This document shows, in pieces, positions 1-64,000 of a stretch of 64,000 nucleotides of DNA. Source of the stretch: Shewanella psychromarinicola (lineage in GTDB: Bacteria; Pseudomonadota; Gammaproteobacteria; Enterobacterales; Shewanellaceae); assembly GCF_003855155.1 (NCBI RefSeq), contig NZ_CP034073.1, positions 1,860,001 through 1,924,000 of the forward strand, read 5' to 3'. Position 1 is the stretch's first letter. The number at the start of each line of letters is the position of its first letter. A model generated the notes under the pieces. It searched no databases. It was not told the origin of the DNA and saw only the letters and a program-made list of their open reading frames with translations. A program made the translations under genes and the position numbers.

Positions 1-990
1 GCCGCTAAACCCGTTTCGGGCTTGAATCAGTTGTTTGCTGCGGTGGGGATAAAATCGGCATCTGCCCCAGTAAAAGGCTTGTATTTATGGGGTGGGGTTG
101 GCCGGGGTAAAACCTATCTGATGGATACCTTTTTTGATGCCTTGCCCACGGAGAGAAAATTACGTGCTCATTTCCATCGTTTTATGCATCAAATTCATCA
201 TGACTTAGGCGAACTCAAAGGGGTACAAGATCCTCTTCTGACGATTGCTAAAAAGATGGCGTCACAATATCAAATTATCTGCTTCGATGAGTTTTTTGTG
301 TCTGATATCACTGATGCCATGTTGTTGGGCACCTTATTTCAAGCATTGTTTAAAGAAGGGGTCGCACTTGTCGCTACCTCGAACATCATTCCTGATGAAT
401 TATACAAAAATGGCTTACAGCGGGTGCGTTTTTTACCTGCGATTGCATTGATTAACCAGCATTGTGAAGTCTTAAATGTTGATTCAGGGATTGATTACCG
501 TCTACGGACCTTAGAGCAAGCAGAGATTTATCATTATCCACTCGATGAACAAGCTGATATCAATCTATTACATTATTTTGATCAACTCGCGCCGGAATCA
601 GATAGATTTACCACGCCGATAGAAATCGATGGACGCGCCATTCGTATTCGTCAACAGTCGCAAGGTGTGCTGTTAATCGACTTCCGTGATTTGTGTGATG
701 GGCCTCGTTCGCAACGTGACTACATGGAAATGGCTTGCTTTTATCATACTGTGCTGTTGAGTGGGCTTGAGCAAATGGGGGCGCAGCAAACGGGTGATGA
801 TATCGCCCGGCGTTTCTTAGCTATGGTCGATGAATTTTATGAGCGAAATGTGAAATTGATTATTTCAGCGCAAGTGGAATTGGAGCACATTTATACTGAT
901 GGCCTGTTAAGTTTTCAATTCAGGCGTTGCCGTTCAAGGTTGATTGAAATGCAATCGAGAGAGTATCTCGCGTTGGAACATTTGCCTTAG
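1..990 (+). CDS. zapE: ZapE cell-division ATPase, 5' end cut by window edge
   Basis: AFG1-like P-loop ATPase (ZapE/YhcM) that acts at the division ring in E. coli. The reading frame is open from base 1, so the true start lies upstream; the family is about 375 residues long and about 45-50 N-terminal residues are missing here. The Walker A motif GGVGRGKT is encoded at 91-114 and the Walker B segment IICFDEFF about 60 residues later. The C-terminal part (LIDFRDLCDGPRSQRDY and the following RRFLAMVDEFYERNVKL segment) is typical of the family. It is followed after about 265 bp by rplM-rpsI, the same neighbour as in E. coli. Identification is firm; only the N-terminus is unknown. Confidence 0.93.
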   Translation, partial: AAKPVSGLNQLFAAVGIKSASAPVKGLYLWGGVGRGKTYLMDTFFDALPTERKLRAHFHRFMHQIHHDLGELKGVQDPLLTIAKKMASQYQIICFDEFFVSDITDAMLLGTLFQALFKEGVALVATSNIIPDELYKNGLQRVRFLPAIALINQHCEVLNVDSGIDYRLRTLEQAEIYHYPLDEQADINLLHYFDQLAPESDRFTTPIEIDGRAIRIRQQSQGVLLIDFRDLCDGPRSQRDYMEMACFYHTVLLSGLEQMGAQQTGDDIARRFLAMVDEFYERNVKLIISAQVELEHIYTDGLLSFQFRRCRSRLIEMQSREYLALEHLP

Positions 991-1078
991 TTTACCAGCG
1001 CTATTTTTTTAAAAAAAGCCGAACGCTTTTTGTTCAACGTGTATAGAGCAGTTAATTTAAAATATTATCAAAAAGCAG

Positions 1079-1150
1079 GTGATCTTTGCTGTGGCTTTGC
1101 GTATAATCTGCGACCTGCCCGCGTTAATCCGCCAATTGGGCGGAAGTTAT
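1079..1150 (+). promoter_or_regulatory. rplM promoter and leader hairpin
   Basis: A perfect -10 hexamer TATAAT lies at 1102-1107, followed by a GC-rich stretch (ctgcgacctgcccgcg) typical of growth-rate and stringently controlled ribosomal promoters. No good -35 box is visible at the usual distance. About 20 bp downstream is a compact inverted repeat, CCGCC-aattg-GGCGG, near 1130-1144, in the roughly 140-nt leader of rplM. In E. coli L13 represses its own operon, so the hairpin is a candidate autoregulatory element; that part is inference. Confidence 0.6.
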
Positions 1151-1254
1151 AAGCCAATATTCATGTTCGAAGGGGCAAGAATCGGTAATTTTGTGTTGAT
1201 TGCAATCCGCATTCAGCATGTAAGACAGAAAATTAACTTTGGGTTTTTGTAATA

Positions 1255-1683
1255 ATGAAGACTTTTACTGCTACACCAGAAACTGTAACTCGTGACTGGT
1301 TTGTTGTTGACGCTGAAGGCAAAACTTTAGGTCGTATCGCAACTGAAATCGCAACTCGCTTACGTGGCAAGCATAAGCCAGAATACACACCGCACGTTGA
1401 CACTGGTGATTATATCATCGTTATCAATGCTGAAAAGGTAACTGTAACTGGTAATAAAGCTGCTGGTAAGATTTACTACTCTCATTCAGGCTTCATTGGT
1501 GGCATTAAGCAGATCAGCTTTGAGAAGCTTCAAGCTCATAAGCCTGAAATGATCATCGAGAAAGCAGTTAAGGGTATGTTACCAAAAGGTCCTTTGGGCC
1601 GTGCTATGTTCCGTAAGCTTAAAGTTTACGCTGGCACAGAACATAACCATGCTGCACAACAACCACAATTTCTTGATATCTAA
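1255..1683 (+). CDS. rplM: 50S ribosomal protein L13
   Basis: Large-subunit protein L13, 142 residues, exactly the usual length. The start [11 protein letters not shown], the central segment [16 protein letters not shown] and the ending [13 protein letters not shown] are diagnostic. It is the first gene of the rplM-rpsI pair and is separated from rpsI by 17 bp that contain a strong GGGAGGAG-type ribosome binding site. L13 binds 23S rRNA early in assembly. No oddities. Confidence 0.98.
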
Positions 1684-1700
1684 ACGGGAGGAGTAATAAA

Positions 1701-2093
1701 ATGGCTGCAACTCAGTACTACGGCACTGGCCGTCGCAAAACATCTACAGCTCGCGTTTTCGCTAAAGCAGGTAGTGGCAATATCGTTGTTAACCAACTTC
1801 CACTGGATGTGTATTTTGGTCGTGAAACGGCTCGTATGGTTGTTCGTCAACCATTAGAGTTAGTTGAAATGACTGATAAATTAGACATCTATGTAACTGT
1901 TAAGGGCGGTGGTACTACTGGCCAAGCTGGTGCAATTCGTCACGGTATTACCCGTGCACTATTGCAACTAGATGAAACATTACGTCCTTCTCTACGTACC
2001 GCTGGTTTTGTTACCCGTGATGCACGTAAAGTTGAGCGTAAGAAAGTTGGTCTACGTAAAGCACGTCGTAAGCCACAGTTCTCTAAGCGTTAA
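1701..2093 (+). CDS. rpsI: 30S ribosomal protein S9
   Basis: Small-subunit protein S9, 130 residues, full length. The N-terminus [18 protein letters not shown] and the basic tail ending [17 protein letters not shown], whose last residues reach the P-site tRNA, are clearly present. It is cotranscribed with rplM, and a strong intrinsic terminator follows within 20 bp. In E. coli and many gammaproteobacteria the next genes would be petABC and/or sspAB; here those genes lie 54 kb downstream in the same window. Confidence 0.98.
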
Positions 2094-2108
2094 TTCGTTT
2101 TTTGGATT

Positions 2109-2138
2109 CAAAAAACCCAGCTTATGCTGGGTTTTTTA
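2109..2138 (+). terminator. Intrinsic terminator of rplM-rpsI
   Basis: Inverted repeat AAAAACCCAGC-ttat-GCTGGGTTTTTT directly after rpsI: a strong GC stem followed by a run of T. Confidence 0.9.
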
Positions 2139-2140
2139 TT

Positions 2141-2487
2141 GCCTAAAATTTAGCGCGCAAGATGTGTTTTGTGTGCATATTAATGATGTTCTATAAAATC
2201 GCTGCAGATAAGCTCGAAAACATCGGCCGAAGATGTCATGCCAATCAAATTACTTTACTCTGTGTTGACGCATTTTAACGTACGACGGCATGATCTATTT
2301 TGTTCCATACAAGATAAGACATTTCCTCCATTGTCCATGGCGGTCAGATACAAAAGGTAGATCAACCCAGAGCAGTTGCCGAACAACACTATGCCTTTAA
2401 GTCTTGGTCTTGATTAAAACAACTTAAATTCCCGCTGCATGACCCAATATTGAACACGATTGGTGTCAGTTAAAGAGAGACTACAAC
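2141..2487. other. Gene-free interval between rpsI and yjeT
   Basis: About 345 bp with no convincing reading frame, repeat or RNA structure. A ribosome binding site (GAGAG) lies just before the DUF2065 start at its right end. This interval replaces the usual rpsI-petA or rpsI-sspA junction, so it is one side of a genome rearrangement (see findings). Confidence 0.5.
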
Positions 2488-2676
2488 ATGAATATACAGC
2501 TGTTAATAACCGCATTTGGCTTAGTTTTAATTCTTGAAGGGCTTGGTCCGTTACTTTTCCCTAACAAGTGGCAAAAATATTTATTAGAGCTTTCAACACA
2601 AAAGCAAAATGTTCTCAGACGCTTAGGTGGCTGTTTAGTGACTATAGGCGTCATTTTATTGATCACATTTCAATAA
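2488..2676 (+). CDS. DUF2065 small inner-membrane protein (YjeT-like)
   Basis: 62 residues with an N-terminal hydrophobic helix (about residues 3-22, ending near LGPLLFPNKW) and a second at the C-terminus (GCLVTIGVILLITFQ). This matches the DUF2065/YjeT family. The motif LEGLGPLLFP...W and its place immediately upstream of purA fit E. coli yjeT-purA. Its function is unknown; the two-helix hairpin predicts an inner-membrane location. In E. coli it follows hflKC, which here are found more than 50 kb away. Confidence 0.85.
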   Translation: MNIQLLITAFGLVLILEGLGPLLFPNKWQKYLLELSTQKQNVLRRLGGCLVTIGVILLITFQ

Positions 2677-2709
2677 AATACTTGCCTATAACCCCCTAAA
2701 ATCTGTTAA

Positions 2710-4041
<1,332 letters not shown>

Positions 4042-4044
4042 ACT

Positions 4045-4075
4045 AAAAAGGCCGCGATAAGCGGCCTTTTTAATG
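4045..4075 (+). terminator. Intrinsic terminator of purA
   Basis: AAAAAGGCCGC-gataa-GCGGCCTTTTT: a seven-base GC-rich stem followed by T, starting a few bases after the purA stop. Confidence 0.9.
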
Positions 4076-4105
4076 AGTGCGATTAACTGTCGTAGCAGTT
4101 TCTAC

Positions 4106-4132
4106 TCAAGAAATACGCTATACTGCCGATGG
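4106..4132 (+). promoter_or_regulatory. Candidate sigma28 (FliA) promoter of motX
   Basis: TCAAGAAA at 4106-4113, an exact 11-bp spacer, then GCCGATGG at 4125-4132. The E. coli FliA consensus is TAAAGTTT-N11-GCCGATAA; the -10 half matches at six of eight positions, the spacer is correct and the -35 half is weak. It lies 31 bp before the chosen motX start. FliA control of motX is known in vibrios; here it is inferred. Confidence 0.6.
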
Positions 4133-4163
4133 GTTAGTCATGATAGTGTCATCGAGAATCCTT

Positions 4164-4781
4164 ATGTTGCGTATCTCTTTATTGTTGTTGAGTGTTGTGT
4201 CCATCAATGTTTTTGCGGTCACCGAAGCCGTCGATATCTATAGCGATCAACAATTGATTTCGCTCATTCGTTCAAATCAATATTTGCAACGCGTAAAAGC
4301 TGACGACTGTCAGTTAGTGCAAGACATTGAAGCCCGTGCAGAAGTGTTGCAGCAACCCATGTACCAGTTTTTATGGGGTGAAATGCTCAATAACGGTGTG
4401 TGCGTAAAGGCACATCCCTCTCGCGGTATGGCACTACTGCAAACCGCTGCAGAGCAAGGTAGCCCCGAAGCGATGGTAAAATTGGCAGATTATTATTATC
4501 GCGGTAAACTAGTGGTTAAAGATCCTAATCGTGCCGTGCAATATGTGTTGCCTGCCGCAGCGAATGGGGATTTAACCGCAAAAATGATATTGGTTCGTTT
4601 ATTTGGACAAGGCTACGGAAGTCCTGCCGATTATGAACTAGGCTATCATTGGTTATATAACAGTATATTTGACGACGACGCCCAACAGAAAAAGGCCTCG
4701 TCCTTATTGCAGATGCTAGCTGCAAAAATGCCTGCCAGTATTGTGGCCAGAGCACAGCAGCCACAGCTGTACACACGTTAA
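4164..4781 (+). CDS. motX: MotX-like sodium-type flagellar motor protein with Sel1 repeats
   Basis: 205 residues from the ATG at 4164. That start gives a clean signal peptide (MLRISLLLLSVVSINVFA) and a GAG-containing ribosome binding site; the longer frame from 4077 lacks both. The mature part contains Sel1-type helical repeats (segments around GMALLQTAAEQGSPEAMVKLADYYYRG and AVQYVLPAAANGDLTAKM). In Vibrio, MotX forms the periplasmic T-ring with MotY and is needed for PomA/PomB stator assembly. The location between purA and rnr is where motX lies in vibrios. The call rests on size, export signal, Sel1 repeats and context; a generic Sel1 protein is the alternative. Confidence 0.8.
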   Translation: MLRISLLLLSVVSINVFAVTEAVDIYSDQQLISLIRSNQYLQRVKADDCQLVQDIEARAEVLQQPMYQFLWGEMLNNGVCVKAHPSRGMALLQTAAEQGSPEAMVKLADYYYRGKLVVKDPNRAVQYVLPAAANGDLTAKMILVRLFGQGYGSPADYELGYHWLYNSIFDDDAQQKKASSLLQMLAAKMPASIVARAQQPQLYTR

Positions 4782-4818
4782 AGGCTCCACGATATGGAGC
4801 GAATTATTTGGAAATTGA

Positions 4819-7350
4819 ATGATCAACGATCCTCATTTTGAGAGAGAACAAGACAAGTACGACAATCCTATTCCTAGCCGTGAGTATATTTTAGAATACT
4901 TGCGTGCACAAAAGTCTCCTGTTACCCGCGATAAAATTGCCGAAGCATTAACCATTACTGAAGAAGTGCCATTAGAAGCGCTTCGTCGCCGTTTACGCGC
5001 AATGGAACGTGATGGGCAATTAGTCTTTACCCGCGGGCAAAGCTATGGCTTACCTGAACGGATGGATTTATTGTCTGGTACGGTTTTAGGCCATCGCGAT
5101 GGATTTGGCTTTTTTAAGCCAGATGAAGGCGGTGATGACTTATTTATTAATAATCGCGATATGCTGATGTATTTCCATGGTGATAAAGTGCTCGCTCAAA
5201 AAGCGGGTACCGATCGTCGTGGTCGCCGTGAAGCACGTATTGTCCGACTAGTACATGAGCGAACCGCAGCGTTAGTTGGACGTTATCACGTCGACAGCGG
5301 TATGGGCTTTGTGATTGCAGATGACCGACGTATTACCCAAGAAATATTAATCGCCAGCGAAGATACGTTTGGCGCTCGCGCCGGTGATGTGGTTGTTGTT
5401 GAATTAACTCGTCGTCCAGGTCGTTTTGTTAAAGCAGCAGCAAAAGTGACTGAAGTCTTGGGTAAGACAATGGCACCGGGTATGGAAATCGAAATTGCGT
5501 TACGTAATTATGATTTACCCCATACTTGGTCTGAGATTATTGAGAAAAAACTTAAACGTATTCCCGACGAAGTCACCGAAGACGATAAGTTAGGTCGCGT
5601 TGATTTACGTCATTTACCGTTGGTCACCATTGATGGCGAAGATGCCCGTGATTTTGACGATGCGGTATACGCTGAAGCAAAACCAAGTGGTGGCTGGCGT
5701 TTATGGGTTGCGATTGCTGATGTGAGCCATTATGTACGTACTGATTCTGCATTAGATACTGAGGCTCACTCACGAGGTAACTCAGTATATTTTCCGTCGC
5801 AAGTTATTCCAATGTTGCCTGAGAAAATCTCTAACGGCTTGTGTTCATTAAAGCCCCAGGTCGATCGTTTGTGCATGGTGGCCGAGATGACCATTTCTGC
5901 TGCCGGCAAATTATCGGGAACCAAGTTTTATTCTGCAGTAATGCACTCTCATGCTCGTTTTACTTACACTCAAGTGGCCGCGATGCTTGAAGGTGGCGCT
6001 ATTGCGCCTGAGCACGAAGCGTTATTCCCACATTTATTGTGTTTGCAGTCATTATATCTCACCTTAGATAAGCGTCGTGCAGAGCGTGGGGCAATTGCAT
6101 TTGAAACCCTAGAAACGCAGTTTATCTTTAATGAGCAGCGTAAAATTGACAAAATCGTCCCAAGAGGTCGTAACCAAGCGCATAAGATCATCGAAGAATG
6201 TATGATTTTAGCCAACGTGGCTTCAGCTAAGTTTGTTAAAAAACACAAAGGCGAAGTGCTATACCGTGTTCATGAAGCTCCATCGGCGCAAAAACTGGCT
6301 AATTTTAAAGAGTTTCTTGCTGAACGCGGCTTAAGTATGGATGGTGGACTCGAGCCGACACCGACAGACTATCAAAATATCATGCTGAAAATAGCCGATC
6401 GCCCTGACTTTGAGCTAATTCAAGTGATGTTATTGCGCTCTATGCGTCAAGCAGTCTATAGCCCAGATAACGAAGGTCACTTTGGTTTGGCATTAGAAGC
6501 GTATTCGCATTTTACCTCGCCAATTCGCCGTTACCCTGATTTGGTTTTGCATCGAGTGATCAAATATTTGCTCGCAAAAGAGCAGGGCGATGTTAACGAT
6601 AAGTGGACGCGGGATGGGGGTTATCTCTACCAACTTGAAGAATTAGATTTATTAGGTGAAGAATGCTCTACCACTGAGCGTCGCGCTGATGAAGCAACTC
6701 GCGATGTCAGTGATTGGCTGAAATGTGAATATATGCAAGATCATGTCGGCGATACCTTCGATGCAGTTATTGCCTCAGTCACTAGTTTTGGATTGTTTGT
6801 CAGACTTAACGAATTATTTATTGATGGGCTGGTGCATATTTCAAGCCTGGCCAGTGACTACTATAAATTTGATCCTATGCGCCAACGATTAATTGGTGAA
6901 AATACTCGCCAAGTATACCAAGTGGGTGATGAAGTGACCGTTAAAGTTGCCGCGGTTAATCTTGATGATCGTCAAATTGACTTGTTGATGGTGGGTGACA
7001 ACAGTAAAGGCGCGGGTAAACCTGCACGCAAAGGCAGCAAACCTTCAACCGCTCGTGAACGAGTGAATGCAGAAGGGGCTAAATCGGCACGGGGTAAATC
7101 GACAGGTAAATCTGATAAACCTAAGTCGGATAAGCCTAAATCGGATAAGCCTAAATCTGATAAACCTAAGTCGGATAAGCCTAAATCGGATAAGCCTAAA
7201 CCCAGCAAGCGTCGTTCAAGTGGAAAAGCTTCATCGCCAGCAGCCAAACCTGCGGTTGCTAACAACTCTTCCGCTGTGGAACAAAAAGCTGATGCCACAA
7301 AACCCAATTCTAGTGTTAAGAAAAACCCTGCCAAGCGCAGCAAGAGATAG
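4819..7350 (+). CDS. rnr: Ribonuclease R
   Basis: Processive 3'-5' exoribonuclease that degrades structured RNA and matures small RNAs. 843 residues against 813 in E. coli. Order: N-terminal winged helix (about 20-85), cold-shock domains, the RNB catalytic core with Asp272, Asp278, Asp280 and Asp281 in [12 protein letters not shown], an S1 domain (about 640-730), and a lysine-rich tail. The tail contains six consecutive KSDKP pentapeptides (7108-7197) encoded by a perfect tandem duplication of 45 bp. It is followed 7 bp later by rlmB, as in E. coli, so the two are probably cotranscribed. Confidence 0.97.
7108..7197 (+). repeat. 45-bp perfect tandem duplication encoding (KSDKP)6
   Basis: Two identical 45-bp units, 7108-7152 and 7153-7197, each made of three 15-bp sub-repeats (Lys-Ser-Asp-Lys-Pro). 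The three sub-repeats in a unit differ at synonymous positions, but the two 45-bp units match base for base, so the latest expansion was a recent 45-bp slippage or unequal crossover. The reading frame is kept. Confidence 0.95.
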
Positions 7351-7357
7351 TAATTAA

Positions 7358-8098
7358 ATGAAAAAACAAGATAACATTTTTGGCATTCATGCCGTTGAAG
7401 CATTGTTAAATAATAGCCCTGAACGCGTCATTGAGCTTTGGCTATTACAAGGCCGTGATGACGAACGCTTAACACCGTTGATTAATATAGCGTCCACGTT
7501 TGGTACCACACTTCAGCGTGCTGCACGTAAAGTATTAGATGACAAAGCCGGTAGTTCACATCACCAAGGTATTGTTGCGCGAGTAAAAGCGCTTAAGCCT
7601 CTAACTGAAAGTGATTTAGATGCATTGCTTGATAAAACAGAAGTGCCTTTTTTATTAATTTTAGACGGCGTTACTGATCCGCATAACCTTGGTGCGTGTC
7701 TACGTAATGCAGATGCTGCGGGTGTGCATGGGGTTATCGTGCCGAAAGATAATTCAGTCGGATTAACCTCAACAGTAAGCAAAGTCGCTTGTGGCGCAGC
7801 CGAAATCATACCGTTATTTCAAGTGACTAACCTTGCTCGTACCATGCGTCACTTGCAAGATAAAGGTGTTTGGATAGTCGGCGCGGCAGGTGAAGCTGAG
7901 AGTAATGTATATCAAGCTGACCTTAAAGGGCCGCTAGCGGTTGCTATGGGTGCTGAAGATAAAGGTTTGCGCCGGTTATCTCGCGAAGGCTGTGATTCAT
8001 TGGTTTCAATTCCGATGGCTGGAAGCGTGTCGAGTCTCAACGTGTCTGTTGCTTCAGGGGTTTGTTTATTTGAAGCGGTCAGGCAGCGTTTAAGTTAA
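7358..8098 (+). CDS. rlmB: 23S rRNA (guanosine-2'-O)-methyltransferase RlmB
   Basis: SPOUT-class methyltransferase that methylates the ribose of G2251 in the P-loop of 23S rRNA. 246 residues. It has an N-terminal L30e-like substrate-binding domain (about 1-75), then the trefoil-knot domain with [19 protein letters not shown], the GAEDKGLRR motif and the C-terminal knot segment [18 protein letters not shown], which forms the SAM site. It directly follows rnr, as in E. coli. Confidence 0.96.
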
Positions 8099-8134
8099 TG
8101 ACCAACCAGTAGCTTGTTTGCTATAAAGCGCGAT

Positions 8135-8167
8135 CAAAAAACGGCGATATTTATCGCCGTTTTTTAT
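8135..8167. terminator. Bidirectional terminator between rlmB and the MFS gene
   Basis: AAAAAACGGCGATA-ttt-ATCGCCGTTTTTT: a long stem with A-run and T-run on either side, between two convergent genes, so it can serve both strands. Confidence 0.9.
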
Positions 8168-8207
8168 TGTTCAATACTTTATTCATCACATATCAAAGTA
8201 AAGAAAA

Positions 8208-9632
8208 TTAGCGTCTACCGATTTCGTTGTCGACATCCTCGTCATCCAATTCTTCTGGGATCAAATTATCAGCGCTCACAATGCTAGCATAAGCGGTATT
8301 ATATTCTGCTGGCTCATCGGTATCATCAAACTCATCATCGGTTGATTCTGGCATGATATCAAATGCACCCTCAGCAGGATTGATCATTTGCTCGTTGACC
8401 ATTTCAATATCCACGCGTGGATCTAACGAGGCTGCTAGCGGCGAGCCTACCATGTCACCCGCTGCCATTATATAATCTTCGGTAGTCGTGTGCTCAGCTT
8501 TTTGACGGACATTAATCCATAGTAGTCTTACGAGTAAAGTAAACGAACAGATGGCCATAAATCCATAGAGCATTTGGTCGCCTAACGCTTGCATTAAGCC
8601 AGAGGCAACTAAGGGGCCAATACTTGCTCCTATACCGAACGTGACTAATATTGTGGCTGACAGTCCTACTCGCTCGTGTTGCTCTACGCGCGAGTTAGCT
8701 AATGCGGTTGCTAATGGATACAAGGTAAAAGCTAAAATACCAAATAGGCTGGTTAATATTAATGAATATACTGAGTGGAATGGGACGACAGTAATAATTA
8801 ATACAATAACACCCAATAAAGTGCAGTTAATTCGAATTAATAAGCTACGAGAGATCTTATCGGATAATTTACCCATGGGCCATTGAGCTAACAATCCTGC
8901 AAAAATGGTACAAGACATGTAGATCGCAACGTGTTCAGGATCAATGCCTTTGGCTGTGGCGTAAGATGGCGCCAAACCATAAAAACACCCCACTATCATG
9001 CTACCTAATGCTATCGTTGTTAGGGCTTGAGGAGCGAGTTTCCAATAACGACCCATTTGTAACGGTGCTGGCGTTAACGGTTCAGGATGAATTCTGCGGG
9101 TGATTGAAATTGGCACAATACATAATGCGAAGCATATGGCTATTAATAGTAGCGGTTCTAACCCTAGATCAGGATATAAGCTAATGGCTCCCTGGCCAGC
9201 CATTAATGCTAAGTAAGATACAATCATGTAACTCGCAAAAACAGTGCCGCGTTGATTGGTTTCAGCTTGTTCGTTCAACCAGCTTTCTAACACCATGTAT
9301 TGGCACATCATTCCCATACCGACAGCAAAACGTAGCACTAACCAGACAGTTAAGTTGTCTATTAAGGCATGACCCAGTGCAGAGGCGGTAACGATCCCCG
9401 CACAAGCAACAAAAGCACGAATATGGCCAACTTGAGCAATGAGTTTATGACCCACTTTAGAGCCGCAGACAAGCCCAATATAGTAGGCTGACATCATGCC
9501 ACCAATCCATATTTGTGGAACTTGCATGTTAGTCAGGCTTAAGCCTAAGTAAGTGGTTAGTAAACCTGCCGCCAGCACCATTAAAAAGGTGGTGCTATAT
9601 AATGATGCAAAACTGCGAAGCGGGCTGTCCAT
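8208..9632 (-). CDS. MFS transporter with an acidic cytoplasmic tail
   Basis: 474 residues with about 12 hydrophobic helices between residues 10 and 380. The signatures GGMMSAYYIGLVCGSKVGHKL and GLLAQWPMGKLSDKISRSLL (the loop 2-3 and loop 8-9 motifs of the major facilitator superfamily) are visible. The subgroup resembles YcaD-type transporters; the substrate cannot be told from sequence. The last about 90 residues form a highly acidic tail (DDEFDDTDEPAE, PEELDDEDVDNE), unusual for the family and probably cytoplasmic and disordered. It converges on rlmB and lies downstream of a separate minus-strand gene, separated by tandem terminators. Confidence 0.85.
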   Translation of the reverse strand: MDSPLRSFASLYSTTFLMVLAAGLLTTYLGLSLTNMQVPQIWIGGMMSAYYIGLVCGSKVGHKLIAQVGHIRAFVACAGIVTASALGHALIDNLTVWLVLRFAVGMGMMCQYMVLESWLNEQAETNQRGTVFASYMIVSYLALMAGQGAISLYPDLGLEPLLLIAICFALCIVPISITRRIHPEPLTPAPLQMGRYWKLAPQALTTIALGSMIVGCFYGLAPSYATAKGIDPEHVAIYMSCTIFAGLLAQWPMGKLSDKISRSLLIRINCTLLGVIVLIITVVPFHSVYSLILTSLFGILAFTLYPLATALANSRVEQHERVGLSATILVTFGIGASIGPLVASGLMQALGDQMLYGFMAICSFTLLVRLLWINVRQKAEHTTTEDYIMAAGDMVGSPLAASLDPRVDIEMVNEQMINPAEGAFDIMPESTDDEFDDTDEPAEYNTAYASIVSADNLIPEELDDEDVDNEIGRR

Positions 9633-9647
9633 AACTGGGCCTTTATT

Positions 9648-9709
9648 GGTTCAAAAAGGCTTCATGGCCTTATTTAGTGGTTCAAAAAGGCCATGAGGCC
9701 TTATTTATT
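9648..9709 (-). terminator. Tandem 31-bp repeats forming two successive terminators
   Basis: Two adjacent 31-bp units (9648-9678 and 9679-9709) begin ggttcaaaaaggc and end ccttattta-t. Read on the minus strand, each gives a short GC stem (AAGGCC-tcat-GGCCTT and AAGGC-catga-GCCTT) followed by TTT. They lie just downstream of the DUF481 gene on that strand, so they look like a duplicated terminator insulating the MFS gene. Confidence 0.75.
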
Positions 9710-9743
9710 GAGTGTATAGCTTCGCTTCAATGAAGAGCAATAG

Positions 9744-10496
9744 CTATTGAAACGTGTACAACAAGTTGAATGTGGTAATGGTATCGGTATTTCTACTTTC
9801 ATCAGGAACCACCTCGGTGTACTTGATGTTCATGCCTATTTTAAATGCCCAATCCTGAATAAAAGTATTTTTATAACTCATATCAAGAGTTAATGTATTG
9901 TTGTCTTGACCTGTTTCAGCGGTCACATCGGCATTAAAGCTAGTGTACTCTTGTAATTTAACCGTGTACTTAGCCGCAGAACGCAGAATAATATCGCGGT
10001 TTGCTTCTGGGTCAGGCACTAAGGTACTTTCTTTGGCTAAGTCATAACGATAACCCGGACCGACTTCAAGGCTTAATTTGGTTTTATAGTTTTTAATTAA
10101 GTCAAAACCGTAACCTGCTGAAATTGTTGAAATTTGTGTGTATGAGCCAAATTGGTCCCAGGTAAATTCACCACGACCAAACACATAACCTCGTTCCAAC
10201 TTATAGTTTGACTGTAAAAACAGCTGATATCGCTCAGCGGTCGACTCGGTTCCATCAGCAGCATAATATGCTTTTATCGTCGCTTCCTGTTTGGTACTCG
10301 GCGAGTCATAAGTTAAATAAGTGCGGCCGTTGAAGTTTTTAGTTTCATTATTGCCACTATTTAACTGAAGTCCTGCTTCAATCTCAGCATTAAAATTACT
10401 GGGTGGCTCTTGGTAATCTGGTGGAACCAATGCCCATGCTGGTGCAGACAATAGAAAGAAGCAGCATGTGGTTACTATTTTTTTTATAGACATCAT
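9744..10496 (-). CDS. DUF481 outer-membrane beta-barrel protein
   Basis: 250 residues with a signal peptide (MMSIKKIVTTCCFFLLSAPAWA) and a mature part of alternating beta strands. The hallmark start is EIEAGLQLNSGNNETKNFNGRTYLTY (strand after strand with aromatic ends) and it finishes in an aromatic F-Q strand, TITTFNLLYTFQ, as outer-membrane barrels do. This matches the DUF481 family, which includes YdiY and proteins described as salt-induced. The function is unknown. It is transcribed alone. Confidence 0.85.
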   Translation of the reverse strand: MMSIKKIVTTCCFFLLSAPAWALVPPDYQEPPSNFNAEIEAGLQLNSGNNETKNFNGRTYLTYDSPSTKQEATIKAYYAADGTESTAERYQLFLQSNYKLERGYVFGRGEFTWDQFGSYTQISTISAGYGFDLIKNYKTKLSLEVGPGYRYDLAKESTLVPDPEANRDIILRSAAKYTVKLQEYTSFNADVTAETGQDNNTLTLDMSYKNTFIQDWAFKIGMNIKYTEVVPDESRNTDTITTFNLLYTFQ

Positions 10497-10589
10497 TAGA
10501 GTGTTTTATTCTTAACGGCGTAAACGCGATATTTTCGACTGTCGACATCATACCTGTAATCAAGATTGCTGAAAAGAGTGAGTTAGTGC

Positions 10590-10618
10590 TTGAGTTTACG
10601 GCGCACTTTATGTATCAT
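10590..10618 (+). promoter_or_regulatory. Sigma70 promoter of the rpsF operon
   Basis: TTGAGT (10590-10595), a 17-bp spacer, and TATCAT (10613-10618), followed by a GC-rich discriminator (cgcgcgctc) as expected for a ribosomal-protein operon. Confidence 0.7.
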
Positions 10619-10654
10619 CGCGCGCTCAAATCAGTCACTTTAATTCGTTCCTTG

Positions 10655-10712
10655 CCTCTAACTTGGTCTGACTGAGCCAAAAACGAGGCTACCTAACCGT
10701 AAGGAGCAATAG
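10655..10712 (+). promoter_or_regulatory. Candidate S6:S18 autoregulatory mRNA leader
   Basis: The leader just before rpsF contains GAGCC-(aaaaacga)-GGCTACC and then ctaaCCGtaaggag, in which the ribosome binding site AAGGAG can pair back across a CCG-containing loop. The S6:S18 complex of many bacteria binds a leader motif with a conserved CCG trinucleotide to repress rpsF-rpsR. The match is by recollection of that motif and by position, not by covariance. Confidence 0.5.
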
Positions 10713-11105
10713 ATGCGTCATTATGAAATCGTATTTATGGTTCACCCAGATCAAAGTGAACAAGTCCCAGGTATGATTGAGCGTTGCACCGGTATTATCA
10801 CCGCTGCTAATGGTACAGTCCACCGTTTAGAAGATTGGGGTCGCCGTCAATTGGCTTACCCAATTCAAGACCTACATAAAGCTCACTATGTTCTTATGAA
10901 CGTAGAAGCATCTGCAGAGTCTATTGAAGCACTAGAAACAGCTTTCCGTTTCAACGACGCTGTTCTGCGTAACATGGTAATGCGCACTAAAGTTGCCGTT
11001 ACTGAAGATTCTCCTATGGCAAAAGCAAAAGACGAACGTGAGACACGTCGTTCACCTGCTGATGACCGTAAGGTAGAAGAAAGCGCTGAAGAAAAGGCTG
11101 AATAA
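10713..11105 (+). CDS. rpsF: 30S ribosomal protein S6
   Basis: 130 residues. The start [19 protein letters not shown], the core [24 protein letters not shown] and the acidic, lysine-rich tail ([12 protein letters not shown]) are standard for gammaproteobacterial S6, whose tail is the substrate for RimK glutamylation in E. coli. First gene of rpsF-priB-rpsR-rplI, with a strong AAGGAG ribosome binding site 6 bp upstream. Confidence 0.98.
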
Positions 11106-11111
11106 TTTTTT

Positions 11112-11414
11112 GTGAATAACCACTTAACGTTGTCAGGAACGATAACTCGTTCAAGGCGATTTGATAGCCCTAGCGGTATTGCCCATGTGGTCATAACGGT
11201 AGAGCATAAATCACAGCGACAAGAAGTAGAAATGTTGAGAAACGTCTACTGTTTGATCCAAGTGGTATTAAGTGGCCCGCGCTTTAATAGCGTTGCAAAT
11301 AAATTACAAGCAGGTGTGCAAGTTGATGTTGAAGGGTTTCTTTCACTACAACAAGGGCGAAATGGCCAAAACCGTTTAGTCTTGCATGCTGAAAATGTCG
11401 AATTGAAAACTTAG
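11112..11414 (+). CDS. priB: Primosomal replication protein PriB
   Basis: Single-stranded-DNA-binding OB-fold protein of the PriA-PriB-DnaT replication-restart pathway. 100 residues, close to the E. coli length of 104. It starts at GTG (NNHLTLSGTITRSRRFDSPSGI) only 6 bp after rpsF, with no strong ribosome binding site of its own, so it is probably translationally coupled. The placement between rpsF and rpsR is characteristic of the gene. Confidence 0.93.
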   Translation: MNNHLTLSGTITRSRRFDSPSGIAHVVITVEHKSQRQEVEMLRNVYCLIQVVLSGPRFNSVANKLQAGVQVDVEGFLSLQQGRNGQNRLVLHAENVELKT

Positions 11415-11654
<240 letters not shown>

Positions 11655-11696
11655 TATTGCAGTATTAATTCCTAATCGAATATAGAGGACTTGATA

Positions 11697-12149
11697 ATGA
11701 ACGTTATTCTGCTAGATAAAGTTGCAAACTTAGGTAGCTTAGGCAACCAAGTTTCTGTTAAAGCTGGTTATGCTCGTAACTACCTTTTACCTTACGGTAA
11801 AGCAGTTGTAGCAAATGCAGCAAACATTGAAGTATTTGAAGCTCGTCGTGCTGAATTAGAAGCTAAATTAGCTACTGAATTAGCAACAGCGACAGCTCGT
11901 GCTGATAAATTAACTGTTTTAGAAGGTGTAGTTATTACTTCTAAAGCGGGTGATGAAGGTAAATTGTTCGGCTCAATTGGCAACCGTGATATCGCTGATG
12001 CAGTTACTGCAGCTGGCGTAATTCTTGCTAAATCTGAAGTTCGTTTACCTTTAGGTGCTTTACGCACTACTGGTTTCTTCGAAATTGAAGTTCAAGTACA
12101 CGCTGAAGTTAAAGCCGTAGTTAAAATTTCTGTAGTTGCAGAAGCTTAA
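11697..12149 (+). CDS. rplI: 50S ribosomal protein L9
   Basis: 150 residues from the ATG at 11697. That start gives the conserved [22 protein letters not shown]; a TTG two codons earlier is in frame but not expected. The N-terminal L9 domain is followed by the long connecting helix (about 45-75, [23 protein letters not shown]) and a C-terminal domain with [13 protein letters not shown] and [18 protein letters not shown]. Last gene of the operon, closed by a terminator. Confidence 0.97.
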
Positions 12150-12164
12150 TTACCTTTAGCTCCA

Positions 12165-12197
12165 TAAAAAACACCGCCCTAGGGCGGTGTTTTTTTA
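12165..12197 (+). terminator. Intrinsic terminator of the rpsF operon
   Basis: AAAAAACACCGCCCT-AGGGCGGTGTTTTTTT: a nine-base GC stem with T-run 15 bp after rplI. Confidence 0.92.
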
Positions 12198-12280
12198 TGT
12201 CTGCGATTTAATCCCTAGCCTTGCTAACCATAACTCTTTAGGCCGCACGGCCAGCTGTTTGGGATCGTTCAATGTCAGAG

Positions 12281-12321
12281 AATATACCAGTGAACATCTA
12301 TTTGATGGTCACTGGTATATT
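12281..12321. terminator. Long inverted repeat between rplI and the S46 peptidase gene
   Basis: AATATACCAGTG (12281-12292) pairs perfectly with CACTGGTATATT (12310-12321), and an inner CATC/GATG pair extends the stem around a 5-base loop. It sits just downstream of the minus-strand peptidase gene. There is no T-run on either side, so it may be an mRNA 3'-end stabiliser rather than a classical terminator. Confidence 0.65.
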
Positions 12322-12332
12322 GTTTACTAGGG

Positions 12333-15182
12333 TTAGTTTGGTTCTTTTCCAGCTGTTGCTTCAGGGGCTACTACAACCGCTGCTTTGGCAAGTGTTTTAG
12401 TTACAGCTTTAGTTACAACTTCGGGCACAGCTTCAGGTGCGACTACAACCGCTGCTTTGGCAGGTGTTTTAGTTACAGCTTTAGTTACAACTTCGGGCGC
12501 TGCTTCAGGTGCGACTAAAACCACTGCTTTGGTAGGTGCTGTCGTTGTAACTTCGGGTACGGCTTCAGGCGCTACTTCAATTACCGTATCTGCTTGTGCC
12601 TCAGTTGCCACTTTGGGTGCGACTACCGTTACTGCTTCAGCCGTCGCTATGGTAGGAACTTCAGTCGCTACTTCAATTGCAACATCGGGCGCTACTTCCG
12701 TTACCGCTTTGACTGGCGCCTCAGTTGCCACTTTGGGTGCTAGTACCGTTACTGCTTCAGCCGTCGCTTTGGTAGGAACTTCAGTCGCTACTTCAGTTGC
12801 TACTTCAATTGCAACATCGGGCGCTACTTCAGTTACCGCTTTGACTGCCACCTCAGTTGCCACCTCAGTTGCCACTTCGGGTGCTACTACCGTTGTTGTT
12901 TCTGTCGTCGCTTTAGTAGACGTTTCAGATGTAATTTCTGGCAATATTTCAGTTGTCGCTATGGCAGTTGCTACCTTTGCTTCTCCTTCAGCCTTGGTCA
13001 CTAATGTTAACTCTTTTATCAAATTGTCAGCGTGATCGACCTTATCCATCATCCACAAAATGTAGCGAATATCGACATGCACTGCACGGGTAATCGTTGG
13101 GTTAAAGAACCAATCTTTAGTAATGGCTTCATAAGTTGAGTCAAAGTTAAGACCGACTAATTCGCCTTTACCATTAAATACCGGTGATCCGGAATTACCG
13201 CCTGTAGTGTCAGCGCTTGATAAAAAGTTAACTGGTACTGAGTTAAAATCAGCTGGCTTGTCTAAACAAGACATAAACTGACAACTACTTTGCTGTCGAT
13301 ATACCGATGTGACGCGATGCTTGCCCAAGTCATCAGCTTTAATGGCTGCTAATAGCTTGGCCGGGACATAGTAAGGTTCTTCTCCGGTGTTTTTAGCAAG
13401 GATGCCGGCTAAGCGAGTAAATGGTTGCTTGTATAACGCATCTTTGGATTGGTAACCATCAACCATGCCATAAGTAATGCGTAAGGTGCGATTAGCATCG
13501 GGATATACTGGCCAGTTATTTGATTTGTAATAGTCAATAATCGCCTTCATGTATTCAGGGTGAACGAACGACAGCTTACCTTCAAGCAACTTTTCACTTA
13601 TCTCTAATGTCATGTTGGTTTCATGAATGGCGACCGCTAAACGAATAAACGGGTCTGCGCTAATTTCAAAATCTGCAGCCGTTTTAGCCATCCATGCAAG
13701 GCGTTTAGTTTGATTAGTTAGCTCAGTTAGTGCGTATAAACTTTCAACTTTTGTTTCTAGCGGTTCAAAACTGTCTGAGATGCTTAAGGCATTATCAAAC
13801 ACTTGGTTTTTTAACGGTTGGCGAACATAAGCTTGTAAGTCTTGTAGCCATAAAATTTTATCGACCACTGGGTCAAAGCTGCTATCGATGCGTTTGAGTG
13901 CTGCTTTAAACATTTTCATATCACGAAGCTGAAACCCAGATTCACGTTGGTCATTGGGTTTCTTTCTTTCTTTAGCCAAACGGTAAAGTTTACTCGCTAC
14001 CTGAAGCATTTCGCTTGATTGGGCATTTTTAAAGAAATAATTGGTTTGCATTTGCTGATGTTTTTCGGCAAGTAGCGCTTCAAGATCGCTGATTAGATTT
14101 TGGTTAGCATTAGGGTCTTTTTTAAGCCAAGCTAAAAAGTCATTCTCGCGTTGCTGCTTAATGCCGACAATATCGGTAGCGTTAAAGCCATCTAACAAGC
14201 CATTAAGTTTTTTCATTCGATTAGCCATTGAGGCCATAGCGCCAGCATATTTAAGCGCAATATCTTTATCGATATCTCCCATCAAGGTAATGGTGTCAAT
14301 TTGTAATTGGTAGCGTTTTGCATACGTTGGATATATCCAATCACTGGCAAATTGCAGCTCGCTGGTTAAGTTGTATCGGCTGGTCGCGCCTGGATAACCG
14401 GCAACAAAGATACCGTCACCGGCTTTAACACCGTCAGCATTAATTTTAAGGTAGCTTTTAGGGCTATAAGGAATGTTATCTTCTGAATAAGAGGCCGGTT
14501 TACCGTTTTTACCGACATAAGCTCGTAAAAATGTAAAATCACCTGAATGACGGGGATATTCGTAGTTATCAATATCACCACCAAATCCGCCAATACTTTC
14601 AGGGGGGGCATACACTAAGCGTACATCACGAATGATTAACTGTTTAGTCAGATAATATTCTAAACCATGGTGAAAACTGTTAACCGAACAGCGATAGTTG
14701 TCATCTGCTTCGCAGCTTTTGATTAATGCTTTGCTGTTGGTTTGAATGCCTTTAAAGCGTGCCAAAGGTTCAGTACTTAAGTTAGCCATCACTTGGCTGG
14801 TCACGTTGGTGACTTTCTCGGTAATGTATAAGCGTTCGTTTGGCCCTGCTGAAGGTTCCTCTGCTTGAGTGTTTGCTAAAAAGCCATCTTCGAGGTAATT
14901 ATGTTCTTTTTTACTGTTATATTGTATGCCGCGATAAGCACAATGATGGTTTGTGACAACTAGGCCTTGGGGGGATACAAAACTGGCGGTACAATACCCC
15001 AGACTGACGACAGCATTCATTGGGTATTGTCCCAAATCGGCCAGTTGTGATGCGGGAATAGCAATACCGCGTTGTTGGAGTTTGTCGGCTATGGATGGCA
15101 TTTGATACGGTTGCCATTGGCCTTCGTCGGCACAGGCAAAGCCAGATGTCAGCAAAAGTGCTGCAACAAGTGCGATACGCAT
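12333..15182 (-). CDS. S46 dipeptidyl-peptidase (DPP11-type) with degenerate-repeat C-terminal tail
   Basis: 949 residues; family members are about 700-720. A signal peptide (MRIALVAALLLTSGFACA) is followed by the S46 chymotrypsin-fold/helical protease. The triad reads His80 in TNHHC, Asp215 in YEYPRHSGDF, and Ser664 in TTGGNSGSP. The residue 18 after the catalytic Ser, which sets specificity (Gly in DPP7, Arg or Ser in DPP11), is Ser682 (NFDSTYE). This suggests cleavage of dipeptides with acidic P1 residues. From about residue 731 to the end runs a roughly 220-residue tail of imperfect Val-Ala-Thr-Glu-Pro repeats, unlike the family. Likely periplasmic. No partner gene nearby. Confidence 0.9.
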   Translation of the reverse strand: MRIALVAALLLTSGFACADEGQWQPYQMPSIADKLQQRGIAIPASQLADLGQYPMNAVVSLGYCTASFVSPQGLVVTNHHCAYRGIQYNSKKEHNYLEDGFLANTQAEEPSAGPNERLYITEKVTNVTSQVMANLSTEPLARFKGIQTNSKALIKSCEADDNYRCSVNSFHHGLEYYLTKQLIIRDVRLVYAPPESIGGFGGDIDNYEYPRHSGDFTFLRAYVGKNGKPASYSEDNIPYSPKSYLKINADGVKAGDGIFVAGYPGATSRYNLTSELQFASDWIYPTYAKRYQLQIDTITLMGDIDKDIALKYAGAMASMANRMKKLNGLLDGFNATDIVGIKQQRENDFLAWLKKDPNANQNLISDLEALLAEKHQQMQTNYFFKNAQSSEMLQVASKLYRLAKERKKPNDQRESGFQLRDMKMFKAALKRIDSSFDPVVDKILWLQDLQAYVRQPLKNQVFDNALSISDSFEPLETKVESLYALTELTNQTKRLAWMAKTAADFEISADPFIRLAVAIHETNMTLEISEKLLEGKLSFVHPEYMKAIIDYYKSNNWPVYPDANRTLRITYGMVDGYQSKDALYKQPFTRLAGILAKNTGEEPYYVPAKLLAAIKADDLGKHRVTSVYRQQSSCQFMSCLDKPADFNSVPVNFLSSADTTGGNSGSPVFNGKGELVGLNFDSTYEAITKDWFFNPTITRAVHVDIRYILWMMDKVDHADNLIKELTLVTKAEGEAKVATAIATTEILPEITSETSTKATTETTTVVAPEVATEVATEVAVKAVTEVAPDVAIEVATEVATEVPTKATAEAVTVLAPKVATEAPVKAVTEVAPDVAIEVATEVPTIATAEAVTVVAPKVATEAQADTVIEVAPEAVPEVTTTAPTKAVVLVAPEAAPEVVTKAVTKTPAKAAVVVAPEAVPEVVTKAVTKTLAKAAVVVAPEATAGKEPN
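12340..12990 (-). repeat. Degenerate repeats encoding the V/A/T/E-rich tail of the S46 peptidase
   Basis: About 650 bp of imperfect reiterations. One longer unit recurs at about 12361-12420, 12436-12500 and beyond (protein VTKAVTKTxAKAAVVVAPEA-type), and another (TEVAPDVAIEVATEVxT) occurs at about 12660-12830. The composition also creates a long open frame on the opposite strand, which is a by-product. Confidence 0.85.
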
Positions 15183-15302
15183 GTATTTTCCTTAAATTAT
15201 TATTTTATTTCCGTTTGACGGAGCCGTTATTTTAATTCGTAATGATGGCAAATTAAGCTTGATCACGGTGTTATACCATATTTTGTAAAGTCGTTGTAAA
15301 TT

Positions 15303-15307
15303 GGGAG
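15303..15307 (+). promoter_or_regulatory. Ribosome binding site deciding the dnaB start
   Basis: GGGAG, 5 bp before the ATG at 15313. It supports that start over the in-frame TTG at 15301, which overlaps the site. Confidence 0.8.
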
Positions 15308-15312
15308 TGTTA

Positions 15313-16719
15313 ATGTCACAGCAAGGTGCTTTTAAAGCCAGAAACAGGCAGAGAGATGTAGAAGTTAATGCATTAAAATTGCCTCCTCACTCTATTGAAG
15401 CAGAACAATCCGTTTTAGGTGGATTGATGCTAGACGCTGAAGCGTGGGATCGTGTTTCTGAAGCGGTTGTGGCCGAAGATTTTTATTCTCGTTCTCATCG
15501 AATGATTTTCATGGCTATGCAACGTTTAATGGAGTCTAGCCAACCTCTAGATTTGATTACCGTATCCGAGCAGTTAGAAATTGAAGACCAATTAGACGAT
15601 GCCGGCGGCTTTGCTTATCTTGGTGAAATTGCCAAAAACACCCCCAGTGCAGGTAACATTTTATCTTACGCTGATATTGTTCGTGAACGTGCTGTTGTTC
15701 GTGACATGATCGCTGTTGCTCACGAAATTGCTGATGCGGGTTATAACCCAGAAGGCCGTGATTCAAGTGCATTATTAGATTTGGCTGAAAGCAAAGTGTT
15801 TAAAATTGCTGAAATGCGTACTAATGCCAATGAAGGCCCAGAAAACATTAAAAGCATTCTTGAAAAAACCGTCGACAGGATTGAGCAGCTTTACAATAAT
15901 CCTCATAATGGTGTTACTGGTGTTTCAAGCGGTTTTAATGATTTAGATAAAATGACTGCAGGTTTTCAGGCTGGCGATTTAATTATTGTTGCCGCACGTC
16001 CTTCCATGGGTAAAACGACCTTTGCGATGAACTTGTGTGAACAAGCCGCTATGAATGAAGATAAGCCGGTGCTCATTTTCAGTCTGGAGATGCCATCTGA
16101 GCAGATCATGATGCGTATGTTGGCGTCGCTGGGCCGAGTTGATCAAACCAAAATTCGTACTGGCCAACTAGACGATGAAGATTGGGCGCGCGTGTCATCG
16201 ACCATGGGCATTATGCTTGAACAAGGTAAAATGTTTATCGATGACGGCTCAGGACTCACCCCAACAGACGTACGCAGTCGTGCCAGGCGTATTGCTCGAG
16301 AGCACGGTGGTTTGTCTATGATCATGATCGATTACCTACAACTAATGCAGGTACCGTCGTTAAAAGATAACCGTACTTTGGAAATTTCGGAAATTTCTCG
16401 CTCGTTAAAAGCGTTAGCTAAGGAACTGGAAATTCCGGTTATCGCGTTGTCGCAGCTCAACCGCTCACTAGAGCAGCGTGCTGACAAACGTCCAATTAAC
16501 TCTGACTTGCGTGAATCGGGTGCGATTGAGCAGGATGCCGATTTGATTATGTTCATTTATCGCGACGAAGTGTATAACGATAACTCTGAAGATAAAGGCA
16601 CTGCTGAGATCATTATTGGTAAACAGCGTAACGGACCCATTGGGCGTATTCGTCTAGTATTCCAAGGTCATTTTTCTCGTTTTGATAATTATTCTGGTCC
16701 ACAGTTCGACCAAGATTAA
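15313..16719 (+). CDS. dnaB: Replicative DNA helicase DnaB
   Basis: Hexameric 5'-3' helicase at the replication fork. 468 residues, family length. N-terminal domain LPPHSIEAEQSVLGGLMLD, then the RecA-like motor with Walker A ARPSMGKTTFAMNL, Walker B MIMIDYLQLM, a QLNRSLEQRADKRP loop and the DLRESGAIEQDADLI motif. No intein is present. It is followed by alr, as in E. coli. Confidence 0.98.
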   Translation: MSQQGAFKARNRQRDVEVNALKLPPHSIEAEQSVLGGLMLDAEAWDRVSEAVVAEDFYSRSHRMIFMAMQRLMESSQPLDLITVSEQLEIEDQLDDAGGFAYLGEIAKNTPSAGNILSYADIVRERAVVRDMIAVAHEIADAGYNPEGRDSSALLDLAESKVFKIAEMRTNANEGPENIKSILEKTVDRIEQLYNNPHNGVTGVSSGFNDLDKMTAGFQAGDLIIVAARPSMGKTTFAMNLCEQAAMNEDKPVLIFSLEMPSEQIMMRMLASLGRVDQTKIRTGQLDDEDWARVSSTMGIMLEQGKMFIDDGSGLTPTDVRSRARRIAREHGGLSMIMIDYLQLMQVPSLKDNRTLEISEISRSLKALAKELEIPVIALSQLNRSLEQRADKRPINSDLRESGAIEQDADLIMFIYRDEVYNDNSEDKGTAEIIIGKQRNGPIGRIRLVFQGHFSRFDNYSGPQFDQD

Positions 16720-16865
16720 TCATTGATTATGTTATATTTAGTTATATTTTTCCGTTGTTTATGATAGCAACATATCGCTGTTAGTGTGGTTGCATTTGAT
16801 GCATCAAATCACCTAACAGGCAGTAAAACGTGGCGTGTTATTTATTGTTTAATTAGGGCTATCTA

Positions 16866-17957
16866 TTGAAACCTTTTCCCCGTGCAGAAATTAGTCGTTG
16901 TGCTTTACAAAGTAACCTAGCGCAACTGCGTCTTATTGCGCCAAATAGCAAAGTGATGGCTGTGGTTAAAGCCAATGGCTATGGTCATGGCTTATTAAAT
17001 GTGGCTGAAAGTGTCGGCAAGTATAATGGCGGCGCAGATGGGTTTGGTTTAGCAAGGCTTGAAGAAGCGCTGCAGCTCAGAGACGGCGGCGTAAAAGGTA
17101 AGCTTCTATTATTAGAAGGTTTTTTTCGTCAGTCAGACTTACCAATATTGGTGACTCATAATATCGACACTGTGGTGCACCATGAATCGCAATTGCAAAT
17201 GCTGGAAACTGTCAGTTTAGATCAACCTGTTACTGTATGGATAAAAATCGATACGGGTATGCATCGTCTTGGCTTTAGCTTGGCGCAGTTTGATGATGTT
17301 TATCAACGTTTACAAGCGTGCCCTCAAGTGGCGAAACCGATTCATTTTATGACTCATTTTGCTTGTGCTGATGAGCCTGATAATCAATTAACCCAGTTGC
17401 AAATAGATGCTTTTGAACGCAAGATAAAGTCGCTTGAAGGCGATTGCACTTTAGCAAACTCAGCCGGTACTTTGTTTTGGCCGTCGAGCCAAGCCGATTG
17501 GATAAGACCCGGTATTGCGCTTTATGGTGTATCTCCGCTGGCTGGTGATAAAGGGAGTAACCATAAACTTGTGCCTGCCATGGAGCTGGTGTCTAATCTC
17601 ATCGCCGTGCGCGAGCACAAAGCGGGTGACAGTGTCGGTTACGGTGCATTTTGGACCGCAAAAAAAGATACCCGTCTAGGTGTGGTAGCAATAGGTTATG
17701 GTGATGGTTATCCACGCAATGCACCAGAAGGCACGCCAGTATGGATTAACGGACGCCGAGTGCCAATAGTGGGCCGAGTGTCGATGGATATGTTAACCGT
17801 TGACTTAGGTGCTGATGCGCAAGATAACGTGGGTGATAATGTACAACTGTGGGGTAAGGCGTTGGCGGTAGAAGAGGTTGCCGAATATATTGGCACTATT
17901 GCTTACGAGTTGGTCACTAAATTAACCCCACGAGTCTTGGTTGAGCTGCTTGATTAG
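16866..17957 (+). CDS. alr: Alanine racemase
   Basis: PLP enzyme interconverting L- and D-alanine for peptidoglycan. 363 residues, starting at TTG (16866) with an AGGG ribosome binding site; no ATG fits the alignment. The PLP lysine lies in [11 protein letters not shown] near the N-terminus and the second catalytic base, a Tyr, in VGYGAFW. The substrate loop [11 protein letters not shown] and the ending [15 protein letters not shown] are typical. It lies 147 bp downstream of dnaB. Confidence 0.96.
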
Positions 17958-17977
17958 TCATACCATGCTCTGGTGTT

Positions 17978-18012
17978 ATGCCCAATACGCAGTCGCGGCT
18001 TGGGCATTTTAG
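17978..18012 (+). terminator. Terminator of alr
   Basis: TGCCCAA (17979-17985) and TTGGGCA (18000-18006) enclose a 14-base loop and are followed by TTTT, 20 bp after the alr stop. Confidence 0.75.
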
Positions 18013-18117
18013 TTTATGGCTGTTTGACAGCATTATTGAGAGTATTTTCGAGAGTATTCTTGATGGTATCAGAGTCGGCAATCTGGCCGGGTCATTTCAA
18101 TCTATCTGCGACATTGA

Positions 18118-18594
18118 TTACACCGATTGGACATCCTCAAAACAAATTTCAATAAAGGCGCTGCCATATTCGTGGGTAAACGGCATTAATATTTTTTTAC
18201 CACGTGCTTTGTGGGAAATCGTATGGTTTTCACCAGAGACTACGGCGGGTGTTGCCATATCAAACTCATAGCCTTTTTCGCTGAGTAAGTTTTTAGCGCC
18301 ACCAGTGACCATGTTAGTGAGCTCACCGACTAAATCAGTCACTTCATCATTAATAACCCCAGGGTTTTCAGCTAACATTTTATTCATAATTTCAAGGATT
18401 AATGTTTTTTCGAAAGTAATTGAAAGCGAACCGCGAGTTTTAGGGCCCACCATACCAATCAAGCCAGATACATCACCTTTAGCTATATCATGGTTTTTTA
18501 ATTGAGGTTTACCAGGTTTTAAATCCATTGTTGCCATGGTAGAGATAACATTGATTAAAGACACAAGAAATGGGTTGATGAATTCAACGTTCAT
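18118..18594 (-). CDS. cheX: CheX-type chemotaxis phosphatase
   Basis: 158 residues of the CheC/CheX/FliY family. The catalytic signature E-x-x-N is in VGELTNMVTGGAKNLLSEKG (around residues 90-108), and the topology MNVEFINPFLVSLINV at the start fits CheX, which has a single active site and dephosphorylates CheY-P. No chemotaxis or flagellar genes adjoin it; the nearest motility gene is motX, 14 kb away. It is convergent with alr. It may act on an orphan response-regulator receiver domain rather than CheY. Confidence 0.88.
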   Translation of the reverse strand: MNVEFINPFLVSLINVISTMATMDLKPGKPQLKNHDIAKGDVSGLIGMVGPKTRGSLSITFEKTLILEIMNKMLAENPGVINDEVTDLVGELTNMVTGGAKNLLSEKGYEFDMATPAVVSGENHTISHKARGKKILMPFTHEYGSAFIEICFEDVQSV

Positions 18595-18599
18595 AGGCT

Positions 18600-18985
18600 A
18601 AGAGATCCTTCTACATATAAAGAGTGGTGATAAGGAGATAGTTAAGGAGATAAAGAGGGCTCACGTTACACGGGCCCATCATCATAAACCATCAAAGGTG
18701 CTGATTATGATAAATACTGACTATATCAGTAAAGTGGAATACTGCTTCTAGCTTAAAACACAAAAATGAAATGGAAAGAGACATTACTAGCAAAAACAAT
18801 GTTTAGGCAAGTGTTTAGTGTTAATAGTCTAATTTTCAGCTGGATGAATTAATTTATTTCTGTGGGATGTTGTTTAGTGTTAACTCGATTCTATTCCATG
18901 TTTTATAACGACCATAGCATTGATATTAGCTAAACCATCACATGCGCCATCTAGCTAGATTTTCATGACTAACTCATTTGTACCC
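18600..18985. other. Gene-free interval upstream of cheX
   Basis: No supported gene. A short direct repeat TAAGGAGATA occurs twice near 18630-18653. A perfect palindrome, ATCTAGCTAGAT followed by TTT, lies at 18949-18963, just before the group II intron remnant. Confidence 0.5.
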
Positions 18986-19306
18986 GTGCGACGTGAAGTC
19001 GTATGAAGCGCTGTTCACCACTTTGAGTAGCTGGTCTCCCGTTGCAAGAAAACTAGAAGAACTTTGTTAATGGAGAAACGCAAGCGATGACTTCAAATGA
19101 AGTTAGTGCCTCTCCTTGCTTTGCTCAATGACAATCCATCGATTGGAGAATCATTAAGAAAAAAGTATCAAATCTACAAGTGAGTATTGCGAAGGTAACC
19201 CTTGTGGTTACGCACTAACATAGTGCGCCTTAGTGGAGGCTTGAGCCGTATGCAGTGAACTGTTCTTAGGAGAGCGGCACTTGGCAACGGGTGCAGCCTA
19301 TCCGAC
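18986..19306 (+). mobile_element. Decayed, ORF-less group II intron remnant
   Basis: The segment opens with GTGCGACG, the conserved 5' end of bacterial group II introns (GUGYG). It contains recognisable domain I sequence (stretches such as aaaactagaagaac and aatggagaaacgcaagcg). At 19243 it has GAGCCGTATGCAGTGAA, the 5' strand of domain V, followed by a domain VI-like hairpin ending in tatCCGAC. The domain V 3' strand is mostly missing, because only about CTGTTC remains where a GTACGGTTC-type strand is expected. No reverse transcriptase is encoded. At about 320 nt this is an inactive relic. It lies 25 bp beyond a palindrome plus T-run, a setting class C introns favour. Orientation +. Confidence 0.7.
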
Positions 19307-19813
19307 CAAAGTAAGTCAGATCTTAGTTTTGCTCCTTTCTATGTGGCACTCATTTGCAGACAAATATGAAATTAAATCGAAGATAGCTAAATTACCGGTG
19401 TAGATGAGTCAGCGAGTCTCCAAAATAGGGACGTTTTGGTTAAGCCCACATGGACGTGCTCGTGGCGTCTCGCTTAATCATCTGCACAAGAGCATGCGGC
19501 AGGCAATTAGTTACCATGACGCAGCGTTATGAATCAAACATAGCTAATACCAAATAAGTCAGTATATCTGACACGTTCTAGTCCCTATCCAGCCACCTTG
19601 TCTGAACCTGAGTGCATGCTTATTGGATCAATCCCTCAAGAGTTGTTTGTTGATCGTTTGGTAAAGAATCTTTGTCCCGTGTATAATCTTTCGTTTGATG
19701 CAGCAAGGCGTCATGCATGGGTTTCCCGCTTACCAAAATCCAATATTTTATGGTTTCCTGCTGGTTCCCCTTGCGCTAAAAACCTTTAGACATGTGCACA
19801 ATTAACCCAGATT
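19307..19813. other. Gene-poor debris between the intron remnant and dusA
   Basis: About 500 bp without a convincing gene. A 63-codon frame (19598-19789, TTG start) has no ribosome binding site and no family I recognise; it could be a fragment of a lost gene. The region immediately precedes dusA, whose 5' coding end is a common island integration site. Confidence 0.45.
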
Positions 19814-20863
19814 ATGAGTATAAAGAATTCAGTGAATACAACGCCAAAGCTAGTGACACCAACGGATACTCTCGATCGCACCTTTTCCATTGCGCCGATG
19901 CTGGATTGGACCGATCGCCACTATCGTTACTTTGCTCGTTTAATGTCGAGCAAAGCCTTGTTGTATACCGAGATGATCACCACGGGTGCGATATTGCAAG
20001 GTAAGGGCGACTATTTGGCCTATAACACTGCAGAACATCCACTGGCGTTACAGTTGGGTGGCTCTAACGCGGTTGATTTAGCGGCGTGTGCCAAATTGGC
20101 TGCTGAGCGTGGTTATGATGAGGTGAACCTGAATGTGGGTTGTCCGTCTGATAGAGTACAAAATGGCCGCTTTGGTGCGTGTTTAATGGCCGAGCCTGAG
20201 TTAGTTGCACAATGCGTTGATGCGATGAAACAAGTCAGTGATATTCCGATTACAGTCAAAACCCGTATTGGGATTGATGAGCAAGACAGTTATCAATTTT
20301 TAACCGACTTTATTGATATCGTCAGTGCCAAAGGTTGTGGTGCTTTTACTATTCATGCGCGTAAAGCCTGGTTGCAAGGCTTAAGCCCGAAAGAGAATCG
20401 TGAGATCCCGCCGTTAGATTATGATCGGGTGTATCAATTAAAGCGCGATTATCCACAGTTGAACATCAGCATTAACGGTGGCATTAAAACGTTAGACGAA
20501 GCAAAGCTACATTTAGCCCAGCTTGACGGGGTGATGGTGGGGCGTGAAGCTTATCAAAACCCGTATATGTTGGCGCAAGTAGATCAACAGTTGTGCGCAA
20601 TCGATAAAGTGGTGATTACTCGCCAACAAGTGATAGAACAAATGTTACCTTATATTGAAGCGCATTTAGCCCAAGGCGGTCGTTTAAATCATATTACCCG
20701 TCATATGATTGGTTTATTTCAGGGCTTACCAGGTTCGCGTGGCTGGCGTCGGCATTTGAGTGAGAATGCTCATAAGCCCAATGCTGATATTGGGGTTGTG
20801 CTTAACGCCGCTGAATTTGTCGATGCAAAAGCACTCGCCAGTGACGAATCTACTTTGATATAA
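19814..20863 (+). CDS. dusA: tRNA-dihydrouridine synthase A
   Basis: FMN enzyme that reduces U20/U20a in tRNA D-loops. 349 residues. N-terminal [19 protein letters not shown], the substrate/FMN segment [15 protein letters not shown], the catalytic-Cys region [21 protein letters not shown], and [21 protein letters not shown] all match DusA. The ATG at 19814 follows weak Shine-Dalgarno sequence. The segment coding for [13 protein letters not shown] (from 20264) is the start of a tandem duplication; a damaged copy of this part of dusA recurs at 22510-22690. Confidence 0.96.
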
Positions 20864-20972
20864 TTCTCGTTATATAGAGGTTATGTCACCAGATTATGTC
20901 GCGAGCTTATGTCGTGAATAAGACGTGAAATAAACGGCCAGACAGACATGTTGAAAACAGCTGTTAGCATAT

Positions 20973-21000
20973 AAAAAGCGCCTATTATTAGGCGTTTTTT
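20973..21000 (+). terminator. Terminator downstream of dusA
   Basis: AAAAAGCGCCTA-ttat-TAGGCGTTTTTT: compact stem and T-run about 110 bp after the dusA stop. Confidence 0.8.
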
Positions 21001-21232
21001 GGTTTTGTCTCTCGCTAGAATCGCTAGCGGAACCATAAAGCCTGCTAAACAACAGTGTCTAATACCATAAGCTAGACAGTCACTAATACAGTCACCGACA
21101 TTTTCACACTTCAACCACTAACCCAGTCACCAAGTTAACCACTAATCTCTGCTACAGCCTCTCAGTTGGCGGTGATATTTCGCTATTTATTGCTACTTTT
21201 TAGCCTTGCTATAATACTGCATAAAAATCGCT

Positions 21233-21269
21233 GGTCATTTTCACTAACTAGATGGTGATTTTTACTACC
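21233..21269 (+). promoter_or_regulatory. Paired 16-bp upstream boxes, copy A
   Basis: GGTcATTTTcACTAaC at 21233-21248 and GGTgATTTTtACTAcC at 21254-21269 are direct repeats with start-to-start spacing of 21 bp (two helical turns). They end about 95 bp upstream of the sigma54-like core. This is the geometry expected for a dimeric or hexameric enhancer-binding activator such as PspF; the activator itself is not in the window. Confidence 0.55.
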
Positions 21270-21363
21270 TGTTGGTTTTTTGTTCTATATTTTAGTTCAT
21301 TTATATTAACGATAATTAATTAATTTAGTCAATTAATTAGCAGGTTACTGTTGTTTTTTAAAG

Positions 21364-21380
21364 TTGGCACGCTGCTTGTA
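21364..21380 (+). promoter_or_regulatory. Sigma54-like core promoter, copy A
   Basis: TTGGCACG-ctgc-TTGTA. The -24 element is a perfect match to TGGCACG, and the GG-to-G spacing of 10 bp to the -12 element is exact; the -12 element reads TTGTA rather than TTGCA. It lies about 70 bp before the gene start at 21449. A TATAAT at about 21391-21396 could alternatively serve sigma70, but it has no well-placed -35 box. Confidence 0.55.
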
Positions 21381-21448
21381 ATACCTATTGTATAATCAAC
21401 TAGACGAGTGTTTAGTTGTCATCAACCAGCACAATAAAGGATTCCATT

Positions 21449-21754
21449 ATGTCTATTTTAACTTCAACTAACGTTATTCGTCGTAGTGTTCAGTTATCAG
21501 TTGCTGCAGCATTATTGGTTACCGCCAGTGTTTCGGCACAGGCTGATGAAATGTCAACCGCTAATACAGTTGCTGCACTTGAGCAGACTATGACCCAAGC
21601 TAGTCAAGAAATGATTGCCAATGTAAAACAAGAGTTAATGTTGTCGTTGCAAACTCAAATAGCTGAACAGGTATTTGAAATGAATTCAGCCCTAGAGTTT
21701 GCTAGCTTTGAACAACCACAAACCACAACAACCTTGACCACTGAGAACAAGTAA
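21449..21754 (+). CDS. Small exported protein of the PspC mini-operon, copy A
   Basis: 101 residues from the ATG at 21449, which has an AAAGGA ribosome binding site; the longer frame from 21416 overlaps the promoter leader. It has an N-terminal signal peptide (about 1-33, VQLSVAAALLVTASVSAQA, AxA cleavage). The mature part is about 68 residues, predicted mostly helical (NTVAALEQTMTQASQEMIANVKQELM), and ends in a Thr-rich tail. No known family recognised. Its stop codon overlaps the start of the next gene (TAATG), so the genes are translationally coupled. Function unknown; an envelope role is inferred from the export signal and the PspC-domain neighbour. Confidence 0.8.
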   Translation: MSILTSTNVIRRSVQLSVAAALLVTASVSAQADEMSTANTVAALEQTMTQASQEMIANVKQELMLSLQTQIAEQVFEMNSALEFASFEQPQTTTTLTTENK

Positions 21755-21885
21755 TGGATTGGATAATGAATATAGCTTTGGTGCTGCCATTAATGTCGTT
21801 ATTGTTATTGCCAGTGATCAGTTTTGCACTGTGTGCGACAGTAGTCAGCTGGCTATTATGGCCAAGCATTAATGACCAAGCTTAA
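21754..21885 (+). CDS. 43-residue membrane peptide of the PspC mini-operon, copy A
   Basis: ATG at 21754 overlaps the previous stop (TAATG). The product starts MDWIMNIALVLPLMSLLLLP and ends SWLLWPSINDQA; it is one long hydrophobic stretch (about 5-36) with short polar ends, so a single-pass or hairpin inner-membrane peptide. It is too short for usual gene-calling cut-offs. Support that it is real: the overlap with its neighbour, and a second copy at 23326-23457 that differs by one residue (Ile4 to Ala). It occupies the position PspB has upstream of PspC, but no PspB similarity is evident. Confidence 0.72.
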   Translation: MDWIMNIALVLPLMSLLLLPVISFALCATVVSWLLWPSINDQA

Positions 21886-21937
21886 TCTGAACACCATTAC
21901 TGACTAGGATAAACCTGGTTGAGTACGAGAGGATAAT

Positions 21938-22138
21938 ATGAAGCGTTTAATCAATAGATTACAAGATGAAACTCGGATCGTATGTGGCGTATCAGCTAAG
22001 TTGGCTAAACAATACGGCTGGTCATTACTTTGGACGCGTGTTGTGACACTAGGGCTCGTTGTCAGTAATCCCAGTATCGGTTTGTTAGCTTACTTTGTGA
22101 TAGCCGTGGTGATGAGTCAAAAAACGACTCGATTTTAA
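21938..22138 (+). CDS. PspC-domain protein, copy A
   Basis: 66 residues consisting of just the PspC domain. A basic amphipathic start (MKRLINRLQDETRIVCGVSAKLAKQYGW) is followed by one membrane helix (RVVTLGLVVSNPSIGLLAYFVIAVVM). Classic PspC is about 120 residues with a longer C-terminal part, missing here. PspC proteins sense or respond to inner-membrane stress. It has an AGAGGA ribosome binding site and is third in the small operon. Copy B differs at two residues. Confidence 0.85.
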   Translation: MKRLINRLQDETRIVCGVSAKLAKQYGWSLLWTRVVTLGLVVSNPSIGLLAYFVIAVVMSQKTTRF

Positions 22139-22159
22139 CGTCTACCCAGCACTAAATAC

Positions 22160-22511
22160 TTCTCCGAGTTAGATGAGTTCAGCCGCTTTTTGTTGGCCCA
22201 CGATTAAGGGTAACAATAAGCTTGATGCGGCTTCAGGAACCAAGGACAGACTAACAAATGGCATCTGAAATCTAGCCCTATTGTCGGCATACACTAAGTC
22301 GCAATGAAGTAGCAAGGTTGTACCCATTCCCACAGCAGCCCCGTCACAGCAGACACAACCGTTTTTTTTAGACCCAATAAGCAAAGCAAGAATGTAACCG
22401 TTGGATGCCCCTCGACTAATTGACCACTCTTGAGGACATCTGCTTTCTCATTACCTGATGTAAAGCCATTTTCTGTACCATGTACCATGTACCATGAAGC
22501 ATAAAGGCACG
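22160..22511 (-). pseudogene. Truncated enoyl-CoA hydratase/isomerase pseudogene (duplicate fragment)
   Basis: Clear copy of the central part of the intact gene at 23779-24516: the stretches encoding QMPFVSLxLVPEAASSLLLP and LIVGQQKAAEL are retained. The C-terminal third is deleted next to the PspC gene. The N-terminal end is cut at 22510-22511, where the sequence passes directly into a fragment of dusA. Internal frameshifts and a 7-bp triplet (gtaccat three times near 22477-22497) disrupt the frame. Not expected to be functional. Confidence 0.9.
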
Positions 22512-22692
22512 TATTGGGATTAACGACCAAGACAGCCATCAATGTTTAACTGACTTTATTAGATCTATGAGTGGTAAAGGTTGCAGTGTTTTTACCATTG
22601 ATGCGCGAAAGCATGGTTACAAGGCTTAAGCTCGAAAGCAAATTGTGACATCCCGCCGTTAGATTATGAGTGTGTTTACCCGCTAAAACGTT
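22510..22692 (+). pseudogene. dusA internal fragment (duplicate)
   Basis: Matches dusA from base 20264 onward (cgtattgggat..., then gactttatt, gcgcgaaag, catcccgccgttagatt) with many substitutions and small indels, over about 180 bp. Its left edge is the recombination junction with the hydratase fragment. The rest of dusA is absent. This shows that the region arose by tandem duplication from dusA to the hydratase gene. Confidence 0.88.
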
Positions 22693-22799
22693 GACTCATT
22701 CACTCACTCATACACTCAGTCATTTCACTTAACACCACGGTGATAGCTGGCCATTTATTTAAGCTGTTCATCTTTTTTACATGGGTTAACAAAAGGGCT

Positions 22800-22836
22800 G
22801 GTCATTCTCACTAACGATATGGTTAATTTTACTACC
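22800..22836 (+). promoter_or_regulatory. Paired 16-bp upstream boxes, copy B
   Basis: GGTCATTCTCACTAAC at 22800-22815 and GGTTAATTTTACTACC at 22821-22836, again exactly 21 bp start to start. The boxes and spacing are kept while the intervening bases differ from copy A (gatat versus tagat). Confidence 0.55.
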
Positions 22837-22929
22837 TGTTGGTTTTTTGTTCGAGAGGTTGGTTCATTTATATGAACGATAATTAATTAATTTAGTATAT
22901 TAATTATGTGGTTACTGATTCTTTTAAAG

Positions 22930-22946
22930 TTGGCATGCTACTTGTA
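22930..22946 (+). promoter_or_regulatory. Sigma54-like core promoter, copy B
   Basis: TTGGCATG-ctac-TTGTA: same layout as copy A with two spacer changes and one change in the -24 box (TGGCATG also occurs in known sigma54 promoters). The non-consensus TTGTA is shared by both copies. Confidence 0.52.
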
Positions 22947-23014
22947 ACACCTATTGTATAATCAACTAGACGAGTGTTTAGTTGTCATCAACTAGCACAA
23001 TAAAGGATTCCATT

Positions 23015-23326
23015 ATGTCTATTTTAACTTTAACTTCAACTAACGTTATTCGTCGTAGTGTTCAATTATCAATTGCTGCAGCATTACTCGTTACCGCCAG
23101 TGTTTCGGCTCAGGCTGATGAAATCTCAATCTCAAATACGGTTGCTACGCTTGAGCAGACTATGACCCGAGCTAGCCAACAAATGATTGCCAATGTAAAA
23201 CAAGAGTTAATGTTGTCGTTGCAAACTCAAATAGCTGAACAGGTATTTGAAATGAATTCAGCCCTAGAGTTTGCTAGCTTTGAACAACCACAAACCACAA
23301 CAACCTTAACCACTGAGAACAAGTAA
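23015..23326 (+). CDS. Small exported protein of the PspC mini-operon, copy B
   Basis: 103 residues from the ATG at 23015 with the same AAAGGA ribosome binding site. It is nearly the same as copy A, with a two-residue insertion near the start (ILTLTSTN versus ILTSTN) and a few substitutions in the signal peptide and mature N-terminal part; the C-terminal half is almost identical. The stop overlaps the next start (TAATG), preserving coupling. Intact open frame. Confidence 0.8.
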   Translation: MSILTLTSTNVIRRSVQLSIAAALLVTASVSAQADEISISNTVATLEQTMTRASQQMIANVKQELMLSLQTQIAEQVFEMNSALEFASFEQPQTTTTLTTENK

Positions 23327-23457
23327 TGGATTGGGCAATGAATATAGCTTTGGTGCTGCCATTAATGTCGTTATTGTTATTGCCAGTGATCAGTTTTGCA
23401 CTGTGTGCGACAGTAGTCAGCTGGCTATTATGGCCAAGCATTAATGACCAAGCTTAA
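23326..23457 (+). CDS. 43-residue membrane peptide of the PspC mini-operon, copy B
   Basis: Second copy of the peptide at 21754-21885; the protein differs only at residue 4 (MDWAMN versus MDWIMN). Start overlaps the upstream stop in the same way. The preserved frame and length in both copies argue that it is translated. Confidence 0.72.
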   Translation: MDWAMNIALVLPLMSLLLLPVISFALCATVVSWLLWPSINDQA

Positions 23458-23509
23458 TCTGAACACCATTACTGACTAGGATAAACCTGGTTGAGTACGA
23501 GAGGATAAT

Positions 23510-23710
23510 ATGAAGCGTTTAATCAATAGATTACAAGATGAAACTCGGATCGTATGTGGCGTATCAGCTAAGCTGGCTAAACAATACGGCTGGTCATTAC
23601 TTTGGACACGTGTTGTGACAGTAGGGCTCGTTGTAAGCACCCCCAGTATCGGTCTGTTAGCTTACTTTGTGATAGCCGTAGTGATGAGTCAAAAAACGAC
23701 TCGATTTTAA
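23510..23710 (+). CDS. PspC-domain protein, copy B
   Basis: 66 residues, identical to copy A except Leu-to-Val and Asn-to-Thr changes in the membrane-helix region (RVVTVGLVVSTPSIG). Same short architecture and same AGAGGA ribosome binding site. It is followed by the intact hydratase/isomerase gene on the opposite strand. Confidence 0.85.
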   Translation: MKRLINRLQDETRIVCGVSAKLAKQYGWSLLWTRVVTVGLVVSTPSIGLLAYFVIAVVMSQKTTRF

Positions 23711-23778
23711 CGTTTACTCAGCAGTGGGTAAACGGGGCCATGACTTTCCCCGTAGACAGGTTATATCGAGTAGGATAT

Positions 23779-24516
23779 TTATTTTTGTAAGAAAGCTTGG
23801 AAGCGTTGTTTGGCTTCATCACTTTGTAAACGTTTAGAGAACTGAACTAATTCTAACTTCATTTGTGCTTTTACTTGTGCCTGATTATGGCGTAAAAGCT
23901 GTTTCGATGCTTGAAGTGACTGAGGTGGTTGTGCAGCAAGTTTTTTCGCTTGAGCTAAGCTGAAACTCAATAAATCGGCATCATCGACCACTTTATTAAT
24001 AATATTTAATTCTGCCGCTGTCGTAGCATTAAATGCTTCTCCGAGTAAGATGAGTTCAGCCGCTTTTTGTTGGCCCACGATTAAGGGTAACAATAAGCTT
24101 GATGCGGCTTCAGGAACCAAGGCCAGACTAACAAATGGCATCTGAAATTTAGCACTATTGTCGGCATACACTAAGTCGCAATGAAGTAGCAAGGTTGTAC
24201 CAATTCCCACCGCGGCCCCCGTTACAGCAGCCACAACCGGTTTTTTAAGATCCAATAAGCAAAACAAGAATTTAACCGTTGGATGCTCCTCGACTAATTC
24301 ACCACTCTTGAGGAAATCTGCGATATCATTGCCTGATGTAAAACAGTTTTCTGTACCATGAAACATAAAGGCACGAATATCGTTGTCGGCTTCACCTTGG
24401 ATCAGGTATTCTGTGAATTGCTGATACATTTCTAGATTAAAGGCATTGCGCTTTTCTGGACGATTAAAACTGATGATCCGTACGCCTTGATCATCTCTTA
24501 CCTGAATATGACTCAT
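23779..24516 (-). CDS. Enoyl-CoA hydratase/isomerase family protein
   Basis: Crotonase-fold protein of 245 residues. Typical motifs are NRPEKRNAFNLEMYQ, the oxyanion-hole segment FTSGNDIADF, and AAVTGAAVGIGTTLLLHCDLVYA. The first catalytic Glu of hydratases (in the GGGxE position) is replaced by Thr (GIGTTL), while a Glu in the LVPEAAS segment is kept, as in delta3-delta2-enoyl-CoA isomerases. Isomerase-like activity is therefore more likely than hydratase. It diverges from the copper-chaperone gene. Its N-terminal part (near 24375) is the second breakpoint of the local duplication. Confidence 0.9.
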   Translation of the reverse strand: MSHIQVRDDQGVRIISFNRPEKRNAFNLEMYQQFTEYLIQGEADNDIRAFMFHGTENCFTSGNDIADFLKSGELVEEHPTVKFLFCLLDLKKPVVAAVTGAAVGIGTTLLLHCDLVYADNSAKFQMPFVSLALVPEAASSLLLPLIVGQQKAAELILLGEAFNATTAAELNIINKVVDDADLLSFSLAQAKKLAAQPPQSLQASKQLLRHNQAQVKAQMKLELVQFSKRLQSDEAKQRFQAFLQK

Positions 24517-24551
24517 TCGTAGCTTCCTGTTGTGAACGCGAGTGGGATTAC

Positions 24552-25031
24552 ATGGAGTTTAAGACATTGAAAGCAATATTCAAACATCTGTTTAACTTTT
24601 TAGTGCTATCATCAATTTCATTCGCAGCCAGCGCTAACGTTGTATTGGTTGATGGTCATGTCAGAGCAATGCCTGCGAGTGTGCCCAATACCGCGGCTTA
24701 TTTTACGCTAGAAAATCATAACAACAGCGATGTTAAGTTAGTTGAAGTGAAGACGAGTGCGGCAGAAGTAGCGCAGTTACATACAATTATTGAAGAAGAT
24801 GGCATGGTTAAAATGCGCCAAGTCGAAGGGTTTACTATACCGTCCCACGGTTCGTTAACGCTTCAACCTACTGGGGATCATGTGATGTTATTGTCGTTAA
24901 CCGCGCCATTGGCTATTGATGATAAAGTGCCTTTAACATTAATTTTTGACGATGGTCAGCAACTTATGATTGAGCTTCCCGTGCTTAAGAAAGCCGAGAC
25001 TCAACATGATGAACATCATCACCATAATTAA
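24552..25031 (+). CDS. PCu(A)C-type periplasmic copper chaperone
   Basis: 159 residues with a signal peptide (about 1-28, ending SFAASA). The copper motif is H-M-H-M: His in VAQLHTIIEEDGMVKM, Met in that same segment, then His and Met in TGDHVMLLSL. This is the PCuAC fold (DUF461) that delivers Cu(I) to the CuA centre of cytochrome oxidase. A histidine-rich tail (HDEHHHHN) could add a Cu(II) site. First of three closely spaced genes with a DUF2333 and a TIGR04219 protein. Confidence 0.9.
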   Translation: MEFKTLKAIFKHLFNFLVLSSISFAASANVVLVDGHVRAMPASVPNTAAYFTLENHNNSDVKLVEVKTSAAEVAQLHTIIEEDGMVKMRQVEGFTIPSHGSLTLQPTGDHVMLLSLTAPLAIDDKVPLTLIFDDGQQLMIELPVLKKAETQHDEHHHHN

Positions 25032-25043
25032 GGAGCAATATTG

Positions 25044-26015
25044 ATGCAAGTAACAAGGAATAAAATATTAGCCGTTGTTGGTGTGCTTTGTTTAGTACTT
25101 TACTTTATGAGTGTGTGGTGGAGTGTTGCACCTGATCCAATTAAACCGGTATCGTCGAAAACAGATAACGGTAAGTTAATTGTGGGTTATGCCACAACAA
25201 CGTCATTAATTGCCACAATGGAAACCTTGCTGGATAAACCCGGAGGTTGGCTCTCTAATGATATTATGCCTCCGTCAGTAATGATGGATAACATGCCTGC
25301 ATTTGAGTTTGGTGCATTAGAACAGGCGCGAGATTTAGCGCTAACGATGCGTAAAGAATTTAGTCGTTCACAGTCGCAGTCCACTGCGGATGATGATTTA
25401 TTAACGGCACATTCGAAGTTAAACATCGATAATACCAGTTGGTTAGTGCCAAGTGCCGAAGGTGAATATCGCGATGCGATCAAATTATTGAAACTTTATC
25501 GCGCTAAAATCAACGATGCAGAGAACAATAATGCGCAGTTTTATGCTCGTGCAGACAACCTCAATGAATGGCTGAAAGAAGTTCAAAAACGCTTAGGTAG
25601 TATCTCACAAAATTTATCTGCCAGTGTCGGCCAAGAACGGTTAAATACTGATCTAGCAGGTGATATTTCTGCGCGTCAATCGACCCCCGGTTTATCGAGT
25701 AATGAAATTAAAACCAGTTGGTGGAAAATTGACGACGTATTTTATCAAAGCCGTGGTTCCGCTTGGGCATTATTGAACTTTATGCGGGCCATTGAAGTTG
25801 ATTTTGCCGATGTATTAGCAAACAAAAATGCTGCGGTCAGTTTACGTCAAATTATTCGTGAACTTGAAGCAACTCAACAAACAGTTTGGAGCCCTTTGGT
25901 TCTTAATGGAAACGGTTTTGGTTTAGTGGCTAATCACTCGTTGGTGATGGCTAATTATATTTCGCGTGCAAATGCCGCGGTAATTGATTTAACGAATTTA
26001 CTCTCACAAGGATAA
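25044..26015 (+). CDS. DUF2333 family membrane-anchored protein
   Basis: 323 residues from the ATG at 25044, preceded by AAGGAG; the frame also has a TTG one codon earlier. An N-terminal signal anchor (about 7-27, ILAVVGVLCLVLYFMSVWW) is followed by a long, soluble, mostly helical region. Recognisable DUF2333 stretches include DKPGGWLSNDIMPPSVMMDNMP and KTSWWKIDDVFYQSRGSAWALL. Function unknown. The stop overlaps the next start, so it is probably cotranscribed with the TIGR04219 gene. Confidence 0.85.
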   Translation: MQVTRNKILAVVGVLCLVLYFMSVWWSVAPDPIKPVSSKTDNGKLIVGYATTTSLIATMETLLDKPGGWLSNDIMPPSVMMDNMPAFEFGALEQARDLALTMRKEFSRSQSQSTADDDLLTAHSKLNIDNTSWLVPSAEGEYRDAIKLLKLYRAKINDAENNNAQFYARADNLNEWLKEVQKRLGSISQNLSASVGQERLNTDLAGDISARQSTPGLSSNEIKTSWWKIDDVFYQSRGSAWALLNFMRAIEVDFADVLANKNAAVSLRQIIRELEATQQTVWSPLVLNGNGFGLVANHSLVMANYISRANAAVIDLTNLLSQG

Positions 26016-26752
26016 TGATGAAAAAGACTCTTATTGCCACCGCTTTAGTGGGCCTGTTAAGCGTGTCATCGGCTCATGCGGCAACTGTATTAGGTTTTAA
26101 AGTCGGCGCTGATTACTGGCAGGCCGACACCACAAATGCATTTAATGATGATAGTGCTGTTGCGCACAGCTTTAATGATGATTCATCTCAAGGTAGCGTA
26201 TGGATTGCTGTTGAACATCCATTGCCGTTTGTGCCTAATGTTAAAATTCGTGAAAATCGCCTTGAGTCGAGCACGAGTATTAGCAATGCGGACTTTAATT
26301 TTAATGGTCACAGCTATAGCGGTGCGGCGTCGGTCATTAATGACTTAAGTAATACTGACTTTGTGTTGTATTACGAAATCCTAGATAACGACTTAGTGTC
26401 TGTTGATTTAGGTGCCGCCTATAAATTAATGAGCGGTTCATTACGTGTTGCTGATGCCGGTCATCCTGAAGAAGTGGATATCGACAGCGGTATCGTGATG
26501 GGGTACGCCAGTGCACAAGTTGGCATGATTGGTTTAGGCTTGTTTGGCTTTGCTGATGTGATGTTAGGAGTGGACGAATCTAATGTGCATGACTATGGTG
26601 CTGGTTTGGGATGGCAGTTTGACGGATTAGCTGTTGATACTGCTATTCGTGTTGGTTACCGTGAGTTTAATTTTGATGTGAGTAACTTCTCTGGTGTGAC
26701 GCAAAACACTGACTTTAGTGGCGCATTTGCTGGTGTTGAATTAGTTTTCTAA
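26015..26752 (+). CDS. TIGR04219-type outer-membrane beta-barrel protein
   Basis: 245 residues with a signal peptide (KKTLIATALVGLLSVSSAHA). The mature start ATVLGFKVGADYWQ, the Asp/Asn-rich segment, the later strands GLGWQFDGLAVDTAIRVGYREF and the terminal Phe (GAFAGVELVF) are characteristic of TIGR04219 barrels found in Shewanella, Vibrio and relatives. Start overlaps the DUF2333 stop (TAATGATG; the second ATG at 26018 is equally possible). Ends before a terminator. Confidence 0.87.
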   Translation: MMKKTLIATALVGLLSVSSAHAATVLGFKVGADYWQADTTNAFNDDSAVAHSFNDDSSQGSVWIAVEHPLPFVPNVKIRENRLESSTSISNADFNFNGHSYSGAASVINDLSNTDFVLYYEILDNDLVSVDLGAAYKLMSGSLRVADAGHPEEVDIDSGIVMGYASAQVGMIGLGLFGFADVMLGVDESNVHDYGAGLGWQFDGLAVDTAIRVGYREFNFDVSNFSGVTQNTDFSGAFAGVELVF

Positions 26753-26822
26753 TTGCAGACTATGTTAAAAGATCGTGCTAAAAGATCGAGCAAAAATATT
26801 GTGTTAATAATTGTATGCTCAC

Positions 26823-26851
26823 AAAAAAACCGCCTATTGGCGGTTTTTTTA
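26823..26851. terminator. Bidirectional terminator between TIGR04219 gene and tolC
   Basis: AAAAAAACCGCC-tatt-GGCGGTTTTTTT between convergent genes. Confidence 0.9.
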
Positions 26852-26865
26852 TAGGAGATTAATCA

Positions 26866-28161
26866 CTACTGAGCAATTAGTCCGCTGTTAATCGAGATAA
26901 CATCATCTTCGGATAATGTACCCGCAGCCTGTTTTAGGGCCAATATAGAATTGATATAGCCATAACGCGCTTCAGACAATTGACGCTTTGAATCGTATAA
27001 ATCACGTGTACGGTTCAGCACATCAACAATCGTACGCGTACCCACTTCAAATCCAGCTTGAGTGGCTTTTAATGCGCTTTCAGATGAAATCACCGATTGC
27101 TCATAGGCTTTTATTGAACTGATAGAAGCGTTAACGTTATTAAAGTTATTACGTACGTTCTTAGTTACACTGCGATGAGTTTGTTCTAATCTCTCGCTTG
27201 CTTCCACATATTGGAACTGAGCCTGTTTCACTTGCGAAGTCACTTTAAAACCTTCGAAAAGCGGAATGCTCAAGGTTACACCAATATTGGTATTGTCATA
27301 ATCTGGACCTGGAGTCTGGTCAACGCCTTTGTTATAGCCGGCATTTAAGTTAAGTGAAGGCATGTGGCCAGCTTTGTACAATTTAATCGTCTCATTGGCG
27401 ATATCTTTGGCGATACGTTGAGTCATTAAATCGATGCTACTGGTTTCGGCCATTTTTAACCAAGCCGCAGATGATGCTGGGGCAGGTGTAACGGCTGAAA
27501 AACGGTTAGTATCAAGAATATCAATTGATTTATGATCTACACCAGTAATTTCACGTAATGCTTCGTAGCTATTGTCTAGGGTATTTTGAGCAAGAATTTC
27601 TAATGCTGATGCTAGGTCATATTGTGCTTGTGCTTCATGAACATCAGTAATTGCCGTTAAGCCTACGGCAAAACGTTGCTTAGTTTGCTCAAGTTGGCGT
27701 TCAATTGCTGCTTTTTCTGCACCTTGGAACTCGAAGTTATCTTTAGCCGTTAATACATCAAAATAGGCTTTAGTGACACGGGTAATCAGCGATTGTAATG
27801 TCGATGCATAAGCAGAGTCTGCTTGAGACGCTGCCATTTCAGCAAGGTCTAAACCTACCCATGCACTGTGATCGTAAATAACTTGAGTTAAGTTAACACC
27901 ACCTATTAATCCGTCGCTATCTTCTAAAGGATCATTCCACGCTTTAGCGTAGCCAACGTTTGCACTGATACTTGGCAATAACGGTGCACGATTTTCTTCA
28001 ATACTTTCGTATAAGGCATCACGTTGTGCTTTGGCTTGTAAAACGATAGGGTCGCTAGTGAGTGCTTTTTGATAAATTTGAAGTAAATCGTCAGCTTGTA
28101 CTGCTGGTGCTGCAATAGCAAATGCTAATGCTGCGTATAATGAACCAATTTTGAATTTCAT
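26866..28161 (-). CDS. tolC: Outer-membrane efflux channel TolC
   Basis: 431 residues including signal peptide (MKFKIGSLYAALAFAIAAPAVQA). It has the two-fold repeated TolC structure: LLQIYQKALTSDPIVLQAKAQ, a VNLTQVIYDHSAW beta segment and ITRVTKAYFDVLTAKDNF in the first half; VTLSIPLFEGFKVTSQVKQAQF and QSVISSESALKATQAGFEVGTRTIVDVLN in the second. It lacks the last about 60 residues of E. coli TolC, as usual outside enterics. It diverges from nudF across about 430 bp, as in E. coli tolC-nudF. Confidence 0.95.
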   Translation of the reverse strand: MKFKIGSLYAALAFAIAAPAVQADDLLQIYQKALTSDPIVLQAKAQRDALYESIEENRAPLLPSISANVGYAKAWNDPLEDSDGLIGGVNLTQVIYDHSAWVGLDLAEMAASQADSAYASTLQSLITRVTKAYFDVLTAKDNFEFQGAEKAAIERQLEQTKQRFAVGLTAITDVHEAQAQYDLASALEILAQNTLDNSYEALREITGVDHKSIDILDTNRFSAVTPAPASSAAWLKMAETSSIDLMTQRIAKDIANETIKLYKAGHMPSLNLNAGYNKGVDQTPGPDYDNTNIGVTLSIPLFEGFKVTSQVKQAQFQYVEASERLEQTHRSVTKNVRNNFNNVNASISSIKAYEQSVISSESALKATQAGFEVGTRTIVDVLNRTRDLYDSKRQLSEARYGYINSILALKQAAGTLSEDDVISINSGLIAQ

Positions 28162-28589
28162 TTGCTGCCCTTTTTAGACAATTCCTCGGTAAGATGAGGT
28201 GTTGATTAACTTATAAATTTGGTCATGTCCTCCGTTAAGATAATGAGATAACATTATTCAGTCTTAACGCGGCAATCAGTGTTAACTTACTTGCTTAATG
28301 AGTATGCATAATAATTTATAGCAGATATCGTCGTTCAACATCCACAACGCATTGCTCATTGCATTTTATTCACCATATGTTTATTACTGCATATTGTGCA
28401 CTACTTACATATTGTGCGCTAACTGATAGTAGTGATTTTTTCATTTTCAAGTCAAATTTGAAGTGTAACAGATTTTATTTTAATTAGACCTGTTTTTGCT
28501 GATGCAAGCTTAAATGCTTAGTTATTAATTATGTTAATTTAAACTGTAAAATGACCAGATGGTTTACGTTTTGATCGATGAGGATAAAT
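28162..28589. other. AT-rich divergent promoter region, tolC / nudF
   Basis: About 430 bp, AT-rich, carrying the promoters of both divergent genes. Several near-consensus hexamers occur (for example tataat-like at 28312-28320), but none stands out enough to assign. A GAGG ribosome binding site precedes nudF at about 28579-28582. No gene. Confidence 0.5.
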
Positions 28590-29216
28590 ATGTCTGAGCA
28601 AGCCGCTATAACCACCTTTGACGCAGAGTCTGGGTTTAGTTTGATATCTAAAAAAGTATTATACAAAGGATTCTTCCAGTTGGACGAATACACCTTTAAG
28701 CATAAGCTGTTTAAAGGAGGCTGGAGTGGTGAGGTGAGGCGTGAGGTCTTTGAACGAGGCCATGCCGTTGTTGTAATACCTTATGATCCAATTCGTGACG
28801 AAATCGTATTGATAGAGCAAATCAGGGTTCCAGCATTAGCGACCACTAAATCAATCTGGCTTCTTGAGTTAGTGGCAGGTATAATTGAACCCGGCGAATT
28901 ACCCGAGAAAGTGGCAGAACGTGAATTAGCGGAAGAAGCCGGATTAAGTTTATTAGGCTTAACATTTATAAACAGCTATTTGGTCAGTCCTGGCGGCACA
29001 ACAGAGCGTTTTCATTTGTTTTTGGGGCAAGTCGATGCCACCAAAGCGGCTGGAATACATGGACTCGAACATGAAAATGAAGATATTCGGGTTCATGTTG
29101 TCAGTCGCGAGCAAGCTTATAAATGGGTAAACAATGGTCGTATCGATAATGCGGCGACGGTGTTGGGTATCCAATGGTTGATGCTGAATTACCAACAAAT
29201 TCGTGACTCACTTTAA
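28590..29216 (+). CDS. nudF: ADP-ribose diphosphatase (Nudix)
   Basis: 208 residues from the ATG at 28590, chosen for its GAGGATA ribosome binding site and match to family length. The Nudix box Gx5Ex7REUxEExGU is present as GIIEPGELPEKVAERELAEEAG (about residues 100-121), with the upstream substrate segment SIWLLELVAGIIEPGE. It hydrolyses ADP-ribose to AMP and ribose-5-phosphate. First of the nudF-yqiB-cpdA-yqiA-parE run conserved with E. coli. Confidence 0.94.
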   Translation: MSEQAAITTFDAESGFSLISKKVLYKGFFQLDEYTFKHKLFKGGWSGEVRREVFERGHAVVVIPYDPIRDEIVLIEQIRVPALATTKSIWLLELVAGIIEPGELPEKVAERELAEEAGLSLLGLTFINSYLVSPGGTTERFHLFLGQVDATKAAGIHGLEHENEDIRVHVVSREQAYKWVNNGRIDNAATVLGIQWLMLNYQQIRDSL

Positions 29217-29255
29217 CTTGTTGAATAGGATTGTGAGCAAGATAGGAATGATTGG

Positions 29256-29693
29256 GTGGCAGAGTTTAATCTGAAAAAAAAGCAAAAATATAAACCTAAT
29301 GTCAGTGTTTTTTTAGCTGTGTGTGGCAGAAATTATGCACGTATTTTAAAATGGTTACCCGAAAAAATGAGCGTTAATGTGCCATGGCAGATTGAAGGTC
29401 AATTTGGTACCTTGTCGATCAATCTTCTTGAAAATACTAAGTATACTCAGCTAGTCGAAATATCTCGTCCTATACCCAATGGACATTTTTTTAAAACTCC
29501 CAAAGCAACTGTTCGTGTTTATCATGATGCTCAATTAGCAGAAGTGTTAACTAGCCAACAGATTTATCGCTTAAAGCCAATGTATGATTACCCTAATATA
29601 CATATGCATCATAGCGATGAAAAATTTCAGGTGAATGCATTCCTTGAAGATCTGTTGAAGATTGGGTCTCGGAGAGTGACTTGCCAATCATAG
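29256..29693 (+). CDS. yqiB: DUF1249 family protein (YqiB)
   Basis: 145 residues, GTG start at 29256. The conserved pattern CGRNYARILKWLPE near the N-terminus and MYDYPNIHMHHSDEKFQVNAFLEDLL near the C-terminus match DUF1249/YqiB. Position between nudF and cpdA is the same as in E. coli. Function unknown, cytoplasmic. Confidence 0.9.
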   Translation: MAEFNLKKKQKYKPNVSVFLAVCGRNYARILKWLPEKMSVNVPWQIEGQFGTLSINLLENTKYTQLVEISRPIPNGHFFKTPKATVRVYHDAQLAEVLTSQQIYRLKPMYDYPNIHMHHSDEKFQVNAFLEDLLKIGSRRVTCQS

Positions 29694-29727
29694 CTATTTT
29701 ATTCTTTTACCATGTTGGGAATCTTTA

Positions 29728-30567
29728 GTGCTTAAAGACGCAGTGCATTATTCTGTTACTGAAAATGAGCCTGTACGATTAGTACAAGTGACGGATCCGC
29801 ATCTCTTTTCTGATCCAGAAGGACAACTGCTAGGTGTTAATACGGCCCAAAGTCTCCAAGCGGTGTTAAATACCTACATAGCCACTCAATATCCTGCTCA
29901 TTTATTGTTAGCAACCGGTGATATTAGCCAAGATTACTCACCTGAGTCTTATCAGCATTTTGTGCAAAAGATTGAAATGTTAAATCTGCCTTGCCATTAT
30001 TTACCCGGTAACCATGATGACCCTCGCTTGATGAGCTTGCGTATGCAAGGTGAAAAAGTGTTTGGCCAACAACGGGTGGTTATTGGTAAATGGCTGATAT
30101 TAATGCTTGATTCTACTCTTCGAGGTAAGCCTGGTGGCCATATGGGCGAGCGACAATTTGCCTTAATAGATGCTGCAATTAACGCTGAACCCGATAAACA
30201 TGTCTTGTTAGTGATGCATCATAATCCGATCTTAATGCAGTGCGCTTGGTTAGATCAGCACTGTATGATGAATGGAGAAGAGTTTTTGCAACGGACCAGC
30301 CGTTACCCGCAAGTGAAAGGTATTCTTTGGGGGCACGTACACCAACAAGTGGATAATATTCATTTAGGGGCGCATGGTCCTATTCAATTAATGGCGACAC
30401 CGTCAACGTGTATTCAATTTAAACCATTATCATCCTATTTTGCCTTAGACCATCTTCAACCCGGTTATCGTTTGCTGGAGTTGGCAGGCGATGGTAGCAT
30501 TCGTACTAACGTGTATCGCGTGCCAGGAAATCTATTTGCGCCAGATAATGAGGCCAGCGGATACTAG
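29728..30567 (+). CDS. cpdA: 3',5'-cyclic-AMP phosphodiesterase CpdA
   Basis: Calcineurin-fold metallophosphoesterase that hydrolyses cAMP, 279 residues, GTG start. All metal motifs are visible: VTDPHLF, ATGDISQDYS, PGNHDDPR, LVMHHNPI and LWGHVHQQ. The order with yqiB upstream and yqiA downstream matches E. coli. Confidence 0.95.
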   Translation: MLKDAVHYSVTENEPVRLVQVTDPHLFSDPEGQLLGVNTAQSLQAVLNTYIATQYPAHLLLATGDISQDYSPESYQHFVQKIEMLNLPCHYLPGNHDDPRLMSLRMQGEKVFGQQRVVIGKWLILMLDSTLRGKPGGHMGERQFALIDAAINAEPDKHVLLVMHHNPILMQCAWLDQHCMMNGEEFLQRTSRYPQVKGILWGHVHQQVDNIHLGAHGPIQLMATPSTCIQFKPLSSYFALDHLQPGYRLLELAGDGSIRTNVYRVPGNLFAPDNEASGY

Positions 30568-30632
30568 TTTACCGCGCCATATTATGTTAATAAGGACGCC
30601 CTTAGTGCTAATTAACCGTCTCGCGAGGGAAT

Positions 30633-31205
30633 ATGCTGCTTTATATACATGGTTTTAATAGTTCTCCACGGTCAGATAAGGCCATTCAAACCGCACACTA
30701 TATTCAGCAACATTATCCACAAGTCGATTTTCACCAACCACAATTACCTTCGTCACCCATTGCTGCAATTACTTTACTGTGCAATATCACTGAGCAAGCG
30801 AAACGGCAAGGGCAGACATTGCGCTTTATTGGCTCGTCGTTAGGTGGTTATTTTGCCAGTTATTTAGCCGAAACCTATGGTGGTAGAGCCGTGTTGATTA
30901 ATCCGGCGGTAAAACCGTTCGAATTATTTGAACAGTTTATCGGTCCTCAATATAATCCTTATACTGATGAGCATTATCAAGTGTTACCGCAGCATCAATA
31001 TGATGTTGCTCAGTATAATACTCATGTGATCCGACATCCTGATCGTTTTCTCGTGCTGTTGCAAACTGGTGACGAAGTGTTAGATTATCGACAAGCACTA
31101 CATAAGTACCATAGCTGTGAATTACATTTAGAGCCTAATGGTGACCACAGTTTTGTTGGCTATGAACAACAATTAGACAAAATATGTAAATTTATTCAGC
31201 TGTAA
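30633..31205 (+). CDS. yqiA: YqiA-type alpha/beta-hydrolase esterase
   Basis: 190 residues. N-terminal MLLYIHGFNSSPRSDKA, nucleophile elbow FIGSSLGGYFASYLAE (Ser in GSSLGG), and catalytic His in NGDHSFVGYE. The family (UPF0227, YqiA) comprises small esterases of unknown physiological substrate. Its position directly upstream of parE is conserved with E. coli. Confidence 0.93.
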   Translation: MLLYIHGFNSSPRSDKAIQTAHYIQQHYPQVDFHQPQLPSSPIAAITLLCNITEQAKRQGQTLRFIGSSLGGYFASYLAETYGGRAVLINPAVKPFELFEQFIGPQYNPYTDEHYQVLPQHQYDVAQYNTHVIRHPDRFLVLLQTGDEVLDYRQALHKYHSCELHLEPNGDHSFVGYEQQLDKICKFIQL

Positions 31206-31275
31206 CGTTTTAGCGTTACAAACAACGATCAATTTGAGCTAACTTTGGCTCTATCTAACTCCAAATGTGTGGATT

Positions 31276-33162
31276 ATGACCAACCAATATACTTCTGACG
31301 CTATTGAGGTCCTTAATGGACTTGACCCGGTAAAACGCCGTCCTGGTATGTATACCGACACCTCTAGGCCTAATCACCTTGGTCAAGAGGTTATTGATAA
31401 CAGCGTTGATGAAGCTCTGGCGGGACACGCGACTAAAATTGAAGTTGTACTCCATGAAGATAATTCCCTTGAAGTGACCGATGATGGCCGGGGTATGCCG
31501 GTGGACATTCACCCAGAAGAAGGCATTCCTGGGGTTGAACTTATTCTGACTAAATTGCACGCAGGTGGTAAGTTTTCGAATAAAAGCTACCAGTTTTCAG
31601 GTGGTTTACATGGGGTGGGTATTTCGGTCGTCAATGCGCTTTCTCTGCGTGTTGAAGTCAGTGTTCGTCGTGATGGGCATGTATATGAAATGGCCTTTGA
31701 AAATGGTTTTAAGGTTGAAGAACTGGTCGTGACGGGCACTTGTGGGCGCCGTAATACGGGAACTCGAGTGCATTTCTGGCCCGATACCAGTTATTTTGAC
31801 TCGGCTAACTTTTTGGCCAGTAAATTAATTTATATACTACGAGCTAAAGCGGTATTGTGCCCCGGTTTACGCATCAAGTTTACCAATAAACAAAATGGTG
31901 AAGTGTATGACTGGTTTTATGAAAGCGGCTTAACCGATTACCTCAAAGAAGCGATAAAAGATTCTGTATTGTTACCTGAAGAGCCGTTTGTTGGCAGTTT
32001 TAAAGGCAAATTAGACGCCGCTGAGTGGGCGATTACTTGGTTGCCTGAAGGTGGGGATAGTTTGAGTGAAAGTTACGTTAACTTAATTCCGACACCATTA
32101 GGTGGTACTCATGTAAATGGCTTTAGACAAGGTTTGCTTGAGTCTATGCGTGAGTTTTGTGAATTTCGCAATCTTGTTCCTCGTGGTATTAAGCTATCGC
32201 CCGAAGATATTTGGGATCGTGCAGCGTTTATCTTATCGACAAAAATGCAAGATCCACAGTTTTCTGGCCAAACCAAAGAAAAATTATCCAGTCGTCAAAG
32301 CTCTGCCTTTGTTTCTGGTGTTGTTCGTGATGCCTTTTCTTTGTGGTTAAACTCCAATACTGAGTTAGCAGAACAACTAGCAGAATTGTGCATTAGTAAT
32401 GCACTGCGACGTTTAAAAGCAGCTAAAAAAGTGGCGCGTAAAAAAGTGACTTCTGGGCCAGCATTACCGGGTAAGCTAACCGATTGCAGCGGTCAAGATC
32501 CGATGCGAGGTGAGTTATTTTTAGTGGAAGGAGACTCGGCTGGCGGCAGTGCAAAACAAGCTCGAGATCGTGAATTTCAAGCCATTATGCCGTTAAGAGG
32601 TAAAATTTTGAATACTTGGGAGGTCGATTCCTCGCAAGTGTTAGCCTCGCAAGAGGTGCATAATATTTCGATAGCGATTGGTTGCGATCCTGACAGCGAT
32701 GATATTTCAGAATTACGTTATGGTAAAATTTGTATTCTAGCGGATGCAGATTCTGATGGACTGCATATTGCGACATTGTTGTGTGCGTTGTTCTTAAAGC
32801 ATTATCGTGTATTAGTGAATAATGGGCATGTGTATATTGCTATGCCGCCGCTATTTCGTATTGATATCGGCAAAGAGGTTTTTTATGCTCTGGATGAAGC
32901 TGAAAAAACGGGGATCTTAGACCGTATTACCGCAGAAAATAAAAAAGGTAAGGTGCAAGTGACTCGCTTTAAAGGCTTGGGTGAAATGAACCCATTGCAA
33001 CTGCGTGAGACCACTATGGATCCTAACACCCGACGCTTAGTTCAATTGACTATTGATGACGCCGATGAGACGGTAGCCTTGATGGATATGTTACTGGCTA
33101 AAAAGCGTGCTCCAGATCGTAAGACCTGGTTAGAAAGTAAAGGCGACTTAGCGTCACTTTAG
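31276..33162 (+). CDS. parE: DNA topoisomerase IV subunit B
   Basis: ATPase subunit of topoisomerase IV, which decatenates daughter chromosomes. 628 residues from the ATG at 31276 (protein starts MTNQYTSDAIEVLNGLDPVKRRPGMY, like E. coli); an in-frame GTG lies three codons earlier. GHKL ATP site: EVIDNSVDEALAG, DDGRGMPVDIHPEEG, FSGGLHGVGISVVNAL. TOPRIM: LFLVEGDSAGGSAKQARDR and ADADSDGLH. A quinolone-region PGKLTDCSGQDP is present. A PQQ-dehydrogenase gene separates it from parC. Confidence 0.97.
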   Translation: MTNQYTSDAIEVLNGLDPVKRRPGMYTDTSRPNHLGQEVIDNSVDEALAGHATKIEVVLHEDNSLEVTDDGRGMPVDIHPEEGIPGVELILTKLHAGGKFSNKSYQFSGGLHGVGISVVNALSLRVEVSVRRDGHVYEMAFENGFKVEELVVTGTCGRRNTGTRVHFWPDTSYFDSANFLASKLIYILRAKAVLCPGLRIKFTNKQNGEVYDWFYESGLTDYLKEAIKDSVLLPEEPFVGSFKGKLDAAEWAITWLPEGGDSLSESYVNLIPTPLGGTHVNGFRQGLLESMREFCEFRNLVPRGIKLSPEDIWDRAAFILSTKMQDPQFSGQTKEKLSSRQSSAFVSGVVRDAFSLWLNSNTELAEQLAELCISNALRRLKAAKKVARKKVTSGPALPGKLTDCSGQDPMRGELFLVEGDSAGGSAKQARDREFQAIMPLRGKILNTWEVDSSQVLASQEVHNISIAIGCDPDSDDISELRYGKICILADADSDGLHIATLLCALFLKHYRVLVNNGHVYIAMPPLFRIDIGKEVFYALDEAEKTGILDRITAENKKGKVQVTRFKGLGEMNPLQLRETTMDPNTRRLVQLTIDDADETVALMDMLLAKKRAPDRKTWLESKGDLASL

Positions 33163-33217
33163 TCGTGTTTGTTACTGCCAATAAGAATGTATAACATAAG
33201 GCAAAAAGATAATTAAC

Positions 33218-34366
33218 ATGCAGTATATTAACGTACGATTTTATCTTAACCTGGGCAGTAAATTTGCTTGCGCAGGTATAATATTATTAGGCTTTTTCCC
33301 CACACTCGCCATTGCCGCACAATCGGTGATGATCACTGTCACCAAAGGGTTTGGATTAAGCTTGTATGCCTCTGATTTAGGCGATATTAAGCAAATGACC
33401 GTGGGCGATAACGGTACTTTATTTGTCGGGTCTCAAAAAAGTGGCACCGTGTATGCGTTGGTTGATAGTGATCAAAATGGCCAAGTGGATAAGCGTTACC
33501 TTATCGCAAGGGGGTTAGATTACCCTGATGCGTTAGCCTTCCATAATGGTTCGCTATACGTCACTGAAGACGACCGTATCATTCGCTTTGAAGAAATAGA
33601 ATCTCGTCTTCGCCGTCCTAGTCGAGCACGTGAAGTCTATTCAAATTTGCCAAGCTTAGATAAGAAATATTCTCGTTCGATGCACTTTGGCCCCGATGGA
33701 CTGTTATATGTTGCCATTGGTTCGGCATGTAATGTCTGTGAATCACCTTCGCCATTTGGCAGTATTTTGGCCATCGATGTTGATCCCGGCGCCAGTGAGC
33801 AAGTTGCGTTTGGCCTTAGGAGTGTGACAGGTTTTGATTGGTCACCGGTGACCAACAAGTTGTGGTTTGCTGATTTAGGTCGTAATTGGATGGGCGATAA
33901 TATTCCACCTGATGAAATAAACCGTTTAGAAATTAAAGGTAGCCACTTTGGTTTTCCTTATTTACACGCCACAGATGTGATTGAGCCTGCCTATGATAAA
34001 CCTGAAAATTTAAATATCAGCGTGCCTGAATTCGAACTGCCAGCACACGTTGCCCCAACCGGATTAAGTTTTTACCGAGGAGAGCAATTTCCAGAACGTT
34101 ATCGTAACCAAATATTTGTTGCTGAAAATGGTTCATGGAATCGTTCAAGTAAAGTGGGCTATCAAATTGTGATGCTGAGTATTGAAGATAATAAAATTAG
34201 TAAACGTGAAACCGTGGTGAGTTTTTTGGATGGAGAATTTCCCGTCGCACGTCCATTTGATGTGATTAATGCGCCAGACGGCGCAATGTACATTTCAGAT
34301 GATTTAAAAGGTAATATTTACCGTTTGTTTTATAACGCACCCGAACAATCACAGGATATGAAATAA
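33218..34366 (+). CDS. PQQ-dependent sugar dehydrogenase-like beta-propeller protein
   Basis: 382 residues with an N-terminal export signal (hydrophobic about 18-34, ending TLAIAAQS). It is a six-bladed beta-propeller of the soluble glucose/sorbosone dehydrogenase family. Typical segments are [54 protein letters not shown] (the R..G..D region), [20 protein letters not shown] and the ending [20 protein letters not shown]. Probably periplasmic; whether it binds PQQ and its substrate are unknown. The stop overlaps the parC start (TAATG), so it is translationally coupled to parC. Confidence 0.88.
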
Positions 34367-36669
34367 TGAGTGATGCGATTGAATTAAGTCTTGATGGCGT
34401 AGAGCAAATGCCGCTTAGGCGCTTTACTGAAGAGGCTTATTTAAATTATTCCATGTACGTGATTATGGATCGTGCTTTACCGCATATTGGCGATGGTTTA
34501 AAACCTGTTCAGCGTCGTATTATTTTCGCCATGAGTGAATTAGGGTTATCGGCACAGTCTAAACACAAAAAATCAGCCCGTACTGTGGGTGATGTTTTAG
34601 GTAAATATCATCCACACGGTGATAGCGCATGTTATGAAGCGATGGTGTTAATGGCTCAGCCATTTTCCTATCGATATCCACTGGTTGACGGCCAAGGTAA
34701 CTGGGGCGCGCCAGATGATCCTAAGTCATTTGCGGCAATGCGTTATACCGAAGCTAGACTATCAAAGTTTTCTGAAGTGTTATTGTCGGAATTAGGTCAA
34801 GGAACCGTCGATTGGGGGGTTAACTTTGATGGCACCATGAAGGAGCCTAAAACCTTACCTGCCCGATTACCGCATATTTTATTGAATGGCATTACCGGCA
34901 TTGCGGTGGGCATGGCAACAGACATTCCACCACATAACGTGCGTGAGTTAGTTTCAGCTTGTGTTGAGCTTATCGATAATCCAAAAACTGATTTAGCCCG
35001 ACTCATGGAGTTAGTGCCAGGTCCTGACTACCCGACTGAAGCCGAAATCATCACCCCTAGAGCCGATATTGAGCGGATTTATGATACCGGGCGTGGTTCA
35101 ATCAAAATGCGCGCGGTTTACAAAGAAGAGCATGGTGAAATTGTCATTACCTCATTACCGCATCAAGCAAGTAGCGGTAAGATCCTAGAGCAAATTGCCA
35201 ATCAAATGCAGGCAAAAAAGCTGCCGATGGTGTCTGACTTACGTGATGAATCTGATCATGAAAACCCAGTGCGATTAATCATTGTTCCTCGATCAAGCCG
35301 TGTTGATTGTGATCAGTTAATGACCCATTTATTTGCCACTACGGATCTTGAAAAAAGCTTTCGGGTTAACTTAAATGTGTTGGGACTTGATGGCCTCCCT
35401 AAAGTGAAAGGGCTAAAGCAACTATTAACCGAATGGTTAGAGTTTCGGATGACCACTGTAACGCGCCGCTTGCAATATAGACTCGATAAAGTGTTAGCGC
35501 GATTACATATTTTAGAAGCCTTGATGATCGCATTTTTAAACATTGACGAAGTGATCGAGATTATTCGTTTTCACGATGAGCCTAAAGCTGAGTTGATGTC
35601 TCGGTTTACCTTGTCAGATAAACAAGCAGAATCAATTTTAGAATTAAAGTTACGTCATTTGGCCAAGCTTGAAGAATTTAAAATCAAAGCTGAGCAAGAC
35701 GAGTTAGCCGCCGAGCGTGACAAATTAGAATTATTATTAAGCTCAGATCGTCGTTTAAAAACCTTAGTCAAAAAAGAATTGATTCAAGATGGCGAGATTT
35801 ATGGTGACAATCGTCGTTCGCCTATTATTGAACGTATTGATGCCAAAGCACTGACTGAACAAGAGTTAACCCCAACTGAACCTGTCACTGTCGTGTTGTC
35901 AGATAAAGGTTGGGTACGTTGTGCTAAAGGTCATGATGTTGATGTAAAAGGCTTGTCTTATAAGTCTGGCGACAGTTACCTGTGCAGCGTAATGGGTAAA
36001 AGTAATCAGGCGGCGGTGTTTATTGACTCAACAGGGCGAGCATTTACAACCGACAGTCACACGTTGCCTTCAGCCAGAAGCCAAGGTGAGCCGATTACCA
36101 CGCGCTTTAATATGGCGCCTAACGCGGTAATGCAACATGTATTAATGGGTGAGGAAGAGCAGTTCTTCTTGTTGGCAACCGATGCGGGTTATGGCTTTAT
36201 TTGTGCTTATCCTGATTTAGTCAGCCGTAATAAGGCGGGTAAGGCGTTACTAAGCCTACCAACGAATGCGTTAGTCATGCTGCCAAAGTTAATTAATAAA
36301 ACCGCAGGTCAATCTTTGTTAGCCATAACTTCTGAAGGCCGCATGCTGATGTTTAGCTTAGATGCTTTGCCACAGTTATCAAAAGGTAAAGGCAATAAAA
36401 TTATCGGTATTGCTACTGATCGAGCTAAAAATCGCGAAGAATTACTATTGCATCTGTGTGTGGTTCCTCAAAATGCCTCAGTAACGTTATGGGCGGGCAA
36501 GCGTAAGTTAACCTTGAAACCAAGTGATCTAGAGGAATATCGAGGTGAACGCGGACGAAGAGGTGCTAAGCTACCAAGAGGTTTACAACGTGTGGATAGT
36601 GTTGATGTTGACAGTGCCCATGTAGACAGTGAGCCAGGGGTAGACGATTCTGCGCAAACGTTAGATTAA
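34366..36669 (+). CDS. parC: DNA topoisomerase IV subunit A
   Basis: 767 residues. The active-site Tyr is in [15 protein letters not shown] and the quinolone-resistance region is [17 protein letters not shown], with wild-type Ser and Glu. C-terminal beta-pinwheel repeats are visible (blades around [26 protein letters not shown]). The very C-terminus carries repeated acidic Asp-Val-Asp-Ser stretches ([18 protein letters not shown]). Coupled to the PQQ-type gene by a TAATG overlap. Confidence 0.97.
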
Positions 36670-36720
36670 TGCTTAGATTAATGGCGTAGATTAACGCTTT
36701 AGATTAACGCTTTAGATTAA
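36660..36720 (+). repeat. Reiterated 'tagattaa' ladder at the parC 3' end
   Basis: From the parC stop onward the motif TTAGATTAA(T/C)(G)GCT recurs about five times (for example ttagattaatgctt, tagattaacgcttt twice). The parC stop codon itself (gat taa) is part of the first unit. Small tandem duplication of the gene end. Confidence 0.8.
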
Positions 36721-36760
36721 TGGCTTATTTCAGGATCACATGGTTTCGTTAACCTTGTTG

Positions 36761-36826
36761 TTTGTCTGAACATTGCGAGGATCGCATTAATGGTTTGTCT
36801 GAACATTGCGAGGATCGCATTAATGT
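36761..36826. repeat. 33-bp tandem direct repeat downstream of parC
   Basis: Two units, 36761-36793 and 36794-36826, identical except for the last base. Each contains an inner inverted element (gcgaggatcgc). No coding content. Confidence 0.9.
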
Positions 36827-36873
36827 TAGTGAACCAGCCCTGAATTTTTCGGTTAGTAAATCGCTAAAGAATG

Positions 36874-36907
36874 AAAAAAAGCTGCTCATATGAGCAGCTT
36901 TTTTTAT
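36874..36907. terminator. Bidirectional terminator between parC and bfd
   Basis: AAAAAAAGCTGCTCA-TA-TGAGCAGCTTTTTTT: long perfect stem with A- and T-runs between convergent genes. Confidence 0.92.
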
Positions 36908-36921
36908 GAAAAGGAAATATT

Positions 36922-37113
36922 TTATGCAACTTCATAGAAATTGGGTTCGTACTCTAACTGAGTCTGAATGATTTGAGTTGCCATCCGAGCACATTTTCCA
37001 CATTGGTCTGAAACGCCCAAACGCTTTCTCACGTCAGCAAGTGAGCAATCACCTTGGCTAACGGCTGCTTTAATTTGAGTGTCTGTAATGGCATGACAAA
37101 GACAAACGTACAT
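36922..37113 (-). CDS. bfd: Bacterioferritin-associated ferredoxin
   Basis: 63-residue [2Fe-2S] protein. The four cluster cysteines are Cys4, Cys6, Cys38 and Cys41 (MYVCLCHAIT and DQCGKCARM), the exact Bfd spacing. It reduces the ferric core of bacterioferritin to release iron when iron is scarce. No bfr gene is in the window. It has its own promoter overlapped by a strong Fur box. Confidence 0.94.
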   Translation of the reverse strand: MYVCLCHAITDTQIKAAVSQGDCSLADVRKRLGVSDQCGKCARMATQIIQTQLEYEPNFYEVA

Positions 37114-37162
37114 AGAGAAAGCCTCTTCATTTAAAATGGGTCAGAGCTAAGAAAGTAACCTA

Positions 37163-37192
37163 ATTCTAAATGAAAATAGTTATCATTGGCAA
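37163..37192 (-). promoter_or_regulatory. Iron-regulated promoter of bfd with Fur box
   Basis: On the minus strand TTGCCA (37187-37192), an 18-bp spacer and TAGAAT (37163-37168) form a sigma70 promoter. Within the spacer, 37171-37185 reads TGAAAAT-A-GTTATCA, 13 of 15 matches to the 7-1-7 Fur consensus. A second, weaker Fur-like element (ataatgattattttta) lies at about 37209-37224. Fur repression of bfd is well known; here it is inferred from the site. Confidence 0.8.
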
Positions 37193-37344
37193 TACCTTTC
37201 TTGTAAATATAATGATTATTTTTAATACAGTATGATCTACATCACTTTTTATGAAAAATTGAAGACTTGCAATAAAGCCGTATTTAACGAATTAGCCTAT
37301 CTATTGTTCCGATCTGAGGTTAAACAATGCTATTTCAGCCCGTT

Positions 37345-38295
37345 TTAGTAGCCATGGCTAGCATCGACGACATAGTGCAATGATTTGGACTGTTGCCATC
37401 GGCAATAGTTTTGGCTAAATATTTGTACTACTTGTTCGGGAAAACTTGGCGCAGCGATATGGGGAGTAATAGTGACGTTATCGTAATGCCATAGTGGATG
37501 GTTAGCAGGCAAGGGCTCTTGTTCGAACACATCTAATATGGCTTGGCGCTGTGGGCATAGCATCAGTTCAGTTTGTAAAGCAGTCAAATCAATTGCGTTA
37601 CCTCGGCCAATGTTAAATAACATGGTATCAGGTTTCAATAAGGGCAGATTTTCGGCATTTAATAGATGCTTGGTTTGAGGTGTATCGGGTAATACGCTGA
37701 CAATGACATGTGCATGGGGCAAATAATCGGCTAATTTATCCATCGTGTCGATGCGATTAAAGCCACTCACGAGTGCGCCTTGGCGATTGAGCCCGCTGAC
37801 TGTCATGCCAAAATGGTGGGCTGTTATCGCAAGGTGTTGAGCGATGGAGCCCGTGCCTAGTATTAATAGTTGTTGCCCTTGCAAAGTTCGGTAACTGCCT
37901 GGTCGCCAAAGCTGCTGGTGTTGTTGCTGCGTATACTGGGCATGGTGTCGATAATGGCTTAATAGGTAGCCAAAAACATATTCACTCATTAGCGGGCCAA
38001 AGACGCCGCGAATATTGGTCAGCAAATAATCATGTCGTAATGATGGTTGCATTAACGCATCGACACCCGCAAAGGTTGATTGTAACCATTTAAGCGCTGT
38101 TGCATGGGGCAGTAATGGTGCGGCTAAATGGGGTTCTGCTAACCAAATATCAGCATCATTAATATTGCTGAGCGTGTCATCGCCAGTATCAACGAGAATG
38201 TCATCGACAATTTCGAGATCTGGCAATGAATGCTTTGCCAATAATTGGCGATATTGATCGTTCTCTCTGGTCCGCAATAATAATTTATTCGCCAT
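37345..38295 (-). CDS. D-2-hydroxyacid dehydrogenase (GhrA-like)
   Basis: 316 residues. Rossmann segment LLILGTGSIAQHLAITAHHF binds NAD(P)H. Catalytic residues: Arg in FNIGRGNAIDL, Glu in DVFEQEPLPANHPLW and His in TPHIAAPSFPE. The family reduces glyoxylate, hydroxypyruvate and similar 2-oxoacids; the exact substrate is not deducible. Upstream on the same strand lies a glycerophosphodiesterase gene 37 bp away, so they may be cotranscribed. Confidence 0.88.
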   Translation of the reverse strand: MANKLLLRTRENDQYRQLLAKHSLPDLEIVDDILVDTGDDTLSNINDADIWLAEPHLAAPLLPHATALKWLQSTFAGVDALMQPSLRHDYLLTNIRGVFGPLMSEYVFGYLLSHYRHHAQYTQQQHQQLWRPGSYRTLQGQQLLILGTGSIAQHLAITAHHFGMTVSGLNRQGALVSGFNRIDTMDKLADYLPHAHVIVSVLPDTPQTKHLLNAENLPLLKPDTMLFNIGRGNAIDLTALQTELMLCPQRQAILDVFEQEPLPANHPLWHYDNVTITPHIAAPSFPEQVVQIFSQNYCRWQQSKSLHYVVDASHGY

Positions 38296-38331
38296 AGGGA
38301 TTCCATGATTTAGTCTTGATACGTAGACGGC

Positions 38332-39066
38332 TTATTCAAACCAACCATGGTAGTCCACTGTGACCGGCATCATTGCTATTGCCATCGCTTTGTCTGGATA
38401 ATTACTGAAAACACCGTCGACACCCATTGCTTTTAACGCTTGAATATCTTCATGATGATCAACGGTATACACAAATACTTTACCGCCGCGCTGATGGGCG
38501 TCATCAATAATAGCTTGATTAATAAAACTCACGTCAAGATTGATCGAATAGGCATTAAGCGTCGTCATTATTTGAGCTAAGTCTAGCGGGATCCCCGCCA
38601 GTAATGGGGCGATAATAGCTTGTGGGAAAGTGTTTTTTATCTGAGCCAAATAGGGGTGGTTAAATGATGATATTAACAGTTGTTCTGGGGTGTAATTGAG
38701 TTGCTCAAGGGCTTGAGGGTATAATGCAAGAAAGGGTTTTACGCAGCCAACGCCTTTTAATTCGATGTTGACGCTGCACAAGCCTTCGCTTTTTGTGCTT
38801 ATCCGTTCGAGTGCCTGCCATAACGTGGGGATCGCTTGTCCGCCGACGGTAAATAGAGCCAGAGCTGCTTTTGTGGTTAAGTGGATCAGCCCTGTTCCGG
38901 TTGACTTACCTTCTAAACGGCGATCATGAAACACCACTAATTCACCTTCAACGCAATGCACATCAAGTTCAATGGCATTAACACCCAAATCGAGTGCTTT
39001 GTCTATAGCAATTAAGGTATTTTCAGGTTCATAACCGCTGGCGCTGCGGTGAGCAAAAACGAGCAT
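38332..39066 (-). CDS. ugpQ: Glycerophosphodiester phosphodiesterase
   Basis: 244 residues of the cytoplasmic UgpQ type (no signal peptide). TIM-barrel metal and catalytic residues: HRSASGYEPENTL (His, Arg, Glu), AIELDVHCVEGELVVFHD (Glu, Asp, His, His). Ends with the GVDGVFSNYPDKA segment typical of GDPD. It hydrolyses glycerophosphodiesters to glycerol-3-phosphate and alcohol. It sits 25 bp downstream of mscM, on the same strand. The symbol is by similarity of type. Confidence 0.88.
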   Translation of the reverse strand: MLVFAHRSASGYEPENTLIAIDKALDLGVNAIELDVHCVEGELVVFHDRRLEGKSTGTGLIHLTTKAALALFTVGGQAIPTLWQALERISTKSEGLCSVNIELKGVGCVKPFLALYPQALEQLNYTPEQLLISSFNHPYLAQIKNTFPQAIIAPLLAGIPLDLAQIMTTLNAYSINLDVSFINQAIIDDAHQRGGKVFVYTVDHHEDIQALKAMGVDGVFSNYPDKAMAIAMMPVTVDYHGWFE

Positions 39067-39090
39067 AGCTTTCCTTAATTAAGACTTGAA

Positions 39091-42000
39091 TTAGCCTTTA
39101 TATAATCCGGTGGATTCTTTAGGCATATGATTAATATGAATGTCCATCTGCGGATAGGCAAGTTCGACATTATTTTCTTTAAGCTTTTTATTAATGAGTT
39201 TATGCAAGCTGTGGCGTAACGGCCAACGATCCGACATGTCTTTCGCATACGAGCGAATTTCGTAATCTTGTGTGTGTCGACCAAAACCGGCGAACCATAC
39301 TTCTGGCTCCGGTATGGCTAATGATAAATCACATTCAAGCACGGCTTGATGAAGTAACATTTCGACTTTGGTTGGATCAGCATCACGAGATACCGATACT
39401 GTTACGATCACACGAGTGATCGGATCGGACAACGACCAGTTAACCAGTTGTTCGGTAATAAAGGCTTTGTTTGGCACAATAATTTCTTTATGATCAAAGT
39501 CGACAATCGTAGTCGCTCTGATTTGGATTTTACTGACTGTACCTGATAGGTCGCGGATAGTAACGGTATCGCCAATACGAATGGGTTTTTCAAATAGAAT
39601 GATCAAACCAGAAATAAAGTTAGCAAAAATTTCTTGTAAGCCAAACCCTAAGCCTACTGAGAGTGCCGCAACTAGCCATTGCAATTTAGCCCACTCCATC
39701 CCAAGGGTTGAAAAACCAAATAGTATGCCAAAAAATACCACTAAATAACTGCTCACAGTGGTAATGGCAAACCCGGTTCCTGGCGATAAATCTAATCTTT
39801 GCAATAACGTCAGTTCCATCAAACCGGGGAGGTTTTTAGCAATAACTAATGAGAAACCAACTAACATAATTCCAAATAGAATTGATTTCAATGTAATGGG
39901 CACTTGTTGCTCAATACCATTTACATTGCTGTTGGTGGTCCATAAAGTAATGCCATCTAAAAACGAGAATACCGCAGTATGCGTTTGCGCCAAAATGCCC
40001 AATAAGCTGGCGAAGAAGGCCAAAATTAAAATTGATCTCACTAAGCCCAGTGACTGGCTGGAAATGGTTTCTAAATCAACAATCGGTTCTTCATAGGTAT
40101 CTATCGGTTCATTGTTTTGTAATTCGTCTCTTTCTCGTTGTGCAAGTAACTCTGCACGCTTGGCTTTGGCGCGATCAAATGCGATTAAACGGCGTTCAAT
40201 CAACATCCAACGCTTAATTAACTGATAAGTCAGCAAGAAGCCCAAGCCTAATAATACCGAAATTTGTAGCTGTAATAGAAGTTGGAATGCGGTGAAGTAG
40301 TAGCCGATCACCGCCAAGATTGCGCTAAAAACAGGGGTCCCGATCAGTATTGCCCATAGCGCTTTTTGAATGATAGCCATATTAGTGGCGCTAGGCTTAT
40401 TTTTGCGATATTGGCCAATAAGTAACATGACTTCTTTATACAGCAGAAATAGCACAACACAGAAAACGATAAACGCACCACGGCCAAGACTGTTGCGTAC
40501 TAATGAGGTATCTAACGCTTCGGTAAAGCCCATTAAACCTATTAATGGCGCAGATACCATGACAAACGAAGCCATGGTTTGTTGTGCTTGTTGGACAATT
40601 TCCTTGGGCCGTCTGAAATGACTGATCAAAATACCTTTATCAAGGGTTAACAAGAAAAAGAACTGATATATCAGATAACTGACACCAATAGCTAAAATGC
40701 CAACCCCCACGGCATAAACCAGATTTTGCTCTGAACGCGAGAAAATAATCCCTGCCATTATCACCGGTAACGGCCTTATTAAAGCGTACGTTAAGCTGAT
40801 GATTAGGGTTTTAATGGTGTATTTAAATTTATCTTGAGTCACATTGCCAACATATATTGCATAGCGACTAATCGCTTCATTGAACTTAGGTGTCAGCATG
40901 TCCTGTGCCATTAAACAACACAAAAATAAAATTCCCCACCAAGCCCAATAATTACTTTGTTCAGACCAAGCTTGTTGTAACAACTGCCACTGACTCGGTT
41001 GCAGTAACCAGACACTACTGTGGCTTAAGTCAATTAACCATAAGGCGCCAATGCTAGGCGCATTAGGCACCCAAAATAGATGTTCGTTAAGGGTGTTTTT
41101 TAATGTGTTATGTAATTGATTTAATTGCTCATAACCAATGCGTAACTTAGCAAATTCAGCTAGATATTGATCGTAACTTTGCGATAGTTGATTGATTAGC
41201 TCTTGTTGTGATTGCAGTAATTTAATCTGGGTTTCATTAAACATGTCGCGGTTATCAAGTTGCTGGCTGTTCAGTGCTTGTTGCTGTTCTAATTTGTAGC
41301 GTTGTAAACGAGCATCGGCTAATTCTGTTTGCAGTTTGTCTAGATTGGGTGGCTTAGGTAATGATTGCAGCATCTGCAAAAAACGATCGCCAAAGGCGGA
41401 GTTAGTTTTAACCCAGGTAATTTGCTCAAGTACGTTTGATAGTTGGGCATTTTGTGATTGATAGCGTTTCTCAATTCGTTGTTGATTCTCGATCGCAGAT
41501 TTTATATTACTGGTGAGGGTCTGTAATTGTTCAGCATAGTGCTGATTTACTTCGCTAAGTTCTTGAGATAATGGATCGGCTAGCTCTTGGGCATCAATTA
41601 AGTTATTGGCTATGGTGTCTGCGGTTTGCTGCTGGCGAGACTCAATGTTGTGTTTGTTGATAAGCTCAATAAAGATTCCTTGTTGGCTTAAAGACAAGCG
41701 ATTGAGCTGCTGTTGTAGTTGAGTAATTTCTAACTGCTTAGGGTTAGCTAATTGTTCAGCTTGTAAGGTGACAATATGCTGCGCGAGCAGTTCTGCCTGA
41801 AGTTTGTTACGTTGGCCTAATGGAATATCAATCGGCGATTTTAGGGTTTTATTATGTTGGGTTAAGGCATTTTGTGCTTGAACAATTAAATCAGGTAATT
41901 GCGTTTGGCGTTGTGAAATCAGACGTAACTGCTGATTAAGGCTCGATTCGGTCTCTTTTAATTCCGATAAATGAAAATAGGCCATTGAAGCTTGCTGGTT

Positions 42001-42300
42001 AAGATCGATTTCAACATTTAGGCTTAACGGTTTCTGTGCTTCAGCAAGTTGCTCTGCCAGTGAGAGTTTTGCTTCGTTGTTAGAGCGTTCTATATTGGTA
42101 TAGGTTTGTTGTTCAATTTGCAGCTTTTCAATGCTGCTTTCGAGTTCTGTAATTTGAGATTGTATATCAAGCGGCTGATTTTCAGATTGGCTATTGAGCC
42201 CCAAACGCTTATCTAGGGTTAGAGGGGTATTAGCAAATACAGAAACTGACAGTATATTTGCTATAAGAAAACACAGAAATAAACACGCTAAACGTAACAT
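39091..42300 (-). CDS. mscM: Mechanosensitive channel MscM/MscK family (YjeP-like)
   Basis: 1069 residues from the ATG at 42298-42300, where a signal peptide begins (MLRLACLFLCFLIANILSVSVFA); the longer frame to 42330 adds ten residues before it. A long periplasmic coiled-coil region (about 40-430, Gln/Leu-rich) is followed by about 11 membrane helices and a C-terminal MscS core with the pore helix and GLGFGLQEIFANFISGLIILFEKPIRIGDTV. It protects cells from osmotic downshock. In E. coli it follows psd in one operon, as here, though 335 bp with a terminator separate them. Confidence 0.92.
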   Translation of the reverse strand: MLRLACLFLCFLIANILSVSVFANTPLTLDKRLGLNSQSENQPLDIQSQITELESSIEKLQIEQQTYTNIERSNNEAKLSLAEQLAEAQKPLSLNVEIDLNQQASMAYFHLSELKETESSLNQQLRLISQRQTQLPDLIVQAQNALTQHNKTLKSPIDIPLGQRNKLQAELLAQHIVTLQAEQLANPKQLEITQLQQQLNRLSLSQQGIFIELINKHNIESRQQQTADTIANNLIDAQELADPLSQELSEVNQHYAEQLQTLTSNIKSAIENQQRIEKRYQSQNAQLSNVLEQITWVKTNSAFGDRFLQMLQSLPKPPNLDKLQTELADARLQRYKLEQQQALNSQQLDNRDMFNETQIKLLQSQQELINQLSQSYDQYLAEFAKLRIGYEQLNQLHNTLKNTLNEHLFWVPNAPSIGALWLIDLSHSSVWLLQPSQWQLLQQAWSEQSNYWAWWGILFLCCLMAQDMLTPKFNEAISRYAIYVGNVTQDKFKYTIKTLIISLTYALIRPLPVIMAGIIFSRSEQNLVYAVGVGILAIGVSYLIYQFFFLLTLDKGILISHFRRPKEIVQQAQQTMASFVMVSAPLIGLMGFTEALDTSLVRNSLGRGAFIVFCVVLFLLYKEVMLLIGQYRKNKPSATNMAIIQKALWAILIGTPVFSAILAVIGYYFTAFQLLLQLQISVLLGLGFLLTYQLIKRWMLIERRLIAFDRAKAKRAELLAQRERDELQNNEPIDTYEEPIVDLETISSQSLGLVRSILILAFFASLLGILAQTHTAVFSFLDGITLWTTNSNVNGIEQQVPITLKSILFGIMLVGFSLVIAKNLPGLMELTLLQRLDLSPGTGFAITTVSSYLVVFFGILFGFSTLGMEWAKLQWLVAALSVGLGFGLQEIFANFISGLIILFEKPIRIGDTVTIRDLSGTVSKIQIRATTIVDFDHKEIIVPNKAFITEQLVNWSLSDPITRVIVTVSVSRDADPTKVEMLLHQAVLECDLSLAIPEPEVWFAGFGRHTQDYEIRSYAKDMSDRWPLRHSLHKLINKKLKENNVELAYPQMDIHINHMPKESTGLYKG

Positions 42301-42634
42301 AATACTTGGCTCAGGCTGGAGTATGGTCATGGTAGCAAATTTGCGAGATTATGATCTATATTTTTGATGTCTTTGCTGAGTTTCAAATAAAGCTGTCGCA
42401 ACAATCATTATTTATTTAATCGTGGTTGGAGTGGTCTGTTGCTCGTCTAAAATGCTGCGTGCTAGCACCAATCATAAAAGGGGGTAACACGATACTACAG
42501 CGCTGTTTTTGCGCTTAAAAAGCGCAATGCAGTGGTAAATGAGCAATGAGTTTACAATATAAAGCCGTACCACTCAAAAGCAGTACGGCTCAATATAGCT
42601 CAATTAATTCAGGGTGTGGTTTAGTGGTGGCGAG
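42301..42634. other. Non-coding interval between psd and mscM
   Basis: About 335 bp holding the psd terminator and, at about 42505-42525, a second inverted repeat TTGCGCTT-aaa-AAGCGCAA. This suggests that mscM may have its own promoter and is not simply read from psd. No gene seen. Confidence 0.55.
42563..42592 (-). terminator. Terminator downstream of psd
   Basis: AGCCGTAC (42563-42570) and GTACGGCT (42583-42590) form an eight-base stem. On the minus strand it is followed by TTTAT, about 45 bp after psd. Confidence 0.75.
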
Positions 42635-43501
42635 TTATTGCTGGTTGAATTTGGCGAATGGTTGACCCATACGCGTGGTTTCACCTGGTTCGACACCATC
42701 AGCAAATGTTGCAATGGCATCTTGCGCAAATAACATCACCACAGTGCTGCCTAGTTTAAAACGACCCATTTCAGCGCCTTTTTCTAAGGTAACCGCTTCT
42801 GGGCCTGTGGTTGGATAGTCCCAGCTAAACACTTGCTTACCACCTGGTGGGGTCACTGTACCGGACCAAATTGTTTCAATACTGGCTACAATTGTTGCAC
42901 CTACCAGTACCATTGCAAGTGGGCCTGCTTCGGTTTCAAAAATAGCCACCACACGTTCATTACGGGCAAATAGTCCGGGCACATTTTGAGCCGTAAGAGG
43001 ATTAACCGAGAATAAATCGCCTGGCACATAAGTCATTTTTGATAATGTACCTGTGATTGGCATGTGGATCCGGTGGTAATCTTTTGGAGCCAAGTAAATA
43101 GTGGCAAAATCGCCATCATCAAAACGTGCAGCATCATTCTTATCACCCCCTAATAATGCTTCGGTCGTATAACTGTGACCTTTGGCTTGGAAAATGTTGC
43201 GAGCGTCAATTGAACCACATTGACTTATCGCCCCATCAACCGGGTGCGCCATGAAATGGCTGTCTTGGCAGATAGGTCGCAGTTGAGGCTTTAATGCCCG
43301 GGTAAAAAAGGCATTGAAGGTTTTGTAGGCTTCGGGCTCAGGTTGCAATGCTTCTGACATATCAACTTTGTATTGTTTGATAAACCATTTAATCCCTGCC
43401 GTGGTGATAACGCCTACTTCTGCAGCGGCAAATTTGCCCACTAAGCGCGACAGAAAGTGTTTTGGCAACATGTATTGCAAAGCAATTTTAATTGAGTCCA
43501 A
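42635..43501 (-). CDS. psd: Phosphatidylserine decarboxylase proenzyme
   Basis: 288 residues, TTG start at 43499-43501 with GGAAA 7 bp before it, giving [20 protein letters not shown] like E. coli MLNSFKLSLQY. A longer in-frame ATG (to 43522) exists. The LGST autocleavage site, which generates the pyruvoyl cofactor at Ser, is in [13 protein letters not shown] near the C-terminus. Converts phosphatidylserine to phosphatidylethanolamine at the inner membrane. Lies between rsgA and mscM, as in E. coli. Confidence 0.95.
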
Positions 43502-43604
43502 TGTGTTTCCTTTTTCTCTCATCTGGTTGAACGATATAGTTTTATTCTACAGCCTACTATTTCTACAGCCTAGTCTTTATAAAGAGTATTAGGCATACAG
43601 AATA

Positions 43605-44666
43605 TTATTCATCAATTGCACGGAAATGTCGTGCATGACGTTGTTCATCTAAACTGGCAATAATACGTTGATAATTACTAAAACGGTCTTTGGTTATTTT
43701 TCCATCAGCTAATGCTTGCTGTAAAGCACAACCTGGGTCGTCGCCATGTTTACAATCGCGAAACTTACATGTTCCTAAAAAATCTCTAAATTCGATAAAA
43801 CACCAACCAACCCTGATGGCATCTAAATGCCATAATGCAAATTCGCGTATACCAGGTGAATCAATTAAATCACCCCCGCTGATAAAATGCAGTAACTTGG
43901 CCGTGGTGGTCGTGTGTTGACCTAAACCTGAGTTATCGGACACATCGCCAATTAATAGTTCAGCTTCTGGCATTAAAGCATTGATTAAGGAAGACTTTCC
44001 AACTCCTGATTGACCAGCGAAAACACTGACTTTGTTATTGAGTAAATCTTTAATGTCATCTACGCCTTCGCCTGTGTGGCTACTGATCCGATAAACCGGA
44101 TAACCAATATCTTGGTAGCGTGTCAAAGCTCGTTCGATTTCATCACGATTGGTATCATCTAATAAATCAATTTTGTTCAGAATGATGATAGGTCGAATAT
44201 CGGTATCTTCAGAAGCCACTAGATATCGATCAATAATTTGGGTGGTAAAGCTAGGCAAAACCGATGACACAATTAAGATTTGATCGATGTTGGCGGCAAT
44301 AATTTTTACGCCGTCGTATAAATCTGGTCGAGTTAAAGAAGATTTTCGTGGGTGAACGGCTACGACAATACCACCGATACTGGAGCCGGATTGGACTTCA
44401 GTCGCGAGTCTTACCACGACTTTATCACCCGTGACTAAACTGGTGACCGCGCGACGAATATTACATCGCGATACCATACCGTTTGCAGTTTCAATATCGG
44501 CATGCTGACCAAAGCGAGAAATAACCACACCAGCTTGCTCAGGACCTAACAGATTGTCCTGTAACTCGGCATGTTGAGTGTTATCGTCATTGCGCTTTAA
44601 TCGCTTAGTCTGATTAGCGCGCATTCGGCGTAATTGGCCCTGACTTAGGGGTTTCTTTTTACTCAC
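43605..44666 (-). CDS. rsgA: Ribosome small-subunit GTPase RsgA
   Basis: 353 residues with circularly permuted GTPase motifs in the order G4-G1-G3: ILNKIDLL, GQSGVGKSSLINAL, DSPGIREF. An N-terminal OB domain precedes them, and a C-terminal zinc knuckle (CKFRDCKHGDDPGC) follows. It checks late 30S assembly. The basic N-terminus (MSKKKPLSQGQLRRMRANQ) is typical. Divergent from orn, as in E. coli. Confidence 0.96.
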   Translation of the reverse strand: MSKKKPLSQGQLRRMRANQTKRLKRNDDNTQHAELQDNLLGPEQAGVVISRFGQHADIETANGMVSRCNIRRAVTSLVTGDKVVVRLATEVQSGSSIGGIVVAVHPRKSSLTRPDLYDGVKIIAANIDQILIVSSVLPSFTTQIIDRYLVASEDTDIRPIIILNKIDLLDDTNRDEIERALTRYQDIGYPVYRISSHTGEGVDDIKDLLNNKVSVFAGQSGVGKSSLINALMPEAELLIGDVSDNSGLGQHTTTTAKLLHFISGGDLIDSPGIREFALWHLDAIRVGWCFIEFRDFLGTCKFRDCKHGDDPGCALQQALADGKITKDRFSNYQRIIASLDEQRHARHFRAIDE

Positions 44667-44778
44667 AGGCTTATCTTCATTAAATAGGTGTTTTTTTGTG
44701 TGTCAAAAAAACAGTATGATACACACTCTTTTATAAAAATGCCTGAATTTAGGCGACAGATAACATAAGGCGGCATAA

Positions 44779-45324
44779 ATGGCTGTTGATGCGAATAATC
44801 TAATTTGGGTTGATTTGGAAATGACAGGCTTAGAACCCGCTGTGGATCGAGTTATTGAAATTGCCACCTTAGTGACCGACCAAGACCTTAATATCATTGC
44901 TCAAGGCCCTGTACTAGCGATTTACCAAACCGATGCTGCTCTAGCAGGCATGGATGATTGGAACCAAAAACATCACGGCCAGTCAGGATTAATTGACCGT
45001 GTGCGCGCCAGTAAATGTTCTGAACAAGATGCGATAACACAAACGATTGATTTTTTATCTCAGTACGTGCCTAAAGGCGCATCGCCAATGTGCGGCAACA
45101 GTATTGGTCAAGATCGTCGCTTTATGAATAAGTACATGTCGGAGCTTGAAGAGTATTTTCATTATCGCAATATCGATGTGAGTACCATCAAAGAGTTGGT
45201 TCGTCGTTGGAGCCCTGAAACAATGAATGGCTTCAGTAAGAAAAATACTCATCAAGCATTAGAAGATATCAAAGAGTCTATTGCTGAAATGCAGTTTTAT
45301 CGCACAGAAGTATTTAAAATTTAA
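44779..45324 (+). CDS. orn: Oligoribonuclease
   Basis: 181 residues, DEDDh 3'-5' exoribonuclease that degrades di- to pentanucleotides. Exo I is [11 protein letters not shown], Exo II is [14 protein letters not shown], and Exo III is [11 protein letters not shown]. Followed by tRNA-Gly genes, exactly as E. coli orn is followed by glyVXY. Confidence 0.97.
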
Positions 45325-45354
45325 CCAATTGAACAATTTTTTTAAAAAAGGGGG

Positions 45355-45382
45355 TTGCAGCGTAGTAAAATTTACCTATAAT
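45355..45382 (+). promoter_or_regulatory. Promoter of the tRNA-Gly array
   Basis: TTGCAG (45355-45360), a 16-bp spacer, TATAAT (45377-45382), then GCGGCC, the GC-rich discriminator of stringently controlled stable-RNA promoters. Confidence 0.82.
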
Positions 45383-45389
45383 GCGGCCT

Positions 45390-45431
45390 CAACTTTCTAC
45401 AGAGCGCCAAACTCTGAGTCATAGAAAGTTG
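45390..45431 (+). other. Leader hairpin before the first tRNA
   Basis: AACTTTCTA (about 45390-45399) pairs with TAGAAAGTT (about 45422-45430), with an inner CAGAG/CTCTG pair. It is likely a processing structure at the 5' end of the polycistronic tRNA precursor. Confidence 0.65.
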
Positions 45432-45450
45432 TATTGAAATTTGAAAGTAT

Positions 45451-45526
45451 GCGACATTAGCTCAGTTGGTAGAGCGATACCTTGCCAAGGTATAGGTCAT
45501 CAGTTCGAACCTGATATGTCGCTCCA
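45451..45526 (+). tRNA. tRNA-Gly(GCC), copy 1
   Basis: 76 nt including encoded CCA. Acceptor GCGACAT/ATGTCGC, D stem GCTC/GAGC, anticodon stem ATACC/GGTAT with loop TTGCCAA (anticodon GCC), T arm ATCAG-TTCGAAC-CTGAT. All stems pair perfectly. Confidence 0.97.
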
Positions 45527-45562
45527 AATTTCTGTATGATTTTAAAAGAAAGTGAAATATGT

Positions 45563-45668
45563 GCGACATTAGCTCAGTTGAGTTAATTGTAAGAGTCGAT
45601 ACCAATCTTGTTCCAAGGTATAGGTCATCAGTTCGAACCCCTCTTTATTTATAAAGAAGGTCGCTCCA
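45563..45668 (+). pseudogene. Disrupted tRNA-Gly, copy 2 (chimeric)
   Basis: 106 nt. Normal acceptor 5' strand and TCGCTCCA 3' end, but extra bases in the D arm (agttgagttaattgtaag) and in the anticodon loop (ATACCaatcttgttCCAAGG, so the GCC anticodon is lost). The 3' half of the T stem is replaced by a Ctctttatttataaagaag-type palindrome. It cannot fold as tRNA. Confidence 0.88.
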
Positions 45669-45704
45669 AATTTCTGTTAGATTTTAAAAGAAAGCGAAAA
45701 GTGT

Positions 45705-45780
45705 GCGACATTAGCTCAGTTGGTAGAGCGATACCTTGCCAAGGTATAGGTCATCAGTTCGAACCTGATATGTCGCTCCA
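45705..45780 (+). tRNA. tRNA-Gly(GCC), copy 3
   Basis: Identical to copy 1 over all 76 nt, including CCA. Confidence 0.97.
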
Positions 45781-45816
45781 AATTTCTGTATGATTTTAAA
45801 ATAAAGTGAAATATGT

Positions 45817-45892
45817 GCGACATTAGCTCAGTTGGTAGAGCGATACCTTGCCAAGGTATAGGTCATCAGTTCGAACCTGATATGTCGCTCCA
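45817..45892 (+). tRNA. tRNA-Gly(GCC), copy 4
   Basis: Identical to copies 1 and 3 over all 76 nt, including CCA. Copies 3 and 4 share near-identical spacers (aatttctg...attttaaaa). Confidence 0.97.
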
Positions 45893-45913
45893 AATTTCAA
45901 CATGATTTTGTAA

Positions 45914-45957
45914 TGCCAAGGTATAGGTCATCAGTTCGAACCTGATATGTCGCTCCA
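45914..45957 (+). pseudogene. 3'-half tRNA-Gly fragment, copy 5
   Basis: 44 nt beginning inside the anticodon (TGCCAAGG) and running perfectly to CCA. It is fused to spacer sequence where the 5' half should be. Confidence 0.9.
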
Positions 45958-45979
45958 AATCACTTCTCTAGTTTGAAAT

Positions 45980-46097
45980 GCAACATTATCTCAGTTGCGC
46001 TTTTAGAAAATGCGATACCTTTTTTTTTGCCAAGGTATAGGTCATAACAGCGTCATCAGTTCGAACCACTCTTTATTTATAAAGAAACGTCGCTCCA
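45980..46097 (+). pseudogene. Expanded tRNA-Gly-like unit, copy 6
   Basis: 118 nt. Compared with the intact gene it has: two changes in the acceptor/D region, a longer D arm (gcgcttttagaaaatgcg), seven to eight extra T in the anticodon loop before TTGCCAA, about ten extra bases before the T arm (ataacagcgtc), and the palindromic actctttatttataaagaa replacing the T-stem 3' strand. The anticodon stem ATACC/GGTAT and CCA end are kept. Confidence 0.85.
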
Positions 46098-46133
46098 AAT
46101 CACTTCCCTAGTTTGAAATCCCTAGTTTGAAAT

Positions 46134-46251
46134 GCAACATTATCTCAGTTGCGCTTTTAGAAAATGCGATACCTTTTTGTTTGCCAAGCTAGACGTCATA
46201 AAGCGGTCATCAGTTCGAACCACTTTTTATTTATAAAGAAACGTCGCTCCA
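46134..46251 (+). pseudogene. Expanded tRNA-Gly-like unit, copy 7
   Basis: Same architecture and almost the same sequence as copy 6, 118 nt, with further changes in the anticodon stem 3' strand (gctagacgtc in place of ggtataggtc). Flanks (cacttccctagtttgaaat) also match copy 6, so the two arose by duplication of the altered unit. Confidence 0.85.
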
Positions 46252-46301
46252 AATCACTTCCTCTGTTAAAAATCCTTGTAAACATTCCCTAAATTTTATC
46301 T

Positions 46302-46407
46302 AAATTAGCTCAGTTGTGCGTTTAGAAAATGCAATACCTCTTGGTTTGCCAAGCGAGAAGTCATAACAGCGTCATCAGTTCGAACCATTGTTTATGACGG
46401 GAAGGTC
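46302..46407 (+). pseudogene. Expanded tRNA-Gly-like unit, copy 8 (most diverged)
   Basis: Retains ATTAGCTCAGTTG, the expanded D arm (tgcgtttagaaaatgc), AATACC...TTGCCAAG, GTCATAACAGCGTCATCAGTTCG and a GTCG remnant of the acceptor. It has lost the 5' acceptor strand and the CCA end. Same insertion positions as copies 6 and 7. Confidence 0.78.
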
Positions 46408-46409
46408 GT

Positions 46410-46710
46410 TTATCACTCCTTCATAAAACAACCTTATCGTCTTCACCACTTCACTCGTTATGCATTGACAGTCAATTCATTTTTAACAATACCTGCTTAA
46501 CTCGGTTCATTTTCAAGCGTTGTTAAGGCAAATTGATTTCTAATCAACCAAACAAGTGATCTAGCACTCACTTCTTTATGGATCTCTAAAGTAATGGTCT
46601 ACTTGTGAAGTAAAACATGACATTGTTCAAATCATTTACAGTGATTATCTTTGATAATCAACTTAAGATAAATTTCCTAAGATGCTAGGGCGTTAAACGA
46701 GGTGAGTGTT
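46410..46710. other. Gene-free interval after the tRNA array
   Basis: About 300 bp with no reading frame or repeat of note; it presumably carries the promoter of the next gene. A GAGGTGAG ribosome binding site lies at its end. Confidence 0.5.
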
Positions 46711-47166
46711 ATGCGGATCCAACAGCTAAGTGAGCTACTTGATTATGTTGCTAATTGCCATCTCGACATGGAGAAACTGTATAAGCGTTTAGATCGTAAT
46801 GCGGATTCTACTCGCGTTAAAATGATGCTGACGTATTTCCAGCAACACCAGAGGCACATATACGAGACTTTAGAGCGTTATATTGACGATGCACCCTCAA
46901 GAATATTAAATACTTGGTATAAAGACATTACCTTTGAGGACTTTAGTAAACGTTGCATTGAAACATCATTCCCCGCCAATATGGATGAGAGTCAAGTGCT
47001 TGAGTTACATCTGGATTTGGAAAATCGCTTAATCGCGTTACTTGAAAAAACAGCTATTAGTAGCCCAACCGATGAAATTAGAAATACATTAATGGACTTA
47101 GTGCGAGTGGCACAAACTCAACAAAAACGTTTAGTTCACAGCACAATTCGTATGGATGACATTTAA
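46711..47166 (+). CDS. Uncharacterised helical cytoplasmic protein
   Basis: 151 residues from the ATG at 46711, chosen for the GAGGTGAG site 6 bp upstream; a GTG three codons earlier is also open. No signal peptide or membrane helix. The sequence looks all-helical, with His/Glu-rich repeats (LSELLDYVANCHLDMEKLYKRL, MMLTYFQQHQRHIYETLERYI, LELHLDLENRLIALLEKT). It is reminiscent of ferritin-like four-helix bundles (DUF2383-type), but I cannot name a family. It has its own terminator, so it is not part of the tsaE operon. It occupies the place of queG/nnr in E. coli. Confidence 0.75.
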   Translation: MRIQQLSELLDYVANCHLDMEKLYKRLDRNADSTRVKMMLTYFQQHQRHIYETLERYIDDAPSRILNTWYKDITFEDFSKRCIETSFPANMDESQVLELHLDLENRLIALLEKTAISSPTDEIRNTLMDLVRVAQTQQKRLVHSTIRMDDI

Positions 47167-47210
47167 ACGACGCATTGAAACTTTGACATAACTTCCTGAA
47201 GTGTTAATTT

Positions 47211-47240
47211 GCCAGCTATTCCCAGTAGCTGGCTTTTTTT
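47211..47240 (+). terminator. Terminator before tsaE
   Basis: GCCAGCTA-ttcccag-TAGCTGGC followed by seven T. Confidence 0.92.
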
Positions 47241-47338
47241 ATTAACAAAAAATAACCGCATAACAATGGGAGTTCCCCGGTAACTTCTGGTATATTTAGC
47301 ATTCTTATAACTCTTTTTAATAGATATAGACCTAAAAC

Positions 47339-47797
47339 ATGGCATCTCTGGTTAAAATCCTTGAAAATGAACAAGCTACAGTTATGCTTGGGCAACAAAT
47401 TGCTCAGTGGATTGTACCTCCTTTAACGATTTATCTCACTGGGGACTTAGGCGCTGGTAAAACGACGTTTAGTCGAGGCATTATCCAAAGTTTGGGTCAT
47501 CAAGGCGCGGTAAAAAGTCCGACTTATACTCTGGTAGAACCCTATGAATTTAACGATATGGATGTGTTTCATTTTGACCTATATCGATTAGCCGACCCAG
47601 AGGAACTTGAATATATGGGTATCCGTGATTATTTTACGGATCGAAGCGTCTGTCTAGTTGAATGGCCTGATAATGGTCATGGATTACTCCCTGGGGCTGA
47701 CATCCAAGTGCATTTGCGTTATAAAGAATCTCAAAGACAAATTGAATTACAAGCCTTATCCCCAGCAGGACAGGCAATTTTAAATAAAATAAAATAA
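47339..47797 (+). CDS. tsaE: tRNA threonylcarbamoyladenosine ATPase TsaE
   Basis: 152 residues. P-loop GDLGAGKTTFSRGIIQSLG, switch segment VKSPTYTLVEPYE, Walker B-like VFHFDLYRLADPEELEYMG and LVEWPDN. It works with TsaB and TsaD in t6A37 tRNA modification. First gene of the tsaE-amiB-mutL-miaA-hfq-hflX-hflK-hflC run. The nnr gene that often precedes it is not in the window. Confidence 0.95.
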   Translation: MASLVKILENEQATVMLGQQIAQWIVPPLTIYLTGDLGAGKTTFSRGIIQSLGHQGAVKSPTYTLVEPYEFNDMDVFHFDLYRLADPEELEYMGIRDYFTDRSVCLVEWPDNGHGLLPGADIQVHLRYKESQRQIELQALSPAGQAILNKIK

Positions 47798-47809
47798 AAT
47801 CAAATAATA

Positions 47810-49138
47810 ATGACTTTAAAAAATACGTTTTTTACCACTGTACTTTACATGCTGTTGTTTTTGCTGCCTAACGTGGTTTGGGCGGCCAATCAACTTGATA
47901 GCGTGCGTATTTGGGCTGCTCCAGAATCGACGCGAGTGGTGTTTGATTTAACTCAAGCGCCCAAATATGACAGTTTTACCTTAACCGGCCCTCATCGTTT
48001 GGTGGTCGATATTCAAGATACTGGCGCTAAAATTAATTTAGATAAAATAGCCAACAACAGTAAAATTATTAAAAAAATCCGTTTTAGTTCTCCGCCTAGA
48101 AAAGGCATATTGCGTCTTGTTATGGACTTATCGAAACCGGTAAAATCAAGTTTATTTACTTTGCCGCCAACAGCACCCTACGGAAACCGTTTAGTGGTCG
48201 ACTTAGAGGACTCCGATGGTGGGTCGTCAGCAGTGCAAACGGTTAGTCGATCTTCTAATCAGTCAGCTCGAGACATTATTGTTGCCATTGATGCTGGTCA
48301 CGGAGGGGAAGACCCTGGCTCAATTGGGCCTTCTGGTATGCATGAAAAGCGTGTGGTACTTGAAATTGCTAAGCGCCTAGCGCGTAAAGTGGATTCAACG
48401 CCAGGTATGCGCGCTGTAATGACACGCAGTGGTGATTATTTTGTTAATTTGAATAAACGCTCTGAATTAGCGCGCAATAGTAAAGCGGATTTATTGATAT
48501 CTATCCACGCCGATGCCTTTACTTCACCACAACCTAACGGTGCTTCCGTTTGGATCTTGTCAATGCGCCGAGCCAATAGTGAAATTGGTCGATGGTTAGA
48601 GCAAAAAGAGAAACACTCAGAGTTGTTAGGCGGTGCTGGTGAGATCATTCAAAACACCGATAGTGAACAATATTTAGCAATGACTTTACTTGATATGTCG
48701 ATGAACAGTTCGATGGCGATAAGTCATTCTATCGCGGGTGATATTCTTAGCGATTTAGGTTCTATTACCCACTTACACAAAAGAAAGCCTGAATCAGCAA
48801 GCTTTGCAGTGCTTAAGTCTCCTGATATTCCATCTCTTTTAGTTGAAACCGGCTTTATCTCTAACCCAGGTGAAGAGCGGTTATTGTCTAATGGAAATCA
48901 TCAACAAAAGCTTGCAAATGCTATTTACAAAGGCGTGTTACGTTATTTTCAGAGTAATCCGCCAGCCGATACTTTATTGGCTAAAACATTAAATATGAAA
49001 CACAGTGTTAAACGTGGTGAGTCTCTATCCATTATCGCCCAGCGTTACAGTGTGTCGATCAGTAGTCTAAAAAGTGTGAATAATCTTAAATCAGACGTTG
49101 TTCGTATTGGACAAACACTTGTGATCCCTAGGACATAA
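47810..49138 (+). CDS. amiB: N-acetylmuramoyl-L-alanine amidase AmiB
   Basis: 442 residues. Signal peptide ([25 protein letters not shown]), AMIN septal-targeting domain (about 28-130), Amidase_3 zinc domain (about 155-370) with [31 protein letters not shown] and catalytic Glu in [13 protein letters not shown], and one C-terminal LysM motif ([19 protein letters not shown], about 397-441). Splits septal peptidoglycan, activated by EnvC in E. coli. The E. coli protein is the same length. Confidence 0.96.
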
Positions 49139-49139
49139 T

Positions 49140-51005
49140 ATGGTCATTCAACTGCTACCGCCTCAACTTGCAAACCAAATCGCAGCCGGTGAAGTAGTTG
49201 AACGTCCGGCTTCTGTGGTCAAAGAACTGGTTGAAAATAGTCTTGATGCTGGTGCCACTAGAGTTGATATAGATATCGACAAAGGGGGAAGCAAGCTTAT
49301 TCGTATTCGCGATAACGGTGCGGGCATCCCTAAAGATGAGTTAGCCTTGGCTCTATCGCGTCATGCTACCTCAAAAGTACATACACTAGATGACCTAGAA
49401 GCTATTTTAAGTTTTGGTTTTCGTGGTGAAGCTTTGGCCAGCATTAGCTCAGTGTCTCGGTTAACTTTAACCTCAAAAACCGCTGAACAATCTGAAGCTT
49501 GGCAGGCCTTTGCTGAAGGCTCGCAAATGGACGTTAAGGTCACGCCTGCCGCACATCCGCAAGGCTCAACGATTGAAGTGGTGGATTTATTCTTTAATAC
49601 TCCCGCAAGACGTCGTTTTTTAAAAAGCGACAAAACGGAATTTACCCATATTGATGAGTGGTTAAAACGGATTGCGATTGTTCGCAACGATATTCACTTT
49701 ACCTTGACACATAATGGTAAATTAGTTCGCCAGTATCGACCTGCCAATACCGAGATCCAGACCCAGCAACGATTAGCTCAAATTTGTGGGAAAGCCTTTG
49801 CAGAACAGGCGTTGAGCATTGAGTGTGAACATGATGGTTTATTATTAAGTGGTTATTTACAATCACCACATGACAGTGTCATCACAGATACCAGTTTTTT
49901 TTATGTCAATGGACGATTAATCAGAGATCGTCTGGTTAATCATGCCGTAAAACAAGCTTTTGCTGAATATGGCATTGAGCATCAGCCGGGATATGTGCTG
50001 ATGTTATCGCTTGATCCACACCAAGTTGATGTGAATGTACACCCAGCCAAGCACGAAGTGCGTTTTCATCAATCTCGTTATGTACATGACTTTATTCTAC
50101 AAACGGTACAGTCAGCGTTAGTGCAAATGCCTGTATTGTCTTTGCCTGATGTTGAATTACATCACCATGATAATGTCGCACCGATGCACACAGAGTCAAC
50201 CTTGTTGCATAATGCCAATATCGTCGACACCACTGAAGACGCCTTTACCCTTAATCATGAGCCTGACAAGGCGATTAACAGTGTTAGCCCATTCGGTTCG
50301 ATGCATGTTCCGGGAAAGAATAATGACTTATCTGGTGGCTATTCAGCTGCAATTAAGCCTAGTTATGATAAAAAGCCCACCATTGCATCTTCCTCTGGGG
50401 TCAATAAGACGGCCATTGCCAATTATGGACAATTGCTGCATACCCCGATGAATACCCCAGTATCATATGTTAATGAAGTGACGACTCAAGTTGCAATGCC
50501 ACCCATATTAGCGGGTGAGCATTGGGTTATTTGTAAAGATGATAAGCTGTCATTACTGCCAATAAAACAGGTGTTGTTGACAGTGAGAAAGGAAGAGGTT
50601 GCAGCCAAGTTTGTTAATGGTTTAGTGTCTCAGCCATTATTAATGCCAGTGTCTATTGCAGCAGATTTGGATTGGACAGAAACATTAGTGATACGTGATC
50701 TATTACTGCGTCAAATGGGTATTGAATTAACAATTCGCTTCCAACAGTTGATAATTAAAAAAGTGCCCCCATATTTGAGGGAGAGCCAACTTGCTATTGT
50801 GATCCCTGAGTTACTACAATGGTTACAATTAGAACAACCTATAGACAGTGCTATTGTGGCTTGGCTTGCACAACAAAGTTTATCGCAATTTGAGCCAGCG
50901 CCAGCCTTATGGCAGCGGTTTTGTTCACTTGACGAAGAAACGAAACAAATTTGTTATGACCAAGAACACATATTGCCTTGGCACAATTGGATGAAAGATT
51001 ATTAA
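49140..51005 (+). CDS. mutL: DNA mismatch repair protein MutL
   Basis: 621 residues. N-terminal GHKL ATPase with [35 protein letters not shown] and [15 protein letters not shown], plus [18 protein letters not shown]. The C-terminal dimerisation domain begins at about residue 430, after a long variable linker rich in Asn/Ser. It lacks the DQHA(X)2E(X)4E endonuclease motif, as expected for a species with MutH-type repair. Starts 1 bp after amiB. Confidence 0.96.
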
Positions 51006-51006
51006 C

Positions 51007-51933
51007 GTGAACAGTGTCGATAAGCCAAAAGTGATTTTTTTAATGGGGCCTACCGCCTCAGGCAAAACGGCATTAGCCATTGAAATGGCGACGCAACATA
51101 ATTGTGAGATTATCTCAGTCGATTCAGCATTGATTTATCGTGATATGGATATAGGGTCTGCTAAACCGAGTTTGCAAGAACTGCAATTAGCGCCGCATAA
51201 ATTAATTGATATTCTTGATCCTAGCGAAAGTTATTCAGCGGCAGATTTTCGCCGTGATGCTTTATTGGCCATAGAAGACATTGTTAGCCGAGGTAAGACG
51301 CCTTTACTCGTGGGTGGTACCATGATGTACTTTAAGGCATTGTTAGAAGGTTTGTCACCTTTACCCGCTGCTGATAACGGCATTAGGCAGCAAATATTAG
51401 CTCAAGCTCAAACCCAAGGTTGGGACGCGCTGCATCAAGAGTTGTGTGACATTGATCCCGTCGCGGGAGAAAGAATTCATCCTAACGATCCACAACGATT
51501 GTCGCGAGCACTAGAGGTATATCGGATCAGTGGTAAAACAATGACTGAATTGACTCAAACGAAGTCAGCCGCTTTGCCGTATGATGTAGTGCAATTTGCT
51601 ATTGCACCAACCGACAGAAAAATTTTACATCAATTAATCGCTAAACGCTTTAATATGATGTTAGAACAAGGTTTTATCGAAGAAGTTGCGCGTTTAAAAG
51701 CGCGTAACGATTTGCATTTAGAGCTACCGTCTATGCGTTGTGTTGGTTACAGACAGTGCTGGCAGTACCTAGATAATGAATTTGATCATACGACCATGGT
51801 CGAAAAAGCTACTGCAGCCACTAGGCAATTGGCCAAACGTCAATTAACATGGTTGAGGAGTTGGCCCGATTTACAGTGGCTTGAAAGTGGTGCAGAAGGA
51901 AATTTAGTTACGCTTATGCAACAAAGCAACTAG
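51007..51933 (+). CDS. miaA: tRNA dimethylallyltransferase MiaA
   Basis: 308 residues, GTG start at 51007. P-loop [17 protein letters not shown], catalytic [47 protein letters not shown], and the C-terminal [13 protein letters not shown]. Adds dimethylallyl to A37 of tRNAs reading UNN codons. Adjacent to mutL and hfq, as in E. coli. Confidence 0.96.
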
Positions 51934-51948
51934 CTAATTTGGCGTTGC

Positions 51949-51956
51949 TGTATAAT
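51949..51956 (+). promoter_or_regulatory. Candidate hfq promoter (-10)
   Basis: TATAAT at 51951-51956, 62 bp before hfq, preceded by TG; the -35 region is not convincing. Consistent with the separate hfq promoters known in E. coli. Confidence 0.45.
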
Positions 51957-52017
51957 ACTAAAACTAAACAATAAAACTTAATTCAACATATTTATAAAAT
52001 AAAAAAAGGAAATTGAA

Positions 52018-52275
52018 ATGGCTAAGGGGCAATCTTTACAAGACCCATTTTTGAACGCATTGCGTCGAGAGCGTGTACCCGTCTCTATCTATTTAGTGAA
52101 TGGTATCAAATTACAAGGCCAAGTTGAGTCGTTTGATCAATTTGTTATCTTGTTGAAAAATACGGTAAGCCAAATGGTTTACAAACACGCTATTTCAACA
52201 GTCGTACCAGCACGCCCATTTAACGTTTCTGCTCACCAAGGTACTGCCAATGGTGAAGAAAGTGATGTTGAATAA
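52018..52275 (+). CDS. hfq: RNA chaperone Hfq
   Basis: 85 residues. Sm1 and Sm2 motifs: [40 protein letters not shown] and [13 protein letters not shown]. Hexameric RNA chaperone that pairs small RNAs with mRNAs. The C-terminal tail is short compared with E. coli (102 residues). Strong AAAGGAAA ribosome binding site. Confidence 0.97.
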
Positions 52276-52294
52276 TTGAAAAGGAATATAATTT

Positions 52295-53602
52295 TTGTTT
52301 GATCGTTATGAAGCGGGTGAAACAGCTGTATTGGTTCATATAGACTTTTCTGATGAAGAGCGTCGAGAAGATCTTATTGAGTTACAGTTGTTAGTTGAAT
52401 CTGCTGGTGCTCGCTCTATTGGGGTGATTACTGGCAGCAGACGTTCGCCGGATCGTAAGTTTTTTATTGGTACCGGTAAAGCTGAAGAATTGGCTGCTAT
52501 GGTCGCTGCTACTGAGGCCAATGTAGTTATTTTTAATCATGCATTGAGCCCTGCTCAAGAACGTAATCTTGAATTGGTATGTCAGTGTCGAGTATTAGAC
52601 CGAACGACACTTATTCTTGATATTTTTGCTCAACGAGCAAGAACTCATGAAGGTAAGTTGCAAGTGGAGCTAGCGCAATTGCGCCACATGTCGACACGCT
52701 TAATTCGAGGTTGGACTCATTTAGAGCGACAAAAAGGTGGTATCGGGATGCGAGGGCCGGGTGAAACTCAGCTTGAAACAGACCGACGTTTATTACGAGG
52801 CCGGATCAAGAATATTAATCGTCGCCTTGATAAAGTGGATAAACAACGTGAGCAAAGCCGCCGAGCTCGTAAGCGCAGTGACTTAGCGACAGTGTCTTTA
52901 GTGGGTTATACCAACGCGGGTAAATCGACATTATTTAATGCGTTAACGTCATCGGACGTTTATGCTGCCGATCAGTTATTTGCAACATTGGATCCGACGC
53001 TACGTAAGTTATCATTACCTGATGGTGCGGTAATTTTAGCGGATACTGTTGGGTTTATTCGTCATTTACCTCATGACCTTGTTGCGGCATTTAAGGCCAC
53101 ATTACAAGAAACTCGACAAGCAGAAATTCTTTTACATGTCGTTGATTGTGCAGATGAAAATATGGCTGAAAATTTTGACCAAGTACAAAATGTATTGGAA
53201 GAAATTGATGCAGATGAGATTCCTCAATTAGTAGTATGTAACAAGATTGATTTACTTGAAAATTTCGCGCCCCGTATCGATTACGGTGAAGACGGTAAAC
53301 CTGAGAGGGTTTGGGTCTCTGCGCAAAAACGCATTGGATTTGATTTGCTGCTTAAAGCTATAACCGAATTAATCGGTCAAGTTATTTGCGAGCTTACATT
53401 GAAAATACCTGCATCAGCAGGACATTATCTTGGCCAGTTTTATCGGCTAGATGCAATACAGCAGAAAGAGTATGACGATCTGGGGAACTGTATTTTGTCT
53501 GTTCGTTTATCGGAGGCCGATTGGCGCCGATTAGCTAAACAGAGTCAGGGGGAATTAGAGGCATTTATTTTTGAATCTTCAGAAGTAGACACCTCTTGTT
53601 AA
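52295..53602 (+). CDS. hflX: Ribosome-rescue GTPase HflX
   Basis: 435 residues, TTG start at 52295 aligned with E. coli MFDRYDAGE. The glycine-rich HflX domain has GIGMRGPGETQLETDRR, and the GTPase domain VGYTNAGKSTLFNAL (G1), LADTVGFIRHLPHDLV (G3) and CNKIDLLE (G4). Splits stalled 70S ribosomes under heat stress. 19 bp after hfq. Confidence 0.96.
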   Translation: MFDRYEAGETAVLVHIDFSDEERREDLIELQLLVESAGARSIGVITGSRRSPDRKFFIGTGKAEELAAMVAATEANVVIFNHALSPAQERNLELVCQCRVLDRTTLILDIFAQRARTHEGKLQVELAQLRHMSTRLIRGWTHLERQKGGIGMRGPGETQLETDRRLLRGRIKNINRRLDKVDKQREQSRRARKRSDLATVSLVGYTNAGKSTLFNALTSSDVYAADQLFATLDPTLRKLSLPDGAVILADTVGFIRHLPHDLVAAFKATLQETRQAEILLHVVDCADENMAENFDQVQNVLEEIDADEIPQLVVCNKIDLLENFAPRIDYGEDGKPERVWVSAQKRIGFDLLLKAITELIGQVICELTLKIPASAGHYLGQFYRLDAIQQKEYDDLGNCILSVRLSEADWRRLAKQSQGELEAFIFESSEVDTSC

Positions 53603-53635
53603 TCTCATTTATTTCATCCAATTATGGAGTGCTAA

Positions 53636-54796
53636 ATGGCTTGGAATGAGCCCGGTAACAAGGGGAACAAAGACCCTTGGGGAAATAAAGGTGGTAACGA
53701 TAAAGGGCCACCGGATCTTGACGAAGTCTTTCGTAACCTATCAAAACGTTTTGGTGGCAAGGGGGGCAATAGCGCCTCAGGTCTACCATTTAATTCATCT
53801 TTATTGATTGTATTTGTCGTTATTGCCTTAATTATTTGGGCATTGTCGGGTTTATACACGGTTAAAGAAGCTGAGCGTGGTGTGTTACTTCGTTTTGGTG
53901 ATCACATCGGTGAAGTGAGTTCCGGTTTACATTGGAAAGCCACTTTTATTGATGAAGTGATTACCGTCGACGTGGAAACGGTCCGTTCGATTCCAGCATC
54001 TGGCAGAATGCTGACATCTGATGAAAACGTCGTGAATGTTGAACTCGTGATTCAATATAGCGTATCAGATGCTTATTCATATTTATTCAGTGCTGTTGAT
54101 GCCAATTCGAGTTTAAGCGAAGCGACCGATAGTGCGTTGCGTTATGTCATTGGCCATAATCGTATGGATGACATTTTAACCACTGGACGTGATGGTATTC
54201 GTCGTGATACTTGGACAGAGTTAGAGCGTATTATTGAGCCGTATAAACTAGGCTTAAAAGTTCGTGACGTTAACTTTTTACCCGCTCGTCCTCCAGAAGA
54301 AGTGAAAGATGCATTTGATGATGCTATTTCAGCTCAGGAAGATCAACAACGCTTTATTCGCGAAGCTGAAGCCTATGCGCGTGAAATTGAACCTAAAGCG
54401 CGTGGCCAAGTAGAACGAATGACACAGCAAGCTAGTGCTTATAAACAGCGTGAAGTTCTTGAAGCTCAAGGTAAAGTCGCTCGATTTGAGAAGTTATTAC
54501 CTGAGTATAAAGCTGCGCCTGATGTGACCCGTAATCGTTTATACATTAATGCGATGCAATCCGTGCTGGCTGATACTAATAAAGTACTCATTGACACGAA
54601 GAATAGCGGTAATTTAATGTATTTACCTTTGGATAAACTGATGGATTCTTCTAAGAATCCGCGCAATCAAGTACAACCTGAGACGGAGCGTCACATTAAT
54701 TCGGGATCAGGTGATGGTGTCAATACGCCTATTACGAGCATGTCGTCTGATGGTCGTCTCAGCCGCGAAGATCGTCTTCGCCAAGGGAGGAACTAA
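53636..54796 (+). CDS. hflK: FtsH-protease modulator HflK
   Basis: 386 residues. A Gly/Asn-rich cytoplasmic N-terminus (MAWNEPGNKGNKDPWGNKGG), one membrane helix (about 60-80, LIVFVVIALIIWALSGLY), then the SPFH/band-7 domain (VKEAERGVLLRFGDH). Forms the HflKC cage around FtsH. Ends 2 bp before hflC. Confidence 0.96.
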   Translation: MAWNEPGNKGNKDPWGNKGGNDKGPPDLDEVFRNLSKRFGGKGGNSASGLPFNSSLLIVFVVIALIIWALSGLYTVKEAERGVLLRFGDHIGEVSSGLHWKATFIDEVITVDVETVRSIPASGRMLTSDENVVNVELVIQYSVSDAYSYLFSAVDANSSLSEATDSALRYVIGHNRMDDILTTGRDGIRRDTWTELERIIEPYKLGLKVRDVNFLPARPPEEVKDAFDDAISAQEDQQRFIREAEAYAREIEPKARGQVERMTQQASAYKQREVLEAQGKVARFEKLLPEYKAAPDVTRNRLYINAMQSVLADTNKVLIDTKNSGNLMYLPLDKLMDSSKNPRNQVQPETERHINSGSGDGVNTPITSMSSDGRLSREDRLRQGRN

Positions 54797-54798
54797 CA

Positions 54799-55677
54799 AT
54801 GGGTAGATTAGCTCTGATCATTCTTGTGGTCATTTTAGGGGTTGGTTTTTCATCTATGATGGTGGTAAACGAAGGCGAACGCGCAATTGTAGCCCGCTTT
54901 GGTAAAGTCCTTAAAGATGAAGACGTCACAAAGGTATTTGCTCCAGGCCTTCACTTTAAATTACCCGTAGTGGATAAAGTGCGCTATATGGATGCTCGTA
55001 TCCAGACATTGGACGGTGCAGCGGATCGTTTTGTTACTTCTGAAAAGAAAGACTTAATGGTCGACTCCTATGTTAAGTGGCGTATTCGTGATTTTAAAAC
55101 GTATTATCTTTCTACCAATGGCGGTGTTAAAGCCAATGCAGAAAGCTTATTACAAGCCAAAATCAGTAACGATTTACGCACTGAATTTGGTCGCCGGACG
55201 ATCAAGGAAATTGTGTCAGGTAAACGCGATGAATTGCAAAACGATGCATTAGAAAATGCTTCTGAAAGTGCTCAGAGTCTTGGCATTGAAGTGGTTGATG
55301 TACGTGTTAAGCAAATTAATTTACCTGCTAATGTCAGTATCAGTATTTATCAACGTATGCGCGCCGAACGCCAAGCTGTGGCGAAAGAGCACCGTGCAGA
55401 AGGTAAAGAGCAAGCTGAGATTATTCGCGCGACTGTTGATGCGAATGTCACGGTTAAGATTGCTGAAGCTGAGCGTAACGCCTTGACCGTTCGTGGTGAA
55501 GGTGATGCATTATCGGCAAAAATCTATGCTGATACTTACGGTAAAGATCCTGAGTTTTATAGCTTTTTACGTAGCTTAGAAGCCTACAAAGAAAGTTTTT
55601 CCGGCAAAAATGACATTATGGTGTTAGAACCTGAAGGCGATTTCTTCAAATACATGAAATCATCTAGCGGAAAATAG
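54799..55677 (+). CDS. hflC: FtsH-protease modulator HflC
   Basis: 292 residues. N-terminal membrane anchor (LALIILVVILGVGFSSMMVV), SPFH domain (NEGERAIVARFGKV, GLHFKLPVVDKVRYMDAR), and a long C-terminal helix with the conserved YGKDPEFYSFLRSLEAY. In E. coli yjeT-purA come next; here petABC follow and yjeT-purA are more than 50 kb upstream. Confidence 0.96.
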   Translation: MGRLALIILVVILGVGFSSMMVVNEGERAIVARFGKVLKDEDVTKVFAPGLHFKLPVVDKVRYMDARIQTLDGAADRFVTSEKKDLMVDSYVKWRIRDFKTYYLSTNGGVKANAESLLQAKISNDLRTEFGRRTIKEIVSGKRDELQNDALENASESAQSLGIEVVDVRVKQINLPANVSISIYQRMRAERQAVAKEHRAEGKEQAEIIRATVDANVTVKIAEAERNALTVRGEGDALSAKIYADTYGKDPEFYSFLRSLEAYKESFSGKNDIMVLEPEGDFFKYMKSSSGK

Positions 55678-55697
55678 CGTTGATATTTTTTTAGCCT

Positions 55698-55728
55698 AAA
55701 AAAAGCTCGGTTTTTACCGAGCTTTTTT
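55698..55728 (+). terminator. Terminator of the hfq-hflC operon
   Basis: AAAAAAAGCTCGGT-ttt-ACCGAGCTTTTTT about 20 bp after hflC. Confidence 0.92.
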
Positions 55729-56076
55729 ATGTCTGTAATTTGAATTTAGTTTTGCAAAAAACTTTGGTAAATGACAATAGTAAAGCTTTGAGACGTTTTT
55801 TACTGTCTAATGTCGATAAATTGCTGATTTAACTAAGTGTTAACGCGGTTTTTTTTACTAATTAAGTTGCTGCTAATTGTTGCGGGACGGTTGATTTATA
55901 TGCGCTTTTGAAAAAAATGTTAATATCCTCAACATAGATGTATGTTTTCACTATGATCTGGTTCTAATTTTTCGCTATAATGAGCACCGCCTCAAACTAT
56001 GATTTTAGCGTTTTACCTTTTTGGTCGCTAAAGTATTGAAATATAAAAATTCCAACACCCTCTGGGAGATAAGTGG
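55729..56076 (+). promoter_or_regulatory. Promoter region of petABC
   Basis: About 350 bp, AT-rich, no gene. A TATAAT at 55976-55981 followed by gagcaccgcc is the best -10 candidate, giving a roughly 90-nt leader; the -35 box is poor. GGGAG ribosome binding site at about 56063-56067. The other face of the rearranged hflC/yjeT and rpsI/petA junctions lies here. Confidence 0.5.
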
Positions 56077-56667
56077 ATGAGCAATGCGCCAGTCGATACC
56101 GGACGTCGCAGATTCCTGACAGCCGCAACCGCCGTAGTAGGTGGTGCTGGTGCTGTCGCTGTAGCGGTTCCTTTCATCAAGTCATGGAATCCGAGTGCCA
56201 AGGCGAAAGCTGCAGGTGCGCCGGTCGAAGTAAATATTAGTAAAGTAGAACCAGGTCAGTTAATTCGTGTCGAATGGCGTGGAAAACCGGTTTGGGTCGT
56301 TCGTCGTACAGAAGCTGTGCTAAATAATCTTAAAACATTAGACAGTCAATTACGCGATCCTGCTTCTTTAGAATTACAGCAACCAGAATATGCAACTAAC
56401 CCTGCTCGTTCTATTAAGCCTGAATTCTTTATTGCAGTCGGTATTTGTACTCACTTAGGTTGTTCGCCAACTTATCTGCCTGATTCATTCGGTGAGCAGG
56501 TTGAAGGCGTGACATCTGGTTTCTTCTGTCCTTGTCATGGTTCTAAATTTGACATGGCTGGTCGGGTATTCCAGGGTGTTCCTGCACCATTAAACCTAGT
56601 GGTCCCACCGCACAAATATATCGGTGATGCTAACGTTATCATCGGTGTAGACACAGGAGCGGCGTAA
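56077..56667 (+). CDS. petA: Ubiquinol-cytochrome c reductase Rieske iron-sulfur subunit
   Basis: 196 residues. A Tat-type N-terminus (GRRRFLTAATAVVGGAGAVAVAVPF) serves as membrane anchor. The [2Fe-2S] ligands lie in CTHLGCSP and CPCHGSKF (two Cys, two His). Part of the cytochrome bc1 complex, which passes electrons from ubiquinol to cytochrome c and pumps protons. Stop overlaps petB start. Confidence 0.97.
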   Translation: MSNAPVDTGRRRFLTAATAVVGGAGAVAVAVPFIKSWNPSAKAKAAGAPVEVNISKVEPGQLIRVEWRGKPVWVVRRTEAVLNNLKTLDSQLRDPASLELQQPEYATNPARSIKPEFFIAVGICTHLGCSPTYLPDSFGEQVEGVTSGFFCPCHGSKFDMAGRVFQGVPAPLNLVVPPHKYIGDANVIIGVDTGAA

Positions 56668-57881
56668 TGGTTAAGAATTTAATTGATTGGATTGATGCAC
56701 GCATCCCAATGACGGCAACTTATAACCGTCATGTGGGTCAGTATGCGACACCAAAGAACTTTAACTTTTGGTATTTCTTTGGTTCATTAGCATTATTAGT
56801 ATTAGTTAACCAGTTACTGACAGGTATTTGGTTAACCATGAATTACGTACCTACAGCAGAAGGTGCGTTTGCTTCTGTTGAATACATAATGCGTGATGTT
56901 GATTACGGCTGGTTACTTCGTTATATGCACTCTACCGGTGCATCGGCGTTTTTCTTTGTGATCTATATGCACATGTTCCGTGGGGTAATTTACGGTTCTT
57001 ATCAAAAACCAAGAGAGCTCTTATGGCTATTTGGTATGTTGATTTTCCTTGTGCTGATGGCTGAAGCATTCATGGGTTACTTACTGCCTTGGGGACAAAT
57101 GTCTTACTGGGGCGCGCAGGTCATTATCTCTTTGTTTGGTGCCATTCCTATTATTGGTGATGACCTAACATTGTGGATCCGTGGTGACTACGTTATTTCT
57201 GGCGCAACATTAAACCGTTTCTTCGCACTGCATGTTATTGCGTTACCACTTGTATTGGTTGTGTTGGTGTTCTTACACCTAATTGCATTACATGAAGTGG
57301 GTTCGAATAACCCAGACGGCGTCGAGATTAAAAAGAATAAAGATGAGAACGGATGGCCCATTGATGGTATTCCATTCCACCCTTATTACACTGTAAAAGA
57401 TATTATGGGTGTAGCTGGTTTCTTGATCGTGTTCTGTTATGTGCTGTTCTTTATGCCTGAAGGCGGTGGTTATTTCCTTGAAAAGCCAAACTTTGAAGCG
57501 GCTAATCCAATGAAGACCCCTGATCACATAGCGCCGGTTTGGTACTTCACACCCTTCTATGCCATTTTGCGTGCAATTCCTGATAAGTTAATCGGTGTTG
57601 TTGCAATGGGTCTGTCGATTGCTGTGCTGTTTATTCTGCCTTGGCTTGATCGTTGTAAAGTGAAGTCTATCCGCTACCGTAGTTTGACTCACAAGATCAA
57701 CATTGCACAATTTACTGTGTCGTTCATCATTCTTGGTTATTTAGGTGTCGTTCCTGCAACGCCTGAGTTAACTATAGCGGCACGTGTATTCACTTTCACT
57801 TATTTTGGTTTCTTTGTAGCCTTATGGTTCTACAGTAAAAATGAGAAAACAAAAGAAGTGCCAACGAGGGTGACACACTAA
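56667..57881 (+). CDS. petB: Cytochrome b subunit of bc1 complex
   Basis: 404 residues, eight membrane helices. The haem ligands are paired histidines in helix B (RYMHSTGASAFFFVIYMHMFRG) and helix D (ALHVIALPLVLVVLVFLHLIALH). The quinol-site PEWY is replaced by PVWYFTPFYAIL, a common proteobacterial variant. Overlaps petA and petC by short stop-start overlaps. Confidence 0.97.
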   Translation: MVKNLIDWIDARIPMTATYNRHVGQYATPKNFNFWYFFGSLALLVLVNQLLTGIWLTMNYVPTAEGAFASVEYIMRDVDYGWLLRYMHSTGASAFFFVIYMHMFRGVIYGSYQKPRELLWLFGMLIFLVLMAEAFMGYLLPWGQMSYWGAQVIISLFGAIPIIGDDLTLWIRGDYVISGATLNRFFALHVIALPLVLVVLVFLHLIALHEVGSNNPDGVEIKKNKDENGWPIDGIPFHPYYTVKDIMGVAGFLIVFCYVLFFMPEGGGYFLEKPNFEAANPMKTPDHIAPVWYFTPFYAILRAIPDKLIGVVAMGLSIAVLFILPWLDRCKVKSIRYRSLTHKINIAQFTVSFIILGYLGVVPATPELTIAARVFTFTYFGFFVALWFYSKNEKTKEVPTRVTH

Positions 57882-58618
57882 TGAAAAAGTTATTAATTGC
57901 ATTAGTTACATTACTGCCATCTCTCGCAATGGCAGCAAGTGGACATGGTGTTCATTTAGAAAGCGCTAACGTTGATTTACATGATAAAGCGTCATTAGAG
58001 CGTGGTGTGGATTTATTCCAACATTACTGCTCTGGATGTCACAGCACGCAATACCAACGCTATGAGCGTGTTGCCACTGACTTAGGCATCTCTAACGATG
58101 ATATGCGTAACAAGTACATGTTCACCAATGCTAAAATCGGTGATCTAATGGAAAATGCCATTCCTACTGCAGATGCGGCTAAATGGTTTGGTGCTGCGCC
58201 TCCAGATTTAACGTTAGTTGCTCGTGTACGTGGAGCTGATTGGGTATATTCTTACCTAAAAGGTTTCTATGCCGATGAAACTCGTCCATTTGGTGCCAAC
58301 AATACCGTGTTCCCATTAGTGGGTATGCCACATGTTTTACAAGACCTGCAAGGTCTTGCAACTCCTCATTATGAAAAGAAAGTAATCGACGGTGTTGAAA
58401 CGATGGAATTAGTAGGTCTAAACCCTGCTACTGGTGGCAAAATGAGTGCAGAAGAATACGACCAAGCGGTGCGTGATATCACCGGTTTCTTAGTCTATTC
58501 TGCTGAACCTGTTCAGTTAGAGCGTGAAGCTTTAGGCTGGTGGGTACTTGGATTCCTGTTTATTTTCTTCATCATTGCTTATTTGTTGAAGAAAGAATAC
58601 TGGAAAGATGTACACTAG
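57881..58618 (+). CDS. petC: Cytochrome c1
   Basis: 245 residues. Signal peptide (MKKLLIALVTLLPSLAMA), haem motif CSGCH in HYCSGCHSTQYQRY (about residues 46-59), a Met ligand region near LVGMPHVL, and a C-terminal membrane anchor (WVLGFLFIFFIIAYLLKKEYWKDVH). Last gene of petABC; a terminator follows. Confidence 0.97.
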   Translation: MKKLLIALVTLLPSLAMAASGHGVHLESANVDLHDKASLERGVDLFQHYCSGCHSTQYQRYERVATDLGISNDDMRNKYMFTNAKIGDLMENAIPTADAAKWFGAAPPDLTLVARVRGADWVYSYLKGFYADETRPFGANNTVFPLVGMPHVLQDLQGLATPHYEKKVIDGVETMELVGLNPATGGKMSAEEYDQAVRDITGFLVYSAEPVQLEREALGWWVLGFLFIFFIIAYLLKKEYWKDVH

Positions 58619-58654
58619 CCATCAATAACGGTTAATATACACCATCCGCATATT

Positions 58655-58696
58655 GTAAACGGGGGGCTTAGCCCCCTCGTTTGTTTTGTTTTTTTT
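58655..58696 (+). terminator. Terminator of petABC
   Basis: AAACGGGGGGCTTAGCCCCCTCGTTTG: a stem of about ten pairs followed by T-rich sequence (tttgttttttt). Confidence 0.85.
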
Positions 58697-58714
58697 AGTT
58701 TCTGGAGGGTATCA

Positions 58715-59344
58715 ATGGCTGTTGCTGCCAACAAGCGCTCTATCATGACACTTTTTTCTGGTGCCGATGATTTATATAGTCACCAAGTACGTATCGTATT
58801 GGCTGAAAAAGGGGTTACCGTTGATGTTTTACAGGTAGACCCAAGTGAGATGCCTGAAGATTTACTTGAAGTAAATCCATACAACTCAGTACCGACCTTA
58901 GTTGATCGTGAGCTAGTGTTGTACGAATCACGCATTATTATGGAATATTTGGATGAGCGTTTTCCACATCCTCCATTAATGCCTGTATACCCAGTATCTC
59001 GCGGCCAAAGCCGTTTAATGATGCACAGAATCGACACTGACTGGTATGCGCTTGTAGAGCGTATCCGTAAAGGTGAAAAAGCTGATGCTGCGCGTAAAGA
59101 GTTAACTGAAAGCTTGATTGCTCTAGCGCCAGTATTTGCTGAAATGCCATACTTCATGAGCGAAGAGTTTGGTTTATCTGATTGTTACTTAGGCCCATTA
59201 TTATGGCGTCTACCAGTATTAGGTATTCACTTAGATCCTCGTACATCGAAAGATATCAGTGCTTATATGACCCGTATTTTTGAACGTGAATCATTTAAGG
59301 CATCGTTAACTGAGGCTGAGCGCGAAATGCGCATGGGCATGTAA
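58715..59344 (+). CDS. sspA: Stringent starvation protein A
   Basis: 209 residues, glutathione-S-transferase fold without the catalytic residue. N-terminal SIMTLFSGADDLYSHQVRIVLAEKG and the SspA-specific surface PHPPLMPVYPV are present. Binds RNA polymerase and modifies promoter use in starvation. Normally follows rplM-rpsI in E. coli; here it follows petC. It overlaps sspB by the ATG/TAA (TAATG). Confidence 0.96.
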   Translation: MAVAANKRSIMTLFSGADDLYSHQVRIVLAEKGVTVDVLQVDPSEMPEDLLEVNPYNSVPTLVDRELVLYESRIIMEYLDERFPHPPLMPVYPVSRGQSRLMMHRIDTDWYALVERIRKGEKADAARKELTESLIALAPVFAEMPYFMSEEFGLSDCYLGPLLWRLPVLGIHLDPRTSKDISAYMTRIFERESFKASLTEAEREMRMGM

Positions 59345-59814
59345 TGAAACCAATAACAGCTAATCGTCCATATTTGTTGCGTGCTTACTATGAGTGGTTG
59401 ATGGATAACCATTTGACGCCACACGTAGTTGTGGATGCATTTGTTAACGGTACGCAAGTTCCACAGCAATTTGTCAAAGACGGTCAAATCGTCCTGAATA
59501 TTGCCACCGGAGCTGTGTCTAATCTTCACATGTCCAACGATGCTGTTGAGTTTAATGCACGTTTTGGTGGTGTACCACAAAATGTCTATTTACCTATGGC
59601 ATCTATCGTCGCCGTTTATGCACGTGAAAACGGCGCTGGCACGGTGTTTGATATGGAAGATGCGTACATGATCGAAGGTGAAGATGATGATTTATCATCT
59701 GTACCACCATCAATGAAATCTGTTGATGATACTTCGACATTGCCACCATCGCCTAAATCGACGGATCCAGATGATAAAGCTAAGCGTAAAAACCATTTAA
59801 CTGTGGTGAAGTAA
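59344..59814 (+). CDS. sspB: ClpXP adaptor SspB
   Basis: 156 residues. SspB core (RPYLLRAYYEWLMDNHLTPHVVVDA through NVYLPMASIVAVYARENG) that binds ssrA-tagged proteins, an acidic variable linker, and a C-terminal ClpX-tethering peptide (RKNHLTVVK; the E. coli equivalent is RPSLRVVK-like). Operon with sspA. Confidence 0.96.
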   Translation: MKPITANRPYLLRAYYEWLMDNHLTPHVVVDAFVNGTQVPQQFVKDGQIVLNIATGAVSNLHMSNDAVEFNARFGGVPQNVYLPMASIVAVYARENGAGTVFDMEDAYMIEGEDDDLSSVPPSMKSVDDTSTLPPSPKSTDPDDKAKRKNHLTVVK

Positions 59815-59836
59815 CGATTAGTTATCAGCACATAAA

Positions 59837-59864
59837 ACCAGTCGCAAGGCTGGTTTTTTTTAAA
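59837..59864 (+). terminator. Terminator of sspAB
   Basis: ACCAGTC-gcaag-GCTGGTTTTTTTT shortly after sspB. Confidence 0.82.
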
Positions 59865-59911
59865 CTAAAATTGATGTGCCACAAAAAATTTATAACTAAG
59901 TGGAACCCATA

Positions 59912-60481
59912 ATGTTGTTGATGATTGATAATTATGATTCTTTTACGTTTAACTTAGTACAGTACTTCCAAGCGCTTGGGCAACAGATACTGGTTAAGCG
60001 AAATGATGACATCACCATTGAACAAATTGAAGCATTAGCACCGACTCATTTAATCATTTCTCCCGGTCCGTGTACTCCAAATGAAGCGGGTATTTCACTT
60101 GCGGCGATTAAACACTTTGCGGGTAAAATTCCCATTCTGGGTGTCTGTTTAGGACATCAAGCTATCGCCCAAGTGTTTGGCGTTGACGTTATACGTGCAA
60201 AACGTGTTATGCACGGTAAAACCAGCTTGATTGAACATAATCAACAGGGATTATTTTTTCAGTTAGCACTTCCGCTGCAGGTGACTCGCTATCATTCATT
60301 GTTGATTAATCATGTTCCCAATGGCTTTAGGCTGGATGCGTGGTTTGATGACCCAATTTATGGTCGTGAAATTATGGCAATGAGCCATGCTGATTTAGGT
60401 ATTTACAGTGTTCAGTTTCATCCTGAGTCTATATTGACTCAGCAAGGTCATGAACTATTGGATAACTTTTTACATCTATAA
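59912..60481 (+). CDS. pabA: Glutamine amidotransferase, aminodeoxychorismate/anthranilate synthase component II
   Basis: 189 residues from the ATG at 59912 ([19 protein letters not shown], the classic TrpG/PabA start). Nucleophile Cys in [14 protein letters not shown] and the His-Glu pair in [12 protein letters not shown]. It supplies ammonia from glutamine. PabA (folate) is favoured because no trp genes adjoin, but TrpG and PabA cannot be told apart with certainty. Confidence 0.9.
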
Positions 60482-60609
60482 AGTGTTATTCACAGTCTAT
60501 TTTTAGGTTGATAATCACTTATTCTGTTACAACTTCTGCAACCAATCTGGCTAAAGTCACGCGGCAATTATGCTATAAATAGCGCTTAAAAATAATAAAA
60601 GGGATGATC

Positions 60610-63096
60610 ATGACAAGCTTTATGCGAAACATTGCGCTGAGTGCACTTTCTTTGGCCATAATGAGTGGCTGTGCCGCCACGGATAATAACAATACCTCTG
60701 CTATCGTAACCCCCAGCGCAAGTGCATTGACCGTACCATTAGCACCGCCTCCAAAAGCCCAGCAGCCGTTGACACTTAATCAAATTATGGCCAATCCAGA
60801 TTGGATGGGAATCTTTGCTCAAGGAGCTTATTGGAGCGATGACAGTCAATCGATATATTTCAGTCGCCAAGCACATCAATCTCCGGTCCGTGATTTTTAT
60901 CAACAAGCTATTGGACAGTCTGAGGCAAACAAACTTGCACTCAATCAGCTACACCTTGCCGATCAACGTAATGGCGTATTCGATCAGGCAAAGACTCAAA
61001 AAGCCTATATTTATCAAGGTAACGTATTTGTAAAAGACTTATCAAATGGTGAAATAAAGCAAATTACCCGTCAAAATGATGCCATTAATGGGGTGCGTTT
61101 TTTAACGGGTGGCGACCTTGCATTCTGGCAAGGTAATAATATTTTTCGGGTGCACCAGTCTAGCGGGCTAGTGGAACAAATTGCCGCCATCCAAATGGAA
61201 AACGAACCTAAAGCGACGCAAGCACCCAGTAGCTTTATCGCTAAGCAACAGCACAGATTAATTAACTATGTTGCCAGGGAACATGATAACAGTGTCACAC
61301 GTGATGAATACCGTGACTCATTGGCTAAAGCCGATCCTACTTTTTCAGCTAAACCTTGGTATTTAGGTGATGCCGAAGTGGTTTCAGAAATGAGCTTGTC
61401 ACCTGATGGACGTTACGTGATATTGGCATTGACTGATAAAAATTATGATTGGCCTGCAGAACACGACATTATGCCCAATTATTTGGGCCAAGAGGGTTAT
61501 GTCGTTCCCGTGCCTTCTCGTGCTCGAGTGGCTGAAGATGTCTTTCCTGGACAACGTTTAGTGCTACTTGATCTTGTTGAACACAATAAAAAAGACATTA
61601 GCATCGAAGGTCTAACAGGTTTTGATCAAGACGTACTGGCAAGTGTCAAAACTGAAAATGCTAAGGCCCAAGGCAAAAGCTATAAAAGCGAAAAAGCACC
61701 ACGTTTAGTCCAGTTAATGCAAGATTGGGAATGGAGTCAGAGTGCAATTCAGTGGCATGAGTCTGACGATAAATTATTAGTGATGCTGGAAGCCGTTGAC
61801 AACAAAGATCGCTGGATCGCCAGTGTTGATCTTCAAAAAGGCAAGCTGATAACCGAACACCGATTACATGATGATGCTTGGGTAAATTATAATTTTAATC
61901 AATTTGGTTGGATAACCGGTACCGATAGCATGTACTACTTATCTGAAGAGTCTGGTTTTTCTCAGCTATATATCAAAACAGCCTCTAATGAAGTAACAGC
62001 CTTAACTAATGGCCAATTTGTGGTTGATAATGTGACTTTATCACCCGATGCAAAACATCTTTATTATCGTGCCAATAAAGACCACCCAGGCAGCTATAAT
62101 GTTTACCGTGTAGAGATTGCCAGCGGCAAAACAGAACAACTGACTCAGTGGTTAGGCACATTGGATTACAGCTTAAGCCCTGATGGGCAATCACTGTTAT
62201 TAACGGCTTCTTCTGCTGTGCACCCTGATGAGCTATACATTCAATCTATTGGTGGCGAAATTAGCCAATTAACCCATTATACCAGCACAGCGTTTACACA
62301 ATATCCTTGGCAAGCACCGCAAATAGTCACAGTACCTTCAAGCCATGGCGCGGGGCAAATTTACGCTCGGGTTTATTTGCCACAAGATTATGATCCTCAG
62401 CAAGCTGATAAATATCCAGCCGTGGTGTTTAACCATGGAGCCGGTTATTTACAAAATGCCCATTATGGTTTTTCAGGCTACTTCCGTGAATTTATGTTCA
62501 ATAACTTACTTACCCAACAAGGCTATGTGGTGATGGACATGGATTATCGCGGTTCAAAAGGTTATGGACGTGACTGGCGTACGTCAATTTATCGTAATAT
62601 GGGTCATCCTGAAGTTGAAGATTTGATAGACGGTGTGGCTTGGCTGGCGAAAAATGCTAACGTTGATAGCAAACGTGTTGGTACTTATGGTGGTTCATAC
62701 GGTGGATTTCTCACCTTTATGGCGCTGTTTAATGAACCTGAGTTATTCCAAGCAGGGGCCGCATTACGCCCTGTAACAGACTGGGCCCATTATAATGCGC
62801 CATACACGTCAAATATTTTAAATACGCCTGACGTTGATCCTATCGCCTATGAGCGTAGCTCACCGATAGAATATGCTCAAGGTTTACAGAAACCATTACT
62901 GATCATGAGTGGTGTAGTAGATGACAACGTATTTTTTCAAGATAGTGTGCGCATGGTTCAACGTCTGATTGAATTAGAAAAACCGATGTTTGAAATGGCA
63001 ATCTATCCGGTTGAGCCGCATGGATTTAAGCAAGCTTCAAGTTGGTTAGACCAGTATCGTCGTATTTATAAATTGTTTGATCAAGAACTTAACTAA
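60610..63096 (+). CDS. S9 family prolyl-oligopeptidase-type lipoprotein
   Basis: 828 residues from the ATG at 60610, which has AAAGGG 6 bp upstream; the ATG at 60604 is too close to it. A lipoprotein-like signal (NIALSALSLAIMSGCAAT) suggests anchoring at Cys. A DPPIV-type beta-propeller (about 50-560) precedes the alpha/beta-hydrolase domain with Ser in GTYGGSYGGFLTF, Asp in MSGVVDDNVFFQD and His in YPVEPHGFKQAS. Probably an exported dipeptidyl aminopeptidase that trims peptides. Monocistronic, with a terminator. Confidence 0.92.
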   Translation: MTSFMRNIALSALSLAIMSGCAATDNNNTSAIVTPSASALTVPLAPPPKAQQPLTLNQIMANPDWMGIFAQGAYWSDDSQSIYFSRQAHQSPVRDFYQQAIGQSEANKLALNQLHLADQRNGVFDQAKTQKAYIYQGNVFVKDLSNGEIKQITRQNDAINGVRFLTGGDLAFWQGNNIFRVHQSSGLVEQIAAIQMENEPKATQAPSSFIAKQQHRLINYVAREHDNSVTRDEYRDSLAKADPTFSAKPWYLGDAEVVSEMSLSPDGRYVILALTDKNYDWPAEHDIMPNYLGQEGYVVPVPSRARVAEDVFPGQRLVLLDLVEHNKKDISIEGLTGFDQDVLASVKTENAKAQGKSYKSEKAPRLVQLMQDWEWSQSAIQWHESDDKLLVMLEAVDNKDRWIASVDLQKGKLITEHRLHDDAWVNYNFNQFGWITGTDSMYYLSEESGFSQLYIKTASNEVTALTNGQFVVDNVTLSPDAKHLYYRANKDHPGSYNVYRVEIASGKTEQLTQWLGTLDYSLSPDGQSLLLTASSAVHPDELYIQSIGGEISQLTHYTSTAFTQYPWQAPQIVTVPSSHGAGQIYARVYLPQDYDPQQADKYPAVVFNHGAGYLQNAHYGFSGYFREFMFNNLLTQQGYVVMDMDYRGSKGYGRDWRTSIYRNMGHPEVEDLIDGVAWLAKNANVDSKRVGTYGGSYGGFLTFMALFNEPELFQAGAALRPVTDWAHYNAPYTSNILNTPDVDPIAYERSSPIEYAQGLQKPLLIMSGVVDDNVFFQDSVRMVQRLIELEKPMFEMAIYPVEPHGFKQASSWLDQYRRIYKLFDQELN

Positions 63097-63130
63097 TTGG
63101 CTCTGGATTCAAAAAAACAAATAAATATCG

Positions 63131-63162
63131 ATTATGGCTTCCTTTGAGAAGCCATAATTTTT
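63131..63162 (+). terminator. Terminator of the S9 peptidase gene
   Basis: ATTATGGCTTC-ctttga-GAAGCCATAAT followed by TTTT. Confidence 0.9.
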
Positions 63163-63198
63163 ATGATTAAGCGATAAAAACAGTAAAAGGCAATGTAA

Positions 63199-64000
63199 GT
63201 GGCAATATCAATAGCAGGTGGAGTTCGGCCCGGAAAAGTCATCGAGATTGAGCGCCGGCTCTATAAACAACTTATTGTGGGTAAGCACAAAGCCAATGCT
63301 ATGCCTGATGAGTTGAGCGTTGAGTTAGAACAGAGTGCCAATAAGCTTGATATTGAGCGTCAAGCATTAAAAGTGCGCCTCGAAAAGCAAGCTAAAGAAA
63401 AAAATGTATTTCTTGAGGTGTCTGCACAGTTAACCCATACGGTTAATCATGCGATAGAGCATCAATTAGCGCATCCACAAATGGTATTAGAGGCATCGGG
63501 AATTAGCGAAAGCCAAATTTTACTGCTCGATTTATTATTACATTCAGACCTTAACATTAATCGACTTCGACCCATTATTGAAAGTATTAGCTGGTTATCT
63601 CGTGATTTAATCAATTTAATTAACAGTCCGGCATCAGGTCACCGACGGCCCAAACATACCGATGTGCAAGTGACTGACATTAAGCTGGTGCTTAACTATA
63701 TCGGGATTGAGAATTTACGCTTACTGATCCCTTATTTTTGCTTACGTCATTGGTTACCTTCAGGTAATGCTAACTTATTGTGGATAACCAGAAAGCTAAG
63801 GCGATATAGCATGGTAAGTGCCATTGCGGCGCAAACGTTAGCTGAGTTACATAATGAAGCGCCGAGTTTGGCCTATAGCTGTGCCTTAATGTATCAATTT
63901 TCTACCTCCATCATACTCAGCCAAAGTGGGCATATGTTTGATAACACTTGGGGGACATGGCTCAGAGAGGCCAGTCACAGTGGCGAAAAACAAGTTTACG
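63199..64000 (+). CDS. HDOD-domain-like protein, 3' end cut by window edge
   Basis: An open frame from GTG at 63199 (AAAAGG ribosome binding site 8-9 bp upstream) runs to the window end: 267 codons without stop. The product starts VAISIAGGVRPGKVIEIERRLYKQLIVGK, has a charged helical N-terminal part, then LINLINSPASGHRR and DIKLVLNYIGIENLRLLIPYFCLRHW, which matches the HDOD pattern (lanSa...Isdiksai..iGi..lr.l). HDOD proteins are signalling outputs in Shewanella and relatives. Family call is tentative because the C-terminus is missing. Confidence 0.72.
   Translation, partial: MAISIAGGVRPGKVIEIERRLYKQLIVGKHKANAMPDELSVELEQSANKLDIERQALKVRLEKQAKEKNVFLEVSAQLTHTVNHAIEHQLAHPQMVLEASGISESQILLLDLLLHSDLNINRLRPIIESISWLSRDLINLINSPASGHRRPKHTDVQVTDIKLVLNYIGIENLRLLIPYFCLRHWLPSGNANLLWITRKLRRYSMVSAIAAQTLAELHNEAPSLAYSCALMYQFSTSIILSQSGHMFDNTWGTWLREASHSGEKQVY

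Follow-up and report, generated by a model that had tools for sequence, protein, structure and literature searches.

In E. coli, pspG lies directly after dusA, an adjacency also given in table passages of PMC8743547, and the dusA-pspG spacer carries TTGGCAT with TTGT as its -24/-12 element. Many relatives of E. coli have pspG in this place as well. Passages of PMC6710252 gave no sequence of an E. coli PspF site. Among 295 genomes of the order, PspG was present in 57, and the 12 best-scoring of these 57 pspG loci all lie beside dusA. The Shewanellaceae genomes searched, that of Shewanella psychromarinicola among them, yielded no PspG (Shewanella, 0/24), and the S. psychromarinicola genome contains PspF and a complete pspABC. 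In the 64,000-nucleotide stretch of this genome analysed here (the window), an operon of three small genes, designated g1, g2 and g3, is present in two copies, A and B (Table 1). The locus very probably arose when a phage-shock operon controlled by PspF/sigma-54, in the post-dusA pspG slot of the Shewanellaceae, was duplicated in tandem in situ.

Table 1. Features of the duplicated locus (window coordinates; PWM, position weight matrix for the enhancer-like sites).
Feature	Position	Strand	Evidence
dusA, intact; source of the left bystander piece	19814..20863	+	NF008774 539.9 bits, TIGR00742 502.9 bits
Copy A (three-gene operon)	21449-22138		
Copy A enhancer-like site 1 (PspF UAS-like)	21231..21248	+	PWM 10.5, 0/40 shuffles as high
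Copy A enhancer-like site 2, start 21 bp past site 1	21252..21269	+	alignment with relatives, pattern search
Copy A sigma-54-type -24/-12 element TTGGCACGCTGCTTGT	21364..21379	+	TTGGCRY/TTGT pattern
Copy A g1, 101 aa	21449..21754	+	signal-peptide-like N-terminus by eye; without Pfam/NCBIfam family
Copy A g2, 43 aa, membrane peptide with one span (by eye)	21754..21885	+	alignment
236-bp block without mismatch to copy B, probable gene-conversion tract	21765..22000	+	
Copy A g3, 66-aa stand-alone PspC-domain protein	21938..22138	+	PF04024 38.3 bits, cut-off 25
Crotonase fragment, decayed, duplication remnant	22148..22509	-	A-B alignment; codon-position spread of changes
dusA fragment, decayed	22510..22690	+	A-B alignment; lineage-resolved changes
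Copy B (three-gene operon)	23015-23710		
Copy B enhancer-like site 1	22798..22815	+	PWM 11.6, 0/40 shuffles as high
Copy B enhancer-like site 2	22819..22836	+	pattern search
Copy B -24/-12 element TTGGCATGCTACTTGT	22930..22945	+	promoter pattern
Copy B g1, longer than copy A g1 by two residues	23015..23326	+	
Copy B g2	23326..23457	+	
Copy B g3, PspC domain, 97% identity with copy A g3	23510..23710	+	
Crotonase/enoyl-CoA hydratase family gene, intact	23779..24516	-	PF00378 151.3 bits

The coordinates confirmed the order given by an earlier sequence-only reading of this DNA, i.e., dusA, operon A, hydratase fragment, dusA fragment, operon B and hydratase gene. A novel crotonase-to-dusA junction with a 2-bp (CG) microhomology is located at 22509/22510. 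When g3 was counted at a threshold of 1e-4 in 129 Shewanella species genomes, with one genome per species, two copies were found in one genome, one copy in 120, and none was detected in 8; the genome with two copies is that of S. psychromarinicola, the source of the window. In the loci of 35 relatives, in which the gene order was taken from coordinates, all five genes were matched and each locus had one set of dusA, g1, g2, g3 and crotonase (35/35). A DNA search of the S. psychromarinicola genome detected no operon copies other than A and B, and an Rfam search of the window at gathering thresholds detected three tRNAs and nothing else. Furthermore, derived states common to A and B, as judged against six relatives, were found in every segment. 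The novel junction and the single-set relatives, together with these derived states, support the single event that had been proposed, and the collinear copies are those expected of a tandem duplication. The sequence shows that the three small genes were doubled by one tandem duplication, which reached from within dusA to within the crotonase-family gene. Illegitimate recombination that yields a tandem duplication, followed by gene conversion, is a standard process, and the present locus resembles it in the 2-bp microhomology junction, the decay of the bystander pieces and the mosaic identity of the copies; the mechanism here shows nothing unusual. The idea that the eight g3-negative Shewanella genomes are devoid of the locus was rejected, since TGGCAY-N5-TTGA and a small ORF that looks exported (by eye) occur in each of their dusA-downstream regions, as they do in that of a sister genus. 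In these nine regions, the stricter form of the promoter pattern matched 0/9 and a looser form, chosen after viewing the sequences, matched 9/9; the best motif scores, obtained without a shuffle control, were 7.3 to 17.6.

The g1 product looks like an exported, helical protein. It matched no Pfam or NCBIfam family, and its strong homologs were found in Shewanella only; six non-Shewanella genomes matched the g1 profile weakly (E 2.8e-4 to 0.0095), and these matches were taken as chance. The g3 product exceeded the gathering score of PF04024 and remained below the cut-off of the PspC equivalog TIGR02978 (23.8 versus 104 bits). The earlier reading, which labelled the operon PspC-type, overlooked the PspF/sigma-54 promoter and the pspG position. 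None of g1, g2 and g3 matched PF09583 (PspG). A reading of g2 as a shortened PspG, from a weak tblastn match (E 0.006), was discarded at an hhalign probability of 0.2 on a scale of 100. Because g2 is not a relative of PspG by profile comparison, the term "in the pspG slot" refers to position and regulation, not to homology. The operon resembles the pspG locus of E. coli and its relatives in the post-dusA position, the enhancer-like site, the -24/-12 element with TTGT and the small membrane proteins, but it consists of three genes instead of one and lacks the PspG family match and, for g2, the profile similarity. It shares with pspABC the PspC domain and, in the control region, a site pair and -24 box of the type present at pspA, whereas g3 is 66 aa long compared with 131 aa for PspC of the same genome, and PspA and PspB are absent from the operon. 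The slot is not universal, since one operon locus (L081) has no dusA within 2.45 kb upstream of g1 and one pspG (L084) has no dusA in a 5.5-kb stretch.

The control region was analysed in 37 upstream regions, consisting of the two window copies and those of the 35 relatives. TTGGCRY was present as the -24 box in 37/37, and the -12 box was TTGT in 31, TCGC in 5 and TTGC in 1. With a PWM built from 24 Shewanella pspA enhancer pairs, the mean score of the 37 regions was 11.3 versus 4.0 for shuffles (sd 3.25), and in 30/37 regions the best site started within 2 bp of -132 or -111 relative to the -24 box. At most 1/40 shuffles scored as high in 25/37 regions, and 2-17/40 did so in the other 12/37. 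The same Shewanella-trained PWM found sites in E. coli upstream of pspA (15.1) and in the dusA-pspG spacer (10.4). A composite pattern, composed after the operon sites were known, matched five places in the 5.13-Mb genome: copies A and B, pspA and two others. From these sequence motifs, the operon is probably switched on by the membrane-stress (phage-shock) regulator PspF with sigma-54. It is unlikely that control lies instead with a different sigma-54 activator or with a sigma-70 promoter. The PspF model matched 17 times in the genome, which indicates that other sigma-54 activators exist there, and among the matches listed one is above the curated cut-off. The motif scores are also moderate, and among 355 window stretches of 180 bp, two unrelated ones (15.0 and 11.8) scored above copy B (11.6). 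The motif is soft, as the strict promoter pattern was found in 8 of the 12 pspG loci and the lowest best motif score there was 1.5. Against control by another factor, the two enhancer-like sites with mostly fixed spacing share the motif of pspA, the locus occupies the pspG slot, and the third gene encodes a PspC domain. Our reading is that this uncharacterised operon belongs to the PspF/sigma-54 regulon, fills the pspG slot in the Shewanellaceae and is duplicated in S. psychromarinicola.

The two copies were then compared segment by segment. The mismatches were 33/180 with three 1-nt gaps in the dusA piece, 24/223 (10.8%) in the operon upstream region, 16/306 with one in-frame 6-nt indel in g1, 2/132 in g2, 0/52 in the g2-g3 spacer, 9/201 in g3, and 28/353 with 1-nt and 14-nt gaps in the crotonase piece. 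All three genes are open in both copies without any frameshift, as had been noted. The control boxes, described as nearly identical, are not so: the three recognisable boxes hold 5 of the 24 upstream differences, although their motif matches are kept in both copies. The operon with its spacer (27/691) differed from the dusA and distal crotonase pieces (56/334, counted in a separate alignment as 38/181 and 18/153, respectively) with Fisher p = 1.2e-11, whereas the proximal crotonase piece (9/195) did not differ from the operon (p = 0.68). The expected contrast between operon and pseudogenes therefore held for the former two pieces and failed for the latter, in which a second conversion tract is likely. 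The changes in the dusA piece comprised 23 in the fragment lineage, 5 in the intact-gene lineage and 10 assigned to neither. In agreement with the decay claimed before, the bystander pieces contain indels, and their changes are spread evenly across codon positions (10/6/7 in the dusA fragment and 7/4/5 in the distal crotonase fragment), which indicates that they are decaying neutrally, as pseudogenes. This spread is that of in-place decay, not of imported functional alleles, and together with the derived states common to A and B it argues against the arrival of the second copy through unequal homologous recombination with a diverged strain or species, in which case part of the A-B difference would be older than the duplication. 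That origin is improbable in our estimation, even though the silent divergence beyond the identical block, about 0.16, is sizeable and the protein collection has both A-type and B-type proteins among its closest matches.

Between operons A and B, dN was 0.023 and dS 0.122 (dN/dS about 0.19), and a test on amino-acid sites gave P of 4e-5 to 1.5e-3, varying with the transition bias. These values indicate that purifying selection acts on the A/B pair; the changes resolved to single lineages (5 synonymous and 5 non-synonymous per copy) are too few for constraint to be seen in either copy on its own. The longest identical run, of 236 bases with about 96 silent sites and the unconserved spacer included, has a P of about 8e-8 at the silent rate outside the run, uncorrected for the choice of the longest run. 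Since the block is identical at silent sites and in the unconserved spacer, local gene conversion is its probable origin, beside purifying selection. The contrast between the operon and most of the bystander sequence is real and has two causes, purifying selection on amino-acid sites and local gene conversion. Outside the run, the silent divergence of 0.157 is intermediate between the differences in the distal crotonase piece (18/153) and in the dusA piece (38/181), so that special protection of the whole operon is unneeded. A truncated copy-A-type g1 protein (P0112) is encoded on another contig, of 4.55 Mb. Selection or gene conversion had been suggested to keep the extra dose; conversion was supported, and selection for dose was not, because of this silent divergence and P0112. 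The chance is only somewhat below even that the duplication is neutral or transient, in which case the second copy would persist by chance and through conversion templated by the good copy, and the dose would bring no benefit. The occurrence of two copies (by g3) in 1/129 species genomes, the truncated g1 and the extension of the identical block over the unconserved spacer are consistent with this possibility. However, the dN/dS of 0.19, the frameshift-free operon at a silent divergence of about 0.16 outside the block, beside bystanders with several indels, and the promoters that still match the motif in both copies speak against it.

In the duplicated phage-shock operon as we read it, inner-membrane stress would cause PspA to release PspF, which would bind the paired upstream sites and activate sigma-54 RNA polymerase at pspABC and at both operon copies. 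Its products would then be a helical-looking protein that is exported, a very small membrane peptide and a short membrane protein with a PspC domain. These may assist PspA, PspB and PspC in membrane sensing or repair, taking the position that PspG holds in E. coli. With the second copy, the dose would be twofold. As a tentative and rather doubtful extension, the post-dusA place may be a socket for PspF/sigma-54 effectors that lineages refill, with PspG in many gammaproteobacteria and with the fast-evolving g1-g3 set in the Shewanellaceae. If true, this would extend the phage-shock response by a periplasmic arm outside the classical PspABC scheme, and in S. psychromarinicola that arm would have been doubled and kept at a higher dose. 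The A and B copies form a compact natural record that separates neutral decay, purifying selection and gene conversion. The Shewanellaceae, which keep PspF and pspABC with a different three-gene operon at the pspG position, offer a natural replacement for comparison, and this replacement includes an exported-looking protein without a known family.

The sequence-only reading had mapped, in order, an intact dusA, operon copy A, a crotonase fragment, a dusA fragment, operon copy B and an intact crotonase gene, and this map was confirmed in the window genome, a single 5.13-Mb contig of the genus Shewanella. The crotonase fragment abuts the dusA fragment at 22509/22510, and the parent sequences share only CG at this junction, indicating that the join is illegitimate. 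A DNA search of the whole genome detected no third operon copy. The duplication is real and its mechanism is ordinary. In the ~1.2 kb upstream of dusA, no listed ORF longer than 63 aa lies wholly inside, and Rfam gave nothing at the gathering score; this region looks like decayed remains, part of which resembles a group II intron end. Elsewhere in the window, three tRNA genes with equal scores stand in a row.

Positions of the features discussed, in window coordinates
Feature	Position	Strand
Region upstream of dusA	18600-19810	
dusA, intact	19814-20863	
Operon copy A (g1, g2, g3)	21449-22138	
Block identical in both copies	21765-22000	
Crotonase fragment	22148-22509	
dusA fragment	22510-22690	
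Operon copy B (g1, g2, g3)	23015-23710	
Crotonase gene, intact	23779-24516	-
Three tRNA genes	45451-45889	

To define copy number in the relatives, g3 was used. At E of 1e-4 or better, matches to the g3 protein were obtained in 121 of the 129 genomes of Shewanella species, at one place in each of 120 and at two places only in the window genome. In all 35 loci retrieved from relatives (L004-L038), dusA, g1, g2, g3 and the crotonase gene were matched, in the same order by coordinates. Twelve further stretches from the clade (L071-L082), six of which (L071, L072, L077, L079, L080 and L082) repeat loci among the 35, contained no case of two operon copies; L076 lies at the end of a contig and begins within the operon, and no dusA was seen in the 2.45 kb upstream of g1 in L081. 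Dispersed g1 paralogs occur in other species, as indicated by a second strong g1-profile match in one genome (E 8e-22, G082:C1:2116690-2116959), far from its other match, and by the g1 homologs P0080 and P0106, both listed with a 5,163,726-base contig. Two further homologs, the A-type P0025 and the B-type P0029, are both listed with a longest contig of 28,722 bases, suggesting that another strain also has two copies. P0112, a truncated A-type g1 of 53 aa, is listed with a 4,554,090-base contig unlike that of the window genome, and thus the A-type gene seems to be disrupted in one close genome or more.

The differences between the two copies were polarised against six near relatives. The dusA piece differs at 38 of 181 positions (23 changes assigned to the fragment, 5 to the intact gene and 10 to neither), the distal crotonase piece at 18 of 153 (16, 0 and 2) and the proximal crotonase piece at 9 of 195 (5, 0 and 4). 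The upstream region differs at 24/224 positions, g1 at 16/306, g2 at 2/132, the g2-g3 spacer at 0/52 and g3 at 9/201. The fragment changes are spread evenly over codon positions in dusA (10/6/7) and the distal crotonase piece (7/4/5), indicating that these pieces decayed in place. Derived states common to A and B were found in every segment, and therefore the duplication is later than the split from the six relatives, from which the window genome differs by a dusA dS of 0.58-0.78.

For the three genes together, dS was 0.122 and dN 0.023, and 11 of the 27 changes are non-synonymous (for 11 or fewer, P = 4e-5 without transition bias and 1.5e-3 with transitions weighted 6). Silent divergence was 0.157 outside the identical block, as compared with 0.12 in the distal crotonase piece and 0.21 in the dusA piece. 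Within the block, which was picked as the longest identical run, no change occurs at ~96 silent sites (P ~8e-8, uncorrected for that choice). The block spans the g2-g3 spacer, which is 33-39% different from the four alignable sequences of the six relatives, and its identity is therefore due to gene conversion, not constraint. The operon has diverged less than the dusA and distal crotonase pieces, and the proximal crotonase piece does not differ from the operon (p = 0.68). Fragment changes in the proximal and distal crotonase pieces were 5/195 and 16/153, respectively (p = 0.003), and this excess similarity suggests a second conversion tract. The sequence-only reading had proposed that the extra dose is kept by selection or conversion; the identical block bears out conversion. 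Each copy carries five synonymous and five non-synonymous assigned changes, with seven unassigned, which are too few for a test on either copy by itself. Together with the silent divergence, P0025/P0029 and P0112, these counts make retention of both copies compatible with selection, and do not prove selection for dose.

The regions upstream of the operon were aligned for the two window copies and the 35 relatives. TTGGCRY was present in 37/37 regions, and the -12 element was TTGT in 31, TCGC in five and TTGC in one. Two more conserved boxes lie upstream and resemble the two found between pspF and pspA in Shewanella. A matrix trained on pspA sites alone (two sites from each of 24 Shewanella loci, including the window genome's) averaged 11.3 over the 37 regions, as against 4.0 (sd 3.25) for shuffled sequence. 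In 30/37, the start of the best site is no more than 2 bp from -132 or -111 relative to the -24 box; at most one of 40 shuffles scored as high in 25 regions, and 2 to 17 did so in the other 12. Copy B (11.6) ranked third against 355 window stretches (mean 2.0), two unrelated stretches being higher (15.0 and 11.8). In E. coli, the matrix found TTAGTGTAATTCGCTAAC upstream of pspA (15.1) and a site between dusA and pspG (10.4). Across the whole genome, a composite pattern written after the sites were seen matched seven times: twice at each operon copy, once at pspA and twice elsewhere; the reversed control matched once. The window genome's own pspA enhancer site 1 (L064) reads TTAGTGATTTAGACTAA against the genus consensus TTAGTCTTTCACGCTAA, with the outer half-sites kept.

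The gene after dusA in E. coli is pspG, and the spacer between the two is among the RpoN targets in the available tables of PMC8743547. Among the 295 genomes searched in the order, 57, from 15 of the 99 genera, gave a PspG match, and none of these belongs to the window's family. The best 12 of these 57 loci all place pspG beside dusA; eight contain the strict promoter pattern, and the best motif scores were 1.5 to 11.1. In one relative (L083) dusA-pspG is followed by a PCuAC gene, which likewise lies beyond the crotonase gene in the window; in another (L084) pspG is beside PCuAC, with no dusA within its 5.5-kb stretch. Eight Shewanella genomes without detected g3 and one sister genus (L121-L129) have a promoter-like element after dusA, matching the stricter pattern in 0/9 and a looser one, read afterwards, in 9/9. 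Motif-like sites, scored without a shuffle control, also follow dusA, and differing small exported-looking or membrane ORFs stand behind the sigma-54-like promoter. At E < 1e-3, six of the nine gave g1-like matches and three (L126, L128 and L129) g3-like matches. This retention of promoter, sites and a small ORF with changed genes indicates that the slot and its control are mostly conserved and that its content turns over. A tandem-duplicated PspF/sigma-54-controlled operon in the pspG slot is, with high confidence, the best explanation, lowered slightly because motif and slot have exceptions.

The g3 product is a 66-aa PspC domain, separate from the canonical 131-aa PspC encoded in a complete pspABC adjoining pspF. 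No Pfam family was found for g1 or g2, and g1 is putatively exported, judging from the look of its N-terminus. Strong g1-profile matches (E 3e-6 or better) were restricted to the window's genus (20/295 genomes of the order), and among 112 homologs in the protein collection, many without an organism name, all those named are Shewanella. The accessible open literature on Shewanella phage shock and the PspF regulon, among the matches listed, does not describe the operon, which leaves its novelty unproven. No literature was found on Shewanella together with 'PspC domain', and the word Shewanella is absent from the available main texts of two phage-shock-system surveys (PMC9239133, PMC11237479); pspF and pspABC appear in the available lists of an S. 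oneidensis ArcA study (PMC2262068). The operon duplicated here is uncharacterised and probably PspF-controlled, and its identity is a more interesting result than the duplication itself.
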